Assembly: GCF_000024185.1 (NCBI RefSeq)
Contig: NC_013790.1
Span: 620,001 to 684,000, forward strand
Length of the DNA stretch: 64,000 bases
Origin: Methanobrevibacter ruminantium M1
Lineage (GTDB): Archaea; Methanobacteriota; Methanobacteria; Methanobacteriales; Methanobacteriaceae
Direction: 5' to 3'
Under the pieces are notes generated by a model. It ran no database searches and had not been told where the DNA came from. It saw only the letters and a list, made by a program, of their open reading frames with translations. The position numbers and the translations under genes were made by a program. This document shows positions 1 through 64,000 of the stretch, in pieces. Every line of letters starts with the position of its first letter. The stretch's first letter is position 1.

Positions 1-375
1 GGCCTTAGATTGGCTATTGACAATGGATATAAGAACATTGCAGTAACAATTTGCCTTGCTGAAGATGGAATCATTCTTAGGGAATTGGAAAAGGAATATG
101 AAGACATTAATGTCTATATATTTGCAGTCCATTCAACAGGCCTTGGAAGAGAAGAAGCAGAAATAATATTTGATACTGCGGATGTGGTTACAGGATGTGC
201 TTCAAAGCATCTTAGGGATATTGGAAAGGAGCTAAAGGTTTTCTCTGTAGGAACTTCAATTCCAATTTTTGCTGCAAGCGATAAGGGTGAGGAGTTTATT
301 AAATTAAGATTGGATAAAATAGGTGGGCCAAAAAAGAAAACTGGTAATTCCAAACAGCCTAATCCTTTAGTTTAG
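1..375 (+). CDS. Methanogenesis marker protein 8 family (DUF2099), C-terminal part
   Basis: The reading frame is open from base 1, so the gene starts upstream of the window; the TTG at base 10 is an internal leucine rather than a start. The visible 124 residues include a segment reading ADVVTGCASKHLRD and a GTSIPIFAAS segment, which I recognise as resembling the methanogenesis marker 8 (DUF2099) family. That family is restricted to methanogens and related archaea and has no settled biochemical role. The tail is lysine-rich and ends in PNPLV. The family call is from memory of the sequence style, so it is moderately rather than highly certain. An AT-rich gap of about 270 bases follows before queC. 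Confidence 0.6.
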   Translation, partial: GLRLAIDNGYKNIAVTICLAEDGIILRELEKEYEDINVYIFAVHSTGLGREEAEIIFDTADVVTGCASKHLRDIGKELKVFSVGTSIPIFAASDKGEEFIKLRLDKIGGPKKKTGNSKQPNPLV

Positions 376-567
376 GATGTTTTTTATTAATTTTCTTAAT
401 TTATTGGCTTATTTTTATTTAAAATTTCCATTAAATTATTTTATTTAGATTTCATTAATTATTTTATTTAAATTTCTTAAATATTTTAATTTATTTTTTA
501 ATCCCTTTTTCCTATTTTTTAAGTTTATTTTCCAATTTTTTCTGGTTTTTAGTCAATTTTAGATTAA

Positions 568-577
568 TTTTAAATAC
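568..577 (+). promoter_or_regulatory. Probable TATA box for the queC operon
   Basis: TTTTAAATAC resembles an archaeal box A and lies about 70 bases before the queC start, giving an expected transcription start near base 600 and a leader of about 45 nt. Inferred from sequence alone. Confidence 0.4.
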
Positions 578-646
578 AAATTAAAACATAAATACTATAT
601 TATATACATTCAAATAAAAAATTAAATTAATTAATGGAGATTTTAA

Positions 647-1282
647 ATGTCAAAAGATGTGGTTTTAATATTATCAGGAGGTTTAGACTCTACTACATTA
701 TTATATAAATTATTAAATGAAGGAAATAATGTCACTGCACTCAGTTTCAACTATGGCCAAAAGGCTGCTATAGAGATTGAACGTGCAAGTGAGATATGTA
801 AAATGAACGATGTAAATCATTTTGTTTTTGATATAAGAAATATTGTAGACTTGCTTAGCAGCAGCTTAACCGATAAGGATAATGACAATGTTCAAGAGCC
901 AAAAAGCACTGTTGTTCCAAGCAGAAATACAATCTTGCTTGAGCTTGCAACTGCATTTGCAATAAGCAACAACTTAGAGGAAGTTTATTATGGTGCAATC
1001 AAGGCAGACACTGGCGACTATCCAGACACCACTCCTGAATTCTTAAAGCAGATAAATGAATTAAATAAGGTTAATAATTATGAATACATTCCAGTTTGTG
1101 CTCCTTTTATTGATACAGATAAAAAGGATGTTGTAAAGCTTGCTTTAGAGTTAGGAGTGCCTATTGAAAAGACTTGGAGTTGCTATGTAAACAATGACGG
1201 AACTCCTTGTGGGGAATGCTTTAGCTGCAAGTCAAGAATAGAAGCTATAAAAGAAGCTAAGGAAGAATTAGGTATTGAATAA
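647..1282 (+). CDS. queC: 7-cyano-7-deazaguanine (preQ0) synthase QueC
   Basis: QueC converts 7-carboxy-7-deazaguanine to preQ0 using ATP and ammonia; in archaea preQ0 is inserted into tRNA position 15 on the way to archaeosine. The 211-residue protein has the PP-loop SGGLDST at residues 10-16 and a C-terminal zinc site with Cys179, Cys188, Cys191 and Cys194 (pattern CxxxxxxxxCxxCxxC). Length is normal for the family. The ATG is preceded by GGAGA. queD and queE follow on the same strand with short gaps, which makes a preQ0 operon very likely. No frameshift or missing motif is seen. Confidence 0.96.
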   Translation: MSKDVVLILSGGLDSTTLLYKLLNEGNNVTALSFNYGQKAAIEIERASEICKMNDVNHFVFDIRNIVDLLSSSLTDKDNDNVQEPKSTVVPSRNTILLELATAFAISNNLEEVYYGAIKADTGDYPDTTPEFLKQINELNKVNNYEYIPVCAPFIDTDKKDVVKLALELGVPIEKTWSCYVNNDGTPCGECFSCKSRIEAIKEAKEELGIE

Positions 1283-1363
1283 TATTTTTGAAATAAATGG
1301 CAATTTGCTATTTTTAATGATTATTATAAAATGTATGTAATGGAAATTAATTGGAGGTTATTT

Positions 1364-1723
1364 ATGTTAACATTAGTATCAGAACACAGAATATATGGCT
1401 GTCACAAGCTAAAGGACCAAGGAGGAAAGTGTACACAATGGCATGGACACCAATATAGAGTTATATTAACTTTACAGGCTCCTTATAAGGATTTGGATTA
1501 TAGAAATATGATCATGGACACCTATGACATTGAAGCTATCTTTAATGAGTTCATTGGTGTGGATCATTTGAATTTAAATGAATTCATGGATTCTGAAAAT
1601 CCTACCATGGAAGAGATGAGCAAATTCTTCTATGATGGTCTTAAGGATAAGATTGAATGCTTGGTAAGCGTTGGAGTTTATGAAACTCCTGAAACTGGAG
1701 TTACCTATACTCCTATGGAATAG
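1364..1723 (+). CDS. queD: 6-carboxy-tetrahydropterin synthase QueD
   Basis: QueD makes 6-carboxy-5,6,7,8-tetrahydropterin from dihydroneopterin triphosphate, an early step of 7-deazaguanine synthesis. From the ATG at 1364 the protein is 119 residues. I chose this start over the ATG at 1331 because GGAGG sits at 1353-1357 and the family N-terminus begins right there. Zinc-binding histidines are His14, His27 and His29, and the catalytic cysteine is Cys23 in KCTQWHGH. The neighbours queC and queE support QueD rather than another member of the 6-pyruvoyl-tetrahydropterin synthase fold. Confidence 0.93.
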   Translation: MLTLVSEHRIYGCHKLKDQGGKCTQWHGHQYRVILTLQAPYKDLDYRNMIMDTYDIEAIFNEFIGVDHLNLNEFMDSENPTMEEMSKFFYDGLKDKIECLVSVGVYETPETGVTYTPME

Positions 1724-1732
1724 TTTTTTTCT

Positions 1733-1806
1733 CTCTTTATTTGTGAGAAAGTTTTTTATTTCCTCTTTATTTTGTGAGAAGGTTTTTTCTCTTTTATTTG
1801 TGATAA
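1733..1806 (+). repeat. Three imperfect ~30 bp T-rich repeats after queD
   Basis: A unit beginning CTCTTTAT and containing TTTGTGAGAA plus a run of T recurs about every 30 bases (near 1733, 1763 and 1789). It starts ten bases after the queD stop and runs up to the queE start. The T runs would act as archaeal terminators or attenuators between queD and queE. Confidence 0.75.
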
Positions 1807-1816
1807 ATATATTTAG

Positions 1817-2425
1817 GTGATTAAAATTAAGGTAAGTGAAATATTCACATCATTTCAAGGCGAAGGGCCTTATATAGGGACTCCTGCAACTTTCTTAAGA
1901 TTGTATGGATGCAATCTTAACTGCCCATGGTGTGACACTGATATCTCCACATATGAAATTCTATCAGTGGATGAGGTCTTTGAGATACTTATGACTCAAA
2001 TGGAGTTTAATAATATAAGGATATTGGTTATAACTGGTGGAGAGCCTACATTGCAGATGGAAGAGCTTAAGCGTTTGATTAAGGAAATTCCAGATGAGAT
2101 TAAGATTCAAATCGAAACAAACGGTTCAATTTTTGAATACGTTCCAGAAATCGATTATGTGATAAGTCCGAAGGAAGATAAGGAAACCGTATTTAAGAAC
2201 TATTATAAATATGATAATGTGTTCTTTAAGTTTGTTATTTGCTCACAGGAGGATATTGATGAGGTCATTTATCTAAAGGATAAATATAATTATGATAAAA
2301 CCATATGGCTTCAAGGAGAGTTTAGCAAGGATGGTGAAATGGCAGACTTGATTAGGGAGAATTTCCCTCATTTGGAGAATGTTAAGTTGTCTGTTCAAAC
2401 TCATAAATATTTGAATCAAAGATGA
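1817..2425 (+). CDS. queE: 7-carboxy-7-deazaguanine synthase QueE (radical SAM)
   Basis: QueE uses S-adenosylmethionine and a 4Fe-4S cluster to rearrange carboxy-tetrahydropterin into 7-carboxy-7-deazaguanine, the QueC substrate. The 202-residue protein has FQGEG near its N-terminus, the cluster motif CxxxCxxC at Cys32, Cys36 and Cys39, and TGGEPTLQ around residue 78, all typical of QueE. The start is GTG at 1817 with a weak ribosome site, and the protein begins in register with known QueE proteins. It closes the queC-queD-queE set. A short T-rich duplication follows the stop. Confidence 0.93.
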   Translation: MIKIKVSEIFTSFQGEGPYIGTPATFLRLYGCNLNCPWCDTDISTYEILSVDEVFEILMTQMEFNNIRILVITGGEPTLQMEELKRLIKEIPDEIKIQIETNGSIFEYVPEIDYVISPKEDKETVFKNYYKYDNVFFKFVICSQEDIDEVIYLKDKYNYDKTIWLQGEFSKDGEMADLIRENFPHLENVKLSVQTHKYLNQR

Positions 2426-2427
2426 TA

Positions 2428-2508
2428 TTTTGAAAACAATATCCTTTCATTTTTGAACTATGTTTATTTTTGAAAATATTGTCTTTCATATTTGAACTTT
2501 GTTTATTT
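2428..2508 (+). repeat. Two ~40 bp direct repeats after queE
   Basis: TGAAAA-containing units start near 2431 and 2471 and share CTTTCAT, TTTGAACT and GTTTATTTT in the same order, a 40 bp period with a few mismatches. It is one of the gene-end repeat arrays described in the findings. Confidence 0.75.
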
Positions 2509-2615
2509 TGTTTAAGAATTTTATTAAAAATATACTTATATGATTAAAACATATATTAGTATAGTGATAGATGGATAATTTTATAATTTATATTTAAAAA
2601 TTAAGTGTGGAAATT

Positions 2616-3038
2616 ATGTATAAAAAGATTATATTACCAACTGATGGATCTGAATATTCTAATAGAGAAATTTTAAGAGCTACTAAGTTATTAGCTGAAG
2701 ATGGAGAAGTCATTATTCTTTCTGTTGCAACAGAATTAAGAAAAACTGCTTTCCAAAGAAGCAAAGATATTGATAGGGCTAATAAGGAGTCTATTCAAGA
2801 AGCTAAAGAATATGTTGCAGCTATGAAAAAAGGATTTGATGACAGCGTAAATGTCAGGACTAAAGTCGTTGTAGGATTTCCAGCTGAAGCTATTAATCAA
2901 GTTGCAGAAGAGGAAGGGGCTGATTTGATTATTATTGCTTCTTCAGGTAAAAGAGGGCTTCATAGGTTTGTTATTGGAAGCGTTGCTGAAAAGGTACTTA
3001 AAGATTCTGAAATTGATGTGTTATTAGTTCATGATTAA
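2616..3038 (+). CDS. Universal stress protein (UspA family)
   Basis: A small cytosolic USP-fold protein of 140 residues from the ATG at 2616; I prefer this over GTG at 2607 because MYKKIILPTDGS is the normal family N-terminus. The beta-strand/phosphate-binding part reads ASSGKRG and then GSVAEKVL, close to the ATP-binding A/G-x2-G-x9-G-S pattern but with alanine in place of the first glycine. The C-terminus ends with a beta-strand reading DVLLVHD, also typical. The physiological role is unknown. It stands alone, with 483 bases of repeat-rich DNA after it. Confidence 0.9.
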   Translation: MYKKIILPTDGSEYSNREILRATKLLAEDGEVIILSVATELRKTAFQRSKDIDRANKESIQEAKEYVAAMKKGFDDSVNVRTKVVVGFPAEAINQVAEEEGADLIIIASSGKRGLHRFVIGSVAEKVLKDSEIDVLLVHD

Positions 3039-3530
3039 TCTTTTAGATTAATTTTTTTCTCTTTTTTTTTATTTCAGACTATTCTTTATTTTTTTTATTT
3101 CTAACTACTATTTTTTTATTTTTTTATTTCAGATTATTTTTTTTTATTTTTAACTACTATTTTTTTTATTTTTTTATTTCAGAGTATTCTTTTATTATTT
3201 TTTTTATTTTTAACTACTATTTTTTTTATTTTTTTATTTCAGACTATTTAACATTGTTTTTTTATTTAAACTACTATTTTCCTTATTTTTTATAAAAATT
3301 CTTTTTAATTCTTACTTTAATTTTCTTAAATTGTATTTTATCTAATTAAATTTATTGTATATTCAATTTAAATTGATATCAGTTCTTTATTTCTTAATTG
3401 TAACATTTTATACCCTTTAAGTAACAAAATATTTAAATACTGGAAAGATAAAATTATATTTAACAAATAATTATTTTAAGTAAAATTTAAGAAAAAATAT
3501 TTTTTACTAAGGTTATAGAGGATGATTAAT
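3039..3530 (+). repeat. Four ~55-60 bp T-rich repeats after usp, then the mtrA leader
   Basis: This long gap holds four imperfect tandem copies of a unit containing ATTTCAG and AACTACTATTTTTTTATT. ATTTCAG occurs near 3071, 3126, 3176 and 3236; AACTACTAT near 3102, 3152, 3212 and 3269. No coding frame is convincing. The right part holds the probable mtrA promoter. Confidence 0.85.
3432..3441 (+). promoter_or_regulatory. Probable TATA box for mtrA
   Basis: TTTAAATACT matches the box A form seen before several genes here. The expected start of transcription is near 3462, leaving a leader of about 70 nt before the ATG at 3531. Confidence 0.45.
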
Positions 3531-4112
3531 ATGGCGGATAAAAAACCTACTGCAGAAAACTGGCCTGTTGTAAGTGGAGATTATATTGTAGGAGATCCAG
3601 AAAGCCCTGTTGCTGTAACCACATTGGCTTCTCACAATGAAGACATTCCTGCAGCTGCTGGCGCAGCCATTGCTGGACCTTGCAAGACTGAAAACCTTGG
3701 AATTGAAAAGGTTGTTGCAAACATCATTTCAAACCCTAACATAAGATTTTTGATTTTATGTGGTGCTGAAGTGCAAGGACACATTACAGGTCAAAGTTTT
3801 AAGGCATTATATGAAAACGGCTGTGACCCTGAGAAAAAGAAAATCACTGGAGCTACTGGAGCTATTCCTTTTGTAGAAAACATTCCAATGGAAGGTGTTG
3901 AACGATTCCAACAACAATTGGAACTTGTTGATATGATTGACAACGAAGACGGTGGAGCAATCACTGCAAAAGTTAAGGAATGCATAGAAAAAGATCCTGG
4001 TGCTTTTGAAGAGGATTCTTTAGTGATTAAGATTGATGAAGAAAGATATTCTAAAAAAAGCAGTTTTGTGGAATCTTCATCTGAAAGTGAAAAAATAGAA
4101 TCCGAAGCATAA
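3531..4112 (+). CDS. mtrA: MtrA-like corrinoid protein (methyl-H4MPT:CoM methyltransferase subunit A), soluble form
   Basis: MtrA carries the cobamide that moves the methyl group from tetrahydromethanopterin to coenzyme M. With the ATG at 3531 (MADKKPT, GAGG 9 bases upstream) the protein is 193 residues, and the histidine of VQGHITGQS falls at residue 84, the number known for the cobalt-ligating His84 of characterised MtrA. Membrane-bound MtrA ends in a transmembrane helix; here the C-terminus is hydrophilic and rich in Ser, Glu and Lys. No other mtr genes are adjacent, so this is best read as a stand-alone soluble MtrA paralogue. Its role cannot be fixed from sequence. Confidence 0.88.
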
Positions 4113-4492
4113 TTCTTAATTGAATTGGCCTATTTTTAATTTCTATTTTTTTTTATTCTTTTTTTTAATAAAAATAGTTTTTTTTAGGAATTATTTTTTT
4201 AATTCATCTATTTATTGTTCTTTTTTTATAAAAATAAGTATTTCTGCTCTTTTTTTAATAGAAATAGTTTTTTTTAGGAATTATTTTTTTAATTCATCTA
4301 TTTTTGCTCTTTTAAGAGGCATATTTTTTAAAAATAAGTATTCTTTTTTTAATAAACAAATTTCTTTTAAAGCATTAAAACAAATTTAAATGATGTCTGG
4401 TGTATTAAAATAAATTTAAGGGAGTTAAAACATTTAATAAGCTAAATAGAGTATATAGATTATTCAAATGATATGAACTTTAATTTATTAAA
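4113..4492 (+). repeat. Two ~90 bp T-rich repeats after mtrA
   Basis: A block starting TTTTTTAATA and containing AAATAGTTTTTTTTAGGAAT and AATTCATCTATTT occurs at about 4161-4213 and again at 4251-4303, a 90 bp period with very few mismatches; AAAAATAAGTA follows both copies. An open frame through this block is phenylalanine/isoleucine/serine filler produced by T runs. The rest of the gap, down to the convergent marR gene, is plain AT-rich DNA. Confidence 0.85.
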
Positions 4493-4942
4493 TTATTTTA
4501 AGAATTTTAAGGATTTGTCTGCAATTCCTTTCATCATTTCTTCATGCTTTCTGATTTCCTCTTCTGTGTAATCACTTAAAATGAAATGATGATACTCTTC
4601 ATAAAGCTTAATGATTTCTTCAAAGGATTCTTTGCCTTTTTCAGTTAAGTATAACTGACGACGGGTATTGTTCTTTTCATCAACTTTCTTATAGATAAAT
4701 CCTTTTTTTTCTAATATCTTGTATGTCTTTGCAATATTTGCTTCTGAAACAAATAAGTTTCGAGCAATTTCCCTTTGGCTTATCCCTTCATTATAATAGA
4801 TTTCACCTAAAAATTTAGATTCTGCCTTATTGATATTTAAATCATTTACATGGGTTTTTAAAAACTTTTCAAATGCCTTGTGCATTACATAAATGGAATT
4901 GAATAGGCTTACTTCGTCATTGAATATTGATTCTTTTTTCAT
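4493..4942 (-). CDS. MarR family transcriptional regulator
   Basis: A 149-residue winged-helix regulator. The central part (about residues 45-100) reads as the MarR fold: a recognition-helix region ISQREIARNLFVSEANIAKTYKILEKKGFI followed by a wing containing NNTRRQLYLTEKG, with helical dimerisation ends on both sides. The ATG is preceded by AGGGG. The next gene upstream on the same strand is a short-chain dehydrogenase. A 19-nt motif 27-45 bases before this start recurs in that dehydrogenase's upstream region, suggesting autoregulation plus control of the dehydrogenase. The ligand is unknown. Confidence 0.9.
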   Translation of the reverse strand: MKKESIFNDEVSLFNSIYVMHKAFEKFLKTHVNDLNINKAESKFLGEIYYNEGISQREIARNLFVSEANIAKTYKILEKKGFIYKKVDEKNNTRRQLYLTEKGKESFEEIIKLYEEYHHFILSDYTEEEIRKHEEMMKGIADKSLKFLK

Positions 4943-5498
4943 TTTCGCCCCTCAAATTTAAGTTTGTCAATTATTATTTTGTTCAATCTAGTATAAAAAT
5001 CTTTTTTTATTTAAAAATAGATATAATTTTTATTTTACTATTTGTTTGATTATTAGATTAACTTTTTTTTATAAGTTTGTTTATATTTTTTATATTTTTT
5101 TTAAACAATTTAATTTTTAAAATTTGGCCGTTTTTTCATTATTTTGGCTCAAAGTCTTTTTTTAGTTAAGATAGGTTAATTTTGTTTAATTTTTTAGTCT
5201 TAATTCGGTATAGTATTATTGATTTTCAAGTTTATTAAAATTTTGGTTCCTTCCTATGCTTTCAAACTAAAATTATAAAACTTATGTTAAGGGAGCTTTT
5301 TAAAAAAAGTTTTATGGAATCTTTAGTTAAATGCATTTAAGATCAGTTCTTATGGTTTTTTTTAACTATTAAATGTGGTTTGTTAAATGGGGTTTAAGCT
5401 ATAAAAAATAGTTTTATGGGGTTTTTAATTAAATAACTAAAAAATTAAATGAAATTAGGAGATTAAATCCCCTAATTAAAATTAAAAATTAATTGAAC
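4943..5498. other. Non-coding gap between SDR 3' end and marR
   Basis: 556 bases without a credible gene. Next to marR it carries the putative operator at 4969-4987. Next to the dehydrogenase stop there is a stem-loop at about 5455-5478 (ATTAGG pairing with CCTAAT, with GAT/ATC inside) and two partial copies of an AGTTTTATGG(A/G) block near 5307 and 5411, resembling the other gene-end repeats. Confidence 0.5.
4969..4987 (+). promoter_or_regulatory. Putative MarR operator, copy 1
   Basis: AATTATTATTTTGTTCAAT lies 27-45 bases upstream of the marR start. The same 19-mer with one change is at 6406-6424 upstream of the dehydrogenase. Read on the minus strand it contains ATTGAACAAA and, further along, ATTGACAAA, two similar half-sites. 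Binding by the adjacent MarR protein is inferred. Confidence 0.5.
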
Positions 5499-6269
5499 TT
5501 ATATAGCAGTCCATCCACCGTCAACACAGATTAATTGACCGGTACAGAAGCTGGATGCGTCAGATGCTAAGTAGATTGCAAGTCCGTCTAATTCACCAGG
5601 TTTACCTAATCTGCCTGCTGGACAGTATGCTGCAATGAGATCCATGAATCCGTCCATTTCAATGGAGTCAACAGTTAATTCGGTTTCGAATACTGCAGGG
5701 CCGATTGCGTTTACGGTAATGTTGTATTTAGCCCATTCTACAGCTAAGTTTTTGGTTAAGTTCATTACTGCACCTTTTGCAGAGGAGTATGCGCTGATAC
5801 CTCCGCCAGGGAAGATAACTCTACTGTGGATGGAACCGATGTTGATGATTTTACCGTATTCTTGTTCAATCATGATTTCTCCAACAGCTTTACACATGTA
5901 GTATACACCTGTTAAGTCGATGTGGATGTGTCTTGCCCATTCTTCGTTGGATTGGTCTACAACCATTTTGTTGTTACCCATACCCGCTGCGTTTACGAGA
6001 ATGTCAATTCTTCCATATGCGTCCATTACTTTTTGAACGGATGCGGTAATGCTGTCATAATCTCCGACATCTGTAACAGCGTACATTACTTCAGTACCAA
6101 ATTTGTCTTCGATTTCTTTTACGTTTTCTTGTAATCTTTCTTCTCTTCTTGCGAATAAAGCTAATTTAGCACCTTGGCTTGCGTAAGCTTGTGCAATTTG
6201 CCAACCTAATCCGGAAGAAGCACCGGTTACAACTGCTACTTTGTCTTTTATGTCGAAATAATTTTTCAT
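5499..6269 (-). CDS. Short-chain dehydrogenase/reductase (SDR)
   Basis: A classical SDR of 256 residues. The nucleotide-binding motif TGASSGLG is at residues 15-22, NAAG near residue 93, and the catalytic set is Ser146, Tyr161 and Lys165 (YSSAK). The C-terminal part ends CVDGGWTAI, also standard. An NAD(P)(H)-dependent alcohol/ketone reaction is expected but the substrate cannot be read from sequence; sugar, polyol or 3-oxoacyl substrates are all possible. The start has AAGGAGAATTACA before ATG, a strong ribosome site. A shared 19-nt motif in its upstream region links it to the MarR gene downstream. Confidence 0.92.
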   Translation of the reverse strand: MKNYFDIKDKVAVVTGASSGLGWQIAQAYASQGAKLALFARREERLQENVKEIEDKFGTEVMYAVTDVGDYDSITASVQKVMDAYGRIDILVNAAGMGNNKMVVDQSNEEWARHIHIDLTGVYYMCKAVGEIMIEQEYGKIINIGSIHSRVIFPGGGISAYSSAKGAVMNLTKNLAVEWAKYNITVNAIGPAVFETELTVDSIEMDGFMDLIAAYCPAGRLGKPGELDGLAIYLASDASSFCTGQLICVDGGWTAI

Positions 6270-6738
6270 TGTAATTCTCCTTTAATTTAATTCCAATTTT
6301 TTTTAAATATTGGATATATAATTATTTAGTTTTTTAATTATTTAAATGTTTTTTATTCATTTTTTTTGAACTATGTTAAGTTATTAAACTTTTTTCCATA
6401 TAGTTAATTGTTATTTTGTTCAATTTTATTAATTTTTATTGAAACAAGTATTCTTTTTAATCAACATATCTTTTTTATGTCGAAAAAAATCAAATAATTT
6501 TATAAATTTTTTAGTTTAAATCAATTAGAACTATTTTTTTGCTGTGGATTTTCAATATGTTTTTTCAAGTTTCTTAAGTTGGACTGTTTTTTAGATAAAT
6601 TAATTAAATAATAAATTACATATTTTATATTGTTATAGTAATTAGGATTTTTTAGATTTAAAAAATTATTTTAAAAGATTATTAAACTAATGATTATAAA
6701 AGATTTACTAAGATATTCATTTAAACTAAGGTGTTTTA
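6270..6738. other. Divergent intergenic region between SDR and thiC
   Basis: 469 bases with no credible gene. It must contain promoters for both flanking genes. Besides the motif at 6406-6424 there is TTGAACTATGTTAAG near 6367, which looks like a loose inverted pair of TTGAAC-type half-sites. I looked for TPP riboswitch landmarks before thiC and did not find them. Confidence 0.5.
6406..6424 (+). promoter_or_regulatory. Putative MarR operator, copy 2
   Basis: AATTGTTATTTTGTTCAAT matches the site before marR at 18 of 19 positions and lies 137-155 bases upstream of the SDR start. A shared site in two otherwise unrelated AT-rich gaps supports a small local regulon. Confidence 0.5.
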
Positions 6739-8013
6739 ATGACTCAAATGACTGAAGCTAAGAAAGGCAATGTAACCCCTGAGATGCAAGCTGTTGCTGA
6801 ATTTGAAAGAGTAGATGTTGGAAAGATTCTAAACGGACTTGCAAGTGGTAGAATAGTAATTCCAAAGAATATTAATAGAGATACAAAGGCTTGCGGTATT
6901 GGTCAGGGCTTAACAACCAAAATCAATGCAAATATAGGATCTTCAAGCAAAATCGAAGACATTGATTTGGAGATTAAAAAAGCAAAATTGGCAGTTGATT
7001 TTGGTGCAGATGCAATCATGGACCTAAGCACAGGACCTAAATTATTAGAGTTCAGGGAAAGGATAATGGACTCAGTGGATGTGGCCATTGGAACTGTCCC
7101 TATCTATGAAGCAGGGGTAGTTACATTAAATAAGGGCAATGAAATAATAGATATGGATGAGGATGACATATTCAATTCCATAATCCATCAGGCAAAGGAT
7201 GGGGTTGACTTCATGACCCTTCACTGTGGAATCAATCAGGATTTGGTCTATAAACTTCAAGAGGCTAAAAGAATGATGGGTATTGTAAGCAGAGGAGGAA
7301 CTTTCCTCGCTTCTTGGATATTGCATAATGAAAAGGAAAACCCATTATATTCAAATTATGATTATTTGCTTGAGATTGCATTGGAATATGATATAACTCT
7401 CTCATTAGGTGACGGACTTCGTCCGGGATGCCAGTCTGATGCAACAGACACTTCCCAGATTCAGGAGCTTGTAACCTTGGGAACCCTTGTAAAGAGAGCA
7501 CAGGAAGCGGGAGTTCAGACAATGGTTGAAGGGCCAGGACATGTTCCCCTTAATCAGATAAGGGCAAATATGGAGATTCAAAAGACATTGTGTCATGGCG
7601 CTCCATTCTATGTATTAGGGCCTATTGTAACTGATTTGGCTCCAGGCTATGATCATATCACTTCAGCTATTGGAGGAGCAATTGCAGCATCAAGCGGAGC
7701 TGACTTCCTATGTTATGTGACTCCAGCAGAGCATCTCTCACTTCCATCCCTTGAAGACGTTAAGGAAGGAGTCATTGCAAGCAAGATTGCTGCCCAAGCT
7801 GCAGATGTTGCTTTAGGATTGGACACTGCATGGGAGAAGGAAGTGGAAATGGCACAGGCTCGTAAAAACTTTGATTGGGAAAAGCAGTTTGATTTAGCTT
7901 TTGATAGTGTAAAGCCACGTCATTATAGGAATAAGTGTGAATTGGATGATGATGAGATGTGTGCTATGTGCGGAGAGTATTGTGCGGTAAAGATAGCTAA
8001 AGGTGACTTTTAG
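6739..8013 (+). CDS. thiC: Phosphomethylpyrimidine synthase ThiC
   Basis: ThiC turns aminoimidazole ribotide into the thiamine pyrimidine HMP-P by non-canonical radical SAM chemistry. The 424-residue protein is the shorter archaeal/clostridial-type form without the long N-terminal domain. Family segments are clear, for example GDGLRPGC, VEGPGHVP and GPIVTDLAPGYDH. The iron-sulfur ligands are Cys408, Cys411 and Cys415 in CAMCGEYC, a CX2CX3C spacing one residue tighter than the familiar CX2CX4C. AAGGTG precedes the ATG. The nearby thiI gene is far away (62 kb), so there is no thiamine operon. Confidence 0.96.
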   Translation: MTQMTEAKKGNVTPEMQAVAEFERVDVGKILNGLASGRIVIPKNINRDTKACGIGQGLTTKINANIGSSSKIEDIDLEIKKAKLAVDFGADAIMDLSTGPKLLEFRERIMDSVDVAIGTVPIYEAGVVTLNKGNEIIDMDEDDIFNSIIHQAKDGVDFMTLHCGINQDLVYKLQEAKRMMGIVSRGGTFLASWILHNEKENPLYSNYDYLLEIALEYDITLSLGDGLRPGCQSDATDTSQIQELVTLGTLVKRAQEAGVQTMVEGPGHVPLNQIRANMEIQKTLCHGAPFYVLGPIVTDLAPGYDHITSAIGGAIAASSGADFLCYVTPAEHLSLPSLEDVKEGVIASKIAAQAADVALGLDTAWEKEVEMAQARKNFDWEKQFDLAFDSVKPRHYRNKCELDDDEMCAMCGEYCAVKIAKGDF

Positions 8014-8104
8014 TTAGTTTTTCTTCAGTTATGGTTTAAGGTGACTTTTAAATAATATTAATTAGGTAATTAAATCTCTAAAGAGACTTTTAGGGGGTTA
8101 AAAC

Positions 8105-9757
8105 ATGAAATACGAAGAACTTGTTAATGTTTATGAGGCATTAGGTGCAACTACAAAAAGATTAGAGAAAACAGAGATATTGGCAGATTTTCTTAAAACA
8201 GTGGAACTAGAAGATTTACAGAAGATTACTTTAATGGCTTTAGGTCGTGTTTTTCCTCCTTGGAGTGAAGAGGAACAGGGAATTGGCGATAAGCTTGTTA
8301 TGAAAGCTGTAGGAGATGCTGTAGGAGTCTCTGTAGCAGTAGTTGAAGATGCAATCAGAGATGAAGGAGACATTGGAGCAGCTGCAGAGAAGCTTTACGG
8401 CAAAAAGACTCAAATGACTTTCTTCTCACAGCCCTTGACAGTTAACTTTGTCTATAATCAGCTGAGAAAATTGGCCAAAATAACTGGAAACAGGTCCACA
8501 GCCAAAAAGATCTCAAACATTTTGGAATTATTGTCATCTGCATCTGCACTTGAAGCTAAATACATTTGCCGAACCATATTGGAAGAACTTAGAATCGGTG
8601 TAGGTGAAGGAATCATTCGTGATGCAATTTCACAAGCCTTTGGTGTTGATAAGGCACTTGCTGAGAGGGCACATATGCTTACAAATGATTTAGGCCTTGT
8701 TGCAAAGGTTGCAAAGGAAGAAGGTGAAGATGGCCTTAAAAAACTTTCATTAATTCCAGGAAGGCCTGTCAAGCCAATGCTTGCCCAATTGTCTGAGGGA
8801 ATTGAAATAAGCATAAATGAAATGGGTTGTGCACTTTGTGAGACAAAATACGATGGAATTCGTATGCAGGTTCATAAGAAGGATGATGAGATTACAATAT
8901 TCACTCGCAGACTGGAGAATGTGACTATGGCCCTTCCAGAGGCAGTTGACCTAATCAGGGAAGCTTTCCCAGATGAGGACTTCATTGCAGAAGGTGAAAT
9001 CATAGCAATCCGTGATGGAAAGCCGACTACATTCCAGAACATCCTTCAGAGAGTCAGAAGAAAACATAATATTGAAGAAGCTATGGAAAAGGTTCCTATT
9101 AAGATTTATCTATATGATTTGCTCTACTTTAAGGAGCCAACCATTGATGAGCCGATAATCAAGCGTCGTGAAATATTGGAAAGTGTAGTGGATTGCTCAA
9201 ATCCTAATTTGGCCCTCAGTTCCCTTGTCAAGGTAGGTCCAGATAATATTGATGATGCAGTGGATTTATTCAATAAGTCAATTGAAGGGGGACATGAAGG
9301 AATCATGATTAAAGACTGCGATGAGCCTTATATTCCAGGAATTAGAGGCAAAAAAATGCTAAAGCTTAAGGCAGAGCCTGAAACATTGGATGCAGTTGTA
9401 ATCGGTGGAGTTAAAGGAATAGGCAAAAGGGGAGACTTTATAGGCTCTTATGTGATTGCCCTTCGAGATGAGAATGACCAGTTGCAGCCTATTGCTCATG
9501 TAGGAACCGGTCTTTCAGATGATGACTTGGCAAATCTCACTGAAAAGATGGAAGCTCTTAAGATAACTGAAAAGGGAACTAGAATAACTGTTCATCCTAA
9601 GATAGTCTTTGAGATAGCTTATAGTGAGATTGTAAAGAGTCCAGAGTATAGTGCAGGTTATTCATTGCGTTTCCCTGTAGTTAAAAGGATAAGGGATGAT
9701 AAAGGCGTTGATGACATTGATACAATTGAAAGATTAGAGTCTATGTTTAAGGGATAG
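8105..9757 (+). CDS. lig: ATP-dependent DNA ligase (archaeal LigI type)
   Basis: Seals nicks during replication and repair. The 550-residue length is normal for euryarchaeal DNA ligases. Residues 1-220 form the DNA-binding domain; the adenylation motif KYDGIR holds the nucleotide-accepting Lys248; the later FIAEGEI, GGHEGIMIKD and KMLKLK segments are motifs III, IV and V. The C-terminal OB domain runs from about residue 430. The start has AGGGGG upstream. A thirteen-base duplicate of the thiC 3' end (AAGGTGACTTTTA at 8001 and 8039) lies between the two genes. Confidence 0.96.
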   Translation: MKYEELVNVYEALGATTKRLEKTEILADFLKTVELEDLQKITLMALGRVFPPWSEEEQGIGDKLVMKAVGDAVGVSVAVVEDAIRDEGDIGAAAEKLYGKKTQMTFFSQPLTVNFVYNQLRKLAKITGNRSTAKKISNILELLSSASALEAKYICRTILEELRIGVGEGIIRDAISQAFGVDKALAERAHMLTNDLGLVAKVAKEEGEDGLKKLSLIPGRPVKPMLAQLSEGIEISINEMGCALCETKYDGIRMQVHKKDDEITIFTRRLENVTMALPEAVDLIREAFPDEDFIAEGEIIAIRDGKPTTFQNILQRVRRKHNIEEAMEKVPIKIYLYDLLYFKEPTIDEPIIKRREILESVVDCSNPNLALSSLVKVGPDNIDDAVDLFNKSIEGGHEGIMIKDCDEPYIPGIRGKKMLKLKAEPETLDAVVIGGVKGIGKRGDFIGSYVIALRDENDQLQPIAHVGTGLSDDDLANLTEKMEALKITEKGTRITVHPKIVFEIAYSEIVKSPEYSAGYSLRFPVVKRIRDDKGVDDIDTIERLESMFKG

Positions 9758-10183
9758 ACTTAAAATCTTCTTTTTTTATTTTAATTCATTATTTTTATCC
9801 ATTTTTTATCTATTTTTCATTATTTTTTATTATTTTTTATTTTTATCCATTTTTTATCTATTTTTCATTATTTTTTATTATTTTTTATTTTTATCCATTT
9901 ATTGCTTCTTTTTATTAATTTTATTATATTTTTATTTGTATTTTTAGTATAGTCTTATTTTCTATCGTTTTTCCACAATCATATCAATTTCACATTTTTA
10001 AATCAATTTCATATTCTTAAGTAAATTTTACGAGATGACATCAATTTTACGAAATCAAATCAATTTTACATTCTTAAATCAATTTTTACTTCTAATTTTT
10101 ACTCAAATCACCATTTTAAGTTAGATTTAAATATATCTTCCTAAATAAAGATATTTACTCAATTTTTTAAAAAAGGTGATTCA
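9758..10183 (+). repeat. Exact 48 bp tandem repeat after lig
   Basis: Copies begin at 9791, 9839 and 9887 (the last partial); the unit starts ATTTTTATCCATTTTTTATC. From about 9975 to 10095 a looser motif AAATCAATTT(C/T)A recurs several times. No gene is visible in the 426 bases. A TATA-like stretch (TTAAATATATC) near 10127 probably serves the next gene. Confidence 0.9.
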
Positions 10184-10582
10184 ATGGAATTGAATGATGA
10201 AATAATATTTAAAGTTGCACTGATTACTGCATTGGTCGGAATGATTGGGATGCTAGCTTTTGCCTCTTATATTGAACCAAAGGAGATAACAATCAATGAA
10301 ATTACAAGAAACAATATTGGTGAGACAGTTTCTGTCTCTGGTGTTGTAGAGTCGGTTAAATTATCCTCAAGCGGAAGCTCCTGCTTTCTGGAGCTAAATG
10401 ACGGAACAGGTAAAATAAATGTCATTGTTTTCGAATCGGTTTTAGTGGAGCTTAAAGATGCTGGAAACGACTTAAATGATTTTAAAGGTCATAATATAAA
10501 AGTTGTAGGCAGCATAACAGAATATAAGTCTTCTATGGAATTGATTTTAGCTAATTCCAATTCAATTAAATTGGAATCTTAG
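10184..10582 (+). CDS. Membrane-anchored OB-fold protein
   Basis: A 132-residue protein with one hydrophobic segment at about residues 9-29 (VALITALVGMIGMLAFASYI) followed by an OB-fold nucleic-acid-binding domain (about residues 45-130). That domain resembles the tRNA-anti/ExoVII-like OB domain: GETVSVSGVVESV, a glycine-rich turn, ELNDGTGKINVIVF and GHNIKVVGSITEY. AAAGGTGATT precedes the ATG. The domain order implies an OB domain held at the membrane, most likely outside the cell if the first segment is a signal anchor. Function is unknown. Confidence 0.75.
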   Translation: MELNDEIIFKVALITALVGMIGMLAFASYIEPKEITINEITRNNIGETVSVSGVVESVKLSSSGSSCFLELNDGTGKINVIVFESVLVELKDAGNDLNDFKGHNIKVVGSITEYKSSMELILANSNSIKLES

Positions 10583-10761
10583 TTTTTTATGGGACTTAGC
10601 ATATTCTAATCGGAATCTAATTTTTCTAAAACTTTGTTTTATTTTTTATTTTTTAATTTAAGTCTTTGTCAGTAGCTTAATATAAAATTATATGCTATTT
10701 TTTTAACATTTATATGGTTTAAAAAACATATTAATAATTATAAATTAAAAGGGGGTAGCAT

Positions 10762-11001
10762 ATGACTATTTATTTAACATCTTCAAAAATGTATGAAAAG
10801 GATAAATTAGTATTGCCTAATATCATTAAAGAAGAATTTGATTGCATAGAATTAAATGAAGACACCATATTTGATTGGGCTATTGAAGATGACAAAATCA
10901 TTCTTAAACCTAGAAATATAGTTACAACTGACGATATTATAGGTATTATAGATGATGATGGTGGAGAATGGGATATTGATAATGAAATTTATTCCTTATG
11001 A
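10762..11001 (+). CDS. AbrB/MazE-like small protein, copy 1
   Basis: A 79-residue acidic protein with a SSKMYEKDKLVLPNIIKEEF start and a DWAIEDDKIILKPR strand pair, the layout of a swapped-hairpin AbrB/MazE DNA-binding domain, followed by an acidic tail. AAGGGGGT is a strong ribosome site. The next gene is a paralogue with the same layout and a separation of 24 bases. Such proteins are often antitoxins, but no toxin gene is adjacent on either side, so a regulatory role is equally possible. The family call is by pattern only. Confidence 0.6.
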   Translation: MTIYLTSSKMYEKDKLVLPNIIKEEFDCIELNEDTIFDWAIEDDKIILKPRNIVTTDDIIGIIDDDGGEWDIDNEIYSL

Positions 11002-11025
11002 ATATTGGATATTAGAGGTGAAAAT

Positions 11026-11259
11026 ATGGGGTTTTTAGCTAGTTCTAAGATTTATGGGGATTATCAAATAGATATTCCCAAGGAAGTTATAGAAGAATTC
11101 AATGTGGAAAGAGATTCTATTATGGAATGGATTATTAATGAAGATGGAAGAATTTCCATTAATTTCAGAAAGAAATATTCTATAAAAGATTTGGTAGGTG
11201 CTTTTCATCTGGATGATGAAGTCAGTTCTGTTGATTTAAAAAGAAGTTTGTATGAGTAG
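11026..11259 (+). CDS. AbrB/MazE-like small protein, copy 2
   Basis: I place the start at the ATG at 11026 (MGFLASSK), which has GAGGTGAAA just before it, giving 77 residues; the upstream frame to 11005 would add a poor leader. It lines up with its neighbour: SSKIYGDYQIDIPKEVIEEF matches SSKMYEKDKLVLPNIIKEEF, and EWIINEDGRISINFR matches DWAIEDDKIILKPR. The pair looks like a tandem duplication that has diverged, and both may be co-transcribed. No toxin partner was found. Function is inferred only from the fold-like pattern. Confidence 0.6.
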   Translation: MGFLASSKIYGDYQIDIPKEVIEEFNVERDSIMEWIINEDGRISINFRKKYSIKDLVGAFHLDDEVSSVDLKRSLYE

Positions 11260-11443
11260 ATGGTTAATTTTAATAAAATATTTAAACTTTATAAACAAAA
11301 ATATATTTAGATCTTAAAGGTATGTATTTAATTTAATCTTTTTAATTAAAAGTAATTAATAATTCCTTATTATTGGCAAAAAATTTAGAATTAAATGTCA
11401 TATTAATTTATTTAGTTAATTTAATTTTACAAAGGGTCATAAA

Positions 11444-12808
11444 ATGGTAGAAAAACGATTATTTGGTACATTTGGTGTAAGAAGAAACTGCGAAATGATG
11501 GTGTTGACTCCTGAATTTGCATCCAGACTTGCCGCAAGTTATGGATCTATTGTGCAAGGGACCGTAGCCATTGGAGGAGATACAAGGACAAGCACTCCAA
11601 TGCTTAAACATGCAATCACTGCAGGTTTGCTCTCTTCAGGCTGTGATGTTGTGGATTTAGGAATCCTCCCAACTCCTGCTATTCAATATGCAGTTAGAAA
11701 TTATTATGATGGGGGAATTATTGTAACAGCTTCACACAATCCTCCAAAATACAATGGTCTTAAGTTTGTAGATGAATTTGGTATAGGAACTCCAGATGAT
11801 ATGGAAATTGAGGTTGAAAAGCTATACTTTGATGAGGAGCCTATTCGCGCTTCTTGGGATAAGATTGGTGAAGTCTTTACAAACGAATCAATCATTAAGG
11901 AATATATTGCAGAGACTTTAAAGAGAGTTGATGTGGAAGCAATCAGGGCAAGAAAGCTTAAGGTTGTTGTAGACTGCGGTTCAGGTGCAGGATCATACAC
12001 CGCCCCATACATTCTTAAGGAATTAGGATGCGAGGTAACCACATTGAACTGTCAGGCTGACGGATTTTTCCCAGGAAGGGACCCAGAGCCAATAGAGCCA
12101 AATCTTCAGGACTTGATTGCAACAGTAAAGAACCTTGGAGCAGACATTGGACTTGCCCATGACGGTGATGCAGACAGAACCATTTGCATTGATGAGAAAG
12201 GAAACTTCATATTAGGAGATAAGACCTTTGCCCTTGTTGAAAAGCATATGCTTAAGGAAAACGGTGGAGGAATTGTTGTAACCACTGTAGCTACCTCTCA
12301 AGCCATTTATGATATTGCAGAAGAGTTTGGCGGTGAAGTTATTGCAACTGCTGTTGGAGATTTGCTTGTTGCAAGAAAGCTTAAGGATACAGATGGACTC
12401 TTTGGAGGAGAAGAAAACGGTGGACTAATTTTCCCAGACTTTATCTATGGAAGAGATGCTGCCATGACTGTGGCAAAGATACTTGAAATTCTTGTTAAGG
12501 AAGATAAGCCATTATCTGAACTTGTAGCAGAGCTTCCAGTCTATTATCAGGAAAAGTTAAAGATTGAATGTCCAGATGATCAAAAGCAAGATGTCATGGC
12601 TAATATTGCAAATGAGATTAAGGACACAACTGACTTTGAGCTTGATACAACTGACGGAGTTAAGATTCTAAAAGAGGATGGCTGGGTAATTATTAGGCCA
12701 TCTGGTACCGAACCGATATTCAGATGCTTTGCTGAATCTGATTCCATGGATAAGGCTCAAGAGATGGCTAACTGGGGAATCAGTTTAGTGGAGAAGTATA
12801 AGAATTAG
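11444..12808 (+). CDS. Phosphohexomutase (GlmM/ManB family), first copy
   Basis: An alpha-D-phosphohexomutase of 454 residues. The phosphoserine loop TASHNP has the catalytic Ser97, the magnesium site DGDADR is at 240-245, the sugar-binding loop reads GGEENGG and the phosphate-binding loop RPSGTEP is near the C-terminus. These enzymes interconvert sugar 1- and 6-phosphates; archaeal members act on glucosamine, glucose or mannose phosphates and cannot be separated by eye. A second member of the family is at 21356-22702. AAAGGG precedes the ATG. A role in UDP-GlcNAc or other cell-wall sugar supply is inferred. Confidence 0.9.
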   Translation: MVEKRLFGTFGVRRNCEMMVLTPEFASRLAASYGSIVQGTVAIGGDTRTSTPMLKHAITAGLLSSGCDVVDLGILPTPAIQYAVRNYYDGGIIVTASHNPPKYNGLKFVDEFGIGTPDDMEIEVEKLYFDEEPIRASWDKIGEVFTNESIIKEYIAETLKRVDVEAIRARKLKVVVDCGSGAGSYTAPYILKELGCEVTTLNCQADGFFPGRDPEPIEPNLQDLIATVKNLGADIGLAHDGDADRTICIDEKGNFILGDKTFALVEKHMLKENGGGIVVTTVATSQAIYDIAEEFGGEVIATAVGDLLVARKLKDTDGLFGGEENGGLIFPDFIYGRDAAMTVAKILEILVKEDKPLSELVAELPVYYQEKLKIECPDDQKQDVMANIANEIKDTTDFELDTTDGVKILKEDGWVIIRPSGTEPIFRCFAESDSMDKAQEMANWGISLVEKYKN

Positions 12809-12974
12809 TTCCATTTCTAATTGTTATGCGGCTGCTATATTTGGTTTTGAATTTTAAATACTTATTTGAAGGGCTTTTTTAATAAAAATTTTTAAAGAGC
12901 TTTTTATTTGATAGAAAATTTATTTGGTGGAGAATTATTAATTTAATTCTCTAAATTTACTTTTTTTTAAGAAT

Positions 12975-13778
12975 ATGATTTCCGATAGACAAAAAACATT
13001 GCTCATTCTTATTCTAGTGCTTGTTTTAGCTTTTGCAATAATATTTCTAGGATATTCCATCTCCTTAGGAAACAATCAAACAGCAGGTGTTAAGCTAAAT
13101 GATTCCAATAAGATTTATATTAATCAATCTTATCCGGCAGAGCCTATTCCAGATGCTAAAATTGATACAAGCGGTGTAAATTCAGTTTTATTAGGTCAAA
13201 ATGAATTAGGTAGCGTAGAGCTTCTCGGCCCATTTGGAAACTCCGATTCAGAGATTAAGATAGCCTATTCAATAGGTATGCATCCTTGGGAAAGCAAGGT
13301 TCATAAGGCTTTGTTTGATACCGTCCTTGCTAAAAACAGCTCTTTAAAATATTGCTATTATATTTATAAGATAAATGTGACAAATTATAATACTGATGAT
13401 GAGGGCAGAATGGATGGGCAGCTTCTTGCTCAGGAGTTTGTGGCACCTCATATAATTAATGGAGATTATGACTTGTTTTTAGACATTCACAGCAATAAGG
13501 GAACTGTTGGAGGAACTTATGAGCAAACTAACTTTGCTTTTGCAGTTGGTCAAGATGAAAAGTCCGAGGCCTTTGTAAAGAAAATATTAGATAAGATGCC
13601 AGAGCTTGTTTATTATTTCCCAGCTGATCAGTCAAGCCCTCCTTATATAACCTTACCTGTAGAGCAAGCAGGAACTCCTACAGTTAATTATGAAACATTC
13701 TCATATGAGGACATTAATACAACCTATGATTTGATTGATAAATTGGTTGATGTGGTTGATAATTTGGAGTTTAAATGA
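12975..13778 (+). CDS. Secreted/anchored zinc carboxypeptidase- or AstE-like protein
   Basis: A 267-residue protein with an N-terminal hydrophobic segment (about residues 8-30) that should anchor or export it. The rest resembles the M14/succinylglutamate desuccinylase fold. GMHPWES supplies the HxxE zinc pair (His103, Glu106), FLDIHSNKG the third ligand His172, and NYETFSYE a candidate catalytic Glu240. Substrate is unknown; hydrolysis of a peptide or N-acyl amino acid outside the membrane, perhaps in pseudomurein turnover, would be consistent. A truncated-looking paralogue follows directly. The ribosome site is weak. Confidence 0.65.
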   Translation: MISDRQKTLLILILVLVLAFAIIFLGYSISLGNNQTAGVKLNDSNKIYINQSYPAEPIPDAKIDTSGVNSVLLGQNELGSVELLGPFGNSDSEIKIAYSIGMHPWESKVHKALFDTVLAKNSSLKYCYYIYKINVTNYNTDDEGRMDGQLLAQEFVAPHIINGDYDLFLDIHSNKGTVGGTYEQTNFAFAVGQDEKSEAFVKKILDKMPELVYYFPADQSSPPYITLPVEQAGTPTVNYETFSYEDINTTYDLIDKLVDVVDNLEFK

Positions 13779-13826
13779 AACTTGTGTGATTTGATATTGA
13801 ATTTAATTATTAAAATAGATGATATT

Positions 13827-14495
13827 ATGATTATTAAAAATTATTCTAATGAACCTACTGATGAAGCAAAGGTAGATTCAAGTTTATATGATGCTCAATT
13901 AATTGGAGAAAACGATTTAGGAACTGTACACCTTCATGGCCCATTTGGAAATGAGGAATCAGACATTAAGATAGCTTATCTAATCGGCATGCATCCTTTG
14001 GAGAGCAAGGCACATAGGGCTTTATTTGATACAGTTCTTGATAAGGATGGGGATTTGAATTATTCATATTATATCTATAACATAAATGTTATAGGAGAAC
14101 TTGATGAGGCAACTGAAGGTCGTATGGATGGCCAGCTTCTTGCTCAGGAGTTTGTAGCCCATCATATAATTGATAGGGGATACGATTTCTTTTTAGACAT
14201 TCATAGCAATAGGGGGTCTAGGAGTCCTGGAACTTATGAAATAAGCAATTTTCTATTTGCTCCAGGCTTTGATGAAGAATCTAGTAAATATATGAATGTA
14301 TTGCTTTCTAAGATAGATGAATTGGTTTATTATGCTCCTGAATATAGAACAAGTCCTGAATTTATTACAGTTCCTGTTCAAAAGAGTGGAATTCCTACAC
14401 TAGTTTATGAGACCTATTCCTATGAGCCAATTGAGCTCACTTATGAATTGAGTGAAAAATTAGTGGATGCTGTTGACAGTTTGGACTTTGATTGA
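13827..14495 (+). CDS. Zinc carboxypeptidase/AstE-like paralogue without export signal
   Basis: From the ATG at 13827 this is a 222-residue protein collinear with the preceding one from its residue 48 onward. The four putative active-site residues are kept: His56 and Glu59 in GMHPLES, His126 in DIHSNRG and Glu195 in VYETYSYE. It lacks the N-terminal hydrophobic segment. An earlier TTG at 13782 would add an unrelated leader, so I treat the ATG as the likelier start. Only 48 bases separate the pair. This is a tandem duplication with loss of the targeting segment; it may be a cytosolic enzyme or a decaying copy. Confidence 0.6.
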   Translation: MIIKNYSNEPTDEAKVDSSLYDAQLIGENDLGTVHLHGPFGNEESDIKIAYLIGMHPLESKAHRALFDTVLDKDGDLNYSYYIYNINVIGELDEATEGRMDGQLLAQEFVAHHIIDRGYDFFLDIHSNRGSRSPGTYEISNFLFAPGFDEESSKYMNVLLSKIDELVYYAPEYRTSPEFITVPVQKSGIPTLVYETYSYEPIELTYELSEKLVDAVDSLDFD

Positions 14496-14907
14496 TTCTA
14501 CTTGCTCTTTTCATATTTTTTTAAATTTTTTTTTCACTATTTTTGCTAATTTCTTTTTGGAATTTTATTTTTTTCTTTTTCATTATTTTTGCTATTTTAT
14601 TTTTTTAATTTTCTCATTTTTTACAAGAATTTTTCCTATCATTATTTTAATTCTAGCTACAATTAATATATAGTTATATATAGTAAACCCTTTTTTAATG
14701 AATCGTATTTCTAATTAAATTGATTAGAATTAATTTTTTTAATATTATTTGTTCCATAATCTACATAAGGTAATAAATTATTTTAAAAGTAGTTAAAAAT
14801 AGTAAAAAATAGATTATATTTGCATTAAAAAGTTAGTGGAATTTAAAAAATAGACTAATGATAATAATTGCAGAATTTTAAAAAATAGCTATTGGAATTT
14901 ATTTTAA
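14496..14907. repeat. T-rich gap with ~46 bp duplication between convergent genes
   Basis: The unit TTTTTCA(C/T)TATTTTTGCTA occurs near 14531 and again near 14577. A short open frame here is T-run filler. The right part toward the ASCH-TPR stop is AT-rich with repeated AAAAATAG runs and no gene. Confidence 0.7.
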
Positions 14908-16044
14908 TTACATATTTTCAAGACATTCCAATTTTAAAACCCTTGCATCATCATTGGAAGGGTCTAATGCAAGAACTTTAGTAAAAAGGATTTCTGCCTC
15001 ATCAAACTTATCAATCTCCATCAATACAACTCCCTTGTTTAATAGGAATGATGTGTTTAGTGGTTCAAGTTCGATTGCTCTGTCATAGCATTGGATTGCC
15101 TCTTCAAATCTTCCAAGGTCTAAAAGTGCGTTTCCTTTTCTGTTTTGTGCAGATGCGTCTATTTCAGAATCTTCTAAGCATAATTCCAATGCCTTGTCAT
15201 ATGATTGCAATGCCTCTTCCAGTCGGTCCATGTCTGTTAAGACATTTCCTCTTGCGTTCCATACTTCAGGGTTAGTGTCATCAATTGTGATTAGCTTATC
15301 ATAAACCTCTAAAGCCTTATCGAATTCTGATAGGATTTCAAGGATGAATCCTCTCCAGTATAGGACAACTGGATTGTCTGGGTTTGCATTTAATGCTCCA
15401 TCGCTTGCAACTAAAGCTTCCTCTATATTTCCAGAGTTAAGCATGGCTATTGCCTTATTGTTCCAGATATATTCATTGTCTCCTTCTATTTCAAGGGCCT
15501 TGTCATAACATTCAATAGACTCTTCAAATCTGTCTAGCCTTCCTAAATTGTCTCCTTTCTTGTTTAAAAGGTAAACATCATTAGGGTCTATCTTTAAGGC
15601 AGCATTATAGCATAGTACAGACTTGTCGTATTTTCCAGTATCAAAAAGGATATCTGCCCTTTGGGTGATCATTTCCTTTTGATCTATCTTTTCACCTTTC
15701 CATTTGTTTATGTCAAGCTTTTCAAAATAGATTATTTGGAATAGGTCGTCGTCTGCGATTCTGTCGGGATACATTTTTTTAAATTCCTTAACCATTTCCT
15801 TGGAATCTTCGTATCCTTCCTCTCTTGCCAATTCATCGTTATCCTTTAGTTCCTTGAAGGTAATGGTTTCCACTTCTGTGACTTCAGCTTCAAAGATTTT
15901 TTTCTTTTCCTTAGAAGCAAGATTCCAGTAACAATGAAGCCTATCACCTTTCTTTAAAGGGGTTTTCCATAATTTCCTTATGGTCATTGCTTTTTTATTT
16001 GTTATGATATTGATGTTCTGACTTCCAAAGGACATTATAGGCAT
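14908..16044 (-). CDS. ASCH-domain protein with seven TPR repeats
   Basis: A 378-residue cytosolic protein. Residues about 10-120 look like an ASCH domain (PUA-like RNA/nucleoside-binding fold): NKKAMTIRKLWKTPLKKGDRLHCYW, a strand FEAEVTEVETI, then AREEGYEDSKEMVKEF and a closing strand QIIYFEKLDI. From about residue 128 to the end I count seven 34-residue tetratricopeptide repeats, for example GDNLGRLDRFEESIECYDKA and GNALLDLGRFEEAIQCYDRA. TPRs bind protein partners, so this may tether an RNA-linked ASCH activity to another complex. AAGGGTGA precedes the ATG. No operon partner is evident. Confidence 0.75.
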   Translation of the reverse strand: MPIMSFGSQNINIITNKKAMTIRKLWKTPLKKGDRLHCYWNLASKEKKKIFEAEVTEVETITFKELKDNDELAREEGYEDSKEMVKEFKKMYPDRIADDDLFQIIYFEKLDINKWKGEKIDQKEMITQRADILFDTGKYDKSVLCYNAALKIDPNDVYLLNKKGDNLGRLDRFEESIECYDKALEIEGDNEYIWNNKAIAMLNSGNIEEALVASDGALNANPDNPVVLYWRGFILEILSEFDKALEVYDKLITIDDTNPEVWNARGNVLTDMDRLEEALQSYDKALELCLEDSEIDASAQNRKGNALLDLGRFEEAIQCYDRAIELEPLNTSFLLNKGVVLMEIDKFDEAEILFTKVLALDPSNDDARVLKLECLENM

Positions 16045-16318
16045 TAAATCACCCTTTAATTTAGTTTTAGGTAAAAATAGTTCTAATGAGGTATTTTCTC
16101 TTTAAATAATTATTAAAATCTTTTTACTTTTCCAGTTTAATTATTTTTATATAATATTTTAGTTGAAAAATTTATAAACTTATCTATTTCATTTGTATGT
16201 GTTTGAACTTTTTTTGAGCCTCTTTTTTTCATGGGTATGTTTTTTTTTTAATATGGTAAACTATGCATTCTTATTTTCTATCTGTTTGAAACTTTTTAGT
16301 TGGTGTTTTTCTTGTTTT

Positions 16319-17041
16319 TTAATTTTCTAATTCGATTTTCTGTTGGCCAAATTCAGCAGTTTTAATGTTTATATCCTGATTAGGGTGCAATTCTTTTATT
16401 TTTTGAGCTATTTCTCTCATATTATGTGGGTTTGGCTCTTCTGCACCGTCTAGACTTTCATCCAATGTGCATCTGTTTCTGAATTGCTGGATTGTGTATA
16501 AGTCACATTCCACTTCATCAACTATCTTAAATAGGTCTTCTTCTTCAAGTAATGCTGGACAATAGGTTGTTCTGCATTCAAGGAAAACATCATCATATTC
16601 ATTTGCAATATCCAATGATTCCTTTACCTTATCTCCAATGTCTGAATGGATGACTTCTTTATATTTGTTAAATGGTGCCTTCACATCCATTGCAAGGTAA
16701 TCGACCAATCCTAAATCCAATACTTTTCTTAATCTGTTTGGATAGACTCCGCTTGTGTCTAATTTGGTGTTGAGTCCTATTTTTCTTGTGTATTTTAATA
16801 TTTCAATTGTATCTTCAAGCTGTACCAATGGCTCTCCTCCGGAGACAACAACTGCATCTGATAGGAAAGCGGAATCATCTATCTTTTCAATAATCTCTTC
16901 TAAGCTTATTTCCTCTCCTCCATAGAGCAGTTCGCTATTGCTGCAGTAAGGACAGCTTAAAGGACACTTTGCTAAAAAGATAACAAATGACATTTTTTTA
17001 GGATATTCGATTGAAGAAGTAATTGTAGCACCATATTCCAT
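16319..17041 (-). CDS. Radical SAM protein, anaerobic RNR-activating protein-like
   Basis: A 240-residue radical SAM enzyme with the cluster motif CPLSCPYC (Cys26, Cys30, Cys33) and VVSGGEPLVQ around residue 66. It resembles the group annotated as NrdG, the activase that makes the glycyl radical on anaerobic ribonucleotide reductase. It is longer than canonical NrdG (about 150-200 residues) and no nrdD gene is adjacent, so another glycyl-radical or modification substrate is possible. The ATG lies after AGGATTTGATAA. Confidence 0.75.
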   Translation of the reverse strand: MEYGATITSSIEYPKKMSFVIFLAKCPLSCPYCSNSELLYGGEEISLEEIIEKIDDSAFLSDAVVVSGGEPLVQLEDTIEILKYTRKIGLNTKLDTSGVYPNRLRKVLDLGLVDYLAMDVKAPFNKYKEVIHSDIGDKVKESLDIANEYDDVFLECRTTYCPALLEEEDLFKIVDEVECDLYTIQQFRNRCTLDESLDGAEEPNPHNMREIAQKIKELHPNQDINIKTAEFGQQKIELEN

Positions 17042-17120
17042 TTTATCAAATCCTATTTAATCGTTCGGTAAGTTCGATGTCTTTTTTCTCGGATAATTTA
17101 TTATTTATTTTGATTTTTCT

Positions 17121-17176
17121 TTTTTTTTAAGAGTATTTGTTCATTTTGAGTTTTTTTTTAAGAGTATTTATTCATT
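17121..17176 (-). repeat. Duplicated hisC 3' end
   Basis: TTTTTTTTAAGAGTATTTGTTCAT at the outer side and the near-identical sequence overlapping the hisC stop codon are 32 bases apart with one difference. The duplication includes the last codons of hisC, so it must have arisen from the gene end itself. Confidence 0.75.
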
Positions 17177-18292
17177 CAAGATATCTTTCATGGCTTCTAT
17201 GAACTTTTTATCTTCCTCTAGGGTACAGATGCTAATTCTAAAGTAGTATTCATCGATTCCCTTAAAGGAAGTGCAGTCTCTTACAATCATTCCTCTTTTC
17301 ATAAATTCTCTTGTAAGTTCTGCTGCTGTGTATCCTGTATTGTGGATATCGATTAGCATAAAGTTTGAGTAGGATTTGAAGACTTTTACAGACTTCATCT
17401 TGTTTATTTCATTGTATAGGTATTCTCTGCTTTCAATTCCCTTTTTGATTGATTCTTCTATGTATTCTGTGTCTCTGATTGTAGCTAATGCAGCTACATA
17501 TGAAAGCTTTGTAAGTGAGAATACAGGCTTTATCCTGTGCATGTATTCAATGATTTCAGGGCTTGATATTCCATAGCCTATTCTCATTCCAGCAAGTCCC
17601 ATGACTTTAGACATTGTTCTTATGATGAATATATTGTCATACTCCTCAAGGAGATTTACATTGGTTCCCTCTGCATATTCAACATATGCCTCATCGATTA
17701 CTACTATTGCATCACAGACTCCTCCTCTGGACTTGTTTGTTTTCTCTAGGATTGGTCTGAATTCATCCTGTGTAATCAATGCGCCAGTTGGATTGTTTGG
17801 ACTGCATAGGAAAAGCATCTTTGTTTTTTCATTGATTGCATCAAGCACAGAGTCTAAATCTAATGTGTTAGTTTCAAGATTCCATTTTGCATAGTTAGGG
17901 ATAGCTCCGTAAGGCTTGAATAGAAATTCATAATACATATAAGAAGGCAGTGGCACTATGAATTCGTCTCCTTTTTCTATGAATGTCTTTGCAAGGGTGT
18001 CAAGGATTTCGTCTGCTCCGTCTCCTCCGATAATAATGTTTTCAGGCTTTACATTAGAGTATCTTGCAAATTCCTTTTTCAATAGCTCAACGTCAGATTC
18101 AGGGTATCTGTTGATGTTATTCAGTTCTTCCTTGATTGCTTCCAATGCTTTTGGGGATGGTCCCCATGGATTTTCATTGGATCCTAGCTTGATTATATCT
18201 TCCTTTTTAACTCCGAATTCCTGTGCTATCTCTTCTTTTGAACGGCCTGGAACATATGGATCTATTTCTTCTACTGCTTTACGGGCTTTCAT
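17168..18292 (-). CDS. hisC: Histidinol-phosphate aminotransferase
   Basis: A fold-type I, pyridoxal-phosphate aminotransferase that converts imidazole acetol phosphate to histidinol phosphate in histidine synthesis. The 374 residues are normal length. [10 protein letters not shown] near residue 38, CSPNNPTG at 163-170, [10 protein letters not shown] near 198 and the lysine that binds PLP in [15 protein letters not shown] (Lys229) all fit HisC. GAAGGTAAAAGC precedes the ATG. No other his genes are near, which is common in this lineage. An aromatic aminotransferase role cannot be excluded. Confidence 0.9.
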
Positions 18293-18615
18293 GCTTTTAC
18301 CTTCTATATTATGAAAATTAAAATAATTATTAATGAATGATTTAGTTAGTTAAAATTATACTATTATTAGTTTTATTTTAATAGCTATTAAATTTTAAGA
18401 TATTTTTAAAAAAATCAGTGGTTTTTTTATTAGTTTTAGCTATTTTTTAAAAAGAACAAGTTAGATAATGTTTTTTTATTATTTTGAAATAGTTTAAAAC
18501 TTTAAAAAAAGAAAAAAAATAATGAATATGAATGGTTATTTGTTTATCATATTCATTCTAAGATTGTTTTAGATGAATTTATTCATCTTATTTATTTTAA
18601 AATTGTTTTAGATGA
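18293..18615 (-). repeat. hisC upstream region and repeats at the carbonic anhydrase 3' end
   Basis: The left half is AT-rich upstream sequence of hisC. Near 18540-18640 the segments TTGTTTTAGATGA and TTATTCATC / CATATTCATT repeat, reaching into the last codons (Asp-Glu-Tyr-Asp-Glu) of the carbonic anhydrase-like gene. No gene is seen. Confidence 0.6.
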
Positions 18616-19092
18616 TTATTCATCATATTCATTAGCAAGTTCTACATAGTGCTTAGCATTCCAAGCGATATTGTCTCTTTGCTCTTGAGTGGTTTCCTTA
18701 ATGAGTTTTCCAGGAACTCCTAGAATAAGGCTATTTTCTGGAAACTCCTTATTTTCGCTTACTACTGCTCCAGCACCTACAATAGAGTTTTTGCCTATCT
18801 TGGCACCATTTAAAATAGTTGCATTCATTCCTATAAGAACATTGTCGCCAATTTCACAGCCATGAACAACAGCTCCATGTCCTACAGTAACGTTATCTCC
18901 TATCTTAAGGGTTAGATTTGCTGAAGTATGAAGGACACAGTTGTCTTGGACATTAGAGTTTTTTCCAATTCTTATTGGTCCGACATCTCCTCTTATGATT
19001 GCTCCATGCCAAATGGAACAGTTTTCATCTATTTCAACATCGCCGATTACTTGTGCACCAGGGAATATTTTTACGGGTTCTTTGAGTTTCAT
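18616..19092 (-). CDS. Gamma-class carbonic anhydrase family protein
   Basis: A left-handed beta-helix protein of 158 residues from the ATG at 19092. I chose it because GAGGAG lies just before, whereas the upstream GTG overlaps that ribosome site. Hexapeptide-type repeats fill the chain (IGDNVTVGHGAVVHGCEIGDNVLIG). Zinc-ligand positions His55, His72 and His77 match the H-17-H-5-H spacing of Cam-type carbonic anhydrases. Carbon dioxide hydration is plausible in a CO2-using methanogen, but many family members have no proven activity. It is next to the GlmU-like gene, another beta-helix protein. Confidence 0.85.
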   Translation of the reverse strand: MKLKEPVKIFPGAQVIGDVEIDENCSIWHGAIIRGDVGPIRIGKNSNVQDNCVLHTSANLTLKIGDNVTVGHGAVVHGCEIGDNVLIGMNATILNGAKIGKNSIVGAGAVVSENKEFPENSLILGVPGKLIKETTQEQRDNIAWNAKHYVELANEYDE

Positions 19093-19159
19093 AATACTCC
19101 TCACTTATTTTTTTTTATAAATTAATTGTTTATTTTTATTTAAATAAGCAATTATCTAA

Positions 19160-19222
19160 TTAATGAATAATTAGTGTTATATATTCAAGAATAAATGGTT
19201 TTAGTCATTAATGAATAATTAG
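19160..19222 (-). repeat. Duplicated ATTAATGAATAATTAG near the glmU 3' end
   Basis: ATTAATGAATAATTAG occurs at about 19161 and again at about 19207, with AAGTAATTA/AAGCAATTA variants beside them. This is the gap after the glmU-like stop. Confidence 0.6.
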
Positions 19223-19246
19223 TTAATAAGTAATTATTTTTTTTAG

Positions 19247-20566
19247 CTATTTATTCATATCCTCTTCAACTTCTTCTAAGCGGATTTGTCCATTTTCTTT
19301 CTTGTTTTGAATTATATGCTCCTGCTTAAGGAGAACTCTCATGTCTGATGGAAGATCGTCATATAATAAGACGCCAGAACCTATTGTAGCTCTTGTACCT
19401 ATGGTTACTCCAGGGGAAAGGCTTGAATTGATTCCAGTTTTAACTCCATCCCCAACAATTGCTCCTAGCTTACGTCTGCCTGTGTCTACTTTTTTATTTT
19501 TTATATTGAATTTTACGGTCTTATTGTCAAAACGCAAGTTTGCAATGTTGGTTCCAGCTGCAATATTACAGTTTGAGCCTAGGATAGAGTCTCCAACGTA
19601 GCTTAGGTGGCTTACATTGGTGTTTTCCATAATAATTGAGTTTTTGATTTCCACAGCGTTTCCAATATGGACATCGTCGCCGAAGTATGAGTTTCCACGG
19701 ATATATGAGTTAGGGCCTATGTCACAGTCCTTTCCTATGTATACAGGACCTTTAATGTAAACTCCAGAACGGATAAGGCTTCCCTCATCAAGGAATACCT
19801 CTCCATGTAAGGTGGCTCCTTCCTCTACGGTTCCTTTGATTTCTCCTTTGATATTGTTGAGGAGGGATTCGTTTATTTCAATAAGCTCCCATGGCTTTCC
19901 AATATCCATCCATTCCTTTTCGGTCTTATGGCCTTTTACAAATTTGCCATCTTCAATCTGTAGGGATAGGGAGTCTGTGATTTCATATTCTCCCCTTGGG
20001 GAGACTTTAGTTTTGTCTATCTTGTCGAAGATGTCTTTGTTAAAGATATATATTCCTGTGTTGACTAGATTGCTTGGAGCCTCTTCCTTTTTAGGCTTTT
20101 CCACAATGTTTGTGATTTTTTCTCCATCCAATTCAACAACACCGAATGCGCTTGGATCTTCCACTTCGGTTAATACCATTAATGTATCTGCGCCAGACTC
20201 TTCGTAGTCCTCTATGATTTCCCTGAGTATCTCCTCATCGAGGATGATGTCTCCGTTAAGTGTGATTAGGCTATCTTCTATGAAGTCTTTTCCGTAGCTA
20301 ATTGCATTTGCAGTTCCTTCTAATTTGGTTTGGGTTGCATAGCTTATGTTAACGCCGAATTTGCTTCCGTCATCAAAGTAATTTTTTACCATTTCTTCCT
20401 TATAGCCAACTATAAGAAGAATGTCTTTTACGCCACATTCACGTAATGCTTCTATGTTATATTGTATGATAGGTTTTCCAGCGACAGGGAGCATTGTTTT
20501 AGGTTTTGTAAGTGTTAATGGTCTCATACGAGTACCTTCCCCGGCGCTTAGTATTAATGCTTTCAC
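19247..20566 (-). CDS. glmU: Bifunctional sugar-1-phosphate nucleotidylyltransferase/acetyltransferase (GlmU-like)
   Basis: A 439-residue two-domain enzyme. Residues 1-230 form the nucleotidyltransferase domain, with LSAGEGTRMRPLTLTKPK at 6-23 and LNGDIIL near residue 103. From about residue 250 a hexapeptide beta-helix follows, as in acyltransferases (IGKDCDIGPNSYIRG, IGTRATIGSGVLL). The archaeal homologues make UDP-GlcNAc and/or dTDP-glucose from the sugar 1-phosphate. The start is GTG at 20566 with AGGAGGA upstream. With the phosphohexomutases here it would complete glucosamine-6-phosphate to UDP-GlcNAc, a pseudomurein precursor. Confidence 0.9.
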   Translation of the reverse strand: MKALILSAGEGTRMRPLTLTKPKTMLPVAGKPIIQYNIEALRECGVKDILLIVGYKEEMVKNYFDDGSKFGVNISYATQTKLEGTANAISYGKDFIEDSLITLNGDIILDEEILREIIEDYEESGADTLMVLTEVEDPSAFGVVELDGEKITNIVEKPKKEEAPSNLVNTGIYIFNKDIFDKIDKTKVSPRGEYEITDSLSLQIEDGKFVKGHKTEKEWMDIGKPWELIEINESLLNNIKGEIKGTVEEGATLHGEVFLDEGSLIRSGVYIKGPVYIGKDCDIGPNSYIRGNSYFGDDVHIGNAVEIKNSIIMENTNVSHLSYVGDSILGSNCNIAAGTNIANLRFDNKTVKFNIKNKKVDTGRRKLGAIVGDGVKTGINSSLSPGVTIGTRATIGSGVLLYDDLPSDMRVLLKQEHIIQNKKENGQIRLEEVEEDMNK

Positions 20567-20905
20567 CTATGATTCCTCCTTGAATAATTTTAATTAAATT
20601 TTCATTAAGTTACACAAATATTTAATTTCTTTTTCATTGACTTATGAAAATTTTATTTTAATTAAATTATTGACATTGTTTTAATATTACTTTCTATTCA
20701 TTTAAATAATTATTTAATTTTTTGAAATTTGTTTGTTATTTAGAGTATTGTTTGTAGGGCACTTAACTAATTTAAGTGGAGGTGGTGTTTTTATGTTTCT
20801 ATTAATATCTAGAGTTAAATGACATATTATTTATATTAGTTTTTACATAATAGAATATAATTAATTGATTTGATTAATTAAATTATTTAAGAAAAGGTGA
20901 TTATA
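20567..20905. other. Divergent region between glmU and rubredoxin
   Basis: 339 bases. It contains a strong Shine-Dalgarno-like GGAGGTGGTG at 20779-20788 followed by a nine-codon frame, listed separately, and the rubredoxin ribosome site AAGGTGATT. TTTATATTAG near 20830 is a possible box A for rubredoxin. No larger gene is present. Confidence 0.5.
20793..20822 (+). CDS. Possible nine-codon leader peptide
   Basis: ATG at 20793 is five bases after GGAGGTGGTG, one of the best ribosome sites in the window, and encodes MFLLISRVK then TGA. It lies 84 bases before the rubredoxin start. It may be a translated upstream frame or a chance combination; nothing supports a stable product. Confidence 0.25.
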   Translation: MFLLISRVK

Positions 20906-21067
20906 ATGGTAAAATATGTATGTATGCATTGTGAATATACTTGGGACTCTGAAACTGGTGATGAAACTTACAAAGTACCAGCAGGACCTATCGAAGACTT
21001 CCCAGATGACTGGGTATGCCCTCAATGTGCTGCAGGTATTGAAGGAATTATTACCGAAGAAGACTAG
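20906..21067 (+). CDS. Rubredoxin
   Basis: A 53-residue electron carrier. It has the two iron-binding pairs CMHC (near residue 6) and CPQC (near residue 39), a GD turn, and the family segment IEDFPDDWVCPQC. One Fe is held by four cysteines. AAGGTGATT precedes the ATG. In anaerobes rubredoxin hands electrons to rubrerythrin, flavodiiron protein or superoxide reductase; none is beside it here. The usual glycine after the first CxxC is replaced by Glu (CMHCEY), a small departure from classical rubredoxin. Confidence 0.92.
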   Translation: MVKYVCMHCEYTWDSETGDETYKVPAGPIEDFPDDWVCPQCAAGIEGIITEED

Positions 21068-21355
21068 GTTTTTTATAATTCTTTAAATCTTTTTTTATTT
21101 TTTCTTTTTCAATTACTTTTTTAACTTTTTTTCTTGCTATTTTTATTGTTTTCATTTAAACTGTTTATTTTAGCTACCTTTTTTTAATAATATTTTATTG
21201 GTGTTATTTTTTTAAAAAAAGAGTTTATGTTTTATAAAAAAAGGTTTTGCTTTTAAGTAATTAAAATAAGTTTTATCCGTGTTTAATGGTGGAAAAAAAG
21301 AAAGTAAGAGAATAATTAGATATTCTCTTTAGTTTGAATATATTGTCTGATTTGA

Positions 21356-22702
21356 CTAAATATTCTCTTTAATGATTTTGACACAAGTGTCTCTAATGAA
21401 TTCTGCTTTTTCTTGGGTTTTGGCTTCTAAAGTTACTCTGACATAGTCTTCAGTACCTGATGGCCTTACCAATACCCAACTGCCGTCTTCAAAGCTTAAT
21501 CTTATGCCGTCGATTGTATTGATTTCCTTAATGTCATCAAAGGCGTTTTTAAGGAGCTCTTCCATGTTTTCCATCACGGCTATCTTTTGCTCTTTTGAAC
21601 ATATGACCTTTTCCCTCATATGAGGATAGTCAGTGAATTGTGCTAGAAGCTCTGATAGCTTTCCTTCCTTTGAAACGATTTCTGCCATTCTAAGCCCTGA
21701 TAGGATTCCGTCTGGACACATGCAAAAGTCTTGGTGAAGCCAAGTTCCTGAAGGCTCTCCGCCGAAGCTTGCATTTTCTTCTATCATCACTTCAGCTACG
21801 TTTACGTCTCCTACCTTTGTTCTGAGGACCTTTCCTCCTACTTCTTCCATAGCCTCATCCATGCATAATCCTGCATCTACAGTTGTTACCACTGTTCCTC
21901 CGAATTTCTTGGATACAAGAGCAAGAAGCTTGTCAAAGTCTGAAACCTTACCGTTCTCATCGACGGTAATCATTCTGTCTGCATCACCGTCGTGAGCAAT
22001 TCCAAGGTCTGATTCGGTTGCTACAACCGCTTTCATAAGGCTTGAAAGGTTTGCTATATTTGGCTCTGGGTTTCTTCCAGGGAAGAATCCGTCAACCTGT
22101 GAGTTTAAGGTGATTACTTCACATCCTGCTTTTCTAAACAATACTGGGGAAAGTTCAGATCCTGCTCCGCATGCACAGTCGATGACCACTTTAAGACCTG
22201 GCTTGATGTCTACAATGTCTAAAAGATCATCTATATATTGCTTTTTAATCTCATCATTATGGCTTATTATTCCTATTTTGTCCCATTCAACCTTTCCGAA
22301 GTCTTCGTTGTAGTAGATTTCTTCTATCTTTTCTTCCTGTTCTGGTGTATAAGCCATTCCGTTTGCATTCCAGAGCTTGATTCCATTATACTCTGAAGGG
22401 TTGTGGGAGGCTGTAAGCATTATTCCAGCATCTGCACCTAGCTTAATGGTTGCATATCCTACAAGAGGTGTTGGAACCATAGCTATCTTGATTACATCGA
22501 CTCCATGCTCGATGAGTCCTGCAGTGATTGCCTGTTCAAGCATTCTGTTTGTAGTACGGGTGTCATAGCCGATAACTACCTTTCCAGTGTTATTTAAGTA
22601 TTTGGCTAATGATTTTCCTATTTTAAGTGCCAATTCAGAGGTGACTTCTGAACCTATCTTTCCTCTGATTCCAGAAGTTCCGAATAATTTTTTATTTGCC
22701 AT
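21356..22702 (-). CDS. glmM: Phosphohexomutase (phosphoglucosamine mutase-like), second copy
   Basis: A 448-residue enzyme from the ATG at 22702 (MANKKLFGTSGIRG), chosen because CGAGGTTATAAT precedes it and because the longer frame would run into apgM. Catalytic Ser99 lies in TASHNPSEYNG, the metal site is AHDGDADR, the sugar loop is GGEPSGT and the phosphate loop RPSGTEDYVRV. GGEPSGT and the start GTSGIRG are close to archaeal GlmM, so the reaction glucosamine-6-phosphate to glucosamine-1-phosphate is likely, feeding the GlmU-like enzyme. Only 22 bases separate it from apgM upstream, so the two are probably co-transcribed. Confidence 0.85.
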   Translation of the reverse strand: MANKKLFGTSGIRGKIGSEVTSELALKIGKSLAKYLNNTGKVVIGYDTRTTNRMLEQAITAGLIEHGVDVIKIAMVPTPLVGYATIKLGADAGIMLTASHNPSEYNGIKLWNANGMAYTPEQEEKIEEIYYNEDFGKVEWDKIGIISHNDEIKKQYIDDLLDIVDIKPGLKVVIDCACGAGSELSPVLFRKAGCEVITLNSQVDGFFPGRNPEPNIANLSSLMKAVVATESDLGIAHDGDADRMITVDENGKVSDFDKLLALVSKKFGGTVVTTVDAGLCMDEAMEEVGGKVLRTKVGDVNVAEVMIEENASFGGEPSGTWLHQDFCMCPDGILSGLRMAEIVSKEGKLSELLAQFTDYPHMREKVICSKEQKIAVMENMEELLKNAFDDIKEINTIDGIRLSFEDGSWVLVRPSGTEDYVRVTLEAKTQEKAEFIRDTCVKIIKENI

Positions 22703-22724
22703 ATTATAACCTCGATAATTTGAT

Positions 22725-23963
22725 TTAGGCTCCAAACTTATGTGCATAGCCCATTAGGTCAGTAAGAATGTTCATTACATCTGCTCCTCGGATTCTGCAC
22801 ATTCCTCCTTTAGCCACTGCATATTCATTGTATTCCTTTACATCGTCTACTCTCACTTCAGGGCCGTTGATTATTATAGGAACTGGGTCTCCTGAGTGGT
22901 TTTTAACTGAAATCGGTGTGGAATGATCTGCAGTTAGGAAAATATAAATGTCCTCTAGCTTTAAAAGTTCGCTCATTACAATCTCATCCACCTTTTCAAT
23001 GAATTCAAGCTTGTCTTTTGCATTTCCATCGTGACCTGCTTCGTCTGCTCCGTCAATGTTTACAAGGAAGAAGTCATGTTCTGAGTTGTTTACCTGATCT
23101 ACGATTGTATCTCTGATATTGTAAAGGTTGGTGTCCACTCCGCCGGTAACATCTTCCATTTCAATGATGTCCATTCCAGCAAAGCGTCCGATTCCCATGA
23201 TAAGCCCTGTTTCTGCAATGCATGCAGAATTGACTTCATATTTCTCGTTGATTGGCTCCACTTCAGGCACTTCTCCTGCACCACGAGGAATTATGATATT
23301 TGCTGGTGGAAGTCCTTCTTCAATTCTTTTAAGGTTTACTGGATGATCTTTAACCATTTCATAGGATTTGACCACTAATTTGTTAAGGATGTCTGCAGTT
23401 TTATCTGCTTCTGGGCTTCCGTCAAGGCCTTTTACTTCTTTTGGTTTGTTTCCTTCCACTTTAGGGTCTGCATCGCTTACCTCACCAGATAATCCTTCTC
23501 CTCTAAGGACTAGAACTGCCCTATGCCCAGTGGATTCCTTGAATATGATTTCAATGTCTTCGTAGCCTTCAATGACCATTGTGTTTAGGACGTCTACAAT
23601 GTCCTTTGTGCCTTCTCTGATTCTGCCTGCACGTCTGTCTGTGATTATTCCATCCTCATCTGAAGTTGAGAAATTACATCTGAATGCAATGTCTCCAGGT
23701 ATTACATCCACTCCGACTCCAGAGGCTTCAAATGGGCCTCTTCCAGTGTATACTTCGTAAGGGTCATATCCTAATAGGGATAAGTGTGCTGTGTCACTGC
23801 CTGGTATGATTCCAGGAGCTATTGAGTCCATTATTCCTGTTATTCCTCTTTCAGCCATTTTATCCATATTTGGAGTCTTTGCAGCTTGGAGTGTAGTTTG
23901 ATTGTTAAGTTCCTTTAAGGGACGGCCACCCAATCCGTCCATAACCAATATCATTCCTTTCAT
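22725..23963 (-). CDS. apgM: 2,3-bisphosphoglycerate-independent phosphoglycerate mutase, archaeal type
   Basis: ApgM interconverts 3- and 2-phosphoglycerate in glycolysis/gluconeogenesis. The 412-residue protein belongs to the alkaline phosphatase superfamily: [11 protein letters not shown] at 5-15 supplies the first metal aspartate, [12 protein letters not shown] follows with the catalytic-serine-region pattern, and the C-terminal metal ligands lie in [11 protein letters not shown] and LTADHSTP. Length is typical. The start is preceded by GATGGTGAAATC. The phosphohexomutase gene follows in the same direction. Confidence 0.95.
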
Positions 23964-24361
23964 GATTTCACCATCTAAATTAAATTAAAAATCATTTATT
24001 AATTGTTTTTATATCATTAGTTTATGAAGTAATAATTTTACTAAATTAAATTACTATTAATAAATAATATGAATTTATATGTTTATAAAACTTGTTTTTA
24101 TTTGGTGATTTTTTATGTGTTTTCTTGGTGTTTTTGGATGAAGTTTGTGAAAAGGTTAATGATTTGATTTATATAAAAAGAGTAAAAAGGGGTTTTTTCA
24201 AGTTTAATTTAAAGTGTTTGAATTTTTAAAAGAAGAGTAAAAAGGGGTTTTTTCAAGTTTAATTTAAAGTGTTTGAATTTTTAAAAGAAGAGTAGAAAGT
24301 GTTTATTTGTTATAAATTAATTTAAAATGTTAAAAAAAGTAAAAAAAAGTTTAATAGGTAG
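23964..24361 (-). repeat. apgM upstream region and 55 bp tandem repeat at the DUF92 3' end
   Basis: Two exact 55 bp copies start at 24180 and 24235, each beginning GAGTAAAAAGGGGTTTTTTC, with a third partial copy at 24290. They lie beyond the stop of the minus-strand DUF92 gene. The left part (23964-24120) is the apgM promoter region. No gene is seen. Confidence 0.9.
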
Positions 24362-25060
24362 TTACATTACAGAAATAATACCTATTATTGCTCCAGAGAT
24401 GGTAGCAAGCAAGTTAACATGCTCATTGTTAATAAAGTTTCTTCTCTCTAGGACTGCTCCAAGGATACTGTCTATAAAGCAGCCTACGGTTCCAGAGATT
24501 ACAGAAATCTTAATTGCTATCAATGGATCTGGCATGATTCCAAGTAAAAATGAAGCGATTCCAATAATTCCTGCTCCTACAATCGCTGCTGATGTTCCTA
24601 AAATTGATATTGCCCCATCTGTGCCTGCAGGTACTTTCTTAAAGCTTGTAATCAAACGAGGCTCTTGAAGGACACCTATTTCACTGGCTAATGTGTCTGC
24701 TGTAGCTGTAGCTACTGCTCCGATAAATCCTCCAGCCAATGGCAGATAATAGCTTCCGAATGCAGCCATCAGGAAGGCCACCAATCCGTTAGAGATAACA
24801 TTCTTTGCAGTTCTGGTCTTTTCGTATTGTCCTATTTCCTTTTTGTATGGCTTTGAAAAGCGTGTGGCCATTATGCTTAATATGAAGAACAGTACGATTA
24901 AGATAAACCATGACACTCCTGCTGAGAAGATGATGGTTATTCCCATAAAAATCATTATTAGGGCACCTAGCATGTCTAGGCTTTTTCTTTTATAGCTTAT
25001 TGCTCCTAAAATAAAAAGAAGCACTACATATCCCCAATTTATCATTAAGGCTTCTTTCAT
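24362..25060 (-). CDS. DUF92 family integral membrane protein
   Basis: A 232-residue polytopic protein with about six hydrophobic segments. The signature GGFIGAVATATADTLASEIGVL (about residues 115-136), followed by VPAGTDGAISILGT, is the DUF92/TMEM19 pattern. The family is related to CTP-dependent prenol/phytol kinases such as VTE5/VTE6, so a lipid-phosphate role is possible but unproven here. The start is near AAGTGATTAT. Confidence 0.85.
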   Translation of the reverse strand: MKEALMINWGYVVLLFILGAISYKRKSLDMLGALIMIFMGITIIFSAGVSWFILIVLFFILSIMATRFSKPYKKEIGQYEKTRTAKNVISNGLVAFLMAAFGSYYLPLAGGFIGAVATATADTLASEIGVLQEPRLITSFKKVPAGTDGAISILGTSAAIVGAGIIGIASFLLGIMPDPLIAIKISVISGTVGCFIDSILGAVLERRNFINNEHVNLLATISGAIIGIISVM

Positions 25061-25472
25061 ATAATCACTTTTTTGAAATAGTTTTTTTAAACAATTAATA
25101 ATTGAATTAATTTTTATTAAATATTTATATAAAGTTATTTAAATATTTTATCTTATTTTATTGCTTTATTCAATTTATTCTTATGAAATATTGTCTTAAA
25201 AGTAGATTTTATTGCAATGTCATAAAATATGGTGGCTATTTCTCTTATTCTGAAAGGTTTAAAATATATCTTAAAAATAGAATATGTAATATGTGGTTTA
25301 TATTGTTTCAAAAAGTTTAAAATAAGTTTTATGAAAAAAGTAATGATTAATCATAATGTTATTTAAAAAGGTTTAAAATAAGTTTTATGAAAAATAAGTA
25401 ATGATTAATTATAATGTTATTTAAAAAGGTTTAAAATTAGATAAATAAAAAAAGAAAAAAATATTAGATTAT
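25061..25472 (-). repeat. Three ~56 bp repeats at the rps3ae 3' end
   Basis: Units containing GTTTAAAATAAGTTTTATGA and AGTAATGATTAAT(C/T)ATAAT begin near 25315, 25371 and 25429 (the last partial). They lie beyond the stop of the minus-strand rps3ae gene. The left part carries the DUF92 promoter. No gene is seen. Confidence 0.85.
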
Positions 25473-26051
25473 TTAATCTAATACTTTGCTTTTGATGATT
25501 TCTACTCTCTTTAAAGGATAGATTTTTTTAGCTTTGTGGTAAACTTCAGAAGCTAATCTACCGTTTACAGAGATTTCTACAAGTTCATCAAAGGTTTTTT
25601 CGCTAGCAACATTGCTAACTAATTCGGTAATGGTTTCTCTCATGTATTTTTGTTGGGAAGATTTAGCTCTTCTGGTGGTTACAGCTAATACATGGAGTTT
25701 TAATTTACGTTCATCTTGGGTGGTTACAATAACCGGAGCGTCGATTCTACTGGTTCCTCTTCTGATCATGCTTCTTACATAATCGGTAGTGGTCTTGTGT
25801 CCGGTAAATTTGGTGCTTGCAATGTCTCCTGCAACGTTGTCAACTTCAAATTGTAATTTGATGTATTGTTTGGAGAAGTCTCCGGTTAATTCTCTCATGG
25901 TTACTTCTACAGTTCTTCCGTATACAAGTTCTGGGTCTCTTGCAGGGGTGGTACCGATTTCCTTTTCTCCGAATGCTATAGGAGTTTTGATGGTGTACCA
26001 AGATTTTTCTTTCCAAGTGTCACGTACTCTACGTCTTTGTTTCTTTGCCAT
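25473..26051 (-). CDS. rps3ae: Ribosomal protein S3Ae (eS1)
   Basis: A small-subunit ribosomal protein found in archaea and eukaryotes. The 192-residue chain starts MAKKQRRRVRDTWKEKSWYTIKTP and contains the conserved KTTTDYVRSMIRRGTSRID segment and a basic C-terminal half ending YPLKRVEIIKSKVLD. The gene uses AAC, GGT and CGT-type codons more than its neighbours, as expected for high expression. GAGAGGAATGATATAA precedes the ATG. It stands alone as a ribosomal gene here. Confidence 0.96.
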   Translation of the reverse strand: MAKKQRRRVRDTWKEKSWYTIKTPIAFGEKEIGTTPARDPELVYGRTVEVTMRELTGDFSKQYIKLQFEVDNVAGDIASTKFTGHKTTTDYVRSMIRRGTSRIDAPVIVTTQDERKLKLHVLAVTTRRAKSSQQKYMRETITELVSNVASEKTFDELVEISVNGRLASEVYHKAKKIYPLKRVEIIKSKVLD

Positions 26052-26749
26052 TTATATCATTCCTCTCTTATTTTTTTGACGTAATTATCTTATAGAATAA
26101 TTAGTTGTTTTGTTTTTATAGTAAAACATAGCCACGGCTAATCTAGATTGAATTGATAGAAAATAGTGGGCTATGATTAAATTTATAATCCAAACTTAAT
26201 TTTAGTTTAGACAGTAAAAATATAATATTAAAAATCGCAGGTTATGGGCTAATGTCACTTAAGATATCTGAAGTGGCCTTTTGTTAAAAATAGATAGAAA
26301 ATAACTTATAAATTTTGATTATAAGTTCATATAGTTTTATAATCTATAGTTTGCCTGCTCTGGAATCAATCCATTGAATTTAAAATAATATCATAAAAGT
26401 TTTAAATAAGTTTAAAACCCGCCCATTAAGGTTATAGTTAGTTTTAATTTTCATAGTATTTAAATATTTTTAATATTTTAGTTTTTATTTTTGAAAATTT
26501 TAATTTTTTATAATCCTTTTAGGAATTTTTCTTTTTGATTAGGATATTATTTTTAAAATTTTCCTATCATTTTTGAAATAGTCTAAAGGTTTATATTTTA
26601 TAAGCAATATATGATTTTATAATTTCTTTTAGTTGCTTTAAAAAGATTTCTCTTATGGGAGATATTAATTGTTTTCGCTTAATAATTTATATCCTATGAA
26701 TGATATAAGTTCATAAAATTGCTTTTTATCGCCCCCTTGAAACTATAAT

Positions 26750-26759
26750 TTTAAATACT
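26750..26759 (+). promoter_or_regulatory. Probable TATA box of the amidotransferase gene
   Basis: TTTAAATACT lies 45 bases before the ATG at 26804, so transcription should start around 26779, inside the 16-nt palindrome that follows. Confidence 0.5.
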
Positions 26760-26767
26760 ATAAGGAA

Positions 26768-26783
26768 TATAACAATTGTTATA
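26768..26783 (+). promoter_or_regulatory. Perfect 16-nt palindrome at the expected transcription start
   Basis: TATAACAATTGTTATA is its own reverse complement. It sits between the TATA box and the GGAGG ribosome site, where a repressor would block initiation. The protein that binds it is unknown. Confidence 0.55.
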
Positions 26784-26803
26784 AAACTAATGGAGGTAAA
26801 AAT

Positions 26804-27607
26804 ATGTGTGAGATATTTGGATTCTCATCCTCTAGGGAAGAGGAATTAAATGATTATTTAAAGACATTTTTCAGTCATTGTGAAGAGCACCCTCACGGTT
26901 GGGGATTGGCTATTTTAGATTCAGATAAATATCAAATAAGAAAAGAACCGGTAAAGGCCCGAAGTAGTGTAATGTTAGGAAATATTTTATTAAATCCAAT
27001 AGTCTGTAAAAATATGCTTGCACATATAAGATTGGCTACGATAGGCAATTTGGATTTCTATAACTGCCATCCTTTTGTAAAGAAAGACAATTCAGATAGG
27101 AGATGGACTCTTATTCATAATGGAACTATCTTTGACTGCCAGGATCTTTGTAGATACAGTACAGAAGAGGAAGGGGAGACAGATTCCGAAAGGATATTGC
27201 TTTATATTGTAGATACAATCAATAATTATGAATCTGTAAAGGGAGAGCCTTTAAGCTTAAAGGAACGTTTTGATATAGTTTCCAGCTTGATTAAAGGAAT
27301 GTCCTGCACCAATAAGTTAAATCTTATGGTTTCAGATGGTGAGCAGATCTATGTTCACACTAATCTAAAGGATTCCCTTCATTATCTAAAGAAGGACCAT
27401 TCCATTTTCGTTTCAACACAGCCATTGGATGATGATGACTGGAAGGAGGTTCCATTAAATAAGACATTTTCAATCATTAACGGTGACGTATTGTTTGAAA
27501 GCGATTCACATTCAAATGAATATTTCGAAACAGAGGAACAGCTTAGATTCATTGAAAAGTTCTTAGAGTCATTAAAGACAGATTCAGATGAGGAGTACGC
27601 TTGGTAA
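26804..27607 (+). CDS. Class II glutamine amidotransferase-like protein (EgtC/YafJ type)
   Basis: A 267-residue Ntn-type amidohydrolase. The N-terminus MCEIFGF exposes Cys2 as nucleophile after Met removal; HGWGLAI, LAHIRLAT and LIHNGTI are the glutaminase-fold motifs of the GATase_4 group, which includes YafJ and EgtC. EgtC removes a gamma-glutamyl group in ergothioneine synthesis. Here the next two genes are gamma-glutamyl (glutamate-cysteine-type) ligases, so a gamma-glutamyl hydrolase or transferase role is a fair inference. No partner synthase domain is fused. TGGAGG precedes the ATG. Confidence 0.85.
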   Translation: MCEIFGFSSSREEELNDYLKTFFSHCEEHPHGWGLAILDSDKYQIRKEPVKARSSVMLGNILLNPIVCKNMLAHIRLATIGNLDFYNCHPFVKKDNSDRRWTLIHNGTIFDCQDLCRYSTEEEGETDSERILLYIVDTINNYESVKGEPLSLKERFDIVSSLIKGMSCTNKLNLMVSDGEQIYVHTNLKDSLHYLKKDHSIFVSTQPLDDDDWKEVPLNKTFSIINGDVLFESDSHSNEYFETEEQLRFIEKFLESLKTDSDEEYAW

Positions 27608-27632
27608 TGGGCTAGCGTATAGGGGAGATTTT

Positions 27633-29029
27633 ATGTGTAAAGATGGTATTAGCGATGAGGCATTAAGAGAAAAATTGTATCAAGCATTTTTAGAGCCTAC
27701 CAAAAAGGATAAAAAGGAATACATAGGCATTGAAATAGAGATGCCAATAATCAATCTTAACAAGGAAGCGGTAGACTTTAAAGTTGTTCATAAGGTCACT
27801 AGGGATTTCAGTGAGGAATTTGATAACTTTGAACTTGAAGGAATAGATTATGATGGAAACATCTATGCATTGAGAGATAAGGCTAGTGATGATATAATTT
27901 GCTATGGCTGCTCCTATAACAATATAGAATTTGCAATGGGAAAGGAAGAGAATCTTTTTTCTGTAAATGAGCGTTTCCTTAAATATTATTCATATTTTAA
28001 AGATAAGTTTGAAGAGCATGGACATACATTGACTGGAATGGGAATCAATCCATATAGAAAGTACAATAATGAGGTTCCGATTCCAAATGAAAGGTATCTT
28101 ATGCTTTTTCATCATCTAAAGTCTTCCTCTGACTATGTAGGAATGGAGTTTCACCAATATCCTGCTTATGGCATGTTTTCAAGCGCATCTCAGGTGCAAT
28201 TGGATGTTCCTTATGATGAATTGGTGGACAATATTAATGTCTTTTCAAAATTAGAGCCGATTAAAGCACTGCTTTTTTCAAATTCCGTTTTTTGGAAGAG
28301 AATGAAGACTATCTTTGCTTTAGAGATATCTTATGGGAATTCAGTACCCATGGCGTAAATCCTAAGAATATTGGAATGTATAATCAGGAATTTGAGGACA
28401 TTGATGAGCTGCTTTCCTATTTGGAGTCCTTAAATATCTATTGTGTTATGAGAGATGGGTTATATATTAATTTTCCTTCAATGGGGCTTAAGGAATTCTT
28501 CAGCAAGGACAAGATAACAGGAGAATACTATTGTAAGGGAGAATATAAGAAAAGGGAATTTGAACCCTCTTTGGATGATATTCAATATTTAAGAGCTTTT
28601 AAGTTTATCAATCTCACCTTTAGGGGAACAATTGAATATAGGAGCGTTTGTACTCAGCCAATTAAGGATTCCATGTCTGTTGCAGCATTCCATGTAGGTT
28701 TAAAGCATAAAACCGATGAATTGAATGAATTATTCTTAAAATCAGGCATTTATAAGAATGACTGCGATGCAAATGAGCTTAGAAAACTATTGATTAGAAG
28801 GGAAATTCCAGATTTCGTTGATATGGAAAAGATTTATGGATTGGCTTTGAAGGTTCTTGACTTGGCAAAAGAAGGATTGCTTGAAAGAGATTTGGGAGAA
28901 GAAGTTTTCTTAGACTCTTTGTATGATAATTTGAATAATAGGACCAATCCTGGAAAAAGACTTTTAGATTCATTAGATGGTGGAAAAAGCTTGGAAGAGA
29001 TTATTAAAGAGTATGGTGAAGTTGAATAG
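27633..29029 (+). pseudogene. Glutamate-cysteine ligase family (GCS2-like) gene interrupted by a frameshift
   Basis: Two overlapping frames make one family member. The first part, from the ATG at 27633 (GGGGAG upstream), has the substrate-site motif GIEIEMP and SASQVQLDV and runs to 28358 with a false tail. The second part opens near 28292 with EENEDYLCFRDILWE and carries FRGTIEYRS and the normal C-terminus. The switch needs one extra base in the six-T run at 28288-28293, which would read NSVFLEENED. It is either a real loss of function or an indel error in the sequence. The intact protein would be about 465 residues and would join glutamate to an amine such as cysteine. Confidence 0.8.
28288..28293 (+). 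other. Frameshift point in a T6 run
   Basis: Codons GTT TTT TGG lead into the wrong frame; adding one T gives GTT TTT TTG GAA and rejoins the family sequence. The site does not fit the usual slippery heptamer for programmed -1 shifting in this frame. Confidence 0.75.
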
Positions 29030-29141
29030 ATTATGGTTATTATGCTTATGTTTTAAGAGCATATTTATGTTTTAGGGTAGAATTAAACAATAAATTTATT
29101 TATTTAGGTAGAATTTATAATGCATTTAGTGGGGAGATAAA

Positions 29142-30566
29142 ATGGATAAAATATTTAATCTGTCGCAGATTAAAAATAATTTGAGCTCAGAGCAGCTAAA
29201 AGAAGGATCATTTGGGATTGAATGGGAATGCTTAAGGGTCAAGGAAAATGGAGAGCTCTCATTAAGTCCGCATCCTGAGATTTTTGGAGATAAGTTGACA
29301 AATCCATATATAACAACTGATTTTTCAGAGAGTCAAATAGAGATAATCACTCCAGCCTTTGATACAATAGATGAGGCTTTTTCATTCTTTTCATTCATGT
29401 CTGATCTGGTAAACAGTTCCCTATCAGATGATGAGTATCTTTGGTTTCAGTCATTGCCTTGCATACTTCCAGAGTCTGATAAAATCCCTATAGCCAAATA
29501 TAAAGGCAGAGGATTAGGGGAAGAATCTATGGAGTATAGAAAGGGTTTGGCTAAAAAGTATGGCCTTAAAAAACAGCTCATTTCAGGGATTCACTTTAAT
29601 TTTTCATTTAAGGAAGAGCTAATAGAAAGCTTCTATGATGGTGTCATTGGAGATAAGGAGAAGATTTCATATAAGGAATTTAAGGATAGTCTTTATTTAA
29701 AGATTTCACGTAATTATATTCGTTATGTATGGCTTATTATTTATCTTACTGGCTGTTCTGTTGCTGTTCATAATAGCTTTACTTTAGATTGTCAGAAATT
29801 GATGAATCATAAGGACAATCAGGGAAGCGTCTATAGTGATAGGGGGCCTTCATTTAGAAATTCCTCCTGCGGATATAAGAATTTAGAGCATTTGTATCCA
29901 AGTTATGCCTCTGTTGAAGAGTTTACAAGAGATATTCAATCATTTATTGATAATGGACATTTATCTGAGGCAAAGGAATTATACACTCAAATCAGATTGA
30001 AGCCAAGAAACCCTTCAGACCTTTTGGGTTCCTTGAATAATAACGGCATACAGTATTTGGAGATAAGGACATTGGACATTAATCCATTCTATAAATGTGG
30101 CCTTATTAAGAATGATATGAATTTCCTTCATATGTTTATGATCTATCTTCTAATTAAGGAAGAGTCTGATTATGAAAGCTGGCAGGAAGATGCTCTTTAT
30201 AATGAGGAAAAGACTGCTGAATGTGGATATGAAGATGGAGTTAAGCTTATTAAGGATGGCAAAGAGGTAGTTTTAAAGGATTGGGCCTTATCTATCTTGG
30301 ATGAAATGGAGATGATGGTTGAATCATTGAATCTTGAAAATAAGTCTGTTATAGAGTTGATGAAGTTAAAGATAATCAATTCAGACTTGACATATGGTAG
30401 GCGTCTTGCTCGGTTGGTGGAAAAGGATGGATATATTGAAAGCCAATTGAAGCTCTCTAGAAATAATAAGTTAAGAAGTAAGTATCTGGTTGAAGAGACC
30501 AATTTGCTAAATGATGAAAGGTTTAAAGAATATGTGCCTATTGCTCTTCAAGGATTGAGCAAATAG
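29142..30566 (+). CDS. gshA: Glutamate-cysteine ligase (GshA/GshAB N-terminal type)
   Basis: A 474-residue ATP-dependent ligase that should form gamma-glutamylcysteine. Motifs of the GshA fold are SFGIEWECLRV (near residue 23), ESQIEIITPAFDT (near 63), ISGIHFNFSF (near 147) and YLEIRTLDINPF (near 308), which match the GshA/GshF N-terminal module. There is no fused ATP-grasp glutathione synthetase domain. It is downstream of the GCS2-like gene and the EgtC-like gene, so three genes for gamma-glutamyl chemistry are clustered. Glutathione is not expected in methanogens. GGGGAGATAAA precedes the ATG. Confidence 0.88.
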   Translation: MDKIFNLSQIKNNLSSEQLKEGSFGIEWECLRVKENGELSLSPHPEIFGDKLTNPYITTDFSESQIEIITPAFDTIDEAFSFFSFMSDLVNSSLSDDEYLWFQSLPCILPESDKIPIAKYKGRGLGEESMEYRKGLAKKYGLKKQLISGIHFNFSFKEELIESFYDGVIGDKEKISYKEFKDSLYLKISRNYIRYVWLIIYLTGCSVAVHNSFTLDCQKLMNHKDNQGSVYSDRGPSFRNSSCGYKNLEHLYPSYASVEEFTRDIQSFIDNGHLSEAKELYTQIRLKPRNPSDLLGSLNNNGIQYLEIRTLDINPFYKCGLIKNDMNFLHMFMIYLLIKEESDYESWQEDALYNEEKTAECGYEDGVKLIKDGKEVVLKDWALSILDEMEMMVESLNLENKSVIELMKLKIINSDLTYGRRLARLVEKDGYIESQLKLSRNNKLRSKYLVEETNLLNDERFKEYVPIALQGLSK

Positions 30567-30675
30567 TCTATTCTTTAATCTTTATTTTATTAATTATTAG
30601 TTATTTCAATTTTCTAAAATCTATTTTTTGTTATTTTTTATCTAAACTCATTTTTAGTTCTTTTTTTTATTCTAA

Positions 30676-31014
30676 TTATATTTTAACATTCTTTAGGAAC
30701 TTCACATGATCTGTGTATTTCTTTAAAACTTCTTCTACGGTTCCTTCATCCTTTACAAGTTTTAATCCAGCATCCTCTGCAAAGATAGATGCCTTAAATC
30801 CGAATTCTTCACAGATTGCTACTTCACAGTCCGCTAGTGCCTTAATGATCTTTGGGTTTTGGTGTTTGCTGTCCTTTTCTATTTCTACAGTTCTATGTTC
30901 TATAAAGCTTGTTTCATCATTCTCTTCATCGTATTCGTAGATATATAATGAACTGGCTTTTCCAAAGTGTAAATTTACATCCTCTCCGTTTGATGTGGCA
31001 ACTGCTATTCTCAT
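30676..31014 (-). CDS. NifX/NifB-associated family (dinitrogenase cofactor biosynthesis-like) protein
   Basis: A 112-residue single-domain protein starting MRIAVATSNGEDVNLHFGKASSLYIYE, the beginning of the Nif_Fe-S/MTH1175-like fold, in which a cluster or metallocofactor binds between strands. VNLHFGKA is the recognisable core. No nitrogenase genes are nearby, so it may be a generic metal-cluster carrier. It lies convergent to gshA with a short T-rich gap. AAGGTGAAAAA precedes the ATG. Confidence 0.8.
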   Translation of the reverse strand: MRIAVATSNGEDVNLHFGKASSLYIYEYDEENDETSFIEHRTVEIEKDSKHQNPKIIKALADCEVAICEEFGFKASIFAEDAGLKLVKDEGTVEEVLKKYTDHVKFLKNVKI

Positions 31015-31049
31015 TTTTTCACCTTTTTCTTTTGAATAATTTAAATTTT

Positions 31050-31280
31050 AGTTTATTGGTAGTTTTTGGTTTTTTTAAAGTTTTTATTTATTGGAGTTTT
31101 TTGTTTTTTCTTTTTTTTCTTTTTTTTAGAGTTTTATTTATTGGAGTTTTTGTTTTTTTAAAGTTTTATTTATTGGAGTTTTTGTTTTTTCTTTTTTTTC
31201 TTTTTTTTTTAAAGTTTTATTTATTGGAGTTTTTGTTTTTTCTTTTTTTTCTTTTTTTTTTAAAGTTTTATTTATTGGAA
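31050..31280 (-). repeat. Tandem TTTATTGGAGTTTTTG repeats after the ClC gene
   Basis: ATTGGAGTTTTT(T)G recurs near 31090, 31140, 31172 and 31223, with variants ATTGGTAG near 31055 and ATTGGAATT near 31274; spacing is 32-51 bases and T runs separate the copies. Open frames here are repeat-encoded Lys/Glu/Thr or Phe/Leu chains and are not counted as genes. Confidence 0.85.
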
Positions 31281-31304
31281 TTATTTGTGTTTTCTTTTTA
31301 AAGA

Positions 31305-32876
31305 CTATTCTTCTTTCCAATTGTTGTAAATCAATGATTCTATCTTATTATTGTCTTCTGGGTAAGTGTTTTGATTCATAATGATAAATAACTCATCTGC
31401 ATACTTTAACTCTAGATTCTCATCTGGGATGAGAGTGTTTCCGCTTCTTACAACTGAAACCACCATTGCTGACTTTGGAATAGGAAGCTCCCAGATTTTA
31501 GTTCCTATCAATGCACAGTCCATTGGAACCACATACTCTTCCAATACGCTTTTTGTCTTATCAAAGTCGATTCCCTTATTCTTTTTTAGGAGTCTCATAA
31601 GCAAGGTCTCATAAATCGGATCATTGTCTAGAATGGTTGGAATGATATATGCAAGGATTACTACAACTATCATTGCAACAATGGAATTTGTAACTCCAGT
31701 CATTTCGGCAATAAGGACAACTGCAGTTATTGGAGTCCTAACTGAGCTTGCAAACATTGCAGCCATTGAAATCATAATGAACTTATATGCGATTAATGGG
31801 TTCAGTCCAAATATTGGAATTACGATGGCACTGAATATTGCTCCGATATATGCTCCGATTACAAGAACAGGGTAGAATATTCCTCCAGGGGCGCTTGAGC
31901 CGAAACAGAATATTAAAAGAAGGTATTTTCCAATCAAAAGGACAATTAGGACAGATAATGGAGGCAAGCTTAGCTCTATAAGGTGCATCATAGAGTATCC
32001 TCCTCCAAGCACTTCAGGCAAGAAGAGTCCTACAATTCCAGTTACAAGGAAAACTATGATGAATTTTATCTCAAGAGGGAGGAAACTTAATTTATCCCAC
32101 ATTTCAGCTGCCTTGATCATTCCTACATTGTAGATGTATCCTAATATTCCAATTGCTATTCCTAGGACGATTAATAGCCAGAAATATTCCAATGGAAGAT
32201 TTAAGGATGTAAATGGAAAGATTGGGCTTTGCCCGAAGAATACATTGGATACTAAAACCGCTACAACTGCTGAAACAAGACCTACAAGGACGATTGATCT
32301 GTCAAATCCCTTGTTGATTTCCTCTAATGTGAATATGAATCCTGCAAGAGGTGCGCTGAATGTTGCAGCAAGCCCTGCTCCGCTTCCGCATACTAAAAGA
32401 CGCTTTTCATCAGTCTTGCTGTTTGGGAGGTATTTTGATACTCCTTTTGCAGCCATGGCTCCTAATTGGACAGATGGCCCTTCCCTTCCAAGGGAAAGTC
32501 CTCCAAGGGCTGTAAGGGTTCCTCCAATGAACTTTGCTATTAGAGTTTTCCACCATGTCACATCAAAGTATCCTTTCACCTCTCCCATGACCTGAGGAAT
32601 TCCGCTTCCTAGGCTGTCTGGGTCCCACTTCATCAGAAGGGCGGTGATAAGTCCCATGATTGCAAGTATGACAAACCATAGAACTATTAGGGTCAAGTCT
32701 CCTTGGATATACTTTAGGATGTAGGATAATATGCTTTCTGAGTGGTCTAATCCAAGTCGATACAGGGATACAATGAATCCTGAGAATAAACCGATTAATA
32801 CAGCCTCTATAATTAGCTTCAGGTAGTATTTTTTATCTTCTACATTTAAGCCTAATGTTTGCTTTATCATTTTCAT
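31305..32876 (-). CDS. ClC family chloride channel/antiporter with C-terminal TrkA-C-like domain
   Basis: A 523-residue membrane protein. ClC signatures are GSGIP at 90-94, GREGP at 130-134 (external gating glutamate Glu132, which favours proton-coupled exchange) and GGIFYP around residue 330. About ten or more hydrophobic segments cover residues 20-415. The C-terminal hundred residues read as a soluble TrkA-C/RCK-type regulatory domain (VPMDCALIGTKIWELPIPKSAMVVSVVRSGN). The start is preceded by TGAGGCTAAACC. Likely a role in anion balance or acid stress. A repeat array lies just beyond its stop. Confidence 0.9.
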   Translation of the reverse strand: MKMIKQTLGLNVEDKKYYLKLIIEAVLIGLFSGFIVSLYRLGLDHSESILSYILKYIQGDLTLIVLWFVILAIMGLITALLMKWDPDSLGSGIPQVMGEVKGYFDVTWWKTLIAKFIGGTLTALGGLSLGREGPSVQLGAMAAKGVSKYLPNSKTDEKRLLVCGSGAGLAATFSAPLAGFIFTLEEINKGFDRSIVLVGLVSAVVAVLVSNVFFGQSPIFPFTSLNLPLEYFWLLIVLGIAIGILGYIYNVGMIKAAEMWDKLSFLPLEIKFIIVFLVTGIVGLFLPEVLGGGYSMMHLIELSLPPLSVLIVLLIGKYLLLIFCFGSSAPGGIFYPVLVIGAYIGAIFSAIVIPIFGLNPLIAYKFIMISMAAMFASSVRTPITAVVLIAEMTGVTNSIVAMIVVVILAYIIPTILDNDPIYETLLMRLLKKNKGIDFDKTKSVLEEYVVPMDCALIGTKIWELPIPKSAMVVSVVRSGNTLIPDENLELKYADELFIIMNQNTYPEDNNKIESLIYNNWKEE

Positions 32877-33011
32877 GGTTTAGCCTCAGATTTTCTTGAT
32901 TATTCTTAGAATAAGGGTTTTGTTTTCCCTGATTTATTTTTAAAATAAGGTTTTTTCTCTTTTAGTTTGATAAAATTATTTAAATTTGATGTTTTTATTT
33001 ATTTAGAATTT

Positions 33012-34319
33012 TTATCTGCTGATTCCGCCAAATCCTATTAAGATGTCTCTGCAGTTTTTAATTGCTTCCATACTGAGAGCTTCTATCTTAAAGGTATAGC
33101 TGATTTGGTCTTCCTTTACAGGCTCTCCATCATAAATATCAATTATTTCCACGTCAATTATGTCTTCCATCAGCTTTAAGGTGTCTTTAATGATATGGGG
33201 ATTTGAATTTTTTGTAAACATAGCGCTTATGTCTCTTGAATAGGTCTTTTGATTGTTTATTTTCCATTCAAAGAGTTCCTTTTCACTTAAAATCGCTACA
33301 TTAGACATCTTAAGCTTTTTGACTTTCCCGTTTTCATCTTCAAGATATAGGAAATCCAAATCGATTTTTTTGATTTTTCCTACATGGATTGTATCGGAAT
33401 AGATATGCTTAAGCCCCACTTCCTCTCCAATGGATTGGAGCAATATGTTATATTCTTGGGTGAGGGCATTTATCGCCTTGTCACTCCTACCTAAAGCTCC
33501 TTGAATGTCTCCCATATGTTTGGTTGCCTTAAGTGCAATTTCAACAAATTCCTCTTCGTCCTCTTTGCTTAAGGCATCCTTTAATTCACTCATTGAATCA
33601 AATAGGGCTTGTCTTATTTTCTCTCCCTTTTTGTTTTCATGCTGTATGGAATAGGTAAGATATGGGTTTTGGGATACGATCCTTGCAATTGTATCGATCA
33701 TGAGATTATAGATCGGACTTTCATAGTTTTGGGTGTCCTTGAGGTCTACCTGCAGCCTTTCGATTGCTGAAGCTGTTGAGATGTAGGAGAAGTGAGTTAA
33801 GACCTGAACGATTCCCATCATGTCATCGTGATGCTCTGCAGTGGTTTCTATTATTCTCATTCCCTTATCCTCTAGGAACTTATAGATTCTAGGATACCAT
33901 TTTCCCTTTTTAATTGGGGTGAGGACAATGATCTGTCCCTTCAGGTCGGTTGTTCTCGGACCGAAGACAGGGTGGGTTGGGATGAATTCCACTCCTTCGC
34001 TCAAGCATTCTTTCATCTTTTTGCTTGGCCCTTCCTTGACGGAGGTGACATCAAGCATCACTGACCCGTCTTTCATGAATGGTGCCAGTTCCTCTATCAC
34101 TGATTCGGTGCTGGAGATAGGGACGGATATGATTACTATATCGCTGTCTTGAACTATCTTCTTGTTGTTGTTTGAGTATTTCACTCCAATCTCTTCGCTT
34201 ACTTGAGCTCCAACTATGGAATCTCTTCCTGTAACTGTAACATCAAAGTCAAAATCCTTTAAATACCAGGCTAAGGTTCTTCCTAAACCTCTAGTTCCTC
34301 CTATAATGCCTATTTTCAT
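33012..34319 (-). CDS. tyrA: Prephenate dehydrogenase with C-terminal extension
   Basis: A 435-residue protein. Residues 1-170 are the NAD(P)-binding domain (GIIGGTRGLGRTLAWYL at 4-20), and a catalytic histidine is expected in PTHPVFGPR near residue 115. The helical dimerisation domain runs to about residue 280. A further 150 residues follow that are not part of minimal TyrA, ending in an ACT-like strand/helix pattern (ISYTFKIEALSMEAIKNCRDILIGFGG) that could sense tyrosine. The reaction is prephenate to 4-hydroxyphenylpyruvate. It is divergent from the pelota gene. Confidence 0.9.
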   Translation of the reverse strand: MKIGIIGGTRGLGRTLAWYLKDFDFDVTVTGRDSIVGAQVSEEIGVKYSNNNKKIVQDSDIVIISVPISSTESVIEELAPFMKDGSVMLDVTSVKEGPSKKMKECLSEGVEFIPTHPVFGPRTTDLKGQIIVLTPIKKGKWYPRIYKFLEDKGMRIIETTAEHHDDMMGIVQVLTHFSYISTASAIERLQVDLKDTQNYESPIYNLMIDTIARIVSQNPYLTYSIQHENKKGEKIRQALFDSMSELKDALSKEDEEEFVEIALKATKHMGDIQGALGRSDKAINALTQEYNILLQSIGEEVGLKHIYSDTIHVGKIKKIDLDFLYLEDENGKVKKLKMSNVAILSEKELFEWKINNQKTYSRDISAMFTKNSNPHIIKDTLKLMEDIIDVEIIDIYDGEPVKEDQISYTFKIEALSMEAIKNCRDILIGFGGISR

Positions 34320-34501
34320 TTGAATTACCTGTAAAAATTGGTCTTATAAATCGTTAATAAAATTCATTGATAGTTTATTTTTTTATCTCTGTTTTTTTAA
34401 TGAAAAAGTTTTTATACTATCGTTAATTAATTTTATATAAATTGATATTCATATTTTATATTGTTTAATACTGTTTATATAATTTGTTTTAAGGTGTATT
34501 T

Positions 34502-35563
34502 ATGAAAGTGACTTCTGAAGATGAGAGCAAAGGAACTGTTGAGCTTTTTCCTGAAACTTTAGATGACTTATGGCATTTGTCCCATATTGTAGCTGAAGGG
34601 GACATAGTCTACTCTAAGACTACCCGTAGGATTCAAGATACAAGCGGAGATTTAATTAGGGGAGACCGAGGGGTTAAAAAGACATTCACCTTAGGAATTT
34701 CTGTTAAGAATGTCAGTTTTCATCTTTTCACAGGCAAATTAAGAATAATCGGATCAATTGTAAGCGGTCCTGAAGAGTTTGTTCCTTTAGGATCTCACCA
34801 CACCATCGAAGCCAAGCTTCACACTCCCATCACAATCAAAAAGGAAAGATGGTCCAGCTATGCCTTAAAACGTATTGAACGAGCTATTGAAGCATCTAAA
34901 AAATTATCTGCAATCATTGTGGTTATTGAGGATGATGTTGCCGATTTTGGCCTTATGAGACAGTTTGGAATCGAATATTATGGTCCTATCATGGGAAATG
35001 TCTCTGGAAAGAGGATAATTGATAAGAATAGGAAGAAAAACATCGAAAAGTTCTATGAAAAGATTGTAGACTACATTAATAAGTTTGATAATATTCAAAC
35101 CATTGTCCTTGCAGGTCCTGGATTCTTTAAGAATGACTTCTTTAAGTATTTGGAGTTAAAGCATAAGGATTTGGCTAAAAACACAATCATAGAATCTACA
35201 GGTTCAGGTGGCCGTGTAGGAATCAATGAGGTATTAAAGAAGGGCACCGTTGAAAAGCTTGCTACCGAAAATAGGGTCGCTTATGAAATATCTGCTGTAG
35301 ATGCTATTTTAAAGGAGATAGCTATGAATTCTCCATTGGTTGTTTATGGAAAGAAGCAAGTCCATGAAGCCATCAATATGGGAGCAATTGAGAAGCTACT
35401 TGTTTTGGATAATTTGGTTAGAAGTGAAAACATGGAAGATTCTATGGATATGGTTGAAAACATGTCTGGTGAGGTTTTGGTAATCAGCAGTCAGCATGAG
35501 GGGGGTAAACAGCTTGAAGCCCTTGGTGGAATGGCAGCTAACTTGAGATATGCCATTTCTTAA
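34502..35563 (+). CDS. pelA: Pelota (Dom34) mRNA surveillance protein
   Basis: Pelota recognises stalled ribosomes and, with aEF1A/ABCE1 in archaea, frees them. The 353-residue chain has the three expected parts: an N-terminal Sm-like domain with EGDIVYSKTTRRIQ, a central eRF1-like domain with SGKRIIDKNRKKNI and VLAGPGFFKNDF, and a C-terminal domain with MNSPLVVYGKKQV and VLVISSQHEGGKQLEALGGMAA. It lacks the GGQ motif of release factors, as Pelota does. AAGGTGTATTT precedes the ATG. Confidence 0.96.
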   Translation: MKVTSEDESKGTVELFPETLDDLWHLSHIVAEGDIVYSKTTRRIQDTSGDLIRGDRGVKKTFTLGISVKNVSFHLFTGKLRIIGSIVSGPEEFVPLGSHHTIEAKLHTPITIKKERWSSYALKRIERAIEASKKLSAIIVVIEDDVADFGLMRQFGIEYYGPIMGNVSGKRIIDKNRKKNIEKFYEKIVDYINKFDNIQTIVLAGPGFFKNDFFKYLELKHKDLAKNTIIESTGSGGRVGINEVLKKGTVEKLATENRVAYEISAVDAILKEIAMNSPLVVYGKKQVHEAINMGAIEKLLVLDNLVRSENMEDSMDMVENMSGEVLVISSQHEGGKQLEALGGMAANLRYAIS

Positions 35564-35750
35564 CCTTTTTTTTATTTTTTATCTTGGGTTTTAGTTAAAA
35601 ATATTATTTTTTTATTTTTCTTTTTTAACTTTGTTTGAAACTTTATATTTTGCTTTTTTTAAATAAAGATTTATACTATAATTAATAAATATTATTTTAC
35701 TATAAAATTATACAGTTTAAAATTTAATTATTGAATAAAGGTTTATTAAC

Positions 35751-36707
35751 ATGTTTTTCGAATTATTAATTGTATTCTTATTATGTTTTTTTGGAACCGG
35801 GATCGTAAGTATAGTGTTCCGTTTCTTGGGAAAACGAGGATATATGGGTAATCTATATGAAACAGTCCGAGGAGGGACTCCTAGAGCTGTTGGGATAGTT
35901 CCTTTTATTCTTATCAGTCTCTTTATGCCAAGCGGATTTAATAATCTTGTTTTGGTGATGGGTCTATGTGCCTTAATAGATGATATAATCGGCAGAAAAA
36001 CAATTGCTAATTTGCCGATTGAGATTGGTCAGCTTGCAAGAGGAATAGGCATGCTTTGTGTAATAGGATTAGGATATCCTATTATGGGAGTCTCATCTAT
36101 TTTGGTTGTCCTTTTAATCCAGCCAATGAATATTGCAGATATGCAACCGGGAACTGCTGCAGCTACAACCATTATAATGAGTTTCTTCACTCTTTTAGCT
36201 GTTGTGATTATGCAAGTAGGTCCTGTCTTAGAGATACATCCATATTACTATCCATTGCTTGTTTTAGTTACATGTCTAGCTTATTGTCCTTTGGATTTCG
36301 CTGGAAAGATCATGATGGGTGAGGTAGGTAACCATACCTTTGCAATATCTTTAGGAATCTGTTTTTATGCTCTAGGCGGATTTATAGGAACTTTAATATT
36401 ATTCATTGTAACCACTGGATTGATTGCATATTTAAGAAGATATAATCTCTCTAGATTCCTTATAAATAAATTGCATATTCCAAATCCTACTTTTGGAGAT
36501 TTATTTATGGATGTCTTAACTGGAGGAGGTTTAGGTGACTTATTTAGAAAGATTCTCTTGAAATCAAACCAGTATGATGTTGATAATGAGATATTGATTG
36601 CCCTTGGATTTAGACGGTTATTGTATAATCCTTATTCTCCTAACCTTGAAAAAGTGGTTCAAAAAGATAGTAGAACAAAACGTGCAGATTTAAGAAGGTT
36701 TTATTAG
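35751..36707 (+). CDS. MraY-like GT4-family membrane transferase, candidate pseudomurein precursor enzyme
   Basis: A 318-residue protein with about eight hydrophobic segments. It keeps the skeleton of MraY/WecA-type phosphoglycosyl transferases: VRGGTPRAVGI near residue 40, the DD pair in LCALIDDIIG near 75, NIADMQPGTA near 125 and MGEVGNHTFAISLG near 190, corresponding to the MraY MGDTGS segment. Such enzymes load a sugar-phosphate unit onto a polyprenyl phosphate. In Methanobacteriales homologues are implicated in pseudomurein synthesis. No other pseudomurein ligase gene is adjacent in this window. Confidence 0.75.
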   Translation: MFFELLIVFLLCFFGTGIVSIVFRFLGKRGYMGNLYETVRGGTPRAVGIVPFILISLFMPSGFNNLVLVMGLCALIDDIIGRKTIANLPIEIGQLARGIGMLCVIGLGYPIMGVSSILVVLLIQPMNIADMQPGTAAATTIIMSFFTLLAVVIMQVGPVLEIHPYYYPLLVLVTCLAYCPLDFAGKIMMGEVGNHTFAISLGICFYALGGFIGTLILFIVTTGLIAYLRRYNLSRFLINKLHIPNPTFGDLFMDVLTGGGLGDLFRKILLKSNQYDVDNEILIALGFRRLLYNPYSPNLEKVVQKDSRTKRADLRRFY

Positions 36708-36780
36708 ATTTATTATAATTTAATCCCTTTTTAACTAAATTTATTTAATTTTTTGATGAAATTTAATTTTTATTTCGTTA

Positions 36781-36870
36781 TTTAAAGAGATAATTCTATT
36801 AACTTATTTAAAAAGATTTGATTTTATTTAGTTACTTAAAGAGAAATTTTATTAATTTATTTAAAAAGAT
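36781..36870 (+). repeat. Duplicated ~60 bp block before the nitroreductase
   Basis: TTTAAAGAGATAATTCTATTAACTTATTT and TTAAAGAGAAATTTTATTAATTTATTT, both ending AAAAAGAT, lie about 56-57 bases apart. The second copy ends at the ribosome site GAGG of the nitroreductase gene. Confidence 0.65.
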
Positions 36871-36882
36871 AGAGGAATTTTT

Positions 36883-37428
36883 ATGGCTGATGTTTTTGAT
36901 GTAATTAAGAATAGAAGAGGCGTAAGAGCTTATAAAGATGAGCAAATTGATGATGAGGATATTGAGAAGATATTGCAGGCAGCTATCATGGCTCCTACTG
37001 CAAGGGGAGAGGCTCCATGGCATTTTACTGTAGTTCAAAATAAGGAGCTTCTTGATGAGATCAATGATTCTGTACACAGCATATTAACTAATTCTGGTGA
37101 TGAGCTTCTTGAAGCAATCGCTGCATCTGGCAGAAATGTAATGCACAATGCTCCAACTGTTGTTTTTGTTTCTGCTAAATCAGATGCTACTAATATGCAA
37201 GCAGACTGTTCTGCAGCTATTGAAAATATGCTTCTTGCAGCTGAAGGATTAGACATTGGGTCCTGCTGGTTAGGTCTTGTCGCTTTATTCTTCAGCGTTG
37301 AGGAAAACTTGAAAAAGCTTCACATTCCTGAAGGTTATACTCCATTATACGGTGTTTCCTTAGGATATAAGGTTGAAGAAAACGAACCAAACCCACGCAG
37401 TGATGTTTTGGTTAATTGGTTAAAATAA
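36883..37428 (+). CDS. Nitroreductase family flavoprotein
   Basis: A 181-residue FMN-dependent oxidoreductase of the nitroreductase fold. The N-terminus FDVIKNRRGVRAYKDEQIDDEDIEKILQAAIMAPTARGEAPWHF has the FMN-binding RR.VR and AP(S/T)A segments; IGSCWLGLV near residue 127 and LGYKVEENEPNPR near the end are also typical. Physiological substrate is unknown and may be a quinone or F420/flavin-linked acceptor. AGAGGAATTTTT precedes the ATG. Confidence 0.92.
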   Translation: MADVFDVIKNRRGVRAYKDEQIDDEDIEKILQAAIMAPTARGEAPWHFTVVQNKELLDEINDSVHSILTNSGDELLEAIAASGRNVMHNAPTVVFVSAKSDATNMQADCSAAIENMLLAAEGLDIGSCWLGLVALFFSVEENLKKLHIPEGYTPLYGVSLGYKVEENEPNPRSDVLVNWLK

Positions 37429-37643
37429 GCCTCAAACTTTTAAAAAAAGTTTGATCAAAATTTTTAATATGTTATTTGACTTTTAAACTAATAAAAATAG
37501 TAAAATGGATAAAATAATTAATATTTTATCCTTAAAATTCTTTTTTTTTAACGAGTGCAATTCAACTTTTTTATGAAGTTTTACTCTAAAGAGCGTTATT
37601 TGACTCTAATTTATTTTTTATGCATTTATTATCTACTTTTTAC

Positions 37644-39017
37644 TTACATAATCTTTAAAATTTTATAATAAGCATCAGTAGATGGATGAACTTCTAAAAA
37701 GTCATCAAATGCTTCTTTTTTAATTCCCAAATTCATTAGGAATGCAAGATAAGCTGTATCATCAATTGAAGATGGGGATATCTGGCTTGCTCTTACAATT
37801 TCATCGGTTTCGGTATTTAATGAAATCTTTGTAAGGCCTGTTTCTCCTCTTAGAATTCTCCAAAATGCATGAGGTCCTCCAAGGCCTGGGATGATTACAT
37901 CTTCAATCTTATCTGGGTCTGCTTCTTTATCTGTCTTTTGAGTGAAGCTCACATCCAAATCTAGAGTTAAAGATTGGGGAACAATCATCTCTTCAAATTT
38001 ATTCAAGTATCCAGCCATATTTCTTGCTGCTGAAATTCCCTCTTTTCTAGCATATGGGGTTAAGGTTATTCCTCCGGTGACATCTCCTGCTGCATAGATA
38101 TGGGGTTTTGATGTTTGGAAGAATTCGTTGACCTTGATTGAACCGTCTTCATTCAAATCCACAAGTCCTTTTAGTATTTCAGAATTAGGGACTCTTCCGG
38201 TGGCTATTAATGTTTTGCCTTCAAATTCTCCATTATCTGTTTCGATTGAGTCTTCGTTAATCTTTAGGACATTGGTGTTTTCGTGGATTTCAACATCATT
38301 GATAATCTTTTTGACTACATAACTTTTGATTTCAGGCTCTAGGTCTTTTAGAATTTCGCTTCTTGCAATGATTTTTACCTCGCTTCCAAAGCTTGAAAAG
38401 ATGTTAGAAAGCTCAGTTGCAATTATTCCTCCTCCAACTATGTTTAATTTAGGAGGAACTTCATCTAGATTAATTACATCACTGCTTGTTAGGGCATATT
38501 CTGCTCCAGGGATATTTGGAATGAATGGCCTTGCTCCAGTGGCTATGAGTAAATTTTCTGCTTCAAAGCTCAAAGTTTCTTTTCCCTTGTACTCCTCTTT
38601 TTGAAGCTCGTTGTCATTGTCCAATTTGACGGTAACGATGATTTTCTCATCTTCATCCACTTCTACACTAGCTTCTCCATAGAGAACTTTATTGCTCACG
38701 CTTTCATTTTCTTCTTGGTTAAGTTTACGAAGGAATTTTTGGGTCTTTTTAATGTTTTCACATATGGAATTGTAGTTCAACTCTAAAAGTCCATTGACCA
38801 ATCCCATTTCGGAAAATCTTTGGCAATTCTTCCAAAAGCGGCTGATGTCAGTCAATGCACAGACAACCATGCATCCTTCATTAAGGCAAGTCCCTGCAAT
38901 GTATTTCTTTTCAATTAGTAAGGTTTCCTCACCTAATTTTCCAAGTTCAAATGAAGCAAGTCTTCCTGCAGGGCCTGCTCCAATGACAATGTTTTTTATT
39001 TTTTTAGTTTCTTTCAT
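37644..39017 (-). CDS. Pyridine nucleotide-disulfide oxidoreductase, dihydrolipoamide dehydrogenase-like
   Basis: A 457-residue FAD enzyme. It has GAGPAG at 13-18, a redox disulfide CLNEGC at Cys44/Cys49, an NAD-binding GGGIIATEL near residue 190, ATGRVPNSE, YAAGDVTGG near 305 and a C-terminal dimerisation domain with an HP pair near residue 445 (LEVHPSTDA) in place of the usual HPT. After the disulfide it reads MVVCA rather than the IPSK common in true lipoamide dehydrogenases, so the substrate may differ (a coenzyme A or other thiol disulfide). No 2-oxoacid dehydrogenase genes are close. Confidence 0.85.
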   Translation of the reverse strand: MKETKKIKNIVIGAGPAGRLASFELGKLGEETLLIEKKYIAGTCLNEGCMVVCALTDISRFWKNCQRFSEMGLVNGLLELNYNSICENIKKTQKFLRKLNQEENESVSNKVLYGEASVEVDEDEKIIVTVKLDNDNELQKEEYKGKETLSFEAENLLIATGARPFIPNIPGAEYALTSSDVINLDEVPPKLNIVGGGIIATELSNIFSSFGSEVKIIARSEILKDLEPEIKSYVVKKIINDVEIHENTNVLKINEDSIETDNGEFEGKTLIATGRVPNSEILKGLVDLNEDGSIKVNEFFQTSKPHIYAAGDVTGGITLTPYARKEGISAARNMAGYLNKFEEMIVPQSLTLDLDVSFTQKTDKEADPDKIEDVIIPGLGGPHAFWRILRGETGLTKISLNTETDEIVRASQISPSSIDDTAYLAFLMNLGIKKEAFDDFLEVHPSTDAYYKILKIM

Positions 39018-39349
39018 CGAATCACTTTTGATTGTTTTATGTAATCTAAAATACGTTCATATATCTTTATTTTTTCTAATCTAATGTAGATTGAAGTTTT
39101 ATCCTTAATATAAGTTAAAATATGTTAATAAGTTTTATAATAATTTTTTTATGATTTGCCATAAAGCATAGTAAAAAATTTGTTTGATAAAGATAAAATA
39201 AAAATATTTATATAATGTAAAAACTATAATAGAAATATTAAAAAAGTGATTTTGGATTAAAATAAATTTTTTAAAATTTAATCATTTAATGGGATTAAAT
39301 ATTTTTAAAATTATTTAATTCGTTAAAAATAAAAAAGGAGAATGATGTT
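39018..39349. other. Divergent promoter region of the disulfide reductase and hypC
   Basis: 332 bases, no gene. A good box A (ATATTTATATAATG, near 39205) would start the hypC transcript around 39235, leaving a leader of about 115 nt that ends in AAAGGAG. Confidence 0.55.
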
Positions 39350-39616
39350 ATGTGTATTGCTGCACCAGCTAAAATTGTAGAAATCGATACAGAATCTAAC
39401 ATTTGTGCTGCTGATTTTGGAGGAGTCAGACAAAATGCAAAATTGGATCTTCTTCCAGATGCTGAAATTGGCGATTATGTTTTAATTCATGCAGGATATG
39501 CTATAGAAAAACTATCCGAAGAAGCCGCTAAGGAATCTTTAGAGTCTTGGAATGAATTAATGGAAATGTTAGATGAAGAAGACAGAGAACGTGAATTACA
39601 AATGAATGGCTTATAA
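39350..39616 (+). CDS. hypC: Hydrogenase maturation chaperone HypC
   Basis: An 88-residue HypC/HupF family protein. It begins MCIAAPAKIVEID, with the essential Cys2 that binds the Fe(CN)2CO unit with HypD; the small beta-barrel core includes DFGGVRQNAKLDLLPDAEIGDYVLIHAGYAIEKL, and a helical acidic tail follows. It serves NiFe-hydrogenase assembly, needed for hydrogen-dependent methanogenesis. AAAGGAGAATGATGTT precedes the ATG. Other hyp genes are not in the window. Confidence 0.95.
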   Translation: MCIAAPAKIVEIDTESNICAADFGGVRQNAKLDLLPDAEIGDYVLIHAGYAIEKLSEEAAKESLESWNELMEMLDEEDRERELQMNGL

Positions 39617-39676
39617 GTCCATTCTATTTTTAATTTTATTATTTTTTATAATATTTTATAATCTTTTAACTATTTT

Positions 39677-39755
39677 TAATAATTATTTGTTTGATTAACT
39701 TTAATTAGGCTATTTTAATAATTATTTGTTTAATTATCTTTAATTAAGCTATTTT
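39677..39755 (+). repeat. Two 39 bp repeats after hypC
   Basis: Units starting TAATAATTATTTGTTT, with CTTTAATTA(G/A)GCTATTT at the end, begin at 39677 and 39716, exactly 39 bases apart with three or four differences. They lie between hypC and the HD protein. Confidence 0.85.
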
Positions 39756-39798
39756 TACTTATTTTTAATCTTTAAATTCTAATTCAATATGTGGTTCT

Positions 39799-40293
39799 AT
39801 GTGTGAGGAAATTAAGTTATTGAAGGATTTGGGATGTCCAGAATGGGTTATAGAACATTCTAAAGGTGTTTCAAGAAAAGCAGTTCAAATAGCGAGCAAT
39901 TTTGATGATGTTGATATTGAGCTTGTAAGAGTTGGAGGTCTTTTGCATGATATCGGAAGATCTAAAACCAATTCAATTGAGCATGCAGTCATTGGAGCAA
40001 AAATAGTTTCTGATTTGGGCTATTCTCAAGAGATAGTCAATATTGTTGAAAGGCATATTGGAACTGGGCTAACTGAAGAGGATGCTAAGGAATTGGGACT
40101 TCCTATAAAGGATTACACTCCTCAGACTCTTGAAGAGAAGATAGTTTCTCATGCAGATAATCTTTTTAATGGTGCAGATGAGGTTGATGTTGATTTTACC
40201 ATCAATAAATGGAAAAGAAAGTTAGGTGAAAATCATCCATCAATTGAGAAAATAAAAGAGATTCATGAAGAGTTGGTTGGTCGTTTTGAGTAA
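39799..40293 (+). CDS. HD domain hydrolase (TIGR00295-type)
   Basis: A 164-residue HD-domain protein. Metal ligands are visible in a pattern H...HD...D: a His in EHSKGVSRKAV near residue 20, GLLHDIGRSK near 50, EHAVIGAKI and ERHIGTG further on, and SHADNLFNGADEV near 120. Domains of this sort hydrolyse phosphoesters of nucleotides or cyclic nucleotides; the true substrate is unknown. The archaeal group TIGR00295 has this length. The ribosome site GTGG is weak. Confidence 0.85.
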   Translation: MCEEIKLLKDLGCPEWVIEHSKGVSRKAVQIASNFDDVDIELVRVGGLLHDIGRSKTNSIEHAVIGAKIVSDLGYSQEIVNIVERHIGTGLTEEDAKELGLPIKDYTPQTLEEKIVSHADNLFNGADEVDVDFTINKWKRKLGENHPSIEKIKEIHEELVGRFE

Positions 40294-40526
40294 TATTCTA
40301 AATGGTTTTGACTAATCTCTAAATATGGGTCAGTTTTATTTTGATTTAAATTTTGATTAACTATTTATTTAAGAAATATAAAAATATTAATATTTAAACA
40401 ATAAACCTTTTTTATTATTAATTTTATTTCTAATTTATAATTTTGATTTAATTAATGATTTAGGCAATAAACACTTGTTTAACATTCTTTATTATCATTT
40501 TAATATTTAATTTTACGAGGAAAAAT

Positions 40527-41435
40527 ATGAAAGTTATTTGTACAGTTGACGAGTCCTTATACAGGCCAGAAGTAGTTCGTTGGAGAGAAAGAATGGCTAT
40601 GATGGAGCCATTAGGTGAAGTGGTTGTAGCGCTTCCTTGCAGTATGAAAAAGCCATATTCCAATTCACAGTCTCATCAGAAATTTAAAAGAGCTACCAAA
40701 GGCTATCAGGAAGTTATAGTTACCTCTCCATTTGGTATTTGTCCTCGTGAAATGGAAAACACTTTCCCAATTCAGTCTTATGATGTGACAGTCTCTGGAG
40801 ATTGGAGCTTTGATGAGGTGAGAATCTCTGGTGAGTTGTTACGTGATTATGTAGGAGATAAGCCTGTCATTGCCAATGTTCATGGAGGCTATGAAGAGGT
40901 TTGCCGTGAATACCTTGACAATTGTGTTTATGTCTGTCAGGATGGACGTCCTACCTCTCCTGATTCAATCTATCATTTAAGGGAAGAGCTTAAAAAGTAT
41001 TCTAAGGTCAAACATAGGGATAAGGTTTTAAATGAACTTAGATCCATTGCAAAATATCAGTTTGGTCCTGAAGCATATAAGATAATTAGCGATGATGTTG
41101 TTGCTAAGGGAAGGTATCATAGGACTATCTATAGCGAGGGAAAGCAATTGGCTCTTTTAAATAGGGATATTGGATTGTATACTCTCAATTTGGAAGGTGG
41201 AAGAAGACTTGCAGAGCTTGACATTCATGTTGTTGAGATTGATTTTGACTTAAAGACTAATTCTGTATTTGCGCCAGGAATTTCCAATGCTGATTTGAGC
41301 ATCGTTCCAAAGGACGAGGTTGTTGTTGTAAGGGACGGTGAAGTGGTAGGTGTTGGAAAGGCTGTCTTAACTGGAAAAGAGATGATTGAGTCTACTAGTG
41401 GAATCGGTGTAAAGATAAGGCATAGGAAAAAATAA
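40527..41435 (+). CDS. arcS: Archaeosine synthase-like protein (ArcS core plus PUA domain)
   Basis: ArcS finishes archaeosine by modifying preQ0-tRNA with lysine, working with the radical SAM protein RaSEA. This 302-residue protein has the ArcS core signature PCSMKKPYSNSQSHQKF near residue 37, EVIVTSPFGICPREMENTFP and FGPEAYKI. It ends in a C-terminal PUA domain (about residues 228-302, with PGISNADLSIVPKDEVVVV). The long TGT-like N-terminal part of full ArcS is absent, so this is a short form. It ties in with queC, queD and queE at the left of the window. ACGAGGAAAAAT precedes the ATG. Confidence 0.8.
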   Translation: MKVICTVDESLYRPEVVRWRERMAMMEPLGEVVVALPCSMKKPYSNSQSHQKFKRATKGYQEVIVTSPFGICPREMENTFPIQSYDVTVSGDWSFDEVRISGELLRDYVGDKPVIANVHGGYEEVCREYLDNCVYVCQDGRPTSPDSIYHLREELKKYSKVKHRDKVLNELRSIAKYQFGPEAYKIISDDVVAKGRYHRTIYSEGKQLALLNRDIGLYTLNLEGGRRLAELDIHVVEIDFDLKTNSVFAPGISNADLSIVPKDEVVVVRDGEVVGVGKAVLTGKEMIESTSGIGVKIRHRKK

Positions 41436-41752
41436 TTATTTTAAATGTCTTATTTTTTTATTTAAACTTTATATGTTGATTTTAACTGATTTTACTCAGT
41501 TTTATTTTTTATTTTTTCTTTTAATATATTCTATTCTGTTTTAATATATTTTTATTTTCTTTTATTCTTTTTAGAAAACTGGATTTGCTTGAATAAGTAT
41601 AAATATTATTAAAACAATAGTTATATTATTAACTTTTTGTAAGAGAAATAAGATTTTAAATTTTCATTTGAAATTTAAATAAAAAGATCTTAAGTTCTTA
41701 AGTTCAAGTTTTAAGTTAATTTAATTATTATAAAAAAAATTGAGGAGATAAA
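41436..41752 (+). other. Gap before the MIP18 gene
   Basis: 317 bases with no gene. A possible box A (AAGTATAAATATT) is near 41596. Just upstream of the ribosome site TTAAGTTC is repeated at 41690 and 41698, within TCTTAAGTTCTTAAGTTC; it may be chance. Confidence 0.4.
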
Positions 41753-42040
41753 ATGTCTGAAGAATTAGCACTTGCTGTTAAAGATGCAGTTTCTGTAGTA
41801 AACGACCCTCACATGGGTGTAAGTATTGTAGATATGGGTATTGTACAATCTATTGCAATTGAAGGTTCAACTGCTGAATTGGTAATCAAACCTACCAATC
41901 CTGGTTGTATGAGTGTTACTCGTATTGCAGCTCAAGCTAAAGCTGAAGCTTTAAAAGTTGAAGGTATCGATAAGGTAAAAATTATTATTGAAGGTCATGT
42001 AATGGCTGATTCTCTTAATGAGATGCTCAATAGAGATTAA
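41753..42040 (+). CDS. MIP18/DUF59 family iron-sulfur assembly protein
   Basis: A 95-residue protein with the domain found in SufT, PaaD and eukaryotic CIA2. It begins with AVKDAVSVVNDPHMGVSIVDMGIVQSIAIEG and has PTNPGCMSVTRIAAQA with the conserved cysteine near residue 50. It probably helps deliver iron-sulfur clusters to target proteins. GAGGAGATAAA precedes the ATG. Confidence 0.92.
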   Translation: MSEELALAVKDAVSVVNDPHMGVSIVDMGIVQSIAIEGSTAELVIKPTNPGCMSVTRIAAQAKAEALKVEGIDKVKIIIEGHVMADSLNEMLNRD

Positions 42041-42098
42041 ATAATTTTTTATTTTTAATTCGAGCTTTAGATTTTGTTGTAGTGTATTAATCAAAAGA

Positions 42099-42108
42099 TT
42101 TATATACT
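42099..42108 (+). promoter_or_regulatory. TATA box upstream of the tRNA-Ile gene
   Basis: TTTATATACT is an archaeal consensus box A. The expected start near 42130 would leave a 5' leader of about 55 nt on the pre-tRNA. A second weaker AT box (GATATAATT) is near 42164. Confidence 0.5.
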
Positions 42109-42184
42109 ACCTTTTACAAACTCTATAATATCTGAAAATTAAACTTACTTTTTCTGATTTTTAGATATAATTTTTTTTACGCAT

Positions 42185-42259
<75 letters not shown>

Positions 42260-42533
42260 CTTATTTTCACTATTTTTAATATTTTTTTATTTTTACTGCC
42301 TACTTTAGGTTATCTGCTTAAGAAATCTTTTTTTAATCAATTTCTTAAAATCAAAGGGATCTGATGCTTTTTTGATTATAATTTTACTTATCTTGTTTTG
42401 TTTTAACTTTTCTTTTATTTTTTAATATTTTGTATAAATTTATAGATTATTGTATTAAATTGTACATTCTTAAATTAATATATACATTTATATACTTAAA
42501 AGTACAAAATATTTATAAGAATAAGGTGGTAGT

Positions 42534-43037
42534 ATGTGGGAAAGTTTAAATTCAAAATTTAGCAAATATCCTGCAAGAATGACTGTGGCTCAAAAGATGT
42601 TTGAGCTAGGTTTAAGAATCGGTGAAGACAATAAGATTTATTGCGGAAATCTTAAGATCAGTGATTCTGCTTTAGCTGCAGCTGCAAATGTGGATCGTAG
42701 AGTTATTAAATCTACAGTTAATGTAATTGTTCAAGATGAAGATTTATTTGAGGTCTTTTCAAACATTGTCCCTGCAGGAACATTGCTTAAAAACATTGCA
42801 AAAAATTTAGGATTAGGTGTAGTTGAAATAGAAGCTGGAGAAGAAAGCGAAGGTATTTTGGCTGCTGTAGCTACAACAATGAGCGAACATGATATAGACA
42901 TTCGTCAAGCTTATGCTGGAGACACTAAATTTGAAGGAAATCCTGTTTTGACTATTATTACTGAAAATCCAATTCCAGGTGAACTTTTAAATGAATTTAT
43001 TAAGATAAATGGAGTTTTAAAGGTTTCAGTTTTATAA
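42534..43037 (+). CDS. ACT-domain amino-acid regulator (COG2150-like)
   Basis: A 167-residue protein with an N-terminal helix-turn-helix part (residues about 15-70, including LKISDSALAAAANVDRRVIKSTVNVI) and a C-terminal ACT domain. The ACT domain (about residues 80-167) reads AAVATTMSEHDIDIRQAYAGDTKFEGNPVLTIITE. Such archaeal proteins are assigned to regulators of amino-acid metabolism that bind a small effector. It lies just after tRNA-Ile. AAGGTGGT precedes the ATG. Confidence 0.8.
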   Translation: MWESLNSKFSKYPARMTVAQKMFELGLRIGEDNKIYCGNLKISDSALAAAANVDRRVIKSTVNVIVQDEDLFEVFSNIVPAGTLLKNIAKNLGLGVVEIEAGEESEGILAAVATTMSEHDIDIRQAYAGDTKFEGNPVLTIITENPIPGELLNEFIKINGVLKVSVL

Positions 43038-43460
43038 TTTGATTTGTTTGGCTATTGGCCATTATTTTTTCTTTTTTTCTTATATTTTTAGTTCTTTTAA
43101 TTTGAGTTCTATTTATTTTTCAAAGTTCTATTTTTTTCTTTATATTTTTAGTTCTTTTAATTTGATTTCTATTATTTTTTTTCAATGTTCTATTTTTTTT
43201 AAATTTTTTTTATAAAGATGTTTGATTCTATTTATTTTCCAAGTTTTATTTTTTTTAAATTTTTATAAAAACATTAAGTTTATAAAATAGTAAACATATA
43301 AATACTATTAATATACTTATTAGATTACTTTTTAAATTATTAAGATTATACGTAATTTCTTATATTTTTATTTTTACAAATTACTTATTTTAGAATTTAA
43401 AATTAATTTAATTAATTTTTTAATTTATTTAAATTTAAATATATATAAGGAAGACTATAT
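43038..43460 (+). repeat. 60 bp tandem repeat after the ACT regulator, and the TFE upstream region
   Basis: TTCTTATATTTTTAGTTC followed by TTTTAATTTGA(G/T)TTCT occurs at about 43078 and 43138, exactly 60 bases apart. A second smaller repeat around TTTATTTTCCAAGTTTTATT / TTCAATGTTCTATTT follows. The gap has no gene. The right part has several TATA-like boxes for the TFE-like gene. Confidence 0.85.
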
Positions 43461-44534
43461 ATGCTAAGCGATCCTATTATTCAAAAGAATTTTCCGGGAA
43501 CATTTGAATTCGAAGAGGCCATGGTTATTATTGATTGTCTAAAGGAATGGCCTAAAAGCAGATTATGTGATGATAAAGCTATTGCAAGGAAAGCCGCTAA
43601 GACAATTGACATAGACATTAAGACAGTTAGGGATGTTCTTGCTTTACTTGAAGTAAATAACTGTGCTTATAATATAAAGATTAATGAGCTATGCATTAAA
43701 TTAATTAAGCATTATCGTTCTGGAAAACTTACTCATAAGAAGATTGCTAAAAAACTTAAGATAGATGATAATATTGTTGATCAGTTCATTGAAGAAAATG
43801 AATCTCTTTTAGAAGAAACTAAAAAGACTTATTCTCAAGAAACTTTAATGGCTTTAAATGATAGTTTCAATGACTTTATTAAAGGAAGGAAACCTCTTAA
43901 AATAAATAAGGATGAAGAGGAAGATAATCCAGATGAAGATTCTAAAGATGAAAAGGCTACAGATGAAGAGTTCAAATCTGGAGAAGTAGAAATTAAAGAG
44001 GAAGTTGAAGAAACCAAAGAAGAAGAGGAAGTAGAGGAAGAAAAACCTGCTAAAAAGAGAACTGTTAATCAAAAGTTCTGGTATCTTACCTTTGATGAAG
44101 TAATCGATTGCCTTAAGAACGGATATGCTACAGATGAAGAAATATCTGAAAAAATCGGTTGCAAGTTAAATATCGTAAGAAAAATCCTTTACAGCTTATA
44201 TGACATGCATTTAGCAAGCTATAAGAGGGATAAGGATAAGGAAACCCAATGGTATACTTACGATTGGAAATTCAATGAAAGCGAATATAAAAAATTAGAA
44301 TTGAATATTGCAAGTGCCGAACTTAAGAAGCTAAATGAAGATTTAGAATATGAAGCGAACAATATGTTCTTCATTTGTCCTGTGGGACACTACCGTCTTG
44401 ACTTTGAGGACGCTTCCACTGTCGAATTTATTTGTCCTGAATGTGGGGCAGAATTAGAATTTGATGACAATTCTGAAGTTGTTGAAGCTTTGAAGGACCA
44501 GATTGCATATATTGAAGAAATGATTTCTGAATAG
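43461..44534 (+). CDS. Transcription factor E (TFE-alpha)-like protein with a long N-terminal extension
   Basis: A 357-residue protein. Residues about 205-357 match archaeal TFE: a winged helix (DEVIDCLKNGYATDEEISEKIGCKLNIVRKILYSLYD), then YKRDKDKETQWYTYDW, a coiled helix and a zinc ribbon. Typical TFE is only about 160-190 residues. Residues 1-60 resemble another degenerate copy of the same winged helix, residues 80-115 another HTH-like stretch, and 146-200 is a very acidic linker. In the ribbon the first pair reads CPVGH (Cys306, then Gly/His310) instead of CxxC; the second pair is intact (Cys325, Cys328). TFE aids promoter opening with TBP, TFB and RNA polymerase. Confidence 0.75.
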   Translation: MLSDPIIQKNFPGTFEFEEAMVIIDCLKEWPKSRLCDDKAIARKAAKTIDIDIKTVRDVLALLEVNNCAYNIKINELCIKLIKHYRSGKLTHKKIAKKLKIDDNIVDQFIEENESLLEETKKTYSQETLMALNDSFNDFIKGRKPLKINKDEEEDNPDEDSKDEKATDEEFKSGEVEIKEEVEETKEEEEVEEEKPAKKRTVNQKFWYLTFDEVIDCLKNGYATDEEISEKIGCKLNIVRKILYSLYDMHLASYKRDKDKETQWYTYDWKFNESEYKKLELNIASAELKKLNEDLEYEANNMFFICPVGHYRLDFEDASTVEFICPECGAELEFDDNSEVVEALKDQIAYIEEMISE

Positions 44535-44544
44535 GCTCTTTTTT

Positions 44545-44645
44545 ATTATTTCTTCATTTATTTTATTTTTTTTTAATTTTTACTTTCTGATTTTTTTTAT
44601 TATTTTTTTTTATATTTTTTTTAATTTTTACTTTCTGATTTTTGT
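44545..44645 (+). repeat. Two ~48 bp T-rich repeats between convergent genes
   Basis: TAATTTTTACTTTCTGATTTTT begins near 44574 and again near 44622, 48 bases apart, within runs of T. TTCTGA also occurs in the last codons of the TFE-like gene. Confidence 0.75.
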
Positions 44646-44674
44646 TTTTATTATTTTTTTGTCTTTATTTATCA

Positions 44675-45577
44675 TTATTCTATTTTTCTAACTAAAACAG
44701 CAGGTGTATGAATAATTGAATCCAAGGATTCTACAGTAACTTCAGGAGTGTCTGAATTTAAAACGTCCTTTGCGCTATAGATTGTCTCCATTGCTGTAGA
44801 TAATGATTTCTGATAGTCTTCAGCAATATTGGCTATTTTTATTCCCTCTTCAACAGAGATTTCCCTTGAGCATCCAAGTGGGGTGGATCCCATATTTTCA
44901 GACAATTGTCCTAACGCGTATCCAAAAACTCCCTTATCTGCTTCAATTCCATCTATTGCAATAGGAAGTCCTGTAAAGTATTTGTTCTTTCTTCTATAGG
45001 TTGCATCTGTGTCAATAATTAATGTGGTGACATCTTGATTTGTTTTTTCCATAAGGCTTTCGCTGATTTCCTTTGCAACCTTTTCTGGATTTTCGGGAAG
45101 AAGGGATACGCAAGTTCCCGGAGCATTGCTTAAGTCAATTCCCGCTTCTGAAGCTGGCTTTAATGCATGTTTCCAACCATATAATTGGAGAACAACTTCC
45201 TTATGTCTTTTAGACTCTTCTGGAAGTTTTCTAAGGTTTTTAATTGTTCTCTCCTTTATTCCTAGAATAGGTCCAAGGACATATCCCCAAAAGTATTTGC
45301 TCCAATATGTGGCTAGGAATTTTGCCTTAAGGGATGGAGTATAGTCTGCTTCATCAACCAATCTTCCTTGAGAGACTGATATTGGAGTTTCGGCTATTAC
45401 TAAATAGTCGCCGGACTTGCATAATTTTGAGATGTCATCAATCATAAAGTCTATGCTTTCATTAGGCTTTATATAATGTGTTTCAATAGGGATAACTTGA
45501 TATCCTCTAATCTCAACATATTTGTAAACTTGTCCTTGCTCAGTTTCTGCTTCTTTATAGTTTGGATTGTCTGTCAT
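44675..45577 (-). CDS. Coenzyme F420 gamma-glutamyl ligase (CofE)-like protein
   Basis: A 300-residue protein with the F420-ligase fold. It reads GDYLVIAETPISVSQGRLV near residue 57, TTLIIDTDATYRRKN near 200 and GIEADKGVFGYALGQLSEN near 225, resembling COG1478-type F420-0:glutamate ligases. It is longer than canonical CofE (about 250) and has extra segments, for example the YWSKYFWGYVLGPILG stretch near 95, so it is probably a paralogue and not the main F420 enzyme. It may act on another gamma-glutamyl acceptor. The ribosome site is not obvious. Confidence 0.6.
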   Translation of the reverse strand: MTDNPNYKEAETEQGQVYKYVEIRGYQVIPIETHYIKPNESIDFMIDDISKLCKSGDYLVIAETPISVSQGRLVDEADYTPSLKAKFLATYWSKYFWGYVLGPILGIKERTIKNLRKLPEESKRHKEVVLQLYGWKHALKPASEAGIDLSNAPGTCVSLLPENPEKVAKEISESLMEKTNQDVTTLIIDTDATYRRKNKYFTGLPIAIDGIEADKGVFGYALGQLSENMGSTPLGCSREISVEEGIKIANIAEDYQKSLSTAMETIYSAKDVLNSDTPEVTVESLDSIIHTPAVLVRKIE

Positions 45578-45868
45578 GTTAATCTGTTGTTTTAGTTGGA
45601 TTGTTTATAGTTGGATAAATAATTAAAAAATTAATAATTAAAAGTTTAGTGATTAAATGAAATAATAATCTTAATGATTAATAGTAATTTCTAAAGTTTG
45701 ATTCCAAATAAAATAATAACTTAGTTATTAATAGTATAATTTATATTTAGTAAATATATAATTATTATTGTTTATAATAATTAATTAATTTTTCAATTAT
45801 TCAAAAGTTAATTCATAATCATAAGATTTTAGAATTTGATTATATTTAAAAAATTAGGAGAGTTTCTT

Positions 45869-46438
45869 ATGGAAAAATCAATAACTTATTTTGAAAATCC
45901 CGGTGCTGAGAATACTGATGCAGTTATCGAACTTGTTCGTGAAAGATTAGAAGGTTCTAACATCAAATATGTTGCTGTTGCATCTTCTACAGGTGCAAGT
46001 GCCTTAAAGTTAAATGAAGCTTTAAAGGATCTTGATGTGACAATAGTAAATTGCTCCCATCATGTTGGATTCAGGGAACCTAATAAGGCACAAATAAGTG
46101 CTGAAACTAAGACTGAACTTGAAGAGAAGGGAATAGTCACATTCATTGGTTCACATGCCTTAAGCGGTGTTGGCAAAAGCATTTCCAAGAAGTTTGGTGG
46201 AGTCACTCCAGTTGAGATCATTGCTGCAGTCTATAGAACTTTCTCTCAAGGAATAAAGGTATGTGCTGAAATTTCTATCATGCTTGCAGATGCCGGATTG
46301 GTTCCTGTAGGTGAAGAGATAATCGCTATTGGTGGAACAGGCTCTGGTTTGGACACTGCTGCTGTATTGACTCCTGCAAACATGACAAATGTCTTTGATA
46401 TGAAGTTTCATGAGATTATAGCAATGCCAAGACCTTAA
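45869..46438 (+). CDS. COG1751 family protein (pyruvate-kinase C-terminal-like domain)
   Basis: From the ATG at 45869 (TTAGGAGAGTTTCTT upstream) this is 189 residues; the frame extends 11 codons further but without a ribosome site. The core YVAVASSTGASALKLNEAL, VNCSHHVGF and FIGSHALSGVGKSISKKFGG, ending with EEIIAIGGTGSGLDTAAVL, matches the archaeal proteins with the pyruvate kinase alpha/beta-domain fold. No kinase domain is present. Function is unknown; a small-molecule sensing role is a guess. Confidence 0.8.
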   Translation: MEKSITYFENPGAENTDAVIELVRERLEGSNIKYVAVASSTGASALKLNEALKDLDVTIVNCSHHVGFREPNKAQISAETKTELEEKGIVTFIGSHALSGVGKSISKKFGGVTPVEIIAAVYRTFSQGIKVCAEISIMLADAGLVPVGEEIIAIGGTGSGLDTAAVLTPANMTNVFDMKFHEIIAMPRP

Positions 46439-46971
46439 TTGGCTTTGCTTTTATAATTGATCTATTATTTTTATTTATTTTTTCTATATATTTTTTATAT
46501 TCTTTTATTATTTTCATTGACTTTATTTTATAGCTTTTCTATATTTTTATCAGATGATTTTACCTATTTTTTATCATTGACTTATTCATTTTCTTTAAAA
46601 TCTTCTTAGGTCTTTTTATGAGGATAGTTCGATTGGTATAAAACATTCTATTTCTGTCTAAATATAAAAATAGTTATATACTTGAAGGTTTAAAATATTG
46701 AATACTATAAAGTATATTCATTGCATTTAAATATTACTTTAAACATAACTAATAAATAATATACTTATTATAACTAATTTAATATTTATAAATATTTTAC
46801 AAAATCATTTATATTTCTTTTTTAAGGAAATATGGATGGTTTGGAATTTTATAAATGTCCTTTAAATATTTCTTAATAGATTAAATACGAATTTGAACAT
46901 TTATCAGTATTTATAAATAATTATAATAAATTAAATCAATTTTACGAATTCAATAACAGTGGGGTTAAGAA
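46439..46971 (+). other. Non-coding region upstream of ftsZ
   Basis: 533 bases, no gene. TATA-like boxes lie near 46672 (AGTTATATACT) and 46881 (ATTAAATACGA); the nearer one would give a short ftsZ leader. T runs just after the COG1751 gene probably end its transcript. Confidence 0.45.
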
Positions 46972-48141
46972 GTGAAATTTATAGATGATGCAATCAAAGA
47001 ATCTGAGGAAAGTATTGAAAAAACTGCTTCTCCTAAAAAATCAGATGATGAATTAGATAAAGAATTACTCGACATTATCAGTCGCAGTCGAGCTAAAATT
47101 ATTGTAGTCGGTGCTGGTGGAGCCGGAAATAACACTATTTCAAGATTGACTGAAATAGGTATTGAAGGCGCTGAAACAATTACTGTAAACACCGATGCAC
47201 AAGACTTGTTCTACAGTCAAGCTGATAAAAAATTACTTTTAGGAAGACAAACCTGTGGCGGTCTCGGTGCTGGTGGAGAACCTGCCATCGGTGAGGAATC
47301 TGCTGAAGAAAGTGAAGAAGACATTAGAGCAGAATTGGAAGGGGCTGACATGGTATTTGTTACCTGCGGTCTCGGTGGAGGAACCGGTACTGGATCTGCT
47401 CCTGTAATTGCTAAAGTGGCTAAGAAAGCTGGAGCTTTAACTGTAGCTGTTGCTACCATGCCATTCTCTGCTGAAGGTGTAAAAAGAAGAGAAAATGCAG
47501 AAATCGGTTTAGAAAAACTCCAAGAAAATGCAGATACTGTAATTGTCATTCCTAATGATAAATTATTAGAAGTTGCTCCAAACCTTCCTTTAAACAAAGC
47601 ATTTATGGCTTCCGATGAAATCTTAGGAAGAGCTGTTAAAGGAATTACCGAACTCATTACCAAACCAGGACTCATCAGTCTGGACTTTGCTGATATCAGT
47701 TCCATCATGAAAGGCTCTGGTATGGCTATGATAGGTATGGGAGAATCTGAATCCGGTGACAGAGCAATCGAATCTGTACATGAAGCTTTAAGCAGTCCTT
47801 TATTAGACATTGACATTTCCAATGCTAAAGGAGCTCTTATTAACATTTCAGGAAGCTCTGACTTGACCTTGCAAGAAGCTGAAAAAATCGTTCAGATTGT
47901 TGCTGACAGATTAGATCCTGAAGCTAATATTATTTGGGGAGCTCAAATCGATGAAGAATTGCAGAACATGATACGCACAACCATTGTTGTATCTGGAGTA
48001 AAATCACAATATAATTCCTCTTCAAGCGGAAGTGATGATGGAGAATTTACTGATATTGATGATTTTACTGATGCTGACATTCTTGGTGAAGACACAGCTC
48101 CAAATGATCCATTAGATGAATTCCTAGACGGAATCTTCTAG
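46972..48141 (+). CDS. ftsZ: Cell division GTPase FtsZ
   Basis: A 389-residue tubulin-like GTPase. GAGGAGNN at 48-55 binds the nucleotide, the tubulin signature GGGTGTG lies at 135-141, NTDAQDL and VIPNDKL are intact, and the synergy-loop segment is present. The first 38 residues are a variable acidic/basic N-terminal arm and the last 50 a flexible acidic tail ending [11 protein letters not shown], possibly the SepF-binding end. The start is GTG at 46972 after GTGGGGTTAAG. secE, spt5 and ribosomal genes follow in the order seen in related methanogens. Confidence 0.96.
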
Positions 48142-48240
48142 ATGTGATTAAATCAGATAAAATTAGATTTTTAAATTAGGATTAAAATCGGATTTTTAAT
48201 TAGTTTTTAAATCAGATTTTTAAATTAAATTCTAAATTAG
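48142..48240 (+). repeat. Imperfect AT-rich repeats after ftsZ
   Basis: AGATTTTTAAATTA / GGATTTTTAATTAG / AGATTTTTAAATTA units recur with a spacing of about 30-35 bases just beyond the ftsZ stop. Confidence 0.5.
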
Positions 48241-48381
48241 GAATTTTCCTAATTTATTTTATTTAATTTTTAATTATTTTTTAATTTATAAATTAATTTA
48301 TTTTTAATTATTTAATCAATTAAAATATATTAGAATTAATTTTTTATATTTTCAATTATTTTATTATTGTGAGGATATTAA

Positions 48382-48561
48382 ATGAATTATCAAGAAGAAT
48401 TAAGTGATTTTTGGAAACAATGTAAAAGAGTTTTAAAAGTAGCTAAAAAACCAGACCGTGAAGAATTTTTTGATTTTTCTAAAGTTACAGCTATTGGTAT
48501 AGCTATTATTGGTGTAATTGGTTTTGTAATTGTTCTATTCGGCCAATTATTAGGATTATAA
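48382..48561 (+). CDS. secE: Preprotein translocase subunit SecE (Sec61 gamma)
   Basis: A 59-residue single-span membrane protein. The N-terminal amphipathic part LSDFWKQCKRVLKVAKKPDREEFFDFSKVTAIG is the Sec61-gamma motif, followed by one transmembrane helix (about residues 36-56, VTAIGIAIIGVIGFVIVLFG). It clamps the SecY channel. The start has GTGAGGAT upstream. Its place between ftsZ and spt5 matches the usual archaeal order. Confidence 0.95.
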   Translation: MNYQEELSDFWKQCKRVLKVAKKPDREEFFDFSKVTAIGIAIIGVIGFVIVLFGQLLGL

Positions 48562-49198
48562 TTTAAATCTTAATTTTTTTCTAAAAGATTATCGGATCTT
48601 AATTTTTTCCTAGAAGATTAATTAGGTCTTAATTATTTTCCTAAAAATATTATATTTAGAAATTAATTTTTTAGAATTTTTATAAAATTCTTTAGTTAAA
48701 TAATAATTTTTAACTATTTTTCTTGTATTTTAGTATTTCTAATTAAATACTATTATTCTTCTATTTTTTTTAAAATTCTTTTCTTATATTCTTATTAAAA
48801 TCATTATATGAATATATTTAAGATAAAAGCCCATTATCTTCGGCTTTTATAATTATTTTTATTTTTCAATAAATAGAAAAATTTGAAACATTTATATACT
48901 TGTAATTACATATCTATTACTATTATATGAATCTAATTTTATTATTTTAATAAATATTCATATTTTCTTATAAAAATAATAATTGATTCTTATTATAAAA
49001 CTATTCATTTTTTGTTTATTTTACAAAATCTAATTATTTGCTGCAATATCAATAGTTTAAAGAGATAATAAGATTCGAAGAAAGTGCTTCTATATGGGGT
49101 AATGGAATTTAAAGGAAAAATAAAATTTTAATTTATATAAATCAATTAAACTTAAAACTTATTAATTATTACAAATTTTAATTATATAGGTGAATTAA
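48562..49198 (+). other. 637-base gap with terminator, promoter and leader between secE and spt5
   Basis: After secE a block containing TCTTAATTTTTT(T/C)CTA(A/G)AAGATTA recurs two or three times (near 48568, 48597 and 48628). ATAAAAGCC at 48823-48831 pairs with GGCTTTTAT at 48842-48850, a nine-pair stem followed by T-rich DNA, a likely terminator. TTTATATACT at 48891-48900 is a strong box A, so a separate spt5 transcript with a leader of about 280 nt is implied. The leader has a G-richer segment near 49075-49115 with GAAG/CTTC pairing. No coding frame stands out. Confidence 0.6.
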
Positions 49199-49690
49199 AT
49201 GGAAGATGATAAAAATTCCATATTTGCTCTTAAAACATCAGCAGGTCAAGAAAGAACTGTAGCTAGATTGTTAGGTATGAAAGCGGATAAGCCTGGTGTA
49301 GATATTAAGGCAATAGTTGTGCCTGAATCTTTAAAAGGTTATATCATTGTAGAATCTGCTACAAACCTTGATATGAAGAACCCTGATATGAAAGTTCGTC
49401 ATTTAAGAGGTATTGTAGGGGCAAAAAGAGATGGAACCATTGATCCATCCAGTCAGATAACCTTGGAAGAAGTCAAAAAATTCTTAAAGCCACAACCTAT
49501 TATCTCATCTATACAAAAAGGAAGTATTGTGGAACTTGTTTCCGGTCCTTTCAAAGGAGAAAAATCAAAAGTTGTCCGTTTAGATGAATCTCGTGAAGAA
49601 GTTGTTCTCGAGTTAATTGAAGCGGCGGTTCCGATTCCTGTTACTGTTAAAGCTGATCAAATTAGAATTATTAAAAAGGAGGCTGACTAA
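49199..49690 (+). CDS. spt5: Transcription elongation factor Spt5
   Basis: A 163-residue archaeal Spt5: an N-terminal NGN domain ([19 protein letters not shown] and KGYIIVES, residues 8-90) and a C-terminal KOW domain ([38 protein letters not shown], near 105-145). It binds the RNA polymerase clamp and supports processivity. The stop overlaps the rpl11 start by one base (TAATG), so the two are translationally coupled. Confidence 0.95.
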
Positions 49691-50172
49691 TGGCTAAAGA
49701 TACAGTTGAAGTTCTTCTCGAAGGTGGAACAGCCACTCCTGGACCACCATTAGGACCTGCAATTGGACCTTTCGGGGTAAATATGATGCAGGTAGTAGAA
49801 GAAATTAATGAAAAAAGTGCTGATTTCGCAGGTATGAAAGTACCTGTCATAATTACTATCGACAGTAATACAAAAGAATTTGAAATCGAGATTGGTACTC
49901 CTCCAACAACTGCCCTTATTATGGATGAACTTGGCATTGAAAAGGGCGCTCATGAACCTGGTGCTGAAGTTGCAGCAGATTTATCTGTAGAACAAGCTTT
50001 AAAAATCGCAAGAATGAAATTCGATTCCTTACTTTCAAACGATTACAAAAGCGCAACCAAAGAGATCATGGGTACCTGTGTTAGTATGGGAATTACCGTA
50101 GACGGTAAAGATCCTAGAGATGCTCAAAAAGCAGTTGACGCTGGAGAATACGACGATATCTTAGTAGAATAG
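49690..50172 (+). CDS. rpl11: Ribosomal protein L11 (uL11)
   Basis: A 160-residue protein of the GTPase-associated centre. [29 protein letters not shown] near the start is the diagnostic segment, and the C-terminal rRNA-binding domain includes the [23 protein letters not shown] region. AGGAGGCTGACTA is the ribosome site within the end of spt5. A 556-base gap follows. Confidence 0.96.
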
Positions 50173-50728
50173 ATTTATAATCTATTCAAGTATTTTCGTA
50201 TCTTATTAATTTAAAAATTATATTATTAATTTAAATTTTTAATTCAAGAATAAAATTTTATAATTTAAATTTTAATTCAAAAATTATATTTATAAATTAT
50301 TTATTTAAGTGATTAATTAGCTTGATTATTTAAATAATTTAATTAAATTGAATTTAAGTCATAATTGATTATTCAATTGATTTAAACTCTTAATTCATTG
50401 ATTATTAGAATAACGGGCTTTTTATGATAAATAGATAATTATTCACTTAATATAGATGAAATTATAATTTAATTATTTTACTTGTTCTAAAATATTGAAT
50501 TATAATCGATATATTGTTGAGATCTAAAGATTTTATAAATGCTTTTATAGATTTTATTAATTATTTTATTATTATATCATAGCGGACAAATGATTAACAT
50601 ATTTCTATTTTGTCCATATCAAAGATTATATTAATATTTTAATTTTTCTAAACTGCTTAAAAGATTTTATTTAATTTGAAGATTTCTCGTAAAAGAACTA
50701 TCATGAACAATGTTCATGGAGGATTTAT
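50173..50728 (+). other. Non-coding region between rpl11 and rpl1 with two inverted repeats
   Basis: No gene. GGACAAA at 50584-50590 pairs with TTTGTCC at 50609-50615 (seven pairs, 18-base loop). CATGAACAATGTTCATG at 50702-50718 lies directly before the ribosome site of rpl1. The first part after rpl11 is AT-rich with short TTTAAATTTTTAATTCAA-type repeats, as after other genes. Confidence 0.55.
50702..50718 (+). promoter_or_regulatory. Perfect inverted repeat overlapping the rpl1 ribosome site
   Basis: CATGAACAATGTTCATG has two eight-base arms around a single A. Its last base is the first G of GGAGG. As RNA it could form a small hairpin masking the site, or as DNA it could bind a regulator. 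L1 is a known autoregulator in other archaea, but its usual target resembles the rRNA site, which this does not obviously match. Confidence 0.5.
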
Positions 50729-51367
50729 ATGACACAAGAGATTATTGATGCGGTGAAGGAGGCAAAAGAACAAGCTAAGCCGAGAAACTTCACTCAATCC
50801 ATTGATGTTATCATTAACATTAAGGATTTAGATGTCAGAAAACCAGAAAACAGATTTAGCGAAGAAGTAGCTCTTCCTCACGGACGTGGAAAACCGGTCA
50901 AGATCGGTGTTATCGCTGACGGGGAATTAGCTCTTGGAGCTAAAAATGCTGGTGTCGATGTTGTGATTTCCAAAGAAGATTTACAAGAATTTGGTAAAGA
51001 CATTAAGGCAGCTAAAAAAGTAGTAAACTCTGTTGATTCATTTATAGCTCAAGCTGACATGATGCCACTTGTAGGTAGATTCTTAGGTCGTATCTTAGGA
51101 CCTCGTAACAAAATGCCTAAGCCAGTGCCAGCTAGCGCTAAAATCGAGCCATTACTCGAAAGACAACAAGCTACTATTAAAGTTGGCGTAAAACAACAAC
51201 CATCTATTCAAATCTTAGTTGGAACTCAAGACATGGATGACGAGAAGTTGGCTGAAAATATTGAAGCTGTTCTTGCAGTTTTAGACCGCAATTTAGAAAA
51301 AGGAAGAAACCAAATAAAATCCATGTATATTAAAGCGACTATGGGTTCAGTAGTGAGGGTGATTTAA
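50729..51367 (+). CDS. rpl1: Ribosomal protein L1 (uL1)
   Basis: A 212-residue protein of the L1 stalk. The two-domain pattern is clear: [36 protein letters not shown] at the start, then [22 protein letters not shown] and [20 protein letters not shown] at the end. Length is typical. GGAGG is adjacent to a palindrome (listed). The stop lies one base before the rpl10 start, an operon. Confidence 0.96.
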
Positions 51368-51368
51368 G

Positions 51369-52376
51369 ATGGCTCACGTTGCTGAATGGAAAAAAGAAGA
51401 AGTTAATGAACTTAAGGGCATTATTGATTCTGCTGAAGTAGTAGGTATTGTTAACTTATTAAACATTCCTGCTAGACAATTACAGGAAATGAGAAAAACC
51501 CTTTCCGGTAAGGCTACCATCAGATTATCAAAAATTAACCTTATGAAATTAGCTTTAGAAGATTGTGTAAATGAGAAAGCTAACATTACTGAGCTTTCAG
51601 ATTATATGGAAGGTCAACCTGCACTTGTATGTACCGACATGAATCCTTTCAGATTGTACAAAATATTAGAAGACAGTAAAACATCTGCTCCTGCAAAAGC
51701 AGGCGCTATTGCTCCTGAAGATATTGTTGTACCTGCTGGAGATACTGGTTTCCCACCAGGTCCGTTCCTCGGTGACTTACAACAAATAGGTGTACCTGCA
51801 AAAATCGACAAAGGAAAAATTGTAGTTCAAAAAGACACTACAGTTGTAGAAGCTGGAGAACCTGTCCCTAAAGCTGTCGCTGCTGCTTTAACTAGGATGG
51901 ATATCAAACCTATGGAAGTAGGTATGGATCTTAAGGCTGTATACGAAGATGGTTCCATCTTTAAGGCAGACGTATTGGCTATCGACGAGGAAGAAACCTT
52001 TGCAGATATTCAAAATGCATTTACTAGAGCATTCAACTTATCTGTATTCAGTGCTTTCCCAACCAGTGAAACAATATCCACAATCATTAGTACTGCACAT
52101 ACCAAAGCTTACAATGTTGCTATTGAAGCAGCTATTCCTACTGGTAAGACTTCTGATATGTTAATTGCACTTGCAAACGCTAAGATGTTAGCATTAGCTG
52201 GTGAATTAGCTTCCGATGCAATCGACGATGAAATCGCTAATAAGTTAGCAAACGTTGCAGTTGCTGCAGCACCTGTCGTTGAAGAAGCAGAAGAAGAAGT
52301 TGAGGAAGAAGAAGAGGAAGAAGAAGACAAAAGCGAAGAAACTGCAGCACTTGGTTTAGGTGCTTTGTTCGGTTAG
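51369..52376 (+). CDS. rpl10: Ribosomal protein L10/P0 (uL10)
   Basis: The stalk base protein, 335 residues. The N-terminal rRNA-binding half starts [39 protein letters not shown]; a middle domain II (PVKP-type stretch near [34 protein letters not shown]) is the archaeal/eukaryotic insertion. C-terminal helices bind L12 dimers and an acidic tail ends ALGLGALFG, the factor-binding end shared with L12. GGGTGATTTA precedes the ATG. Confidence 0.96.
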
Positions 52377-52495
52377 ATAAAATTTAAAATTTATACTTTT
52401 TAATTGTTTTAATTAAACCATAGATTCAATATAAAAAAATAATATGTATTGGATTACTTAAAAAATATTTTATTATAAAAATTAACGGTGATAAC

Positions 52496-52807
52496 ATGGA
52501 ATATATATATGCGGCAATGATTTTGCACACCACAGAACAAGATATTAATGAAGAAAATGTAACTAAAATCTTAGAAGCAGCTGGCGCTAACGTAGATGAT
52601 TCTAGAGTAAAAGCTTTAATCGCAGCATTAGAAGATGTTGATATTGAAGAAGCTATGGAAACTACTGCTATGGCAGCAGCTCCTGCAGCAGCAGCTCCTG
52701 TAGCTGAAGCAGCAGTAGAAGAAGAGGAAGAAGAAGAGGAAGAAGAAGAAGACGAAGAACAAGCAGCTGCAGCAGCAACCGCTGGTTTAGGTGCTTTATT
52801 CGGATAG
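52496..52807 (+). CDS. rpl12: Ribosomal protein L12 (P1/P2 type)
   Basis: A 103-residue acidic stalk protein of archaeal/eukaryal type. The N-terminal dimerisation region is [46 protein letters not shown], followed by an Ala/Pro hinge, a poly-glutamate run, and GLGALFG at the C-terminus, the same ending as L10. It recruits translation GTPases. ACGGTGATAAC precedes the ATG. Confidence 0.96.
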
Positions 52808-53165
52808 ATTCTTTCTATCCTTTATTTTCTTTTTATTTTTCTAGACTTTTAGTTTAGTTTATTTATTAATTCTTATTTTCAGTTTCAAACTGATTTTTTT
52901 ATTTTTTTTATTTATTTTAACTTTTTTTAGACTATTTTTATTAATTTACTTAGTTTTATTACTTATTTTATTTATTTAATTATTTTTTATTACTTATTTT
53001 ATTATTTTAACTACTTTTATAACTTATTTTATTTATTTAACTAATTTATTGCTATTTTTTATAATTTAACTATTTTTATAAGGCTTCAATTAATCCTTAA
53101 ATCATTTCAATAATTATAAATATTCTACAAAACAAATAATATTCTATAATAAAGGGAGGAAAATT
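52808..53165 (+). repeat. T-rich repeats after rpl12
   Basis: Units of the form (T)TATTACTTATTTTATT / ATAACTTATTTTATTTATTTAACTA recur about every 30-36 bases from about 52940 to 53060. The gap has no gene; AAAGGGAGGAAAATT at its end is the ribosome site of the next gene. Confidence 0.6.
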
Positions 53166-53891
53166 ATGATATGTCCTGAGTGTGGTGCGGAAAATCAAGA
53201 CTCTGCAAAGTTTTGCAAGCAATGTGGAACTTCTTTAAATCCTGTTGCCACAATGAAAAAAACTAATTCTGATGAATCAAGACCTATCAAGTCAGGTATA
53301 TTTAATGAAAATAATTCTTCACCTTCCTCCTTTGAAGCCAAAGGATCAGGTGGAGACAATAAAAATCTAATTATAATTTGCTTAACTGTAATTATTTGTG
53401 CTGTTTTGATAGCAGGAGGCTTAATATTCCTATCAAATGGTTCAAATAATGGAAATGACTCTAGTGATGTTGGAAATTCCATAAGTCTTCCAGACAATTC
53501 TGTTAATCAAACAGATGATAGTCAAAATCAAACTGACACCGAACCTGCTCCTAAAAAGTCTAGCGTTTCAGATATGAAGATACTGAGCGGAAGCTTCACA
53601 ACCGGAAGCTCTCTAAGCGATAAGACTTGGTGTTCCGTTTATGTTGGAGAAAAGTATGCTGGCGAGGATGTTAAAATAAGCGTTTTATACAGCCGTGATG
53701 GCTCTGACTTGAATCAAGGAAAGATTGTGCCAAAAAATGTTGGTTCAGATGGTACTGTAAGCGTTCCAAGTGCAGATGCATTTAAGTATTATCCAGATCA
53801 TGCTTTAGTAACCATTTATGATAGCAATGGTAATGTTTTAGACACTCAAGAGGTTATCATGAGTGCTAAAAGTGGTACTCAGACATTTTAA
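53166..53891 (+). CDS. Zinc-ribbon, single-span membrane protein
   Basis: A 241-residue protein. A zinc ribbon lies at the N-terminus (CPECGAENQDSAKFCKQCG, Cys3/6/18/21), then a polar linker, one transmembrane helix at about residues 65-88 (LIIICLTVIICAVLIAGGLIFL), a long Asn/Ser/Asp-rich spacer and a beta-rich extracytoplasmic domain (about residues 150-241, KSSVSDMKILSGSFTTGSS). The ribbon would face the cytosol. Comparable proteins are common in Methanobrevibacter and have no assigned role. Two related small membrane proteins follow, with one Ig-like protein between. Confidence 0.75.
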   Translation: MICPECGAENQDSAKFCKQCGTSLNPVATMKKTNSDESRPIKSGIFNENNSSPSSFEAKGSGGDNKNLIIICLTVIICAVLIAGGLIFLSNGSNNGNDSSDVGNSISLPDNSVNQTDDSQNQTDTEPAPKKSSVSDMKILSGSFTTGSSLSDKTWCSVYVGEKYAGEDVKISVLYSRDGSDLNQGKIVPKNVGSDGTVSVPSADAFKYYPDHALVTIYDSNGNVLDTQEVIMSAKSGTQTF

Positions 53892-53967
53892 TAGATTTAA
53901 ATAGTTTTAATTCTTAAATCTATTTTTTATTTTTTCTAGGGGAAAATTTTTTTATCTAGTGGATACT

Positions 53968-54573
53968 ATGGAAACTAAAAATCTTATAATCATTTGTGCA
54001 ACTGTAATATTGGCTGTTGTAATAGTTTTATCTGCTTTTATTTATGTCAACATGGGCAATGAAACTCATATAAGTTCTAATATTGCAGATACTTTACAAA
54101 ATGGCGATGAAATCGTTGTCAAGCTTGTGGATAAGGATAATAAGCCTTTGGTAAATAAGACCATTAGCTTAAACTTTAAAGATGAAAATGGCAAGGGCAA
54201 TGCCGTTAGCTATGATCTTCTTACTAATGACAAAGGTGAAGTATATTATAATGTCAATTTGACTGAAGGAAAATATGTATTTTCCGCAGATTATGCTGGA
54301 GAAACATTTATTGGCTCATCAAGTTTAAATAAGTCTGTTGAAGTTAAAAAAGATGTTAAAACTGCAAATCTCAGTTCTACAGATACGACTAAAACCGCTA
54401 AAACCAAGACCTATACAGATTGGCAGGAAGACTATGAGACTGGACGTTATGACGAAGACGGAAATCCTATCTATAGGTCTATAATGTCTACCTCCGGAGG
54501 CCAATATGAGCCTGGAATCTATGAATGCTATTGGTCTGCAAATGGTCCAATCAGTGAAAGAAGAATTGGTTAA
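53968..54573 (+). CDS. Anchored Ig-like/adhesin-type protein
   Basis: From the ATG at 53968 (GTGGATACT upstream) the protein is 201 residues; a GTG nine bases earlier is possible. It has an N-terminal anchor (KNLIIICATVILAVVIVLSAFIYV, about residues 3-26) and one Ig-like beta-sandwich domain (EIVVKLVDKDNKPLVNKTISLNFKDENGKG, then TNDKGEVYYNVNLTEGKYVFSADYAG) of the type repeated in methanogen adhesins. A Thr/Lys-rich linker and a Tyr/Gly/Glu tail (about 145-201) follow. It probably sits outside the membrane, within pseudomurein. Function is unknown. Confidence 0.65.
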   Translation: METKNLIIICATVILAVVIVLSAFIYVNMGNETHISSNIADTLQNGDEIVVKLVDKDNKPLVNKTISLNFKDENGKGNAVSYDLLTNDKGEVYYNVNLTEGKYVFSADYAGETFIGSSSLNKSVEVKKDVKTANLSSTDTTKTAKTKTYTDWQEDYETGRYDEDGNPIYRSIMSTSGGQYEPGIYECYWSANGPISERRIG

Positions 54574-54745
54574 TTGGTTTTTTAGTCTTTTTAAACTTGT
54601 TAAAATTTGAAAATAACTATTTGGGAAAATAATTGGATTTTTGATCTTTTTAAACTTGTTAAAATTTGAAAATAACTATTTGGGAAAATAATTGGATTTT
54701 TGATCTTTTTAAACTTGTTAAAATTTGAAAATAACTATTGGAGAA
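54572..54745 (+). repeat. 59 bp tandem repeat, about three copies
   Basis: Copies starting AATTGG lie at 54572, 54631 and 54690; each carries TTTTTAAACTTGTTAAAATT and GAAAATAACTATT(T)GGGAAA. The second and third are identical apart from the end. They fill the gap between the Ig-like protein and the zinc-ribbon protein, and the end of the array forms part of the latter's leader. Confidence 0.92.
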
Positions 54746-54784
54746 AAATATTTATTTTACTTAAAAAGTATTGGGGAAAATATA

Positions 54785-55132
54785 ATGAAATGTCCGGTTT
54801 GTGGCTGTGAGAATCCAGATGGCTATAAATTTTGTCATGATTGTGGGAATCCTTTGATAATGCCTGATTATGATGAAATGAATAATGATTACCCCTCCTT
54901 TGATAGCAAAAAGCTTATCATAATAGGTTATATAATCGCTATCCTATTCGGTTGGGGAACTTTTATATTAAGTGCCATATTTGGATCCTATGGATTTATC
55001 GGTTTCATCGGGCTCTTTTTCCCAGGATTCATGTTAAATAGCAAGGATTCCAATATCCGAAAGCACGCCTATATCCAATTGGCAATTATGATTGTAGGTA
55101 TACTTGCGACCTTTTTAGTCTTATTTAGATAA
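54785..55132 (+). CDS. Zinc-ribbon protein with two or three transmembrane segments
   Basis: From the ATG at 54785 (MKCPVCG, TTGGGGAAAATATA upstream) the protein is 115 residues; the longer frame to 54725 adds repeat-encoded residues and is less likely. The zinc ribbon is CPVCGCENPDGYKFCHDCG near residues 3-21. It is followed by hydrophobic segments at about 43-60, 65-80 and 93-112. There is no large domain after the membrane part. It shares its layout with the zinc-ribbon protein at 53166. Function is unknown. Confidence 0.7.
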   Translation: MKCPVCGCENPDGYKFCHDCGNPLIMPDYDEMNNDYPSFDSKKLIIIGYIIAILFGWGTFILSAIFGSYGFIGFIGLFFPGFMLNSKDSNIRKHAYIQLAIMIVGILATFLVLFR

Positions 55133-55185
55133 ATCAACTTTATCAGTTTGTTATTTTTCTTAAATATTTTATTTATGGTGTTTAT

Positions 55186-55911
55186 ATGAATAAGAAACTT
55201 AAAATAATCCTTTATATTTTATTGGCTTTAATAATCATTATTGCAGGAATTAGCCTTTGGTATTTGATGGATTATTCTCCTGCAAGTGCAGATGCTAATT
55301 CTCTTATTAATGGAACATCAGAGGTTTCAGTAAGTAAAATAAACAATGGATTGTTCTTAGATGGTCCTGGAAATGATAGCGCTGTCATATTTTATCCTGG
55401 TGCAAAGATAGAATACACTGCATATCTGCCTTTATTAATCAATCTGTCTGCAGATGGTGTAGATTGCTTTTTAGTTGAAATGCCTTTTAATTTAGCATTC
55501 TTTGGAACAAACAGTGCAGATGAAATAATTAATAATGCTTCCTATAATTATTCTAATTGGTATATTGGAGGACATTCCTTAGGAGGAGTCATGGCTTCCC
55601 GCTATGCCCATAATCATTTTGATAAAATCAAAGGAGTGATACTCCTTGCAGCTTATCCTGCAGATAGTTTAGAGAATGGTTCTGTGCTTTCCATTTATGG
55701 ATCCAATGATAAGTCCTTAAATAAGGAATCTTATGATGATGCAAAGAAATATATGCCAAGCAATTTCACTGAATATGTGATAAAAGGTGGAAATCATGCC
55801 CAGTTTGCTTCTTATGGCAATCAAACTGGAGATGGAGTAGCCACTATTTCCGCATACCAGCAAGAAAATGAAACCATTAAAGATATTCTTTTATACATCA
55901 ATGGTTCTTAA
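55186..55911 (+). CDS. Membrane-anchored alpha/beta hydrolase
   Basis: A 241-residue alpha/beta hydrolase fold protein with an N-terminal signal anchor (about residues 5-28, IILYILLALIIIIAGISLWYLM). The nucleophile elbow GGHSLGGVMASRYA is near residue 128, an aspartate in IYGSNDKS near 180 and a histidine in GGNHAQFASYGNQTG near 205 complete the triad. An extracytoplasmic esterase/lipase-type hydrolase is expected; the substrate is unknown. The layout resembles bacterial membrane-linked alpha/beta hydrolases of the DUF3887/BAAT-like kind. Confidence 0.8.
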   Translation: MNKKLKIILYILLALIIIIAGISLWYLMDYSPASADANSLINGTSEVSVSKINNGLFLDGPGNDSAVIFYPGAKIEYTAYLPLLINLSADGVDCFLVEMPFNLAFFGTNSADEIINNASYNYSNWYIGGHSLGGVMASRYAHNHFDKIKGVILLAAYPADSLENGSVLSIYGSNDKSLNKESYDDAKKYMPSNFTEYVIKGGNHAQFASYGNQTGDGVATISAYQQENETIKDILLYINGS

Positions 55912-56315
55912 GTTCTTTGTTTTTTATTATAATCATTTTTACTTTTTTATTTATATTTAGGCATTTATTTCTTCTTAATTTTTATTTTTTTAATTTATAT
56001 TTGACCTTATTTTTTCTTAATTTTTTTTTTTTTTTTTTATTTAGTGTTAAGCCTTTAATTATTCTTAATTTTTATTTTTTTTTAATAAGTTTTTACTAGT
56101 TTAGTTTTTAAAAAGCATTTTATACAAAACTCTTTAATAGATTAAAAAACAAATATAAATATATTATCAAATAATTATATTAAAATAATTATTTTTAAAT
56201 GATTATTTTAGAACTAATTATTCACTATTTCAACTTTTAATTATGCTAATTTATTAATGACAAATCAACTTTAATTACGCTGATTAATTTATAAAAAATA
56301 TAAAAACTGATTATT
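55912..56315 (+). other. AT-rich gap with T-rich repeats upstream of alaS
   Basis: TTTATTTCTTCTTAATTTTTATTTTTTTAA-type units recur around 55960-56095 with T runs of up to fifteen. The remaining 220 bases are AT-rich with AAATAATTATATT repeats and no gene. A short Phe-rich frame in the T runs is filler. Confidence 0.55.
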
Positions 56316-59048
56316 ATGCTTAAAATATTTGAAGATTTAGGATATAAGAAACAAATATGTAAGACTTGTGGTCAAGAGTTCTATTCACAAGTGGACAGAG
56401 ACACATGCGGAGACGCTCCATGTGACGAATATGGATTTATCGGAAATCCAGCTACTGACAAGCCTTATGATTTATACGGAATCCAAGAGACTTTTAGAAC
56501 TTTCCTAGAAAAAGAGGGCCATGAACCTATTAGTCGTTATCCAATTCTTGCAAAAAGATGGAGAGATGACGTATTCTTAGTTGGAGCTTCAATATTTTGC
56601 TTCCAACCTTGGGTAACCTCCGGTTTGGTGGAACCTCCAGCTAATCCTCTTGAAGTTGAACAGCCATCCATACGCTTGAACGATGTGGATAATGTAGGCC
56701 GTACCGGAAGGCACATGACCTGCTTTACAATGGGTTCACATACTGTAATCAATAAGCCTGATAACTTTATCTATTGGGAAGATGAGACAATACGCCTTTG
56801 CCATGAGTTCTTCAAGTCAATCGGAATCAATACAGAAGAGCTTACCTTTATCAAGTCATGGTGGAAAGGTGGAGGAAACGAAGGCCCATGTTATGAGGTA
56901 TGCTGCCGTGGGGTAGAGCTTGCAACCCTTGTATTCATGCAATATAAGACCCTTGAAAACGGAGATAAGGAAGAGATTCCAATCAAGGTTGTGGATACCG
57001 GATACGGACTTGAGAGGATTGCATGGATTTCCCAAGGAACTCCAACTGCATATGATGCCTGTTTTGCTCCGGTTGTTGATAAGCTGAAGGAAATCACTAA
57101 TGTATCCGTTAACGAAGAGATTTTAGCTAGAAATGCTGAGATTGCAGGAATGATGGATATTGAGGATATTGGTGATATTCGTGATCTTCGCCAACAGGTA
57201 GCTGACAGCTTAAACATCAGTCTTGAAGAGTACTTGGAAAATGCAGAGCCTATGGAAGCTATCTATATCATTGCAGATCATACAAGATGCTTGGCATTTA
57301 TGCTGGCTGATGGAATCATTCCATCCAACGTTAAGGAAGGATACCTTGCAAGGCTTGTATTAAGAAGAACTATCAGATTCATGAAGGAATTAGAGATGGA
57401 AGAGTCTCTATCTGACATTATGGCCATTCAGCTTGACTTCTTAAGGGAATTCTATCCTGAAATCGCCGAGTCCCAAGAGCATATCATGAACATCATCAAC
57501 CTTGAAGAGGAAAGATATGCAAAAACCATTGAAAAGGGTAAAAAGACTGTTAAGAGAACAATCAAACGTCTTAAAAAAGAAGGAAAAACTTCCATGCCTC
57601 TTGAAACATTGATTGATTTATACGACGCTCAAGGAATGCCTCCAGAAACTGTAGAAGAGCTTGCAAGTGGAGATAAGGACTTTGAGGTCTTTGTGCCAGA
57701 TAATTTCTTTACAATCGTAGCGGATATGCACGAAGAGGATAAGGTAGCTAAAAAAGAGACCTTTGAGCTTGATGTTCCAGAGACTGAGCTTGACTTCTAT
57801 AAGGACATCTATCAAAAGGAATCTGATGGAACAATCATTGAAGTCGTTGAAAAAGATGGCAATTTAAACATTATTCTTGATAGGACAATATTCTACCCTG
57901 AAGGGGGAGGTCAGCCTTCAGACATTGGTATAATTTCTATAGAAGGCACAATCTATGAGGTTGTCTATGCTGAAAAGTTAGATGGTGTTGTATTGCATAG
58001 GATAGCCACAAAAGAGGATGAGGATGTGGCTTCCCTTGTAGAGGACTTAAGGAAATATATTGGAACTGAAGTCCATATGGCAATCAATTGGAATAGGAGA
58101 ATAACCCTTGCAAGGCATCACACAGGTACTCACCTTGTAATTGCAGCTGCTAGAAAGATTTTAGGCCAGCACATCTGGCAGGCAGGTGCACAGAAGGGTC
58201 TTGCACGTTCCCGTATCGATTTGGCTCATTATAAACGTATCACCATAGGGGAATTGGATGAGATTGAGAAATTGGCTAATGAGTATGTGATGATGAACAT
58301 TGACTTGGATATCAATTGGCTAAGCCGTGATGATGCAGAGAAGAAATATGGTTTGATATTATACCAAGGTGGTGTAGTGCCAGGCTCTCAAATCAGGGTA
58401 GTTAAGATTCCAGGCATAGACGTTCAGGCATGTGCAGGTACTCACCTTTCCAGAACCGGTGAGGTAGGTCCAATTAAAATCAATAAGACTGAAAGGGTTC
58501 AGGATGGTGTTGAAAGGATTGATTTCTCAGCAGGTCTTGCAGCTATTGATTCCATTCAAAATGATAAGGCAATCATAAAGGAAAGTAGTGATGTATTTAG
58601 TGTAACCAATGATCAATTGCCTAAAACCTGTGAAAGGTTCTTCAATGAATGGAAAGCTCAAAAGAATGAGATTGCAAGGCTTCAAAAGGAAATTGCTAAT
58701 TTAAAGGTCAGCACACTTGCAGAAAATGCATTTGAAGTTAATGGATTGAAAGTGCTTAAGGAAATCCTTGATGCAAACATTAAAGAGCTTCAAAAGATAG
58801 CCACTGACTTTACAGACAATGACAAGGTTGATTTGGTCTTCATTGGTAATAATGAGGGTAAGATTGTAGGTTCAGCAAGTAAGAATGCTATTGATAGTGG
58901 AGTTCAAGTTAATAATATTATTAAGGAAGCTGCTTCCCTACTTGGTGGTGGCGGCGGAGGCCGTCCAACTTTAGCTCAAGGTGCAGGTCCTAATGCAGAT
59001 AAGATGGCTGATGCTTTAGATTTGGCTGTTGAGTTATTGAATAAATAA
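56316..59048 (+). CDS. alaS: Alanyl-tRNA synthetase
   Basis: A 910-residue archaeal AlaS. The N-terminal segment with CKTCG/CGDAPCDEYG is the archaeal zinc-like module, followed by the class II catalytic core, tRNA-recognition helices, and an editing domain with RHHTGTHL (near residue 600) and CAGTHLSR (near 708). A C-terminal DHHA1-like module (LLGGGGGGRPTLAQGAG) ends the chain. Lengths of about 900 are normal. The ribosome site is weak, AATATTTGAA aside. The end lies 70 bases before the surface protein gene. Confidence 0.97.
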   Translation: MLKIFEDLGYKKQICKTCGQEFYSQVDRDTCGDAPCDEYGFIGNPATDKPYDLYGIQETFRTFLEKEGHEPISRYPILAKRWRDDVFLVGASIFCFQPWVTSGLVEPPANPLEVEQPSIRLNDVDNVGRTGRHMTCFTMGSHTVINKPDNFIYWEDETIRLCHEFFKSIGINTEELTFIKSWWKGGGNEGPCYEVCCRGVELATLVFMQYKTLENGDKEEIPIKVVDTGYGLERIAWISQGTPTAYDACFAPVVDKLKEITNVSVNEEILARNAEIAGMMDIEDIGDIRDLRQQVADSLNISLEEYLENAEPMEAIYIIADHTRCLAFMLADGIIPSNVKEGYLARLVLRRTIRFMKELEMEESLSDIMAIQLDFLREFYPEIAESQEHIMNIINLEEERYAKTIEKGKKTVKRTIKRLKKEGKTSMPLETLIDLYDAQGMPPETVEELASGDKDFEVFVPDNFFTIVADMHEEDKVAKKETFELDVPETELDFYKDIYQKESDGTIIEVVEKDGNLNIILDRTIFYPEGGGQPSDIGIISIEGTIYEVVYAEKLDGVVLHRIATKEDEDVASLVEDLRKYIGTEVHMAINWNRRITLARHHTGTHLVIAAARKILGQHIWQAGAQKGLARSRIDLAHYKRITIGELDEIEKLANEYVMMNIDLDINWLSRDDAEKKYGLILYQGGVVPGSQIRVVKIPGIDVQACAGTHLSRTGEVGPIKINKTERVQDGVERIDFSAGLAAIDSIQNDKAIIKESSDVFSVTNDQLPKTCERFFNEWKAQKNEIARLQKEIANLKVSTLAENAFEVNGLKVLKEILDANIKELQKIATDFTDNDKVDLVFIGNNEGKIVGSASKNAIDSGVQVNNIIKEAASLLGGGGGGRPTLAQGAGPNADKMADALDLAVELLNK

Positions 59049-59118
59049 TCTTTTGAATAAATAATTTATATAATAAAAAGGATGAGGATGTTTAATTTTC
59101 TTTAAAGTTTTTGATATT

Positions 59119-61566
59119 ATGATTAAAAAGATAACGATTTTGTCAGTTATTCTGATTCTGTTTTTAGCAGTTTCAACGGTAGCTGCAATTGATGTGGATA
59201 CGAATGATAATTTGGATGATGGTAGTTCTTCTAATTCAGATTTAATTAGTTCTTCTTCATTGGATTCTTCTAGTTCTGATGATGTTTCTTCTGGTTCTAG
59301 TGAGGTTTCTAGTTCTGATGAATCACTTGATGGAAATAATTTGTCTGATGGTAATGTTTCTTCTTCTGATGAGTCTGTTGGTGCTGATAATTTGTCTGAT
59401 GGTAATGTTTCTTCTTCTGATGAGTCTGTTGGTGCTGATAATTTGTCTGATGATGAGTCATCTTCTGATGCTCTATCTGAAGAATTGCCTAAAACTGAAA
59501 CAGTCATTAAAGCAGACCCAATAAATTATAATTATGCTTCAGTTAAAGGATTAACCATTAATCTAACAGATTCTGCGGGACTTGCTTTATCCAATAAGAC
59601 TTTGACTGTCAAGGTCAGTGCTTTAAATAAGACTTCTAATCTGACTACCAATTCTAAAGGACAGGCTATCTTTAAGCTAAGCGCTTCTGTTGGATCATAT
59701 GATGTTTTTATTTCTTTTACTGGGGATGAAAGCTATGCTCCATCCAATGCAAGTTCTAAAATAACTATCAAAAAGTCCTCAACAAAGATTAAATTGAGCA
59801 ATATTCACGGATATTTGACTATTTCAAATTATGTAAGTGTCACATTACTGGATTCTGCTGGAAAGCCTATAAAAAGCAAATCAGTAACAATTCAAGTTAA
59901 TAAGGCAAAATATAATGTCAAAACAGACAGCAAAGGCATTGCTAAAGTCAAGGTTGCAAATAAGATTGGAACTTACTCTGTGAATGCTAAATTCAGTGGA
60001 GATAAGAATTATTACGCCTCTTCAAATAGCTCCAAATTGACAATAACTAAAATGAAGGTTTATATTAAGGCTCCATCTGTAAAGTATTATATGACAAACA
60101 GCTCTGCTCCTTATTTGACAATTAACCTGACTAACGTTAAAGGCAGTCCACTTGCAAAAAAGAAAGTCTCTGTTAAGATAGGCAAAAAGACTTATACATT
60201 AAAGACCAATTCACAGGGAATCGCTAAATTCAAGTTCACTAAGAAAGTGTCAAGCTATAATTGTAAGATTAATTTTAAGGCCACTTCCAATTTCTATGGT
60301 GCATCTGTAAATTCAAAGATGACTATTCAAAAGATGCCAACCTCCCTTAAGGCACCTAGCGTTAGCATTAATTCAACTAACTATGGAAAAGTTCTAATAA
60401 GCTTAAAGGATGGAAAGGGAAAAGCCTTGAAAAATACTACAGTCACTGTAAATGTCACTGAACTTAAGAAGGTTTTCACCCTAAAGACAAATGCCAGCGG
60501 AGTTGCCACATTTAGCTTTAATGGTGAAAAGACATTCAATCTTAAAATAAAGTATGCAGGAAATAAGAATTATGCAGCAAGCTCTGTAAGTTCTAAAATA
60601 AACGTTAAACAGATTAAGGTAAAGCTCAGCGATGTCATTGGTGCATCAAGGGTATTGATTGACTATGTAAACAGAACAAAGGACTTGCCTTCAAATGTCC
60701 AATATAATAATTATAATTTCACTGTCACTCAGCTTACATATTTGGCTTCTAAGGCAGTTAAAAATATAAACAATAAGAATTATGGAGATATTGTTCTTAT
60801 TTCTGTTCCAAAAAGCTATAAGTCCTCTGGAGAGATTTATGATACAGTTTATAAGAAGGACTTTGTTAAGATAGCAAATAGCGTTGTCGGATCTTCTTAC
60901 AATTATAAGAATAAGGAGTATGTAAGCTATTCCATTTATAAGGTTCCATTTAAGGTATATTCCATTAGCTTTGCTAAGGTTCTAAACTTCTATGGAAATA
61001 ATAAGAAATTGCCTAATTATTCACTCTTTACCCTTGCAGACTTTGCTAAGGTTAAAGATAATGGAGGATATAATTTCTATCTGACAACTGATAATATTGC
61101 AGGTAAGAAATCTGATTTGAATATGCTTAAGAGCTTAGCTAAGACCTTAAAATCCATGGGATATAATGCAGTCATTGTAGGTATCGGTCCGGATATACAT
61201 AATGTGGCTTATAGGTATGGATGTACTGGAAACAATTCTGTTTTGCTTGCTTGCTTCGGCGGAGTTGATGTAGGATGCATAGAAGAATGGGCTGGCGATT
61301 TAGGTGACTTGAATGGTCATTCATTTGTCAATAGCTATCAAGGAGCTCATGTTTTAGGATTATGGTTTACTAAGCCATATGGTGCATCTGTAAGCTTGAA
61401 TAAGAAGGTAGGCATTGCATGGGATGCAGATTATGGTTTCCCATTAAACACTCCGGCTAAATATATGAAAAGTCATAATATTAGCTATATTGAGACTGGA
61501 ACTGTTGCAAATGCATGTAAATTGTTAAGCGAGGGTAAAATGGGTGGTCCTCAATTGATTAGCTAA
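59119..61566 (+). CDS. Secreted surface protein with Ig-like repeats and pseudomurein-binding repeats
   Basis: An 815-residue adhesin-like protein. Signal peptide at 1-24; Ser/Asp-rich region at about 28-125 with two exact 17-residue repeats; four Ig-like beta domains at about 127-218, 219-312, 313-409 and 410-500. Two pseudomurein-binding-repeat-like segments follow (LIDYVNRTKDLPSNVQYNNY near 505-550, VLNFYGNNKKLPNYSLFTLADFAKV near 610-645). Then comes a conserved-looking C-terminal domain of about 170 residues that I cannot name (IVGIGPDIHNVAYRYG, GGVDVGCIEEW, AWDADYGFPLN). It is likely exported and held in the cell wall. The ribosome site is weak. Confidence 0.85.
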   Translation: MIKKITILSVILILFLAVSTVAAIDVDTNDNLDDGSSSNSDLISSSSLDSSSSDDVSSGSSEVSSSDESLDGNNLSDGNVSSSDESVGADNLSDGNVSSSDESVGADNLSDDESSSDALSEELPKTETVIKADPINYNYASVKGLTINLTDSAGLALSNKTLTVKVSALNKTSNLTTNSKGQAIFKLSASVGSYDVFISFTGDESYAPSNASSKITIKKSSTKIKLSNIHGYLTISNYVSVTLLDSAGKPIKSKSVTIQVNKAKYNVKTDSKGIAKVKVANKIGTYSVNAKFSGDKNYYASSNSSKLTITKMKVYIKAPSVKYYMTNSSAPYLTINLTNVKGSPLAKKKVSVKIGKKTYTLKTNSQGIAKFKFTKKVSSYNCKINFKATSNFYGASVNSKMTIQKMPTSLKAPSVSINSTNYGKVLISLKDGKGKALKNTTVTVNVTELKKVFTLKTNASGVATFSFNGEKTFNLKIKYAGNKNYAASSVSSKINVKQIKVKLSDVIGASRVLIDYVNRTKDLPSNVQYNNYNFTVTQLTYLASKAVKNINNKNYGDIVLISVPKSYKSSGEIYDTVYKKDFVKIANSVVGSSYNYKNKEYVSYSIYKVPFKVYSISFAKVLNFYGNNKKLPNYSLFTLADFAKVKDNGGYNFYLTTDNIAGKKSDLNMLKSLAKTLKSMGYNAVIVGIGPDIHNVAYRYGCTGNNSVLLACFGGVDVGCIEEWAGDLGDLNGHSFVNSYQGAHVLGLWFTKPYGASVSLNKKVGIAWDADYGFPLNTPAKYMKSHNISYIETGTVANACKLLSEGKMGGPQLIS
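59341..59450 (+). repeat. 51 bp in-frame tandem repeat in the surface protein gene
   Basis: TTGTCTGATGGTAATG starts at 59341 and again at 59392, with a third partial copy at 59443; each full copy adds 17 residues (DNLSDGNVSSSDESVGA). The identity of the copies suggests recent expansion, and the copy number may vary between strains without shifting the frame. Confidence 0.9.
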
Positions 61567-61931
61567 CCAATTAGAGGATTTTTTATTTTTTTTCCTATTT
61601 TGCTAATTTTTACGAATTTTATTTTTTTACTTAAATTCTTGTTATTTTTTTTTAATTTTCTTATTTTTAGTTCAGTTCTTAGATTTTATAACAATAGTTA
61701 TATTTATAAACTATAAAGTAAATATATTAAAAAGATTAAAAGAATATTTATAGAATATTTATATTGGTCTATAGAATTTTAGTATATTATGGTATATTTG
61801 TAGAATATCTATGGAATATTTATTTAATTGCTTGAATTTTATTAATGATGATATATTTTTATGTAGGATTTGATTATTGTATTCTTTAAATAGTTTTAAT
61901 TGCTGATTTATTAATTTTTATGAGGTATTTT
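61567..61931 (+). other. AT-rich gap upstream of thiI
   Basis: 365 bases with no gene. It has T runs after the surface protein and a series of GAATATTTATA-type words between 61741 and 61825 (four copies), then a ribosome site GAGGT at 61922. TATA-like words are numerous, so a promoter cannot be fixed. Confidence 0.5.
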
Positions 61932-63080
61932 ATGAATTATGATTTAATCATTGCTCGATATGGTGAAGTAGCATTAAAAAGTAATCGAGTAAGGCGCAGA
62001 TTTGAAAGTCGTTTAGTAAATAATATAAAAGCGTCAATAGATGCGGAAGTGAAGGTTAACCAAGCAAGAATTTACATCTTTCCAAAAGAGTTTGATGATG
62101 CAATAGAGAAACTGGAGAGGATATTTGGAATTGTATCATATTCTCCTGCAATATCCACCAAATCCACTTTTGAGGATATTGAAAAAACTGTTGGGGAATA
62201 TGCAGAGCATCTTTATGAAGAAGGTCTTTTGGATGAGAACACTAAATTTGCAATAAGCTGCAGAAGGGTAGGTCAACATGAATTCTCTTCACAGGAAATG
62301 GCTGCTTTTGCAGGGGCTGTTGTAGTTCGCAAATACTCTTGTCCTGTTGACTTGTCAAATCCAGAACTTACTATCTATCTTGAAGTAAGAGACGGCGATG
62401 CTTATGTTTATCACGAAAAGATTGAAGGTCCGGGAGGCCTTCCTCTTGGAACTCAAGGAAAGGTCGTTTCACTTGTATCAAGTGGAATAGACTCTCCTGT
62501 AGCTACATATCTTATGATGAAAAGAGGCTGTCAGGTTATTGCTTTATATTGTGATAATGAGCCTTATACTTCTCCTGAGGCACTGCAGAACTTTAATGAC
62601 TTGATAGATCAATTGAATCTATATGCAAGCGGAGCTCCAATCAAAAGAAGGGTTGTAAAATATGGAGAATACCTTTCCACCTGTAAGGCGGAGGCTCCAG
62701 ATAAGATGACTTGTGTTCTCTGCAAGTCTGGAATGTATAAGTTAGCTGGCAAATTGGCTAAAAAGCTTAATGCAGAGGCTGTTATTGATGGAAGCAGCTT
62801 AGGTCAGGTAGCTTCCCAGACACTTCCAAACATACTTGCAACCCGTGAGGATCTTGATGTTCCGGTTTTAAGTCCCCTTATAGGTCTTGATAAATTGGAG
62901 ATAACTAGAATTGCAGAGAAAATTGGCACATTCGAGATTTCCAAAAGGGATGATGGGGGCTGCAAGGCAGTTCCAAGGTATCCTGAAACAAATGCAGATT
63001 TGGAATTTGTAAAACAGGTAAAAGAAGAGATGAATCAGGATGAAGAGCTTGAAAAGGCTTTTAAGACCATTGTTTATTAG
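61932..63080 (+). CDS. thiI: tRNA 4-thiouridine synthetase ThiI
   Basis: A 382-residue protein from the ATG at 61932 (GAGGT just upstream; an ATG 12 bases earlier overlaps that site). The N-terminal ferredoxin-like and THUMP domains (residues 1-165) are followed by the PP-loop SSGIDSPVA near 178. It has the archaeal C-terminal CVLCKSGMYKLAGKLAKKLNAE with a CxxC pair near residue 255 that supplies sulfur relay chemistry in methanogens lacking the rhodanese domain. It makes s4U8 in tRNA. No thiamine gene is next to it. Confidence 0.94.
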   Translation: MNYDLIIARYGEVALKSNRVRRRFESRLVNNIKASIDAEVKVNQARIYIFPKEFDDAIEKLERIFGIVSYSPAISTKSTFEDIEKTVGEYAEHLYEEGLLDENTKFAISCRRVGQHEFSSQEMAAFAGAVVVRKYSCPVDLSNPELTIYLEVRDGDAYVYHEKIEGPGGLPLGTQGKVVSLVSSGIDSPVATYLMMKRGCQVIALYCDNEPYTSPEALQNFNDLIDQLNLYASGAPIKRRVVKYGEYLSTCKAEAPDKMTCVLCKSGMYKLAGKLAKKLNAEAVIDGSSLGQVASQTLPNILATREDLDVPVLSPLIGLDKLEITRIAEKIGTFEISKRDDGGCKAVPRYPETNADLEFVKQVKEEMNQDEELEKAFKTIVY

Positions 63081-63206
63081 AAAAGATTATTTGAATAGAT
63101 TGGAGAGTTAAAGTTATTTATAAATTTTTTTTTAATAAAAATCGATTGAATTTTGGGATTTAAAGTTTTTCAAAGTTTTTTTTTAATAATGGATTAGGTG
63201 TATTCT

Positions 63207-63833
63207 ATGAGGGATTGTAGCAATTGCAATAGGGAATCTTGCCTTTTGCAGAAAGTAGCAGGAATAATAATGGTTTTTGGCAGCTTATACTATATTCTTG
63301 CTGAATTGATTTCAGCAGGATTTTTCAATGATTCCTTAATCAACACCTATCTTTTTCATACCATTTCAGAATTGGGAGTTCCTGTGGCCAATTCTCCTTT
63401 ATCCTTTTTAATGAATTCTGCTTTTATTCTAATTGGAATTACTCTTTTATTAGGTTATTTTGCTAAGTTTAGGGATTTTATTATAAAATATAAATTAATC
63501 ATTTCCATTTTGGCGGTCATTACAGCTCTTGGAGTGATAATTGTTGGCTTTATTCATGCTGGAAATCCATTGACTGATGGCTATCATAGTTTAGGCGCTG
63601 TTATGGCTATCCTTGGCGGAAATGTGATGCTGATTCTTGTTTCAAGAGCTATGGCTGAATTTGAAAGCTATCAGAAAATCACTTTTATATTGGGAATTAT
63701 TGGATTTATTGTCTTTTGGATAATGTTTTTCAATCTAGAAAGCCTTTATATGCCTGTCTTTGAAAGATTATCTGTTTATACCTTAATAATCTGGAATTTT
63801 ATGACTGGTTTTTATTTGTATAAAAATAGTTAA
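63207..63833 (+). CDS. DUF998 family membrane protein
   Basis: From the ATG at 63207 (TAGGTG upstream) 208 residues with six hydrophobic segments. The motif near residue 50 (HTISELGVP...SPLSFLMNSAFI) and later FIHAGNPLTDGYHSLGAVMAILGGNVMLIL are the DUF998 hallmarks. A short Cys-rich N-terminus (CSNCNRESCLLQ) precedes the first helix. The function of the family is unknown. Confidence 0.85.
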   Translation: MRDCSNCNRESCLLQKVAGIIMVFGSLYYILAELISAGFFNDSLINTYLFHTISELGVPVANSPLSFLMNSAFILIGITLLLGYFAKFRDFIIKYKLIISILAVITALGVIIVGFIHAGNPLTDGYHSLGAVMAILGGNVMLILVSRAMAEFESYQKITFILGIIGFIVFWIMFFNLESLYMPVFERLSVYTLIIWNFMTGFYLYKNS

Positions 63834-63843
63834 CTTTTATTTT

Positions 63844-63852
63844 GTTTATATA
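63844..63852 (+). promoter_or_regulatory. TATA box before the last gene
   Basis: GTTTATATATTAAAAAA gives a good box A only about 27 bases before the ATG at 63875, so this mRNA may be leaderless or nearly so. Confidence 0.45.
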
Positions 63853-63874
63853 TTAAAAAATACATACTATAATT

Positions 63875-64000
63875 ATGAACACTAACAGATTTGAAACATT
63901 TTTTGATGCGATTATAGCAATCATAATCACAGTTCTTGTATTAAAGTTATCACAGCCTGCAGCTCCTACCGTTCCTGCATTTTTAGCCTTAAATGCAAGG
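63875..64000 (+). CDS. TMEM175/DUF1211-type potassium channel family protein, N-terminal part
   Basis: 42 residues are visible before the window ends. NRFETFFDAIIAIIITVLVLKLSQP matches the first helix of TMEM175-family proteins, whose motif is F-S-D-A-x-x-A-I-x-x-T-L; here FFDAIIAIIIT. These form potassium channels in bacteria, archaea and lysosomes. The gene continues beyond the window. Confidence 0.75.
   Translation, partial: MNTNRFETFFDAIIAIIITVLVLKLSQPAAPTVPAFLALNAR

Follow-up and report, generated by a model that had tools for sequence, protein, structure and literature searches.

Three consecutive genes on the plus strand of Methanobrevibacter ruminantium M1, at 26804-30566 of the analysed window (the whole stretch of 64,000 nucleotides), probably constitute an ATP-driven module that makes and hydrolyses gamma-glutamylcysteine, a reading to which we assign a probability of about 0.6. 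The genes encode GAT, a stand-alone class II (Ntn) glutamine-amidotransferase-fold protein, GCS2, a plant-type glutamate-cysteine-ligase-fold protein split between two frames, and GshA, a gamma-glutamate-cysteine ligase, and coordinates and profiles agree with an initial annotation that had placed three ligase/amidotransferase genes in a row on one strand. Gene content, folds, catalytic residues, co-location, the joining of both ligases into a single protein in one clostridial genome, the cysteine-operon context and the lineages of GshA were established computationally, and with moderate confidence the role of the module is the storage and buffering of cysteine in microbes without glutathione. 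The low-molecular-weight thiols of gut methanogens and many gut Clostridia are poorly known, a question that the conserved and transferred trio makes testable.

The trio and its surroundings in M. ruminantium M1

GAT (26804..27607, plus strand, 267 aa, Cys2) matches PF13230 in the profile search (4e-30, 105 bits; cut-off 23), while its best named model, EgtC TIGR03442, scores 64.7 bits, below the curated cut-off of 218.65. Cys2, Arg76, Thr79, Asn106, Gly107 and Asp127 are invariant across the alignment with 27 relatives, and the AlphaFold2 model (pLDDT 91.5) finds as top PDB folds in Foldseek 1te5 and EgtC 4zfj with a probability of 1.00 each, followed by GlmS and PurF. The cysteine after the methionine, the arginine, the Asn-Gly pair, the aspartate and the fold that characterize class II Ntn glutamine amidotransferases are thus all present, and the full set of residues with which these enzymes hold the free gamma-glutamyl group is kept. 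GAT is predicted to be a gamma-glutamyl amide hydrolase.

GshA (29142..30566, plus strand, 474 aa) is matched by PF04262 with 8e-94 and 314.7 bits, above the curated cut-off of 27. It resembles the N-terminal half of GshF with the glutathione-synthetase half absent; the GshAB model PRK02471 scores 410.2 bits, under its cut-off of 425, and is covered only at positions 6-416 of 756. Glu27, Asp60, Glu67, Tyr131, Arg132, Leu135, Gln144, His150, Arg235, Tyr241, Tyr300, Glu328 and Arg330 (E. coli numbering) are kept in all methanogen GshA rows (11/11), and these 13 checked positions we take to be those that in the E. coli enzyme bind metal and glutamate or line the cysteine pocket. Cysteine as the acceptor of GshA is strongly indicated. 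A search of the genome for GshB gave a single partial PF02955 match of 23.2 bits over 69 residues, by a model that also responds in the archaeal and B. subtilis control genomes, and the protein concerned is probably another ATP-grasp protein.

The N-terminal part of GCS2 (27633..28358, plus strand; the open reading frame is listed from 27588) likely begins at 27633, a start judged from the letters, where an ATG follows GGGGAG, and its frame is lost near 28290, while the C-terminal part (28292..29029, plus strand; TIGR01436 4e-7) follows in the next frame and is continuous in relatives, where the intact GCS2 is one protein of about 460-485 aa. The frameshift, already noted earlier, is traced to a T-run one base short of frame in the M1 sequence, over a stretch that is uninterrupted in the relatives. 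As dN/dS against the nearest relative is 0.06 and 0.10 for the two halves (0.05 for GAT, 0.07 for GshA), both remain under purifying selection, from which it follows that the break arose recently, reflects an error in the sequence or is bypassed; a programmed frameshift was considered and finds no support, the relatives carrying one frame. GCS2 of strain M1 nevertheless looks broken, and its working set may consist of GshA and GAT, as in relatives that carry these two genes alone.

TIGR01436, the plant-type glutamate-cysteine ligase model, has a cut-off of 463 that is reached neither by the C-terminal half in the window (28.8 bits) nor by a clostridial protein (51.9), and PF04107 scores 22 bits against a cut-off of 21 for the nearest intact relative, with two of ten members matching at all. 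The predicted model of a relative's GCS2 has a fold like that of the plant enzyme 2gwc (TM 0.75-0.81) at about 20% sequence identity and a profile match of E 1e-14, and structure searches place GCS2 nearer to plant glutamate-cysteine ligase than to any EgtA. Alphaproteobacterial plasmid copies are 22-26% identical. Sequence and profile comparison finds the catalytic residues retained in both GCS2 and GshA, and the loss of ligase residues, named at the outset as a point that would speak against the cluster, is accordingly not seen. The acceptor of GCS2 may be cysteine or a cysteine peptide, with confidence moderate to weak.

Upstream, the gene for ribosomal protein S3Ae (25473..26051, minus strand, profile match) is divergent from the operon, separated from GAT by 752 bp (26052-26803) and not part of the trio. 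A small NifX-like protein (PF02579 profile match; 30676..31014, minus strand) lies downstream and is not claimed as a part either; a NifX-like gene adjoins the trio in several relatives too, in varying orientation. The CofE-like gene at 44675-45577, which had been offered as a further gamma-glutamyl ligase-like gene, was rejected as a member and is unrelated to the cluster: it lies about 14 kb off, its PF01996 protein stays far under both CofE cut-offs (57.6 against 274 bits and 53.5 against 180.65 bits), and no PF01996 gene was seen beside the trio in the stretches of relatives that were read.

Distribution in Methanobacteriaceae and gut Clostridia

Among 139 Methanobacteriaceae genomes GAT is present in 81, none of which is without a ligase, and the three genes occur together far more often than chance would allow (Fisher p 7e-32 for GAT-GCS2 and 2e-26 for GAT-GshA, values that are indicative as the genomes are related). 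Of 77 places, 72 have GCS2 no more than 300 bp from GAT; GAT, GCS2 and GshA form an unbroken trio at 52, and GAT adjoins GshA with no GCS2 at six places. Both ligases are retained in 72/83 genomes with GshA, and genomes with GAT and one ligase only exist as well. GCS2 is found without GAT only where a contig begins just upstream; GshA is found without GAT in six genomes, among them G040 with decayed GAT remains. The earlier proposal that a methanogen carries gamma-glutamyl ligase and amidohydrolase genes in one operon is supported, and scattering of the genes in relatives, considered beforehand as evidence against it, is seen in some Methanosphaera-type genomes (G109, G114), most relatives keeping the clustering. 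Methanosphaera-type loci carry one or two GPx-like genes and a flavodoxin-like gene followed by GAT-GCS2 on the same strand. Of the two functions suggested initially for the product, oxygen stress thereby gains indirect support, and metal buffering has none. Long open frames that resembled a GAT-GCS2 fusion in G074 and G086 proved to be two open reading frames in one frame with a stop codon between them, two separate GAT-ligase units in G018 were left aside since the contig with its GCS2 shares 99.9% identity with one of a Methanosphaera MAG and is probably contamination, and a second GshA of G079 was set aside as its contig looks mixed.

The same three-gene set is present in gut Clostridia, at identities of about 51-59% for GCS2 and about 41-51% for GAT, in at least three gene orders (GshA-GAT-GCS2, GCS2-GshA-GAT and GAT-GCS2-GshA) and, in one genome, with GCS2 and GshA fused as a single protein of 887 aa next to GAT. 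In the clostridial sample short GshA occurs in 6/7 genomes with GCS2 versus 9/332 overall (p 3e-10). Genes for Rrf2 or LysR regulators, a CysK-type PALP protein and cystathionine-lyase-like proteins adjoin the clostridial trios, and an O-acetylhomoserine sulfhydrylase nearby scores over its profile cut-off. The Rrf2 regulator exceeds the superfamily cut-off (128 bits against 73.3) and has as its best specific NCBIfam match CymR at 118.5 bits under a cut-off of 195, which leaves its identity as CymR unproven; searches for a cysteine T-box, a known riboswitch or another known RNA regulator gave nothing over threshold at the clostridial loci or in the window. Distant clostridial GCS2 homologues, used only as an outgroup, have neither GAT nor GshA adjoining. 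The occurrence in gut Clostridia, the cysteine/methionine-sulfur operon setting and the two-ligase fusion had not been anticipated.

In the GshA tree the methanogen proteins fall inside the GshF side and the clostridial trio proteins lie across fully supported branches (100/100), which indicates that the GshA partner was recruited from two different lineages in methanogens and Clostridia.

A proposed gamma-glutamylcysteine cycle and its alternatives

In the proposed cycle GshA, with GCS2 in most relatives, would link glutamate through its gamma-carboxyl to cysteine at the expense of ATP, the resulting gamma-glutamylcysteine being a less reactive and slower-oxidising form of cysteine, and GAT, as an Ntn hydrolase of a type with EgtC and Dug3, would split the gamma-glutamyl bond to return glutamate and cysteine. 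The module would thereby keep cysteine in reserve, buffer it and set it free again, and might also supply the thiol-dependent removal of peroxide. Such a module predicts gamma-glutamylcysteine or a relative of it in carrier cells, a point of cysteine control that rumen members of two domains of life have in common and, with its two gamma-glutamyl ligases unrelated in detail and its dedicated hydrolase, a biological role not seen before for an enzyme of the stand-alone class II amidotransferase fold. Against the cycle it has to be said that synthesis and cleavage encoded side by side amount to a futile cycle unless regulated, that some Methanosphaera-type genomes have the genes in separate places, that six genomes hold GshA without GAT, that the clostridial loci yielded no T-box or riboswitch and that strain M1 itself has a broken GCS2. 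An early survey, as far as it is cited in PMC7278568, reported no gamma-glutamylcysteine in five unidentified methanogens.

A fusion of the two ligases would be odd if both catalysed the same reaction, a hint that GCS2 has a different task. It is conceivable, if tentative, that gamma-glutamylcysteine is the product of GshA only, and that GCS2 adds glutamate to another acceptor, either a second amino acid or gamma-glutamylcysteine, the latter yielding a longer gamma-glutamyl thiol, with GAT as recycler; the fusion and the retention of both ligases in most GshA genomes speak against simple redundancy, and the low identity of GCS2 to the plant enzyme also favours this reading, but the closest fold is that of a cysteine user and some genomes manage with GAT and one ligase. 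Rather speculative is a scheme in which the ligases act one after the other, or each on its own acceptor, and GAT trims what they make, the product being an undescribed gamma-glutamyl thiol or peptide that substitutes for glutathione in gut methanogens and Clostridia alike. Gamma-glutamyl protection is an established strategy (EgtA/EgtC, PuuA/PuuD), and EgtC as second-best fold match of GAT, together with the near-constant company of GAT for GCS2, would suit a pathway in which the ligases make gamma-glutamylcysteine, an enzyme from elsewhere couples its thiol to some other molecule and GAT then deprotects a new cysteine-derived compound; with no third synthetic enzyme conserved beside the trio in methanogens and Clostridia, and EgtD absent from the genome search, this appears doubtful.

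That GAT releases ammonia from glutamine and hands it to GCS2 for amidation of a gamma-glutamyl carboxylate is improbable, even though GAT-fold proteins are often paired with synthetases and no pair is tighter than GAT-GCS2. Since it is glutamate itself that GCS-type ligases activate, ammonia would only remake glutamine, and outside multidomain synthases the closest folds are stand-alone hydrolases. GAT also pairs with GshA alone (G007, G008, G031; L210), which fits a hydrolase because GshA requires no ammonia, and with moderate confidence GAT acts as a hydrolase and does not donate ammonia. That unrelated genes have clustered by chance or neutrally, to which the dispersed Methanosphaera-type genes might point, is already contradicted by shuffled gene orders, the fusion, two source lineages of GshA and occurrence in two domains of life, and hardly merits consideration.

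Comparison with known systems

The presence of GshA in Methanosphaera and M. ruminantium has been noted in a 2020 review (PMC7278568); for GAT and GCS2 as its partners, for GAT together with a glutamate-cysteine ligase and for the fusion no published report was found, and these features are apparently unreported. Haloarchaea use gamma-glutamylcysteine as a thiol and lack glutathione (PMC7278568); their system, as described there, includes a disulfide reductase with no mention of GAT, whereas the trio has a second ligase family and GAT.

Like the trio, the EgtA/EgtC pair combines a GCS2-superfamily ligase with a class II Ntn hydrolase with Cys2, and GAT folds like EgtC. GAT however scores far under the EgtC cut-off and the EgtD methyltransferase family (PF10017) has no match in the complete M. 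ruminantium genome, and the ergothioneine route is rejected, in line with the initial view that the standard route is not at work. In yeast, Dug2-Dug3 degrade glutathione by class II glutamine-amidotransferase-type removal of the gamma-glutamyl group (Kaur et al. 2012, as cited in PMC7340319). Dug3, a likeness by description only, acts with Dug2 on glutathione, whereas GAT has ligase genes as its partners, and among the conserved neighbours of the trio nothing resembling Dug2 was seen.

GshA of the trio, as other GshA/GshF proteins (PF04262), keeps the catalytic and cysteine-pocket residues and has no GshB domain. GCS2 shares fold and motifs with the plant/alphaproteobacterial-type glutamate-cysteine ligases, and its subfamily always occurs with GAT, whereas the more distant clostridial GCS2 proteins stand alone.

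Architecture and catalytic residues of the gene trio

In M. ruminantium M1, whose genome around the window is a single contig of 2,937,203 bases, the genes for the amidotransferase-fold protein GAT (26804-27607), the plant-type ligase GCS2 (27588/27633-28358 and 28292-29029, likely start 27633) and the glutamate-cysteine ligase GshA (29142-30566) follow each other on the plus strand. Most of the relatives that carry names are Methanobrevibacter from the rumen. As read from the sequence, gaps of ~25 bp and ~112 bp separate the three genes, with the ribosome-binding-like motifs GGAGG 5' of GAT and GGGGAG 5' of both the likely GCS2 start and GshA. A 752-bp gap lies between GAT and the divergent gene for ribosomal protein S3Ae, and downstream of GshA a ClC-type channel gene and a NifX-like small protein (PF02579, 30676-31014) are encoded on the minus strand. 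A NifX-like PF02579 protein adjoins the trio in several genera in varying orientation (also at loci L057 and L075). The CofE-like paralogue proposed at 44675 is indeed a separate gamma-glutamyl-ligase-like protein, a divergent member of the F420 ligase family (PF01996, 44675-45577, minus strand), but scores far below the CofE cut-offs.

GAT matches PF13230 with 105 bits, and its structure model (pLDDT 91.5) finds 1te5 and EgtC (4zfj) as first matches, then the glutaminase domains of GlmS and PurF. The class II fold of the EgtC-like amidotransferase in the initial annotation stands, but resemblance to the EgtC sequence is weak. Cys2, Arg76, Thr79, Asn106, Gly107 and Asp127, invariant across 27 archaeal and clostridial proteins, align with the GlmS residue set that binds a free gamma-glutamyl group. 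The GCS2 profile picks up plant glutamate-cysteine ligases (1e-14). For the closest relative with an unbroken gene, the structure model (pLDDT 83) matches 2gwc with a TM score of 0.75-0.81, above YbdK and E. coli GshA. Several of the GCS2 residues invariant in 26 rows (Glu34/Glu36, Gln188, Asp192, Asn218/Ser219, Arg232, Trp236, Glu336, Arg338) fall by alignment on conserved motifs of the plant enzyme. GshA belongs to PF04262, with the GshA half of GshAB as best curated model; 11 methanogen proteins share the E. coli GshA residue at all 13 checked positions, among them those of the cysteine pocket, and 12 of the 13 carry the same letter in clostridial GshA (Gln144 is replaced by Met).

The frameshift noted in GCS2 is real relative to the frame of its relatives, where the intact gene encodes one protein of roughly 460-485 aa: the T-run at 28288-28296 is one base short. 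Against the nearest relative (G027), and with dS near saturation, dN/dS is 0.06 and 0.10 for the first and second part of GCS2, 0.05 for GAT and 0.07 for GshA. As the GCS2 values are near those of its neighbours, the gene was kept by selection until recently, and a sequence error instead of a true break is possible.

Distribution among Methanobacteriaceae

Among 139 Methanobacteriaceae genomes, GAT, GCS2 and GshA are present at full strength in 81, 77 and 83, respectively, p values for their co-occurrence being indicative only, as the genomes are related. The distribution is patchy even inside the genus, and among 152 genomes of the phylum no GCS2 turned up beyond the family. None of the 139 genomes carries GAT without any ligase, and G005 is the only genome with GCS2 but no GAT, its contig starting ~350 bp upstream. 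The scatter in relatives considered in the initial annotation is seen in some Methanosphaera-type genomes (G109, G114), but GCS2 sits no more than 300 bp from GAT at 72 of 77 places and the trio is side by side at 52; the operon arrangement is thus preferred without being obligatory. At six places GAT is paired with GshA alone.

In two genomes (G074:C15, L157; G086:C45, L156) GAT and GCS2 share one frame with only a stop codon and about one codon between them. Decayed remains of GAT with many stops next to an intact GshA (G040:C55:23254-23930) point to ongoing loss of the predicted hydrolase.

Clostridial relatives and evolutionary history

A search of one genome per species recovered GCS2 relatives of 51-59% identity in Clostridia of the rumen or gut, including Ruminococcus and Lachnospiraceae. 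When the clostridial class is sampled evenly, GCS2 is rare (about 7/341 genomes). The gene orders are GshA-GAT-GCS2 (commonest), GCS2-GshA-GAT and GAT-GCS2-GshA, and at L155 a GCS2-GshA fusion of 887 aa, its junction seen directly in the DNA, adjoins GAT. Where no GshA adjoins GCS2, most clostridial genomes carry it elsewhere.

Methanogen GshA proteins group in a single clade with full support, placed on the GshF side of the tree; the clostridial trio proteins make up a separate clade, with branches between the two at 100/100 support. The closest branch to the methanogen clade, as its sister at moderate support (91/81), is one stand-alone clostridial GshA with no adjoining GAT. The separate clades indicate that GAT-GCS2 acquired GshA partners from two lineages. 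In a GCS2 tree built by a quick method and rooted on distant clostridial proteins, archaeal rows are nested between clostridial rows at two or more positions, with moderate support; one or more transfers, probably from bacteria to methanogens, are likely.

Several assemblies are suspect. A 13-kb stretch 99.9% identical in a Methanosphaera and a Methanobrevibacter olleyae MAG (L100/L101) probably reflects cross-contamination, and a Methanobrevibacter MAG contig with a clostridial-type GshA (L215, G079:C5), which looks part archaeal and part Firmicutes, is probably contaminated or misassembled. An archaeal GCS2 contig in a MAG labelled 'Bacillales' (L058) shares about 97% identity with a contig of a Methanobacteriaceae MAG (L060), by which the former MAG appears mislabelled or contaminated.

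Predicted gamma-glutamyl turnover and its genomic context

Rrf2 regulators, CysK, O-acetylhomoserine sulfhydrylase, LysR and cystathionine-lyase-like genes are frequent at clostridial loci, one of which has a thioredoxin-reductase-like gene, and Methanosphaera-type loci carry GPx-like and flavodoxin-like genes upstream of GAT (flavodoxin-like, GPx-like, LysR, FdhD-like, LarE-like and ThiF-like neighbours were tentatively named by reading their sequences). Gene content, folds, residues, co-location, fusion and genomic context are observed; by inference, GshA would make gamma-glutamylcysteine, GAT would remove the gamma-glutamyl group and GCS2 would yield the same or a related product. GAT is read as a hydrolase because of its EgtC-like stand-alone form and its pairing with GshA alone, and cysteine as the substrate because of the pocket residues in GshA and the sulfur genes found nearby. 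A second acceptor is a real possibility, given that the two ligases are fused at L155 and that both have been kept.

The Methanosphaera and Methanobrevibacter GshA proteins have already been listed as gamma-glutamylcysteine ligases that lack the synthetase half (PMC7278568), and the M. ruminantium genome paper makes no mention of glutathione, gamma-glutamylcysteine or glutamate-cysteine ligase. We found no literature on GAT or GCS2 together with GshA; with most subscription journals outside coverage, novelty is not proven.

In two Lachnospiraceae, a 206-aa C39-peptidase-like protein with a YDCGPT motif adjoins trio genes (L113:7419-8036, L115:2665-3285), the L113 protein having no Pfam or NCBIfam match. 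Between GAT and GCS2 at L115 lies an M20 peptidase (PepT-like, L115:3304-4425), which is faintly like the Dug1 partner in yeast glutathione breakdown.
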